Below, piece by piece: positions 1-18,824 of a stretch of DNA of 18,824 nt. The DNA is from an uncultured Oscillospiraceae bacterium (GTDB taxonomy: Bacteria; Bacillota; Clostridia; Oscillospirales; Oscillospiraceae). Positions within the stretch are counted from its first letter, which is position 1. Each line of letters begins with the position of its first letter. The translations under genes and the position numbers were made by a program. Below the pieces are notes generated by a model. The model worked only from the letters and a program-made list of their open reading frames with translations. It did no database searches and was not told the DNA's origin. The stretch lies in NCBI GenBank assembly GCA_934593275.1, contig CAKTQE010000047.1, forward strand, positions 1 through 18,824. Direction: 5' to 3'.

Positions 1-49
1 CTCTCCTTTTTGTCATTTGATGAGTTGTCCAAAATCATTATACCACATT

Positions 50-180
50 CCTACGCTCGGAATGACATATCGGGGGGGTGGTCCCGTTTAACCAAGCGGG
101 TTATATTTGCAACGGTGCCAGCCCCTCGGCGGGGCTGGATGGCGTTGGGTCAACGCCGCTACATTTGTACCGTATATTGG
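50..180. repeat. Mosaic palindromic repeat, copy 1
   Basis: This non-coding stretch closely resembles 8396-8508. Shared blocks in order are a GCTCGGRATGACAT edge, a GGGTGGTNCCGTT block, TTATATTTGCAACG (101-114; TTCTATTTGTTACG in the other copy), and a small hairpin GGCG...CGCC followed by CGCT(A/G)CATT. This copy carries an extra hairpin, GCCAGCCCC-tcgg-CGGGGCTGG, near 117-140. The reading frames across it are low-complexity and not gene-like, so no protein is called. It looks like a short interspersed element without coding capacity. Confidence 0.6.
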
Positions 181-197
181 GTTTTACCATTCACCCG

Positions 198-376
198 CAC
201 AGGTTATATTTGCTACGTGGCGGGCGGCAGATTGCCGCCCCTACGATACATTTGTTACGAATTACCATGTTTTCAACGTGTCTATCATTGTTTTGCGTTC
301 ATAAAATGCGAAAAACGTGGTGCATTGACGTAGGGGCGGCAATCTGCCGCCCGCTACGTTGGACGTATAACCTGTG
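198..376. repeat. Inverted pair of REP-like palindromes
   Basis: Two arms of about 49 bases face each other: 198-246 and 328-376. Each contains the palindrome GGGCGGCAGATTGCCGCCC or its complement (222-240 and about 334-352), the flanking CCTACG, and at the outer ends CACAGGTTATA and TATAACCTGTG. About 80 bases of AT-richer sequence separate the arms. The arrangement resembles a BIME, two REP units head to head. No gene is seen between or around the arms before 442. Confidence 0.65.
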
Positions 377-441
377 GGGTTGAAACAGTAATCCCAATAT
401 AAACCTTATGATAATAAACGGGGAAAAGGAGAAATTTTATT

Positions 442-906
442 ATGGAAAAAAACTACATCAAATGGATAAGAAGTAAAGTAGGTCACGAGCCAATCATTTT
501 GAATTTCGCAGGTGGGTGTATTAAAAACAATAATGGAGAAATTCTTTTGCAGAAAAGAAAAGATAAAAACGTATGGGGATTTCCTGGAGGTGCTATCGAA
601 ATTGGGGAGAGTGCTCAACAGACAGCTATCAGAGAAATCAAAGAAGAAACTGGACTTGATGTTTTTCCCAAAAAAATGATTGGTGTGTATACTGGATATT
701 TTGATGAATATCCCAATGGAGACAAAGCCCAAGTTATCTCTATTTTTTTTGACCTAGAGATAGTAGGCGGAAATCTCATTGAAAGTAATGATGAGACTTT
801 AGAGTTAAAATTTTTTGATGAAAAAAGCATTCCCAAACTTGTGAATCAGCAACATGAGGACGCATTACGGGATATCATTAATCGAGAATATGGTGTTTGT
901 CGCTAA
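442..906 (+). CDS. Nudix hydrolase
   Basis: A 154-residue Nudix-fold protein, expected to hydrolyse a nucleoside diphosphate linked to another group. The Nudix box is complete: GGAIEIGES, then REIKEETGL, with the metal-binding REXXEE core at about residues 63-69. The N-terminal motif HEPIILNFAGGCI and the C-terminal VNQQHEDAL resemble a common Firmicutes subgroup whose substrate is not established. The ATG at 442 follows AAAGGAGA by about nine bases. The gene is markedly AT-richer than the glycerol genes downstream (many AAA, ATT and TTT codons), which suggests recent acquisition. It stands alone between a repeat mosaic and the glp promoter, with no obvious operon partner. The family call is firm; the substrate is unknown. 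Confidence 0.9.
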   Translation: MEKNYIKWIRSKVGHEPIILNFAGGCIKNNNGEILLQKRKDKNVWGFPGGAIEIGESAQQTAIREIKEETGLDVFPKKMIGVYTGYFDEYPNGDKAQVISIFFDLEIVGGNLIESNDETLELKFFDEKSIPKLVNQQHEDALRDIINREYGVCR

Positions 907-1012
907 AGCGAATAAACTGTAGGACACCCGCGAAAGCAACTTGTCGTTTTGCTTAGAAAAAGTACGCATTTTTGTGCAACCATACAATATTCACAAATAG
1001 AGCGATTTTTTG
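907..1012. other. Intergenic, no clear content
   Basis: Between the Nudix stop and the glpP promoter. A small AAGCAA...TTGCTT hairpin lies near 931-951, but it is followed by AGAAAAAG rather than a T run, so it is not called as a terminator. Nothing else is recognised. Confidence 0.4.
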
Positions 1013-1041
1013 TTGCTTTCCTTTGAGGAATATGCTAGACT
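1013..1041 (+). promoter_or_regulatory. Promoter for glpP
   Basis: TTGCTT (1013-1018), a 17-base spacer, then TAGACT (1036-1041) preceded by TG at 1033-1034, giving an extended -10. The transcript would begin near 1048 and carry a leader of roughly 180 bases before glpP. Confidence 0.6.
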
Positions 1042-1085
1042 AAGCTTGGGAAAACGAGAACAAGTGAATCTTTGCCCGGAGTAGT

Positions 1086-1137
1086 GAGCATGGGGACAAG
1101 CGGACGAAGCGTGCCGTTCAGTTGCCATGCTCTTTTT
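1086..1137 (+). terminator. Leader terminator, probable GlpP target
   Basis: GAGCATGG (1086-1093) pairs perfectly with CCATGCTC (1125-1132) and is followed by TTTTTGTG. This intrinsic terminator lies inside the 5' leader, between promoter and glpP start. GlpP proteins are known to act as glycerol-3-phosphate-dependent antiterminators at leader terminators of glp transcripts, so autoregulation is a natural inference. The upstream leader (about 1050-1085) would be where GlpP binds. Confidence 0.65.
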
Positions 1138-1175
1138 GTGTCCTTTTGGCGCAGTCGTTCCGGATGACCAAGGAT

Positions 1176-1200
1176 ATTCCGGTGGGGCGTTCCCCGGAAT
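1176..1200 (+). promoter_or_regulatory. Second leader hairpin before glpP
   Basis: ATTCC-ggt-GGGG-cgtt-CCCC-GGAAT forms a compact stem with one three-base bulge, ending 26 bases before the GTG start of glpP. It has no T run, so it is not a terminator. It may affect mRNA stability or translation. Confidence 0.4.
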
Positions 1201-1226
1201 GTTCTAAAGAGAAAGGCGGATCAGGA

Positions 1227-1790
1227 GTGGAACAAAGACTTTACGATGCCCTGCAGAGAAACCCCATCATTGCCGCGGTCCGCGATGATGCCGGGCTGGA
1301 GAAATGCTTGCAGGCGGATGTGCAGACGGTGTTTGTGCTTTACGGCGACATTTGCGGCATCTCCGGAATCGTGGAACGGATCAAAAACGCGGGAAAAATC
1401 GCCATCGTCCATGCGGACCTGATCGTGGGTCTGGCTACCAAAGAAATCTCCGTGGATTTTCTGCACAATACCACCCGGGCTGACGGCATTATTTCCACCC
1501 GGGCCAATATGATCCAGCGGGCCAAGGAACTGCACATGATCGGCATTTTGCGGGTATTCCTTATTGATTCCATGGCCCTTGACACGGCGTTCAGCGCACG
1601 GAATTTAAAACCCGATGCCATTGATATTCTGCCCGGATTGATGCCTACGATGGTTCGGAAAATCCGGCAGATCACCGGCCTTCCGGTGCTGACCGGGGGG
1701 CTGATCACAGAAAAACGAGAGGTCTTGCAGGCACTGGAGGCGGGGGCCATTGCCATTTCCAGCACTGCCCCCAACGTCTGGCAGATGTAA
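1227..1790 (+). CDS. glpP: Glycerol uptake operon antiterminator GlpP
   Basis: A 187-residue GlpP-family regulator, an RNA-binding antiterminator of TIM-barrel-like fold that responds to glycerol-3-phosphate. Family motifs include RNPIIAAV near the N-terminus, FVLYGDIC, VHADLIVGL, DILPGLMP and PVLTGGLI. The GTG at 1227 is chosen because the preceding AAAGGCGG sits at a good distance, the protein then starts as the family does (VEQRLYDAL), and the length matches. An in-frame ATG at 1122 would start inside the leader terminator and add 35 residues of no family character. The TetR-like gene begins 12 bases after the stop. Its place directly upstream of glpK and glpF fits regulation of glycerol use. 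Confidence 0.93.
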   Translation: MEQRLYDALQRNPIIAAVRDDAGLEKCLQADVQTVFVLYGDICGISGIVERIKNAGKIAIVHADLIVGLATKEISVDFLHNTTRADGIISTRANMIQRAKELHMIGILRVFLIDSMALDTAFSARNLKPDAIDILPGLMPTMVRKIRQITGLPVLTGGLITEKREVLQALEAGAIAISSTAPNVWQM

Positions 1791-1802
1791 GGAGGATGGG
1801 TC

Positions 1803-2327
1803 ATGTGCTGCGATACCAAAGGAAGAATTGCCGAGGCTGTTGAGGAAATGATGCGTACCAAGCCGGTGAGCAAAATCACCATTGGGAGCATTATGGAGCA
1901 GACGCAGATGAAGCGTCAAACCTTTTACTATCATTATCAGGATATTTACAGCGTGTTGGAGTGGATTGTGGAGTGCCAGCTTTGCGCCCCTTTGCGGTAT
2001 GATGAGACCACGGACCCGGAGGAGTGGTGCCACCAGGCCCTGGAGCTTCTGCGGGCCAAGCAGCCGCTGCTGCGGCAGCTCTCCCCGGCCCTGGGACGGG
2101 AAAAGTTATACCAGCTTACCGGGGGGATCCTGCGGCCCCAATTGGTCCGATACCTGCCAATTTCTGAGGAGCAGGACCCGGAGAACTACGATTTGGTCCT
2201 GGATATGCTCTGCTATGCCGTGTTCTGCACCCTGGACAGCCTGGTGGCGAGCCGTGCGCCCCTGAATATAGAGGCCTGTGCCAAATATCTGAAAGCCCTT
2301 TTCTCCACCATGCAGAAAGCAGGATAA
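1803..2327 (+). CDS. TetR/AcrR-family regulator (DhaS-like)
   Basis: A 174-residue one-domain regulator. The N-terminus gives the TetR helix-turn-helix: KITIGSIMEQTQMKRQTFYY (about residues 24-43), then HYQDIYSVLEWI. The RQTFYYHY signature is typical of the DhaS-like branch, whose members control dihydroxyacetone or other small-metabolite genes. The helical C-terminal part (about 60-174) would bind ligand or coactivator. GGAGG precedes the ATG by seven bases, and the gene probably shares the glpP transcript. An imperfect dyad lies just upstream of the glpK promoter, so regulation of glpK is plausible. Whether it activates or represses cannot be told. Confidence 0.85.
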   Translation: MCCDTKGRIAEAVEEMMRTKPVSKITIGSIMEQTQMKRQTFYYHYQDIYSVLEWIVECQLCAPLRYDETTDPEEWCHQALELLRAKQPLLRQLSPALGREKLYQLTGGILRPQLVRYLPISEEQDPENYDLVLDMLCYAVFCTLDSLVASRAPLNIEACAKYLKALFSTMQKAG

Positions 2328-2423
2328 TTTTTGGACGGGTGCTTCTAACTTCTCTTTGGACACATAGAATGTTGTGTGCAGAAGTGCCATATTTTAAAAA
2401 CAATTTCAAAAATTTTTGTTGGT

Positions 2424-2449
2424 TTTGACATTCTAAAGATATTGTCTAA
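2424..2449. promoter_or_regulatory. Candidate TetR-family operator
   Basis: TTTGACA (2424-2430) and TGTCTAA (2443-2449) form an imperfect dyad (6 of 7 positions pair) separated by 12 bases. It abuts the -35 region of the glpK promoter and lies 97 bases downstream of the TetR-like gene. Spacing and position suit a TetR-type dimer, but binding is inferred. TTGACA here could alternatively be a -35 element. Confidence 0.35.
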
Positions 2450-2477
2450 TGACGGCAGCCGAATTTCTTGTTATAAT
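2449..2477 (+). promoter_or_regulatory. Promoter for glpK
   Basis: ATGACG (2449-2454), a 17-base spacer, then a consensus TATAAT (2472-2477). The transcript would start near 2484, leaving a leader of about 58 bases with a strong AAGGAGG (2528-2534) and no terminator-like hairpin. Unlike glpP, glpK therefore does not appear to be controlled by antitermination here. Confidence 0.65.
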
Positions 2478-2542
2478 CAATACTGTGGATAGCACCTGAG
2501 GGTGAAAAATGAATTTGCAAGAAAGATAAGGAGGACGTATTT

Positions 2543-4036
2543 ATGGCAAAGTACATCATGGCTCTGGACGCCGGCACAACTTCCAACCGTTGTATTCTTT
2601 TCAACGAGAGAGGCGAAATGTGCAGCGTCTCCCAGCGGGAGTTCCCCCAATACTTTCCGAAACCCGGCTGGGTAGAACACGATGCAAATGAAATCTGGGC
2701 CACGCAGCTGGGTGTCGCTGTGGAGGCCATGCAGAAGGTCGGTGCCACCGCGGCAGACATTGCGGCCATCGGTATCACCAACCAGCGTGAGACCGCCATC
2801 GTTTGGGATAAGGTCACCGGCGAACCCATCCACCATGCCATCGTATGGCAGTGCCGCCGTACCAGTGAGTACTGCGACTCCCTGAAAGCCAAGGGTCTGA
2901 CCGACTCTTTCCGGGCAAAGACCGGCCTGGTCATTGACGCTTACTTCTCCGGCACCAAGGTTCACTGGCTGCTGGAAAACGTTCCCGGCGCACGGGAGCG
3001 GGCAGAGCGGGGCGAGCTGCTGTTCGGTACCGTAGAAACCTGGCTGATCTGGAAGCTTACCGGCGGTAAGGTCCACGTGACCGACTACTCCAACGCTTCC
3101 CGTACCATGCTCTTTAACATCAACACCTTGCAGTGGGATGAGGATATTCTGAAAGAACTGAACATTCCTCGCTGTATGCTCCCGACCCCCATGCCCTCCA
3201 GCTGTGTTTACGGCGAGACCGATCCCTCCTTGTTGGGTGGACCCATTAAGATCGCCGGTGCCGCCGGTGACCAGCAGGCTGCCCTCTTTGGTCAGGCTTG
3301 CTATCATCCCGGTGAAGCCAAGAACACCTACGGAACTGGCGCGTTCCTGCTGATGAACACCGGCGAAAAGCCCGTCTTCTCTCAGAACGGTCTGGTCACC
3401 ACCATCGCCTGGGGCCTCAACGGCAAGGTAGAGTACGCTCTGGAAGGCTCCGTATTCGTAGCCGGTGCTGCCATTCAGTGGCTCCGTGACGAACTGAAAA
3501 TCATCGAGTCCGCTCCCGACTCCGAGTACTACGCCGGTAAGGTCAAGGATACCAACGGCTGCTACGTGGTTCCCGCATTCACCGGTCTGGGCGCGCCCCA
3601 CTGGGATCAGTACGCCCGCGGCACCATCGTTGGCATTACCCGTGGTGTCAACAAGAATCACATCATCCGTGCCACCATGGAATCTCTGGCCTACCAGGTC
3701 AATGATATCCTGGTCGCCATGCAGGCGGACTCCGGCATCAAGCTGGCTGCCCTGAACGTGGACGGCGGTGCTTCCGCCAACAACCTGCTCATGCAGATGC
3801 AGTCCGATATCTCCGGCGCGCCCGTCCAGCGGCCTACCTGCGTTGAAACCACCGCCATGGGTGCTGCCTACCTGGCCGGTCTGGCCGTGGGCTATTGGGC
3901 CAACAAGGAAGACGTGGTTCGCAACCGTGCCATCGACCAGGTATTCCATCCCGAAATCACCGCTGAGGAGCGGGCCGAGAAGGTCAAGGGCTGGAACAAG
4001 GCTGTGAAGTGCGCTTACGGCTGGGCCAAGGACTGA
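2543..4036 (+). CDS. glpK: Glycerol kinase
   Basis: A 497-residue FGGY kinase that phosphorylates glycerol with ATP to sn-glycerol-3-phosphate in the cytoplasm. Visible motifs are the N-terminal phosphate loop [13 protein letters not shown] (Asp9), the glycerol-contacting Arg82-Glu83 in ITNQRET, the catalytic Asp243 in [26 protein letters not shown] and the C-terminal [10 protein letters not shown]. Length matches the family. In enterococcal GlpK a phosphorylatable His lies in the loop just before the catalytic GDQQ. Here that loop reads DPSLLGG (227-233) with no His, so PTS/HPr control at that site is not expected. The gene has its own promoter and a strong ribosome binding site, and codons are strongly biased, as in well-expressed genes. 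The facilitator gene follows 70 bases downstream. Confidence 0.98.
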
Positions 4037-4106
4037 TTCGCAAGACCTGAAAACACCAGGTAGAAGAGCCTATTGGGCTTTGACATTTTGATAGGGAGGA
4101 AAAACC

Positions 4107-4823
4107 ATGTTCTTAAAGTATTTGTGTGAATTTCTCGGCACAATGTTGCTGATTCTGTTGGGCGACGGCGTTGTCGCAAACGTCACTCTGAACAAGTCCG
4201 GTATGAAGGGTGCCGGTTCCATCCAGATCACCCTGGCCTGGGGCCTTGCGGTCATGCTTCCCGCCTTTATCTTCGGTGAAGCCTCCGGCGCAAGCTTCAA
4301 CCCCGCTCTGACCATTGCGCTGGCAGTGGGCGGCATGTTCGATTGGGCATTGGTTCCCGGCTACATCGTTGCGCAGATCCTGGGCGGTATGGTCGGCGGT
4401 ATCCTGGTATACGTCATGTTCAAGGATCAGTTTGACGCTACCGACGATCCCGGCACCAAGCTGGGCGTGTTCTCCACCGGTCCTTCCATCCCCAATACCG
4501 GCCGGAACATCCTGCAGGAAGCCATCGCTACGTTCGTTCTGGTATTCGCCATCTGCGGCCTGAATCAGGTTCCCGAGCTGTCTGCCGGTGTTGGCAAGCT
4601 GCTGGTATTCGGCATCATCGTTTCCATCGGTATGTCCCTGGGCGGCCTGACCGGTTACGCTCTGAACCCCGCCCGTGACCTGGGTCCCCGTCTGGCTCAT
4701 GCCATCCTGCCCATCAAGGGCAAGGGCGACAGCAACTTCAAGTACGGCCTGGTAGTCCCCATCTTTGGACCCATCATCGGCGGTATCGTGGCGGTTCTGC
4801 TTTACAACGCCATTCCCTGGTAA
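4107..4823 (+). CDS. glpF: Glycerol facilitator (aquaglyceroporin)
   Basis: A 238-residue MIP-family channel for passive glycerol entry across the cytoplasmic membrane. Both pore motifs are intact: SFNPALT (Asn65-Pro-Ala) and LNPARDLGPR (Asn187-Pro-Ala-Arg-Asp). The Asp after NPAR is typical of glycerol-conducting rather than water-only channels. Six hydrophobic segments and two half-helices can be followed along the sequence. The ATG follows GGGAGGA by six bases. The 70-base gap from glpK contains two short hairpins (ACCTG...CAGGT and AGCC...GGCT), so it is probably on the glpK transcript. A large hairpin follows the gene. Confidence 0.96.
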   Translation: MFLKYLCEFLGTMLLILLGDGVVANVTLNKSGMKGAGSIQITLAWGLAVMLPAFIFGEASGASFNPALTIALAVGGMFDWALVPGYIVAQILGGMVGGILVYVMFKDQFDATDDPGTKLGVFSTGPSIPNTGRNILQEAIATFVLVFAICGLNQVPELSAGVGKLLVFGIIVSIGMSLGGLTGYALNPARDLGPRLAHAILPIKGKGDSNFKYGLVVPIFGPIIGGIVAVLLYNAIPW

Positions 4824-4870
4824 CAGCTTAGGTTCAGCATTATTGAATATTCTCTGCTCTAAGTGAACGT

Positions 4871-4918
4871 GTCGGGCAGTCCAGCTTCCTACCGGAAGGT
4901 TTACTTGGGCTGCCCGAC
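4871..4918 (+). terminator. Strong hairpin between glpF and the dehydrogenase genes
   Basis: GTCGGGCAG (4871-4879) pairs perfectly with CTGCCCGAC (4910-4918). An inner stem CTTCC-tacc-GGAAG adds further structure. Only TTTCTTG follows, so it could be a partial terminator or a processing and stability element that sets glpKF output above the downstream genes. The next ribosome binding site starts 15 bases later. Confidence 0.6.
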
Positions 4919-4946
4919 TTTCTTGAGTGGATAAGGAGGAATCTTC

Positions 4947-6398
4947 TTGTACGATATTATTGTGATCGGTGCCGGTGTTACCGGATGCGCCGTGGCCCGG
5001 TATCTGTCCCGGTATGAAGGCCGGATGCTGGTACTGGACAAGGAGGAGGATGTGTGCTGCGGCACCTCCAAGGCCAACAGTGCCATCATCCATGCGGGCT
5101 TTGACGCTGCCAACGGCACACTGATGGCCAAAATGAACCTGGAGGGCAATCTGATGATGCCCCAGCTTGCAAAGGATCTGGATTTTGATTTCCAGATGAA
5201 CGGCTCCTTGGTCGTGTGTATGTCTAAGGAAGACCTGCCCAAGCTCCAGGCTCTGTATGAAAACGGCGTTAAAAACGGGGTCAAACAGCTGGAAATCGTG
5301 GATGCCAAGCGGCTGCATGAGCTGGAACCCAATGTGTCCAAGAATGCCGTGGCGGCCCTTTGGGCACCCACCGGCGGCATTGTGTGTCCCTTTAATCTGA
5401 CCATTGCTCTGGCGGAAAACGCCTATGACAACGGTGTGGAATTCCAGTTTAACACCCAGGTCCAGGGCTTTACCTGGAAAGACGGCTACTGGGTCATCCA
5501 TACGGACAAGGGCGACTTGGAGACCCGGTATGTGGTCAACGCCGCCGGTGTCTATGCCGATGTGCTGCACAATATGGTTTCCACCCGGAAGCTGCACATT
5601 ACCCCCCGGCGGGGGGACTACTGTTTGCTGGACAAGAGTACCGGCGGCTTTGTTTCCCATACCATTTTCCAGCTGCCCGGCAAACTGGGCAAGGGCGTAC
5701 TGGTAAGCCCCACGGTTCACGGCAACACCATTGTCGGCCCTACGGCCATTGACGTAGAGGACCGGGAGGGAACCAATACCACCGCCGAGGGCTTGAACGA
5801 CCTGATCGCCAAGGCCGGTGTCACTGTTGAAAATCTGCCCATCCGCCAGACCATTACCAGCTTCGCCGGTCTCCGCGCCCACGAGGACCACCATGAATTT
5901 GTCATCGGACCCGCGGAGGGAACCCAGCAGTTTATTGACTGCGCCGGTATCGAGTCCCCAGGGTTATCTTCCTCTCCTGCCATCGGCTTGCACGTGGCGG
6001 AGCTGATGCGTGATATGATGGACTTGAAAGAAAAAGAACACTATATCCCCACCCGCAAGGGCGTTCTGGACCCCAAGACCCTTTCCAAGGAAGAGTATCA
6101 GGCCCTGATTCGTGAAAAACCCGCCTACGGCCAGATCATTTGCCGCTGCGAGCAGGTCACGGAGGGGGAAATTGTAGATTCCATCCACCGTTCTCTGGGT
6201 GCCAAGAGCCTGGACGGCGTAAAACGCCGCACCCGGGCGGGCATGGGCCGCTGTCAGGCGGGCTTCTGCAGCCCCCGGGTCATGGAAATTCTGGCACGGG
6301 AGTTGGGTGTTTCCCAGAGTGAGATCACCAAATGCGGCGGTCAGTCCAAGCTGATCACCGGTGTGAATAAAGACGCCATCGGGGAGGTGCAGCAGTAA
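4947..6398 (+). CDS. glpA: GlpA-like FAD glycerol-3-phosphate dehydrogenase
   Basis: A 483-residue FAD-dependent oxidoreductase of the DAO family, expected to oxidise glycerol-3-phosphate to dihydroxyacetone phosphate. The N-terminus has the dinucleotide fold VIGAGVTGCAVARYL. The C-terminus is a BFD-like [2Fe-2S] domain with Cys399-x-Cys401 and Cys436-x4-Cys441 (CRCEQVTEGEI, then GRCQAGFCSPR), the same order as in GlpA. The start is TTG at 4947, seven bases after AAGGAGGA; no in-frame ATG fits as well, and MYDIIVIGAG is a typical beginning. The stop overlaps the next ATG by one base. Context with glpK and glpF supports the substrate, but related enzymes use other 2-hydroxy substrates, so function is inferred from neighbourhood plus architecture. 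Confidence 0.85.
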   Translation: MYDIIVIGAGVTGCAVARYLSRYEGRMLVLDKEEDVCCGTSKANSAIIHAGFDAANGTLMAKMNLEGNLMMPQLAKDLDFDFQMNGSLVVCMSKEDLPKLQALYENGVKNGVKQLEIVDAKRLHELEPNVSKNAVAALWAPTGGIVCPFNLTIALAENAYDNGVEFQFNTQVQGFTWKDGYWVIHTDKGDLETRYVVNAAGVYADVLHNMVSTRKLHITPRRGDYCLLDKSTGGFVSHTIFQLPGKLGKGVLVSPTVHGNTIVGPTAIDVEDREGTNTTAEGLNDLIAKAGVTVENLPIRQTITSFAGLRAHEDHHEFVIGPAEGTQQFIDCAGIESPGLSSSPAIGLHVAELMRDMMDLKEKEHYIPTRKGVLDPKTLSKEEYQALIREKPAYGQIICRCEQVTEGEIVDSIHRSLGAKSLDGVKRRTRAGMGRCQAGFCSPRVMEILARELGVSQSEITKCGGQSKLITGVNKDAIGEVQQ

Positions 6399-7657
6399 TG
6401 AAATATGACATTGTTGTCATCGGCGGCGGCCCTGCCGGTCTGTCTGCCGCCATTGCGGCCTATGATGCCGGTTGCCGCAGCATCCTCATTCTGGAACGGG
6501 ACGTACAGTTGGGCGGCATTCTGAACCAGTGCATCCACAATGGCTTTGGTCTGCACACCTTCGGGGAAGAATTGACAGGCCCGGAATACGCCTCCCGTTA
6601 CATTGCCCAGGCCATGGAGCGGGGCATTGAATACAAGCTCAATACCATGGTTCTGTCCATCAGTGCGGACAAGCATATCACCGCCGTGAACCGGGAGGAG
6701 GGCCTTATTGAAATCGATGCCAGGGCTATTCTCCTCACCATGGGCTGCCGGGAGCGCAGCCGGGGTGCGCTGAATATCCCCGGCTACCGTCCCGCGGGCA
6801 TTTACTCCGCCGGTACCGCCCAGCGGCTTGTCAACATGGAGGGCTATATGCCCGGACGCCGGGTGGTGATTCTGGGCAGCGGCGACATTGGTCTCATTAT
6901 GGCCCGCCGCATGACTCTGGAGGGAGCCAAGGTGCTGGTGGTAGCGGAGCTGATGCCTTACTCCGGCGGCCTGAAACGGAACATCGTCCAGTGTCTCAAT
7001 GACTTTGACATTCCCTTGAAGCTCAGCCATACCGTGGTGGACATTGAGGGCAAGGAGCGGGTCACCGGCGTGACCATTGCCGAGGTCGGCCCGGACCGGA
7101 AGCCCATTCCCGGCACCGAGATCCACTATGACTGCGATACCCTGCTGCTTTCCTGCGGCCTGATTCCGGAAAACGAGCTGTCCCGTGGCATGGGCGTGGA
7201 GATTTCCCCTGTTACCAACGGCCCTGTTGTGGATGAAAGTCTGCAAACCAGCATCCCCGGTGTTTTCGCCGCCGGTAACGTCCTCCATGTCCACGACCTG
7301 GTTGACTACGTTTCCGAGGAAGCCGCAGCCGCGGGCCGTGCCGCCGTGCGGTACCTGGCCCAGGGCGCGTCTGCTTCCCGGCATGAAATCCCCGTCACCT
7401 TTGAGGGCGGTATCCGCTATACCGTCCCCGCCAGCATTGACACGGCCCTTGTCCAGGACGATCTGGTCATCCGTTTCCGGGTGGGCGGTGTGATGAAAAA
7501 GCGGGTGGTAAAGCTTTATCTGGGTGAAGACGCCGTTCTGTCCCGCAAGCGGCCTGTGATGGCCCCCGGCGAAATGGAAGAGCTGAAGCTCACCCGGGAA
7601 ATGCTGGCCGCCCATCCGGGGCTGAACCGGATCCATATTACAGTTGAGGAGGCATAA
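6398..7657 (+). CDS. FAD/NAD-dependent oxidoreductase (GlpB-position partner)
   Basis: A 419-residue pyridine-nucleotide-disulfide-type oxidoreductase with two dinucleotide folds: the FAD site VIGGGPAGLSAAIAAYDAG at the N-terminus and an NAD site LGSGDIGLIMARR from about residue 159. A conserved GGILNQCIHNGFG follows the first fold, and PGVFAAGNV is the second FAD motif. The start codon overlaps the stop of the GlpA-like gene (TAATG), indicating translational coupling and probably a complex. It sits where glpB would be but is of the NAD-linked type, so it may carry electrons between the dehydrogenase and NAD(H). The Fe-S protein gene follows two bases after its stop. Family is firm; the direct partner and acceptor are inferred. 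Confidence 0.85.
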   Translation: MKYDIVVIGGGPAGLSAAIAAYDAGCRSILILERDVQLGGILNQCIHNGFGLHTFGEELTGPEYASRYIAQAMERGIEYKLNTMVLSISADKHITAVNREEGLIEIDARAILLTMGCRERSRGALNIPGYRPAGIYSAGTAQRLVNMEGYMPGRRVVILGSGDIGLIMARRMTLEGAKVLVVAELMPYSGGLKRNIVQCLNDFDIPLKLSHTVVDIEGKERVTGVTIAEVGPDRKPIPGTEIHYDCDTLLLSCGLIPENELSRGMGVEISPVTNGPVVDESLQTSIPGVFAAGNVLHVHDLVDYVSEEAAAAGRAAVRYLAQGASASRHEIPVTFEGGIRYTVPASIDTALVQDDLVIRFRVGGVMKKRVVKLYLGEDAVLSRKRPVMAPGEMEELKLTREMLAAHPGLNRIHITVEEA

Positions 7658-7659
7658 CG

Positions 7660-8025
7660 ATGGCAAAACGTGAATTGACCTGCATCGGCTGCCCTCTGGG
7701 CTGTTCCATTACCGTGACTATGGAAAACGGTGAGATCAAAGATGTCACCGGCTACACCTGCAAGCGTGGCCATGACTACGCCAGAAAAGAAGTAACCAAT
7801 CCCACCAGAATCGTTACCAGCACCGTGCGCCTGACAGGCAGCCGCAACGGTGAGGCGGTGGTCAGCTGCAAGACCGCCCAGGATATTCCCAAGGGCAAGA
7901 TTTTTGACATTGTTTCCGCACTAAAGGGCGTAACGGCCAAGGCCCCCGTTCACATCGGTGACGTGCTCCTATCCAACGTCGCCGGAACCGGCGTGGACAT
8001 CGTCGCCACCAAAAATGTTCCCTAA
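7660..8025 (+). CDS. DUF1667 family Cys-rich protein
   Basis: A 121-residue protein whose N-terminus has Cys8-x2-Cys11-x3-Cys15 (CIGCPLGC) and Cys34 (TCKRGHDYA), a four-Cys set suited to an Fe-S cluster or a metal. The remainder contains TNPTRIVTSTVR, typical of DUF1667. It is the third gene of the redox trio, starts two bases after the previous stop with GAGGAGG upstream, and is followed by a strong terminator. The family is repeatedly found beside such FAD oxidoreductases; its biochemical role is not settled. It may act as an electron-transfer subunit, standing in for GlpC, which is absent here. Confidence 0.88.
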   Translation: MAKRELTCIGCPLGCSITVTMENGEIKDVTGYTCKRGHDYARKEVTNPTRIVTSTVRLTGSRNGEAVVSCKTAQDIPKGKIFDIVSALKGVTAKAPVHIGDVLLSNVAGTGVDIVATKNVP

Positions 8026-8051
8026 TCCTCCTTCCTTATCTTCCCCACGCC

Positions 8052-8091
8052 CCCCGGGCGCACCGTTTGGCGCGCCCGGGGTCACTTTTTT
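8052..8091 (+). terminator. Terminator of the glp operon
   Basis: CCCCGGGCGC (8052-8061) pairs perfectly with GCGCCCGGGG (8072-8081), followed by TCACTTTTTT. A textbook intrinsic terminator 26 bases after the DUF1667 stop. Confidence 0.93.
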
Positions 8092-8287
8092 GCAGCCGCT
8101 TTCATTCCCAACGTGATGGATCACCGCCTTCCGGATGACCCGAAAATCAGAAAAACAGAGGCTTTTGAACAGCTCCGATTGAAAAAACAACCATGTCAGC
8201 GAAACCGTACGGAACGGCCTATGTGCCGTTCCGCGCCAAAAAGGACGGAACTGTTTCTGATAATACCCGAAAACGTCCCCCAATTTT
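8092..8287. other. Gene-poor gap with a perfect hairpin
   Basis: No convincing gene. A perfect eight-base stem GGAACGGC-ctatgt-GCCGTTCC lies at 8211-8232. The forward frame from 8192 reads MSAKPYGTAYVPFRAKKDG before running into the neighbouring repeat, so it may be a chance frame or a gene remnant. It lacks a ribosome binding site. Confidence 0.35.
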
Positions 8288-8410
8288 GTCATTCCGACCG
8301 CAGCGCAAGCGGAGTGGAGGAATCCACCACGTTGGAAAATGAACCAACGCAAGGTAAAAATTGCAACTTGGAAAGATCCCTCGACTCCGTTTCTCTCCGC
8401 TCGGGATGAC
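8288..8410. repeat. MITE-like element with inverted ends
   Basis: The left end GTCATTCCGACCGCAGCG (from 8288) continues through about 8325. The right end (about 8375-8410), read on the minus strand, begins GTCATCCCGAGCGGAGAG. The two ends are related inverted copies of one repeat of about 36-40 bases, including GGAGTNGAGG and a following GATC or AATC. The 50-base interior carries no gene. Frames through it give the low-information peptides commonly mis-called as hypothetical proteins. The outer edge continues into the mosaic repeat at 8396. Confidence 0.6.
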
Positions 8411-8508
8411 ATGTTGGGGGTGGTACCGTTCAGCCATACGAGTTCTATTTGTTACGTTGTATGGCGATGGATCATCGCCGCTGCATTGGGTGTACAGTAT
8501 AGGATGGT
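8396..8508. repeat. Mosaic palindromic repeat, copy 2
   Basis: This is the second copy of the family at 50-180: GCTCGGGATGACAT, GGGTGGTACCGTT, TTCTATTTGTTACG (8443-8456), the hairpin GGCGATGG-atc-atCGCC, then GCTGCATT. It lacks the extra GCCAGCCCC hairpin present in copy 1. The two copies run in the same orientation about 8.3 kb apart. Confidence 0.6.
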
Positions 8509-8565
8509 GTCAACGTATTGAATGCCGCTCAAATTGGTGATAAAATAATTTTGAAATTATTTCTC

Positions 8566-8592
8566 AAGCCATGCAATATCTGGCTTCTTTTT
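8566..8592 (+). terminator. Possible terminator or attenuator before the sigma gene
   Basis: AAGCCA (8566-8571) and TGGCTT (8581-8586) flank a nine-base loop and are followed by CTTTTTA. It may block read-through into the sigma operon or act as an attenuator if the start site lies upstream (TTGAAA at 8551-8556 is a weak -35 candidate). A small CCCC...GGGG hairpin follows near 8612-8623. Confidence 0.4.
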
Positions 8593-8644
8593 ACGCCTAT
8601 ATAAGTGTAACCCCTTTTGGGGAAAACAGATAGGAGGCGATCCT

Positions 8645-9199
8645 ATGGAGGATCAGGGAATTTTGGAGTTGTTTTTGAAACGCTCAGAGCAAGCGGTGGT
8701 GGAAACGGATAAGAAGTACGGCGGGTATTGCTATGCCATTGCCTACAATATTTTGTCTTCCCGGGAGGACTCGGAGGAGAGCGTGAATGATACATATCTC
8801 ACGGCCTGGAATACCATCCCGCCCAGGAAGCCCGGGGTTTTGGGGGCATTTTTAGGGAAGGTCACAAGACATCTGTCCATTGACCGGTGGCGAAAGCTTC
8901 GCACCCAGAAGCGGGGCGGCAAGGAGATGATATTGGCCCTGGAGGAGCTGGGGGACTGCGCCGACCCTCAGGGGCTGGAGGGGCAGCTGTCCCAGCGGGA
9001 ACTGGCCCGGGTTCTCAACAGCTTTCTGAACAGCCTGCCGGAAACGGAGCGAAATGTATTTTTGTGCCGGTACTGGTATGTGGATTCCATTGAGGCAATT
9101 GTCAGAATCACCGGCTTTTCCCAGAGCAAAGTTACCTCCATGCTCCACAGGACCCGGCAAAAGCTGTGGAAAAAACTGGGGGAGGAGGGCTTGGTATGA
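8645..9199 (+). CDS. ECF-like RNA polymerase sigma factor
   Basis: A 184-residue sigma-70-family protein with region 2 (about residues 20-90, including AYNILSSREDSEESVNDTYL and the DNA-contacting HLSIDRWRKLRTQKRGG) and region 4 (about 115-178, LNSLPETERNVFLCRYWYVD then the helix-turn-helix GFSQSKVTSMLHRTRQKLWK). There is no region 1 or 3, so it is an ECF-type or closely related alternative sigma factor. AGGAGG precedes the ATG. The last codons overlap the start of the next gene by four bases (ATGA), so the membrane protein is translationally coupled. That arrangement is usual for a sigma factor with its regulator. The inducing signal is unknown. Confidence 0.92.
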   Translation: MEDQGILELFLKRSEQAVVETDKKYGGYCYAIAYNILSSREDSEESVNDTYLTAWNTIPPRKPGVLGAFLGKVTRHLSIDRWRKLRTQKRGGKEMILALEELGDCADPQGLEGQLSQRELARVLNSFLNSLPETERNVFLCRYWYVDSIEAIVRITGFSQSKVTSMLHRTRQKLWKKLGEEGLV

Positions 9200-11271
9200 A
9201 TCCCATGGACATTATGAAAGGCCTGAACGGAATCAAAGACAGCTTCGTCATGGATGCCCAGGACTTCCGGCAGGGAAAACGAAAGGTTCGCCATATTCCC
9301 CATAAAAAACTCTGGCTCATTGCCGCCATCATCGCCCTGGCCCTGCTGCTGGTGGGGTGTACGGTGGTGTATGTGCTGCGGCTGCAGGATATGGCCTTTG
9401 GGCAGGATACCCAGGAGGTCCTTGGAAGCGGTGTGCAGGACCGAACACTGCTTTCCTTGCAGGGCGTCAAGGGAACACCGGGGTATCAGGCCACCAAGGA
9501 GTGGTACGAATGGCTGAAAACCTACGACCCGGATGACCGTATTTATCACTCCCAAGAGGCATTTTCCGAGGATTTTGGGGACGATTACTATGCCTACAAC
9601 CTCTATACCCGGGAAATGAAGGACAAGCTGGATGAAATCTGCGAGAAGTACCATCTGAATCTGTTAGGAAAAATGTATGTAGACCCGGACGAGGCGGCGG
9701 CCTGCAAGGCTCTGGGCATTCAGGGGATCCTCCGGAGCGATGCCCGGGCGCAGACCAATTTTGGCAGTGTGCGCTACTATGCTGACGGCTCCTTTACCGT
9801 GGAGGGAAAAATGACCCTGGAAACTCAGGTCTGGCCTTATGAGGAAATCGTGACCTTTTCCTGCTGCCGGAAGGACAGCTTCAGTGACCTTTACGGCTCC
9901 GTTGGCCCGGAGGGGACCTACGAGGAATGGACCTACACCACCTCCCAGGGGGTAGACGTGCTTCTGGTTCTGGAACAGCGGAACGCCATGAACCAGCAAA
10001 TTCTTCTGATGGCAGACCGGGGAGAATATGTGTTTACGTTCCATGCCCTGGAATATGACCGGGCGTGGACGAGGGAAGCCCTGGAAGCCTATGCGGAGGC
10101 TTTTGACTTTACCATCCAGCCCCAGAAAGTCCACCAGGAGGCCCTGGCCCAGACCCAGCAGCGCAGGGAGGAGGCCGACGAAGAAATCGCCCAAGATTTT
10201 GATAAAAAAGCACACTTCTATTCGGATTTGGGGTATGATGCACGAATTAAATCCAAAATGGAAATCAGTACCCATCCGTCACAGCTGGGCTTTTGTTTGA
10301 TGGACTTGGACGGGGACGGTGTGGAGGAACTGATCGTAGGTGAAAACGGTTACATCATGGATGTTTATACGAAGCGGGACGATGGCACACAAAAAATAAT
10401 GACGCCAACATTCGGCTTCTTTGGAATGATACAGGAATCCTGTCGTTATATCGACAGTATGGGCGAGATTCATGCTTCCAATTCTTATATGTATCTCTGC
10501 GAGGATCATACGTTGGCCTATGTCTCTGTTACTACCAGCGGCCAAAAGGCGTATTACTTTGCAAAAGTTGAAAATGGGAAATACACCTGGACGGACTGTG
10601 TGTTTTATTATCCCAATGTTGAGTATTACCAGGACAACCCCTGGATTTCAATTCCGGACATGAATAATAGCCACATCAAGGTTCCCATTACAGAGAAAAT
10701 ATTCAATCAGGTCGTTCAGTCCCATCCACGGGTTCCACCAACGTTCATACCCATCAGTCAATTTCCCTTGCCAGATAATGCGCCCAGCGGTATTACAGGA
10801 GAGGATCAAGTATATAGCTCCATCTCCCAGCTGTTGGAGGATTTGAAAGGCGATGGTTCCGATGATACCCCGTGGAACTACAGCCTCCTGGACCTGGACG
10901 GTGACGGACAGGAAGAACTGTTCCTGACCAAAGGGGCATGGAAAGGGGTTCTGACCGTTAAAAACGGCAGGGTGAAAATTCTGGAATGTGGGCAGGACAT
11001 CCGCATTTGCAAGGGGAATTACATTCTCCACACCTGCTCTTACTTAGACGGCAACAGTGCCACCAGCGTTTATAAGGTACAAAACGGAAACGCCGTCCTT
11101 GTAGACTATGTACGCTATGACAACAGCCGGGAAAACCCATGGCTTTACGCCCCGGATGCCCAGGACGAATCTCTGAAACCCATTACCAAGCAGCAATACG
11201 AGGACATTCTATCCAAATATGAGGCCATGACCCCGGAAATGCACCCGGTATCCGGGGGCGGCCTGTATTAA
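9196..11271 (+). CDS. Sigma-coupled single-pass membrane protein
   Basis: A 691-residue protein. ATG 9196 overlaps the sigma stop (ATGA) and has GGAGGAGGG just upstream; an in-frame upstream ATG at 9166 is less likely. Residues 1-38 are cytoplasmic and basic (RQGKRKVRHIPHKK), 39-63 form one membrane helix (LWLIAAIIALALLLVGC...), and the rest would be outside. The outer part has an unrecognised first half and two calcium-binding-like motifs, DLDGDGVEEL (370-379) and DLDGDGQEEL (566-575), resembling FG-GAP/VCBS-type loops. The coding sequence between about 10190 and 10830 is AT-richer than its flanks. By position and topology it is probably an anti-sigma or sensor, but no standard anti-sigma domain is recognised. 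Confidence 0.75.
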   Translation: MNPMDIMKGLNGIKDSFVMDAQDFRQGKRKVRHIPHKKLWLIAAIIALALLLVGCTVVYVLRLQDMAFGQDTQEVLGSGVQDRTLLSLQGVKGTPGYQATKEWYEWLKTYDPDDRIYHSQEAFSEDFGDDYYAYNLYTREMKDKLDEICEKYHLNLLGKMYVDPDEAAACKALGIQGILRSDARAQTNFGSVRYYADGSFTVEGKMTLETQVWPYEEIVTFSCCRKDSFSDLYGSVGPEGTYEEWTYTTSQGVDVLLVLEQRNAMNQQILLMADRGEYVFTFHALEYDRAWTREALEAYAEAFDFTIQPQKVHQEALAQTQQRREEADEEIAQDFDKKAHFYSDLGYDARIKSKMEISTHPSQLGFCLMDLDGDGVEELIVGENGYIMDVYTKRDDGTQKIMTPTFGFFGMIQESCRYIDSMGEIHASNSYMYLCEDHTLAYVSVTTSGQKAYYFAKVENGKYTWTDCVFYYPNVEYYQDNPWISIPDMNNSHIKVPITEKIFNQVVQSHPRVPPTFIPISQFPLPDNAPSGITGEDQVYSSISQLLEDLKGDGSDDTPWNYSLLDLDGDGQEELFLTKGAWKGVLTVKNGRVKILECGQDIRICKGNYILHTCSYLDGNSATSVYKVQNGNAVLVDYVRYDNSRENPWLYAPDAQDESLKPITKQQYEDILSKYEAMTPEMHPVSGGGLY

Positions 11272-11315
11272 CGGCCTGGGCGGCTTACCGCCGAAAGAAT
11301 GCAGGAGGAGCATGT

Positions 11316-12371
11316 ATGAATCCAATGGATATTATAAATGGCCTGGGCGGCATTGAGGATGGCTTTGTCATGGCCGCGGCGGCTTTCCGGCAGGGAAAGG
11401 GAAAGCTGCGGTCAGTGGCAAAGAAAAGACTTTGGCTTCTGGCGGCCATGATCGCCCTGGCCCTGCTGCTGGTGGGGTGTACGGTGGTGTATGTGGTTTC
11501 CGGGAGCAACTGGTATGCGGAACGCTGGTATAGAGACTTCTTTTCCACAAATGCGTCTACGGACAATCTGGAAGACCTGACTGGTCATCAGCAGCAGATC
11601 TGGAACCGGGGCCTGGTAAAGCTGGACCAGAGTGTGACCTGCAACGGTTATACCGTCACCCTGGAATCCGGAATCAGCGATGGGTACCGGATGCTTATCA
11701 AATACCGGATCGATGGGCCTGAGGGAATGGTCTTAAATGGGGACGGGTATCAGCTGCGCTACACCACGGATATGCAGATACCACATTTTGGTGATGGAGA
11801 TTATTCGCTGGGGGTCTATGGGGAAGAACTGCTGCAAGATGAAAACCCCAATGACGGCACTGTTTACGGCCTTTTTGAGTGGCTCTTTCAGCCACCGGAG
11901 GGGTCGGACTTCTCCATAACGGATGGCACACAGTGGAATATTACCGTCCATGAGATCTGGGAAGTAAACCGTTCTGCCGAAAAGAACGCTCTTACAACGC
12001 TCTGCCAAGGAACTTGGGCGTTTCAGGTGACCTTTTCGGAGGATTTGCTTGTGACAAATTCCACAGAGCTTGTGGAAAACACTGTCCGATGCGCGGCTTT
12101 TCGCAGTTTCAGAAACCGTCAGTTCCCCTTGAAAGTGCGGGTCACGTCTTTTGAACTGCGTTCTCTTTCAGCGACCCTGCGCTATAACATGCCGTTGACC
12201 GGCTCCTGGGAGGGAATCACCCTTGGCCCCATTTCCCTGGTCATGCAGGACGGAACCAAAATAGAGGCCCATTTCCGAACCTCCATCTACCGGGGAAACC
12301 AGGAAGAATGCCTCTATGTATTCGACCGCCCCATTGCCCCGGAGGATGTGGCCCGTATTGAATTTCCCTGA
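11316..12371 (+). CDS. Second membrane sensor-like protein with shared N-terminal module
   Basis: A 351-residue protein. Its first 60 residues closely match those of the preceding protein (MNPMDIINGLGGIEDGFVM..., FRQGKGK, then the helix LWLLAAMIALALLLVGC), but the outer domain is different. It is rich in beta-strand and has the look of a DUF4179/DUF5643-like, Ig-type ectodomain (YRMLIKYRIDGPEG, QWNITVHEIWEV, LGPISLVMQDGTKIEA). The ATG follows AGGAGG by eight bases; the gene starts 44 bases after the previous stop and ends at a strong terminator. It is probably in the sigma operon. A role as an alternative regulator of the same sigma factor is inferred from the shared module only. Confidence 0.75.
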   Translation: MNPMDIINGLGGIEDGFVMAAAAFRQGKGKLRSVAKKRLWLLAAMIALALLLVGCTVVYVVSGSNWYAERWYRDFFSTNASTDNLEDLTGHQQQIWNRGLVKLDQSVTCNGYTVTLESGISDGYRMLIKYRIDGPEGMVLNGDGYQLRYTTDMQIPHFGDGDYSLGVYGEELLQDENPNDGTVYGLFEWLFQPPEGSDFSITDGTQWNITVHEIWEVNRSAEKNALTTLCQGTWAFQVTFSEDLLVTNSTELVENTVRCAAFRSFRNRQFPLKVRVTSFELRSLSATLRYNMPLTGSWEGITLGPISLVMQDGTKIEAHFRTSIYRGNQEECLYVFDRPIAPEDVARIEFP

Positions 12372-12382
12372 CATTTAGAAAC

Positions 12383-12430
12383 TCCCCCTCTGCCATCCCA
12401 AAACGCTGGGCGGCAGAGGGGGATTTGTTG
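12383..12430. terminator. Shared terminator between convergent genes
   Basis: TCCCCCTCTGCC (12383-12394) pairs perfectly with GGCAGAGGGGGA (12412-12423). An inner CCCA...TGGG stem extends it. ATTTGTTGTG follows on the plus strand and AGTTTCTAAA on the minus strand, so it can serve both the sigma operon and the facing zinc-ribbon gene. Confidence 0.85.
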
Positions 12431-12444
12431 TGTGGGGCAGATGG

Positions 12445-13536
12445 TCAGCGTTTTACGGGAATGTCCAGCACCCCCAGTTCCCAGCCGGTGTCCTGGGTTT
12501 GGGCGGTGAGGGCGGCGGTGATTTTTCGGAGGGAATTCCAGTCCTCCTGGGGAACGCTGTAGAGTTCCAGGCAAAAGACACTGGTGGACTGGGCGGGAAG
12601 TTCGGCCCAGAGAAACGCTTCGGTGTCTTTGCCGTTGACCTGAATATCCTCCCCCAGAAGCTGCATATCCTGGTCGGTGTTGTTTTTGGCACACAGGAGG
12701 ATGGAGGAATCTATCAGCTGGTCCTCAGAGAAATAATCGCTGATAGGGCCAAGGCCGTAGAGTACCAGGTCTCCGGAGTCGTAGATGGGCTTTCCTGGCA
12801 GGGCCAGGGTGTGCCGGTAATCCGGGGCGGCGTTGCCCTGGATGGTCAGGTCATTCAGGTAAATGGGGTCTGCGGTGTCGTCTTTGTCGTCGTAGGCCGT
12901 CAGGTCAAAGTTGATGTTCTGGATTTGGGCGATGTTTCCTGCGGCAAGACCTTTCTGGCTGAGCCACAGCTGACCCGAAACGGTTTCGCCGGGGGCGGCT
13001 TCGATGTAAAAGCTGGCAAAGTCCGACAGGCACAGGTCATTGACAAACAGCCGTTCCAGCAAAAACACATAATCCCGGTCCGTGTGGTTCACAATGTAGA
13101 GAGGGATGGAATCTGTCTCACCGTCTTCCCACTGGGAAATGATGGTAAAGTCCTCGTTGTCTAGCAATGTGGCACCGTTCAAAGGCAGGCTCACGCTTTC
13201 CGTCTGCTCCGGGGCAGGGGGGAGGGTTACATAGTCGCTGCCCGTCAGGCAGCGCATCAGCAGGCCAAAGGGGTTGGCCAGAAAAAGACCCAGAATGGCA
13301 ATGACCACGGCTGAAGGAAGCCCCTTGCGCTTCCGCTTCTTTCGCTCCTGCCGGGGGCAGTCAAAGGGGTCTTTGTAGGGGATGGGCTTCCGGGTTTGCC
13401 CCTGGATGACCAGCGGTTCCCCCTGATGGACGTGGGTGCGGTGGGCGATCTCCTCGCTAAAGGACTCGTAGGCACAGTTCTTACATTTTTTTCCGTTAAA
13501 CGGGTTGCCGCAGCTGGGACAGACGTATCGAGCCAT
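12445..13536 (-). CDS. Zinc-ribbon membrane protein with tandem outer domains
   Basis: A 363-residue protein. A CxxC-x8-CxxC zinc ribbon opens it (Cys6, 9, 18 and 21). A linker with a very basic stretch RQERKKRKRK (62-71) leads to one membrane helix (about 73-94) and an outer region. The outer region seems to hold two related Ig-like units. One begins IPLYIVNHTDRDYVFLLE and the other ILLCAKNNTDQDMQLLGE; each continues with a VND/VNG turn and a later strand. AAGGAGG precedes the ATG, and a consensus-like promoter lies just upstream. No function is known. The topology, with an inner zinc ribbon and outer Ig-like domains, suggests envelope monitoring or binding, which is inference. Confidence 0.75.
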   Translation of the reverse strand: MARYVCPSCGNPFNGKKCKNCAYESFSEEIAHRTHVHQGEPLVIQGQTRKPIPYKDPFDCPRQERKKRKRKGLPSAVVIAILGLFLANPFGLLMRCLTGSDYVTLPPAPEQTESVSLPLNGATLLDNEDFTIISQWEDGETDSIPLYIVNHTDRDYVFLLERLFVNDLCLSDFASFYIEAAPGETVSGQLWLSQKGLAAGNIAQIQNINFDLTAYDDKDDTADPIYLNDLTIQGNAAPDYRHTLALPGKPIYDSGDLVLYGLGPISDYFSEDQLIDSSILLCAKNNTDQDMQLLGEDIQVNGKDTEAFLWAELPAQSTSVFCLELYSVPQEDWNSLRKITAALTAQTQDTGWELGVLDIPVKR

Positions 13537-13561
13537 AGGCGTGGCCTCCTTTCTTTTCTAT

Positions 13562-13590
13562 ATTATATCAGGCAAAGGTGGGGCCGTCAA
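13562..13590 (-). promoter_or_regulatory. Promoter for the zinc-ribbon membrane protein
   Basis: On the minus strand, TTGACG (13585-13590), a 17-base spacer, and TATAAT (13562-13567), about 25 bases upstream of the start codon. It is back to back with the polymerase promoter, with four bases between the two -35 elements. Confidence 0.85.
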
Positions 13591-13594
13591 TCTA

Positions 13595-13623
13595 TTGACA
13601 GAGAAAAACGTATGTTCTATAAT
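13595..13623 (+). promoter_or_regulatory. Consensus promoter for the Y-family polymerase
   Basis: TTGACA (13595-13600), a 17-base spacer and TATAAT (13618-13623), a perfect sigma-A consensus. Such strength in a translesion polymerase gene would be expected to need tight repression; the spacer carries a LexA-like box. Confidence 0.92.
13605..13618 (+). promoter_or_regulatory. LexA (SOS) box
   Basis: AAAACGTATGTTCT matches the Gram-positive LexA consensus CGAACATATGTTCG at 10 of 14 positions, with the core AAC-N4-GTT intact. It lies between -35 and -10, where bound LexA would block RNA polymerase. DNA polymerase genes of this family with YolD partners are known SOS genes, so the assignment is well supported by context. 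Confidence 0.7.
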
Positions 13624-13636
13624 AGAGTGGAATGAA

Positions 13637-13669
13637 GGGAAGCTCTTGTCGATTTAATCAGAGCTTCCC
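13637..13669 (+). promoter_or_regulatory. 5' UTR hairpin before the polymerase gene
   Basis: GGGAAGCTC (13637-13645) pairs perfectly with GAGCTTCCC (13661-13669). It lies in the leader just upstream of the ribosome binding site AGGGGGTG (13677-13684). No T run follows on the plus strand, so it is not a forward terminator. It may protect the mRNA or influence translation. Confidence 0.5.
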
Positions 13670-13690
13670 CCAAAAAAGGGGGTGGGCCTT

Positions 13691-15184
13691 GTGAAAACCT
13701 ATGTTGCCATCGACTTAAAATCCTTTTACGCTTCTGTAGAGTGCGTGGAACGGGGCCTGGACCCCATGACCACCCATCTGGTGGTGGCGGACCCCAGCCG
13801 TACCGAGAAAACCATTTGCCTTGCGGTATCTCCCGCCCTGAAAGCCCACGGGATTTCCGGCAGGGCCAGACTTTTTGAGGTGGTCCAGCGGGTGGCGGAG
13901 GTGAACGCCCTGCGCCGGGGCGGCAACCGGGGCCGGGACTTTACCGGGGCCGCTAAGGACAGCAAGGAGCTGGAGGCCCACAGGGACTGGAAGCTGGATT
14001 ACTATGTGGCCCCTCCCAGAATGGGCCACTATATGGAGTGCAGCAGCTTTATTTACAGCATCTACCTGAAATTCGTGGCCCCGGAGGACCTGCATGTGTA
14101 CTCCGTGGACGAGGTGTTTATCGATGCCACCGCCTATTTAAAGCTCTATGGCCTGGATGGGGTGGGCTTTGCCCGGAAACTCATCCGGGAGGTCTATGAG
14201 GCCACGGGCATCACTGCCACAGCCGGGGTGGGTACCAATCTATACCTATGCAAAATTGCCATGGACATTCTGGCCAAACACTGCCAGCCGGATGATTATG
14301 GAGCCAGAGTGGCCCAGCTGGACGAGATGAGCTACCGCCAACAGCTATGGGACCACCGGCCCTTGACGGATTTCTGGCGGCTGGGTCCGGGCTACGCCAA
14401 AAAGCTGGAACGCCGGGGCATTTACACCATGGGGGACCTGGCCCGGTTGTCGCTGGACCCAGGGCCTTTTGGGGCAGAGAGCCTGTATAAGCTCTTTGGC
14501 GTCCAGGCGGAACTGCTGATTGACCACGCCTGGGGCTATGAGCCATGCACCATTGCTCAAATCAAAGCCTACAAGCCGGAAACCCGGTCCGTCAGCAGCG
14601 GCCAGGTGCTGCAATGCCCCTATGACTGGGGGAAGTCCCGGCTGGTGGTCCGGGAAATGGCGGATGCCCTGGCCATGGACCTGGTGGAGAAGAACCTGAT
14701 GACCCAAAAGCTCACCCTGACCCTGGGCTATGACCGGGAAAGCCTGACAGGGCCGGACCACGGCTACACAGGCCCTTGCGTTACGGACCGGTATGGCCGC
14801 CAAATCCCCAAAAGTGCCCATGGCACCATCACCCTGCCCCAGAAATGCGCCTCTCAAAAGCTGATCGTAGGGGCCTTTATGGAACTGTATGACCGAATCG
14901 CGGACCCACAATTATTGCAGCGGCGGCTGACCCTGACGGCGGAGCTTCACGAGGCCCAACAGGTGCGGCAGGAGCGGGCGGCCGTGGAGCAGCTGGATTT
15001 ATTCACAGACCCTGTGGAAAACCAGAGCCGACAGGAAGAATTGGAGCGGGAGGAGGCCCGGCTGAAAGCCATGCTGGAAATCAAAAAGAAATTTGGAAAG
15101 AACGCCATTTTCCGGGGGATGAACCTGGAAGAGGGGGCCACCGCCCGGCAGCGCAACGACCAGATCGGCGGCCACAAGGCATAG
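13691..15184 (+). CDS. Y-family translesion DNA polymerase
   Basis: A 497-residue UmuC/DinB-type polymerase that copies damaged DNA. Palm motifs are present: Asp8 in VAIDLKSFYASVECVERG, and Asp140-Glu141 in YSVDEVFID, the metal-binding acidic set. A helix-hairpin-helix (RLGPGYAKKL) follows. The C-terminal tail has QLDLF (434-438), a beta-clamp binding motif, then a charged helix (RQEELEREEARLKAML). The GTG at 13691 is preferred over GTG 13682 because AGGGGGTG lies six bases upstream and the family begins KTYVAIDLKSFYAS. It is longer than DinB (about 350) and resembles the UvrX/YqjW group. The YolD-like gene follows eight bases after its stop. A LexA-like box in the promoter indicates SOS induction. 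Confidence 0.93.
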   Translation: MKTYVAIDLKSFYASVECVERGLDPMTTHLVVADPSRTEKTICLAVSPALKAHGISGRARLFEVVQRVAEVNALRRGGNRGRDFTGAAKDSKELEAHRDWKLDYYVAPPRMGHYMECSSFIYSIYLKFVAPEDLHVYSVDEVFIDATAYLKLYGLDGVGFARKLIREVYEATGITATAGVGTNLYLCKIAMDILAKHCQPDDYGARVAQLDEMSYRQQLWDHRPLTDFWRLGPGYAKKLERRGIYTMGDLARLSLDPGPFGAESLYKLFGVQAELLIDHAWGYEPCTIAQIKAYKPETRSVSSGQVLQCPYDWGKSRLVVREMADALAMDLVEKNLMTQKLTLTLGYDRESLTGPDHGYTGPCVTDRYGRQIPKSAHGTITLPQKCASQKLIVGAFMELYDRIADPQLLQRRLTLTAELHEAQQVRQERAAVEQLDLFTDPVENQSRQEELEREEARLKAMLEIKKKFGKNAIFRGMNLEEGATARQRNDQIGGHKA

Positions 15185-15192
15185 GAGGCGGC

Positions 15193-15594
15193 ATGGGAAA
15201 GTACGATGATATTTTGCACACCCCCTGGCCCCAGCCCAACACCCGGGCGCGGATGGCGGTGGAGGACCGGGCGGCCCAGTTTGCCCCCTTTGCGGCCCTG
15301 ACGGGCTATGAGGCGGTGCTGCGGGAGGCAGCAAGATTGACCCAGCATCCGGTGTATCTGACAGAGGAAAGCCTGGATGCCCTGAACGCCCAGCTTCGGA
15401 AAGCCCGGGAACTGCTGGACACCCAGCCCCAGATCACCATGACCGTCTACTATGAGGACCGGGTGAAAGAGGGTGGCCGATTTGAGACCGTAACGGGGCG
15501 GCTGAAAAAAATCGATCAGTACCAGGGGGGCCTGGTGCTGACCGATGGCAGGGAAATCCCGTTTTTCAGAATTTGCGACCTGACGGTGGAATAA
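15193..15594 (+). CDS. YolD-like protein
   Basis: A 133-residue YolD-family protein. The signature RAAQFAPFAALTGYEAVLRE (about residues 24-43) is clear. The C-terminal half is a small beta domain (MTVYYEDRVKEGGRF, then VTGRLKKIDQYQGGLVLTDG). AGGAGG lies just before the ATG, and the gene is eight bases from the polymerase stop, so the two are co-transcribed. YolD proteins accompany Y-family polymerases in Firmicutes and have been proposed as functional counterparts of UmuD. That role is inferred from neighbourhood, not shown. Confidence 0.9.
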   Translation: MGKYDDILHTPWPQPNTRARMAVEDRAAQFAPFAALTGYEAVLREAARLTQHPVYLTEESLDALNAQLRKARELLDTQPQITMTVYYEDRVKEGGRFETVTGRLKKIDQYQGGLVLTDGREIPFFRICDLTVE

Positions 15595-15605
15595 TAGGAA
15601 AAATC

Positions 15606-15770
15606 AGGGCAGCACCGCACAATTCGGCAAGAGACATCAGCGAGAGATTTTGGACCAAGATAAAGTTTGAAAAACGCAGGAATACTTTGTGTATTTCAAG
15701 TTTTTCAAACTGCAATATTGGGCCAAAAGATCCGCTGATGTCCGCAGACGCAATTGTGCGGTGTTGCCCT
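15606..15770. mobile_element. Fold-back MITE-like element
   Basis: A 165-base element with inverted ends: AGGGCAGCACCGCACAATT at 15606 and, read on the minus strand from 15770, AGGGCAACACCGCACAATT (one mismatch). The inverted symmetry continues inward: GACATCAGCG against CGCTGATGTC, ATTTTGGACCAA against TTGGGCCAAAA, and AGTTTGAAAAA against TTTTTCAAACT. As RNA or single strand it would fold into one long hairpin. There is no coding capacity and no clear target-site duplication. It sits between yolD and the terminator of the facing gene. Confidence 0.8.
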
Positions 15771-15771
15771 A

Positions 15772-15805
15772 GAAAAAACCCCGGAAAGGAAGAACCTTTC
15801 CGGGG
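15772..15805 (-). terminator. Terminator of the double zinc-ribbon gene
   Basis: CCCCGGAAAGG (15779-15789) pairs perfectly with CCTTTCCGGGG (15795-15805). On the minus strand the stem is followed by TTTTTTC, a textbook intrinsic terminator 14 bases after the gene end. Confidence 0.93.
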
Positions 15806-15819
15806 CAGCTTATTGCATC

Positions 15820-16098
15820 TTAGCCGTTGGCACGCATCTGAGCGAAGCACTCGCTGCAGAATACGGGACGGTCGGACTTGGGCTGGAAGGGAACCTTTGC
15901 CTCGCCGCCGCAGCGTGCGCAAGTAGCGGTGAAGAACTCACGGGGGCCACGGGCATTGTTCTTGCGAGCATCACGGCAGGCCTTGCAGCGCTGGGGCTCA
16001 TTCTGGAAGCCGCGCTCTGCGTAGAACTCCTGCTCACCGGCGGTGAACACGAACTCCTTGCCGCAATCTTTGCAAACTAAAGTCTTATCTTCGTACAT
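15820..16098 (-). CDS. Double zinc-ribbon protein (CxxC-x17-CxxC)
   Basis: A 92-residue cytoplasmic protein with two zinc-binding modules. The first uses Cys9/Cys12 (CKDCGKEF) and Cys38/Cys41 (CKACR), the zf-trcl type. The second uses Cys60/Cys63 (CARCG) and Cys81/Cys84 (CSEC) with exactly 17 residues between, the CxxC-x17-CxxC type. AGAGG lies about eight bases before the ATG. It has its own perfect promoter, a leader of about 95 bases and its own terminator, so it is monocistronic and probably abundant. The family is widespread in Firmicutes and uncharacterised; nucleic-acid or ribosome-linked binding is a guess. Confidence 0.9.
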   Translation of the reverse strand: MYEDKTLVCKDCGKEFVFTAGEQEFYAERGFQNEPQRCKACRDARKNNARGPREFFTATCARCGGEAKVPFQPKSDRPVFCSECFAQMRANG

Positions 16099-16173
16099 TG
16101 GAAATACCTCTCTTCGGTTTTTTGCCCCGTGAAAATCTACCAGGAAATGGTTGTAACGCAGGGTGAATAAAAT

Positions 16174-16195
16174 ATGCGGCTGTCATTTACCGCAT
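16174..16195 (-). promoter_or_regulatory. Hairpin at the start of the zinc-ribbon leader
   Basis: ATGCGG-taaatgacag-CCGCAT, read on the minus strand, begins within a few bases of the predicted transcription start and is followed by ATTTTATT. It could stabilise the 5' end or act as a weak attenuator. Confidence 0.4.
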
Positions 16196-16200
16196 GTTGG

Positions 16201-16229
16201 ATTATACACAATTTGGGATGGATTGTCAA
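16201..16229 (-). promoter_or_regulatory. Consensus promoter for the double zinc-ribbon gene
   Basis: On the minus strand, TTGACA (16224-16229), a 17-base spacer and TATAAT (16201-16206), a perfect sigma-A consensus. The leader would run about 95 bases to the ATG. Confidence 0.92.
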
Positions 16230-16319
16230 TCCTTTATGAAAATTTTTCTCCAACTATTTGAGATTTATGCAATATTTCCAGTATTCGTCCAAAGTTTTTG
16301 GTGAAAAGGATAAAGGAAA

Positions 16320-17357
16320 TTACAGGGAGAACTGGGTCTGCCCCTGGTAGGGGATGTGCAGATGGTCATAAGCCAGGGGGGTGACGCAGCGGCCCCGGGG
16401 GGTTCTGGTCAAAAAGCCCAGCTGCATCAGGTAGGGTTCATAAACATCTTCCAGCGTCACGGCCTCCTCACCAATGGTGGCGGCCAGGGTTTCCAGGCCC
16501 ACGGGGCCGCCATTGTAGTTCTGGATAATGGCGGTAAGCATCCGGCGGTCAATCACATCCAGCCCCAGCCCGTCCACTTCCAGCCGCCGCAGAGCCAGGT
16601 CGGCGGCCTCTTTGGTAATGGTGCCGTCTCCCATGACCTGGGCAAAATCCCGGACCCGCCGCAGGAAGCGGTTGGCAATTCGGGGAGTACCCCGGCTTCT
16701 GGAAGCGATTTCCATGGCTCCTGCCGGGTCGATGGCCATGCCCAGAATGGTGGCGGATCGGGTGACAATGGCGGACAGCTCTTCCGGCGTGTATAGTTCC
16801 AGCCGCAATGACACACCAAACCGGTCCCGCAGGGGGGCAGAAAGCTGACCGGCCCGGGTGGTGGCTCCTACCAGGGTGAACTTGGGCAAATCCAGCCGGA
16901 TGGAGTTGGCACTGGGGCCTTTGCCTACAATAATATCAATGGCAAAATCCTCCATGGCCGGGTAGAGAATTTCCTCTACCACCCGGTTCAGACGGTGGAT
17001 CTCATCGATGAACAGAATGTCTCCGGCGTTCAGGTTGGTCAGAAGTGCCGCCAGGTCGCCGGGCTTTTCAATGGCCGGGCCAGAGGTAATGCGGATGCCG
17101 GCCCCCATTTCATTGGCAATGACACCGGCCAAGGTGGTTTTGCCCAGGCCGGGAGGGCCATAGAGCAGCACATGGTCCAAAGGCTCGTTTCGCCGCCGGG
17201 CGGCTTCTATATAAATAGAAAGGTTCCCCTTGGCCTTTTCCTGGCCGGTGTAATCCGACAGAAGCTTTGGCCGCAGACCGATCTCTCCGGCATCCTGGGG
17301 GGTAAAGGTGGGCAGCACCAGGGGGGCTTCCACCTCCTGAGAAAATTCCAGACTCAT
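16320..17357 (-). CDS. ruvB: Holliday junction branch migration ATPase RuvB
   Basis: A 345-residue AAA+ motor that drives Holliday junction branch migration with RuvA. Walker A is GPPGLGKT (67-74), Walker B LFIDEIHR (115-122), sensor-1 GATTRAG, and the arginine-finger region APLRDRFG. The winged-helix C-terminus is present ([15 protein letters not shown]). Length matches the family. AAGGAGG precedes the ATG. It follows ruvA by 15 bases on the minus strand and is last in the operon. No clear terminator is seen after the stop. Confidence 0.98.
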
Positions 17358-17372
17358 GTTTTATCCTCCTTG

Positions 17373-17975
17373 TCAGCCTTTCATCACCATGGCCCGCAGG
17401 GCATGGCGTACCATATCCTCGGTGCTGGCCTTGGGGTCCACGCCTTTCAGGGCCAGGGCAATTTCCGCGGCGGAGTAGCCCAGTTCCTGTAGAGCAGCGT
17501 TGGCCAGAGCCAGATTGCTGCCCCCCTGCTTGGGAACGGCGGCGGGTCCGGCGGAAAAGTCCAGCTCCATGGAGCTGCCGCCGATTTTGTCCTTCAATTC
17601 CAGAATGATCCGCTGGGCGATTTTCTTGCCCACACCCTGGGCGGCGGTGAGCATTTTCTCGTCTCCCGTCATGACGGCCAGGGTAAAGTTCTGCGGCCCG
17701 CCGGAGGAGAGAATGGCCATGGCGGCTTTGGGACCCACGCCGTTGACGGCGGTGAGCAGTTCATAGCAACGCTGCTCCTCCCGGGAGACAAAGCCGTAAA
17801 GGTCGTAGGCATCTTCCCGGATGGACTCGGTGATATAGAGCTTGGCGGTGGTATTCAGTTTTAGTTGCGCGGCGGTATAGGTAGTGACCCGGCAGCCGTA
17901 GCCCACGCCGCCGCAGTCAATGACCGCCAGACCAGGCTCCAGCAGGGTGACCGTACCGGAAACATAATATAGCAT
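17373..17975 (-). CDS. ruvA: Holliday junction DNA helicase subunit RuvA
   Basis: A 200-residue protein that binds the four-way junction as a tetramer and recruits RuvB. It has an N-terminal OB-fold (1-62, MLYYVSGTVTLLEPG), two helix-hairpin-helix motifs (AVNGVGPKAAMAIL near 76-89 and AAQGVGKKIAQRI near 111-123) and a C-terminal RuvB-binding domain (about 152-198, ALQELGYSAAEI). Length matches the family. It lies 12 bases after the ruvC stop. Confidence 0.98.
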   Translation of the reverse strand: MLYYVSGTVTLLEPGLAVIDCGGVGYGCRVTTYTAAQLKLNTTAKLYITESIREDAYDLYGFVSREEQRCYELLTAVNGVGPKAAMAILSSGGPQNFTLAVMTGDEKMLTAAQGVGKKIAQRIILELKDKIGGSSMELDFSAGPAAVPKQGGSNLALANAALQELGYSAAEIALALKGVDPKASTEDMVRHALRAMVMKG

Positions 17976-17987
17976 ATTGGATTCTCC

Positions 17988-18482
17988 TTATTTTTGAGAC
18001 ATGGCAAGCAGGGAGGTACAGGAACGGGCGTGACACAGGGCAATGGCCACCGCGTCGGCGGCATCGTCAGGCTTGGGAACGGCGGGCAGCCCCAGAATCC
18101 GCTTGGTCATATCCATGACCTGGTGCTTGGTGGCATTGCCGTAGCCCACCACGGCCTGTTTGACCTGCATGGGTTTGTATTCAAAGACCGGAACGCCGGC
18201 CTGCTGCACCGCCAGCAAAATGACCCCCCGGGCCTGGGCGACTTTGATGCCGGTGGTGACGTTGTTGCCGAAAAACAGTTCCTCAATGGCCACGGCATCG
18301 GCCTGAGCCAATTGCAGCAGCTCCGTCATGTTGTTGTAGATTTCTCCCAGCCGCCAGTTGAAGTCCGTGTTGGGTGGGGTGGTGATGGCCCCGCAGCGCA
18401 GAAGCTGACAGCGGCCCCGCTGTGCTTCCAGAATGCCGAAGCCCGTAATGCCGTAGCCCGGGTCAATGCCCAAAATCCGCAT
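17988..18482 (-). CDS. ruvC: Holliday junction resolvase RuvC
   Basis: A 164-residue endonuclease that cuts Holliday junctions symmetrically. Catalytic acids are visible: Asp7 (LGIDPGYGITGFG), Glu67 (AIEELFFGNN), and Asp140 and Asp143 (KPDDAADAVA). The ATG at 18482 is chosen because the family begins MRILGIDPG and GGAGGAC precedes it; the open frame extends 30 codons further upstream without family character. The start overlaps the stop of the small membrane protein by one base (TAATG), so translation is probably coupled. Confidence 0.97.
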   Translation of the reverse strand: MRILGIDPGYGITGFGILEAQRGRCQLLRCGAITTPPNTDFNWRLGEIYNNMTELLQLAQADAVAIEELFFGNNVTTGIKVAQARGVILLAVQQAGVPVFEYKPMQVKQAVVGYGNATKHQVMDMTKRILGLPAVPKPDDAADAVAIALCHARSCTSLLAMSQK

Positions 18483-18619
18483 TACAGGTGTCCTCCGGCA
18501 ATGAGATAGAGCTGATATATTACAAATAAAATGGCAAGCACCAACCCCACCCGGGCGGCCCAAACCTGCCAAGCAGGCCGGGGAACGTAACCGGGCTGCT
18601 TTTCTTCTTCGTTTTCCAT
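18482..18619 (-). CDS. Small membrane protein leading the ruv operon
   Basis: A 45-residue protein beginning MENEEEKQPGYVPRPAWQVW with one membrane helix (about residues 22-41) and a short AGGHL tail. The acidic N-terminus is followed by a Pro/Trp-rich segment before the helix. GAGGTGA lies about 11 bases before the ATG. The frame extends upstream to 18784, but without ribosome binding site or coding character. Its stop overlaps the ruvC start. No function is recognised; the ordered sequence and coupling argue that it is a real gene. Confidence 0.7.
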   Translation of the reverse strand: MENEEEKQPGYVPRPAWQVWAARVGLVLAILFVIYQLYLIAGGHL

Positions 18620-18641
18620 GGATGCTTTCACCTCGGAACTA

Positions 18642-18647
18642 ACTATA
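18642..18647 (-). promoter_or_regulatory. Possible -10 for the ruv operon
   Basis: TATAGT on the minus strand, about 23 bases before the small protein's ATG. No good -35 is seen at 16-18 bases, so the promoter may be weak or activator-dependent. Confidence 0.3.
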
Positions 18648-18724
18648 TCACACTTTTGTGCGGAAATCCATTCTTTATTTGCCCGGAAGAAAAATTCCCC
18701 GCAACCAGCGAACTCCGTCCCTGA

Positions 18725-18738
18725 CGAACATCTGTCCT
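18725..18738 (+). promoter_or_regulatory. Candidate LexA box upstream of ruv operon
   Basis: CGAACATCTGTCCT matches CGAACATATGTTCG at 11 of 14 positions, but the right half (GTCCT) is degenerate. A related sequence, CGAACTCCGTCC, lies at 18709-18720. It is about 80 bases upstream of the possible -10, which is far for direct repression of that promoter. Confidence 0.3.
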
Positions 18739-18784
18739 TATTCACCTTGCCCAAAAAAGAATGTCGAAAATTGGTAAAAAACAC

Positions 18785-18813
18785 TTGACAAACGGTGGCG
18801 GCTGTGGTAACAT
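18785..18813 (+). promoter_or_regulatory. Rightward promoter at the window edge
   Basis: TTGACA (18785-18790), a 17-base spacer and TAACAT (18808-18813) preceded by TGG, an extended -10. It would drive a gene beyond the right end, divergent from the ruv operon. Confidence 0.6.
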
Positions 18814-18824
18814 ATGCAAGCTGT

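Follow-up and report, generated by a model that had tools for sequence, protein, structure and literature searches.

One sigma factor with two inhibitors has a precedent in Bacillus subtilis, where YhdL and YhdK both act on SigM. Among the other systems that come close to the locus described here, CnrY has a membrane helix, RsgI combines a longer inner part with a single partner per sigma factor, and the RsbW homologues are soluble partner-switching kinases of SigF, a non-ECF sigma factor, and not membrane sensors. As described in the accessible part of PMC7406223, CnrY touches sigma4 and sigma2 with two helices, and the class I anti-sigma domain (ASDI) consists of four helices, in some cases with an Hx3Cx2C zinc site. 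The available text of PMC6066255 places DUF4179 mainly in Firmicutes, with the signal-peptidase site of RsiV lying within amphipathic helices of this domain, and describes the structure 3FBQ as the extracellular domain of an anti-sigma factor of B. anthracis. In a search of the open-access PMC literature, within the portions of text available, no sigma factor with two inhibitors carrying swappable sensors was found; the available portion of PMC10733313 discusses antagonist domains, not two inhibitors.

The window analysed here, i.e. the whole stretch of 18,824 nucleotides, belongs to an uncultured Oscillospiraceae bacterium and, according to its list of open reading frames, carries an ECF sigma factor gene (8645..9199, + strand, 184 aa) followed on the same strand by the genes of two membrane proteins, M1 (9196..11271, 691 aa) and M2 (11316..12371, 351 aa), which are predicted to be a first and a second anti-sigma factor. 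The ATG start codon of M1 at 9196 overlaps the sigma stop codon as ATGA. In the sigma factor, Pfam Sigma70_r2 (1.2e-07) and r4_2 (2.6e-07) both score above cut-off, as does TIGR02937 above its own, and no region 3 model is listed by Pfam up to E 1; regions 2 and 4 without region 3 correspond to the ECF layout. A hairpin 3' of M2 (CCCCCTCTGCC...GGCAGAGGGGG, 12384..12422), read from the sequence and absent from the list of a simple scan, is a possible end of the operon. The bacterium's relatives originate from animal guts. A plasmid collection gave no match to positions 8600-12400, and none of 45 pattern matches in IMG/VR proved to be a relative by tblastn, so there is no sign of a phage element in that collection.

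One inner module and two outer domains

An earlier note on this DNA had described two proteins that share an N-terminal module and then diverge completely, and this picture is borne out. Of the 60 N-terminal residues of M1 and M2, 43 agree (23 up to residue 37), BLASTP of M1 against M2 returns nothing after residue 62 (best E 4.1), and the identical 45-base run it reported is exact (9331-9375 in M1, 11451-11495 in M2, + strand). The inner segments, residues 1-37 of either protein (9196..9306 and 11316..11426, + strand), are each modelled as two short helices at low confidence (residues 3-9 and 16-25 in M1, pLDDT ~50; 3-10 and 15-25 in M2, pLDDT near 50), and in M1 the membrane helix spans residues 36-65. 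That these proteins have no recognised anti-sigma domain, as also claimed, is correct for M1 as a whole and for residues 1-35 of either protein (Pfam up to E 1, where the inner segment matches none of the anti-sigma models), but not for M2, which contains DUF4179.

This domain is matched by residues 36-133 of M2 with 36.4 bits (cut-off 30.1) and by 35 of 35 members of the alignment of M2-type proteins (A3) at E 0.01. The predicted structure of M2 moreover matches 3FBQ, so that M2, as modelled, is of a known kind, i.e. DUF4179 with a 3FBQ-like ectodomain; at the sequence level the M2 alignment finds nothing sound in the PDB (best E 0.46). For M1, whose membrane segment hardly differs from that of M2, Pfam nevertheless lists no DUF4179 up to E 1, and its ectodomain carries FG-GAP-type repeats. 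The M1 model gave 35 PDB matches at E <=0.001 (best 7.4e-06), mostly to DDB1 and among them one to the lectin PLL3 with probability 0.84; both were rejected as folds of M1, and no fold is claimed, because TM scores are about 0.1-0.2 with rmsd >20.

The inner segment follows one sigma clade

Among related Clostridia, 98 of 105 module matches lie <=14 nt from the stop codon of a sigma gene of a single clade, 86 of them as ATGA overlaps; the count covers the matches in the window and 80 retrieved stretches (81 in all). The other seven comprise M2 of the window, M2 of locus L072, a match at a contig end (L104), a partial match behind a distant sigma gene (L108), a partial match whose gene abuts a clade sigma gene, the matched part starting 65 nt in (L111), and two partial matches in tandem, the first of which stands behind a distant sigma gene (L088). 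Thus, the module is not spread over proteins unlinked to sigma genes, and the tie between the two that the earlier note proposed gains support, also from the co-variation described below. Its two-partner switch, as it was put there, is unsupported: two full module proteins per sigma factor are exceptional, occurring within the 81 stretches in the window and at L072 only, and the window therefore appears to have gained a second partner locally where the rule is one partner per sigma factor. In short, the module is common and one sigma factor with two partners is rare. The distribution of the module is also patchy, since in a family-wide sample around genome G006 it was found at 1e-9 in one of 61 genomes, which is G006 itself.

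Co-variation was assessed in 98 of the 105 pairs, those with a short sigma factor or partner being dropped and loci found through M2 being included. Sigma similarity correlates with similarity of the inner segment (first ~34 residues) at rho 0.69, a value reached by none of 999 permutations (best 0.09), and the partial correlation given the ectodomain is 0.68. For the membrane segment rho is 0.04, and for the ectodomain 0.17, which is weak yet above all 999 permutations when uncorrected; given the inner end, the partial correlation with the ectodomain is 0.04 (96 of 999 permutations). The 185 same-genome pairs alone, which come from loci L032-L111, give 0.75 for sigma factor and inner segment. 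As it is the inner part that tracks the sigma factor, and neither the membrane segment nor the corrected ectodomain, the inner end would very likely be a short, hitherto undescribed anti-sigma domain on which ectodomains can be exchanged.

Sigma gene and inner segment are, however, neighbours on the DNA, and linkage combined with recombination further downstream would therefore give the same correlation without any binding. Second partners alone escape this confound. The inner segment of M2, 2.1 kb from the sigma gene, was compared with 161 partner N-termini, i.e. those of the 105 pairs plus 56 of 61 sigma-selected loci (three have no partner on the contig, and the partner calls of L142 and L193 are in the wrong frame). 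A pairing of sigma genes with the genes behind them kept 126 pairs of 144 sigma matches, with duplicates and sigma genes lacking a callable partner taken out. The nearest relative of the M2 inner segment is that of M1 (0.67, the next at 0.54), and here the window supports a tie between sigma factor and inner segment. The support from L072 is weaker, as its M2 inner end is nearest to those of L065 (0.69) and L040 (0.61), with its own M1 third (0.56).

Autoregulation of the operon by the sigma factor is likely, because a predicted ECF-type promoter, TGCAAT-N16-CGCCTA, lies at 8572..8599 (+ strand) and the motif is common to the closest sigma genes. The strict pattern has a single match in the window and occurs in 19 of 157 upstream regions, versus a mean of 0.23 (max 2) in 200 block shuffles. 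Of the 19 closest sigma genes, counting that of the window, 16 are preceded by a loose pattern, versus 23 of 138 others; with 39 of 157 upstream regions overall, most sigma genes of the clade lack it. A longer pattern built on these sites has eight occurrences in six related genomes, always 26-43 nt upstream of a clade sigma gene, versus zero in the reversed control.

Probable exchange of outer domains near a membrane cysteine

By sequence comparison, like ectodomains sit on unlike inner ends and vice versa, with the switch placed near a conserved membrane cysteine. L085 and L071 have similar ectodomains (0.92) on dissimilar inner ends (0.06), with a sigma similarity of 0.35, the relatives of P0002 likewise combine like ectodomains with unlike inner ends, and L040 and L098 agree in sigma factor (0.94) and inner end (0.98) with an ectodomain similarity of 0. 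L043 and L033 are identical at 75 of 75 nt until 15 nt beyond the first base of the Cys codon, and after that at 3 of 15. Most of the nine pairs checked for such a break lose identity gradually rather than sharply; the check rests on ungapped 15-nt blocks, and gapped identities near 0, an artefact of free end gaps, were not used. These outer ends are probably the sensing ends.

The cysteine ends a lipobox-like LVGC after a hydrophobic stretch, residues 52-55 in both proteins (9349..9360 in M1, within the membrane helix, and 11469..11480 in M2, + strand). A lipobox-like pattern is found in 98 of 105 clade partners, a count that is biased because the search profile itself contains LVGC. In these 98 relatives, which were chosen by a pattern allowing G, A or S at -1 and requiring Cys, position -1 is G in 90 and A in 8, and position -3 is L in 91. 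Across the 161 partners, a set of mixed selection, the motif occurs in 19/19, 24/40, 20/32, 39/46 and 24/24 in order of falling sigma similarity, and partners lacking it have A-x-A or neither. Usual lipoproteins have a short charged N-region and polar residues after the Cys; M1 and M2 are unusual in both respects, with an N-region of ~38 residues and hydrophobic residues after the Cys. LspA is present in 6/6 related genomes, and so is an M50 protease.

A candidate two-inhibitor switch and its relation to known systems

We consider it quite probable that M1 and M2 are two anti-sigma factors whose ~35-residue inner ends clamp the ECF sigma factor and whose ectodomains sense different signals. 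The inner segment, a predicted pair of short helices, would bind the sigma factor at the membrane; a signal would cause cleavage of the membrane helix on its outer side (site 1), and a subsequent intramembrane cut by the M50 protease (site 2), as in RsiV, would free the sigma factor, which would then switch on its own operon. If the two inhibitors are present at similar levels, the sigma factor would be fully free only after both are gone, i.e. the response would be AND-like. The probable origin of M2 is a duplicated module, or else the joining of the module to an ectodomain that in relatives is found behind other sigma factors. A more far-reaching scheme of plug-in sensors, which we regard as unlikely in its entirety, would have a sigma-specific ~35-residue clamp joined to swapped ectodomains at a DNA recombination joint in the membrane helix, with LVGC as a working lipobox cut first by lipoprotein signal peptidase, and the window as an AND-type switch with two sensors, which swapping of the joint segment between the two genes would keep in step.

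Two other readings deny one or both proteins this role. M1 alone might inhibit the sigma factor, with M2 as a by-product, a duplicated module with another ectodomain that is decaying or serves another sigma factor. The rarity of the full-module two-partner layout (two loci), the up to 15 module matches per genome and the broken loci of the family (L060 and L142) would all fit, but M2 is intact, 13 homologues of equal length (351 aa) show 86-96% ectodomain identity, its inner segment is nearest to that of M1, and mid-module residues of M1 type in its homologue P0018 suggest exchange between M1- and M2-type copies, all of which makes a by-product improbable. A module that serves membrane targeting or export without sigma contact, and is linked to sigma genes by plain gene order, would agree with the membrane segment being its most conserved part and containing the lipobox-like motif; yet it is the stretch before the helix, not the helix, that co-varies with the sigma factor, and where the sigma factor does not belong to the clade (L113, L115, L116, L121 and others) the N-termini of the partners differ considerably despite M2-type ectodomains, which leaves this reading with very little probability.

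A related question is whether the 45-bp run records recent exchange between M1 and M2. Its codons are the same at 15 of 15 positions, where the codon usage of 11 genes of the window predicts 6.2 (p about 1e-6, uncorrected and for a run picked post hoc), and at the remaining 28 shared residues 16 codons agree versus 14.9 expected; the identity exceeds what protein conservation predicts. Coding constraint, i.e. codon bias acting on a conserved peptide, is a possible though doubtful alternative to exchange. The membrane segment shows raised codon agreement throughout a set of 91 module genes (0.48 within and 0.46 between genomes versus 0.35 expected), some between-genome pairs outrank the window pair, and M1 has 16 of 19 codons in common with a gene of another genome. 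Such constraint does not readily account for the difference between the run and the rest of the M1/M2 comparison (16 of 28), for the window pair (15 of 17) being top of 99 same-genome pairs with >=12 shared residues, taken from loci L032-L111 and the window, or for the mosaic of P0018 against P0042 and P0043 at the protein level.

If M1 and M2 are indeed two such anti-sigma factors, little-studied gut Clostridia would own a sigma-switch family in which sensor heads are swapped as cassettes and a tiny clamp stays with the sigma factor. This would offer domain-swap experiments already done by nature, a minimal anti-sigma tag for sensor building, a simple example of two sensors reading one sigma factor and a name for inhibitors whose inner ends match no Pfam model.

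In having more than one candidate inhibitor beside a sigma factor, the locus is reminiscent of the anti-sigma homologues around SigF in Mycobacterium smegmatis (available text of PMC7693655). The two short helices, predicted at low confidence in M1 and M2, would resemble those of CnrY (class II), and one of four PDB sequences matched by the window sigma factor is CnrH (4cxf, E 8.9e-04), whereas the module has no sound sequence match to any PDB chain (best E 0.79). RsgI proteins of Clostridium thermocellum are likewise described as forming paralogous pairs with their sigma factors and as combining outer sensors, a membrane helix and an inner part that binds the sigma factor (accessible parts of PMC6056542 and PMC12203970); the window sigma factor, however, has regions 2 and 4, and SigI has sigma2 only (PMC6056542). 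With ASDI (class I), the module would share co-evolution with an ECF sigma factor (distance correlation 0.82 in the available part of PMC7406223), but the ASDI four-helix N-terminal domain was not found in M1 or M2, which have ~37 residues before the helix with two short low-confidence helices; in that survey the members of a group typically have well conserved associated domains, which is not so here. In common with RsiV/BAS1627 (ECF30), there are single-pass candidate anti-sigma factors with an ECF sigma factor, and M2 has DUF4179 and the predicted 3FBQ ectodomain fold. In contrast to RsiV/BAS1627, LVGC lies towards the outer end of the helix, M1 has no DUF4179 match, two partners accompany one sigma factor, and the ectodomain is not fixed to the sigma group.

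Two membrane partners behind one sigma gene

The ECF sigma gene (8645-9199) is followed by the genes of two membrane proteins, the predicted anti-sigma factors M1 (9196-11271), whose ATG start at 9196 overlaps the stop of the sigma gene, and M2 (11316-12371). As the earlier note had claimed, the two share an N-terminal module, i.e. an inner end and a membrane segment in which together 43 of 60 residues are the same, and then diverge with no likeness beyond residue 62; the 45-bp run common to both genes is indeed exactly identical. Within this run, 15 of 15 codons are identical (6.2 expected), and the remaining shared module residues use the same codons at chance level (16 of 28; 14.9 expected). 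This excess is tempered, however, because a wider comparison of module genes shows generally raised codon agreement in the membrane segment (0.46-0.48 vs 0.35). The M1/M2 pair has the top codon agreement among 99 same-genome pairs, several different-genome pairs exceed it in the membrane segment, and 16 of 19 codons are common to M1 and one gene elsewhere.

Upstream of the sigma locus (2543-8025) lies what we take to be a glycerol-operon-like set of genes (kinase, channel, two oxidoreductases and a small DUF protein). A convergent gene (12448-13536, minus strand) encodes a zinc-ribbon-like protein without clear family (Pfam DZR below cut-off, E 0.053). The window also contains an inverted repeat of 73 nt (173-245/329-401) and three copies, 72-77% alike, of a 39-nt dispersed repeat (within 76-217 and at 8418-8456), the 8418 copy being located upstream of the predicted sigma promoter.

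Elsewhere, too, the module occurs beside sigma genes: in the window and the 80 other stretches that were fetched, 98 of the 105 matches to the module start at most 14 nt from where a sigma gene of the same clade ends, and 86 of these 98 do so with an ATGA overlap. A sigma gene thus normally has a single partner, and a locus with two, as in the window, is rare. The seven exceptions include second partners (M2 of the window and of locus L072), a match at a contig end (L104) and a partial match whose gene does adjoin a clade sigma gene (L111); distant sigma genes precede L108 and the first of the two partial matches that stand in tandem in L088. The L088 tandem partners (12382-13903, minus strand), whose likeness to the module is confined to its membrane part, are possibly another two-partner locus. 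Proteins P0051 and P0052, with 57 of 58 module residues identical and different ectodomains (26% identical), suggest another species that may have two partners of one sigma type.

A probably sigma-specific inner end and exchangeable ectodomains

One question is which part of the partner co-varies with the sigma factor. Sigma-based selection added 61 sigma genes with a called partner for 58, in two cases in the wrong frame. The module profile is matched by 31 of these 58 partners, and further ones have N-termini that resemble the module on inspection by eye (the composition was taken over 161 partners). Across 98 pairs, similarity of sigma correlates with that of the first ~34 residues at 0.69, which none of 999 permutations reached (best 0.09), and at 0.68 after correction for the ectodomain; within single genomes the value is 0.75 (185 pairs). 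The membrane segment is not correlated with sigma in the 98 pairs (0.04), and the ectodomain only weakly (0.17), yet above all 999 permutations; beyond the contribution of the inner end, 0.04 is left, a value reached in 96 of 999 permutations. For the nearest sigma neighbour, the inner end ranks among the top five by similarity in 78 of 98 cases, the ectodomain in 31 of 98.

The main weakness of this argument is that sigma gene and inner end are adjacent on the DNA, so that recombination further downstream could keep both together without selection for binding. A check on this is the inner end of M2, which is encoded 2.1 kb away and, among 161, is the closest to that of M1 (0.67; next 0.54). 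In L072, by the same comparison of 161 partners, the inner end of the second partner is nearest to those of L065 and L040, with its own M1 third.

Ectodomains, by contrast with this pairing of sigma and inner end, are found in varied combinations. Within the clade, L040 and L098 have near-identical sigma factors and inner ends and unrelated ectodomains, and L085 and L071 show the reverse (similarity scores 0.92 for the ectodomain, 0.06 for the inner end). M2-type ectodomains are carried by several inner ends (a milder variant in P0112; quite different ones in P0117, P0118, P0121, P0124 and P0128). With entirely different N-termini, such DUF4179 ectodomains also occur behind out-of-clade ECF sigma genes (L113, L115, L116, L117, L120, L121, L125, L126, L140), which represent other sigma groups using the same predicted sensors. 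P0018, an M2 homologue, has M1-type residues mid-module, matching P0042 and P0043 (module identity 52 of 60 with P0043; 44 with M2-type P0010). In L043 and L033, close relatives of the window sigma, 75 nt of DNA are identical, reaching 15 nt beyond the point where the Cys codon begins, and identity then drops to 3 of 15; the identical run in the window ends (9375) 18 nt past the start of this codon (9358). In the majority of the eight other pairs compared, identity is lost more gradually. Exchange between genes would be the simplest reading of these mosaics.

Promoter, membrane cysteine and distribution

The only predicted promoter site of its kind in the window, TGCAAT-N16-CGCCTA, is located at 8572-8599. 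Its strict form precedes 19 of 157 sigma genes (0.23 in shuffles). Of the 19 closest sigma genes, that of the window counted, 16 have a loose form upstream, vs 23 of 138 others, so the motif marks a subgroup rather than the entire clade. From the same promoter sites a longer form was derived; it has eight matches in six genomes, and its reversed control has none. Autoregulation of the sigma operon is predicted from this sharing among the closest sigma genes and from the position of each longer-form site, 26-43 nt upstream of a sigma gene of the clade. Two of the eight genes, in L060 (2415-4200) and L142 (1900-4258) and both from this close subgroup, have no intact partner: the promoter is kept, the partner gone or broken. 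The L060 sigma is itself broken, with a transposase-like frame close by (by eye).

A lipobox-like motif in the membrane helix occurs in 98 of 105 partners of a mostly module-selected set, 70 of them with LVGC, a count inflated by the search profile and by a pattern permitting only G, A or S before Cys. M2-type proteins with other inner ends often have an A-x-A-like motif at the matching place (alignment, by eye), and RsiV is cleaved, according to PMC6066255, by a signal peptidase of type I. The N-region is long and the Cys is followed by hydrophobic residues, which speaks against M1 and M2 being ordinary lipoproteins. LspA and an M50 protease were found in six of six relatives, as expected in almost any bacterium.

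Protein searches returned 20 and 90 relatives of the module, and a species-genome scan 31 loci, titled Oscillospiraceae in 14 cases and otherwise Clostridia, Clostridiales, Eubacteriales or Bacillota, with one Pseudoflavonifractor, one Candidatus Faecousia and one 'uncultured bacterium'. All 23 genomes behind these loci contain the module (1-15 matches each, E 0.001). It is present in 27 of 81 genomes (E 1e-9) and 26 of 81 in genus-level samples around genomes G001 and G002, which comprise nearly the same genomes, and in one of 61 in a family-wide sample around G006, namely G006 itself.

A probable sigma switch with interchangeable sensors

Overall, the findings are best explained by a family of ECF sigma switches in which a very short inhibitory end, specific to its sigma factor, is combined with exchangeable sensors; the sigma factor of the window would have acquired a second inhibitor of this type. 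The two-input logic proposed in the earlier note follows only if M1 and M2 both inhibit this sigma factor. Such a system would work like known sigma/anti-sigma pairs; M2 shows those features of DUF4179 anti-sigma factors that were tested, and for M1 this analysis found membership in no named kind. PMC7406223 reports that the domains joined to a class I anti-sigma domain are, as a rule, well conserved among the members of a group; the family described here shows the opposite.
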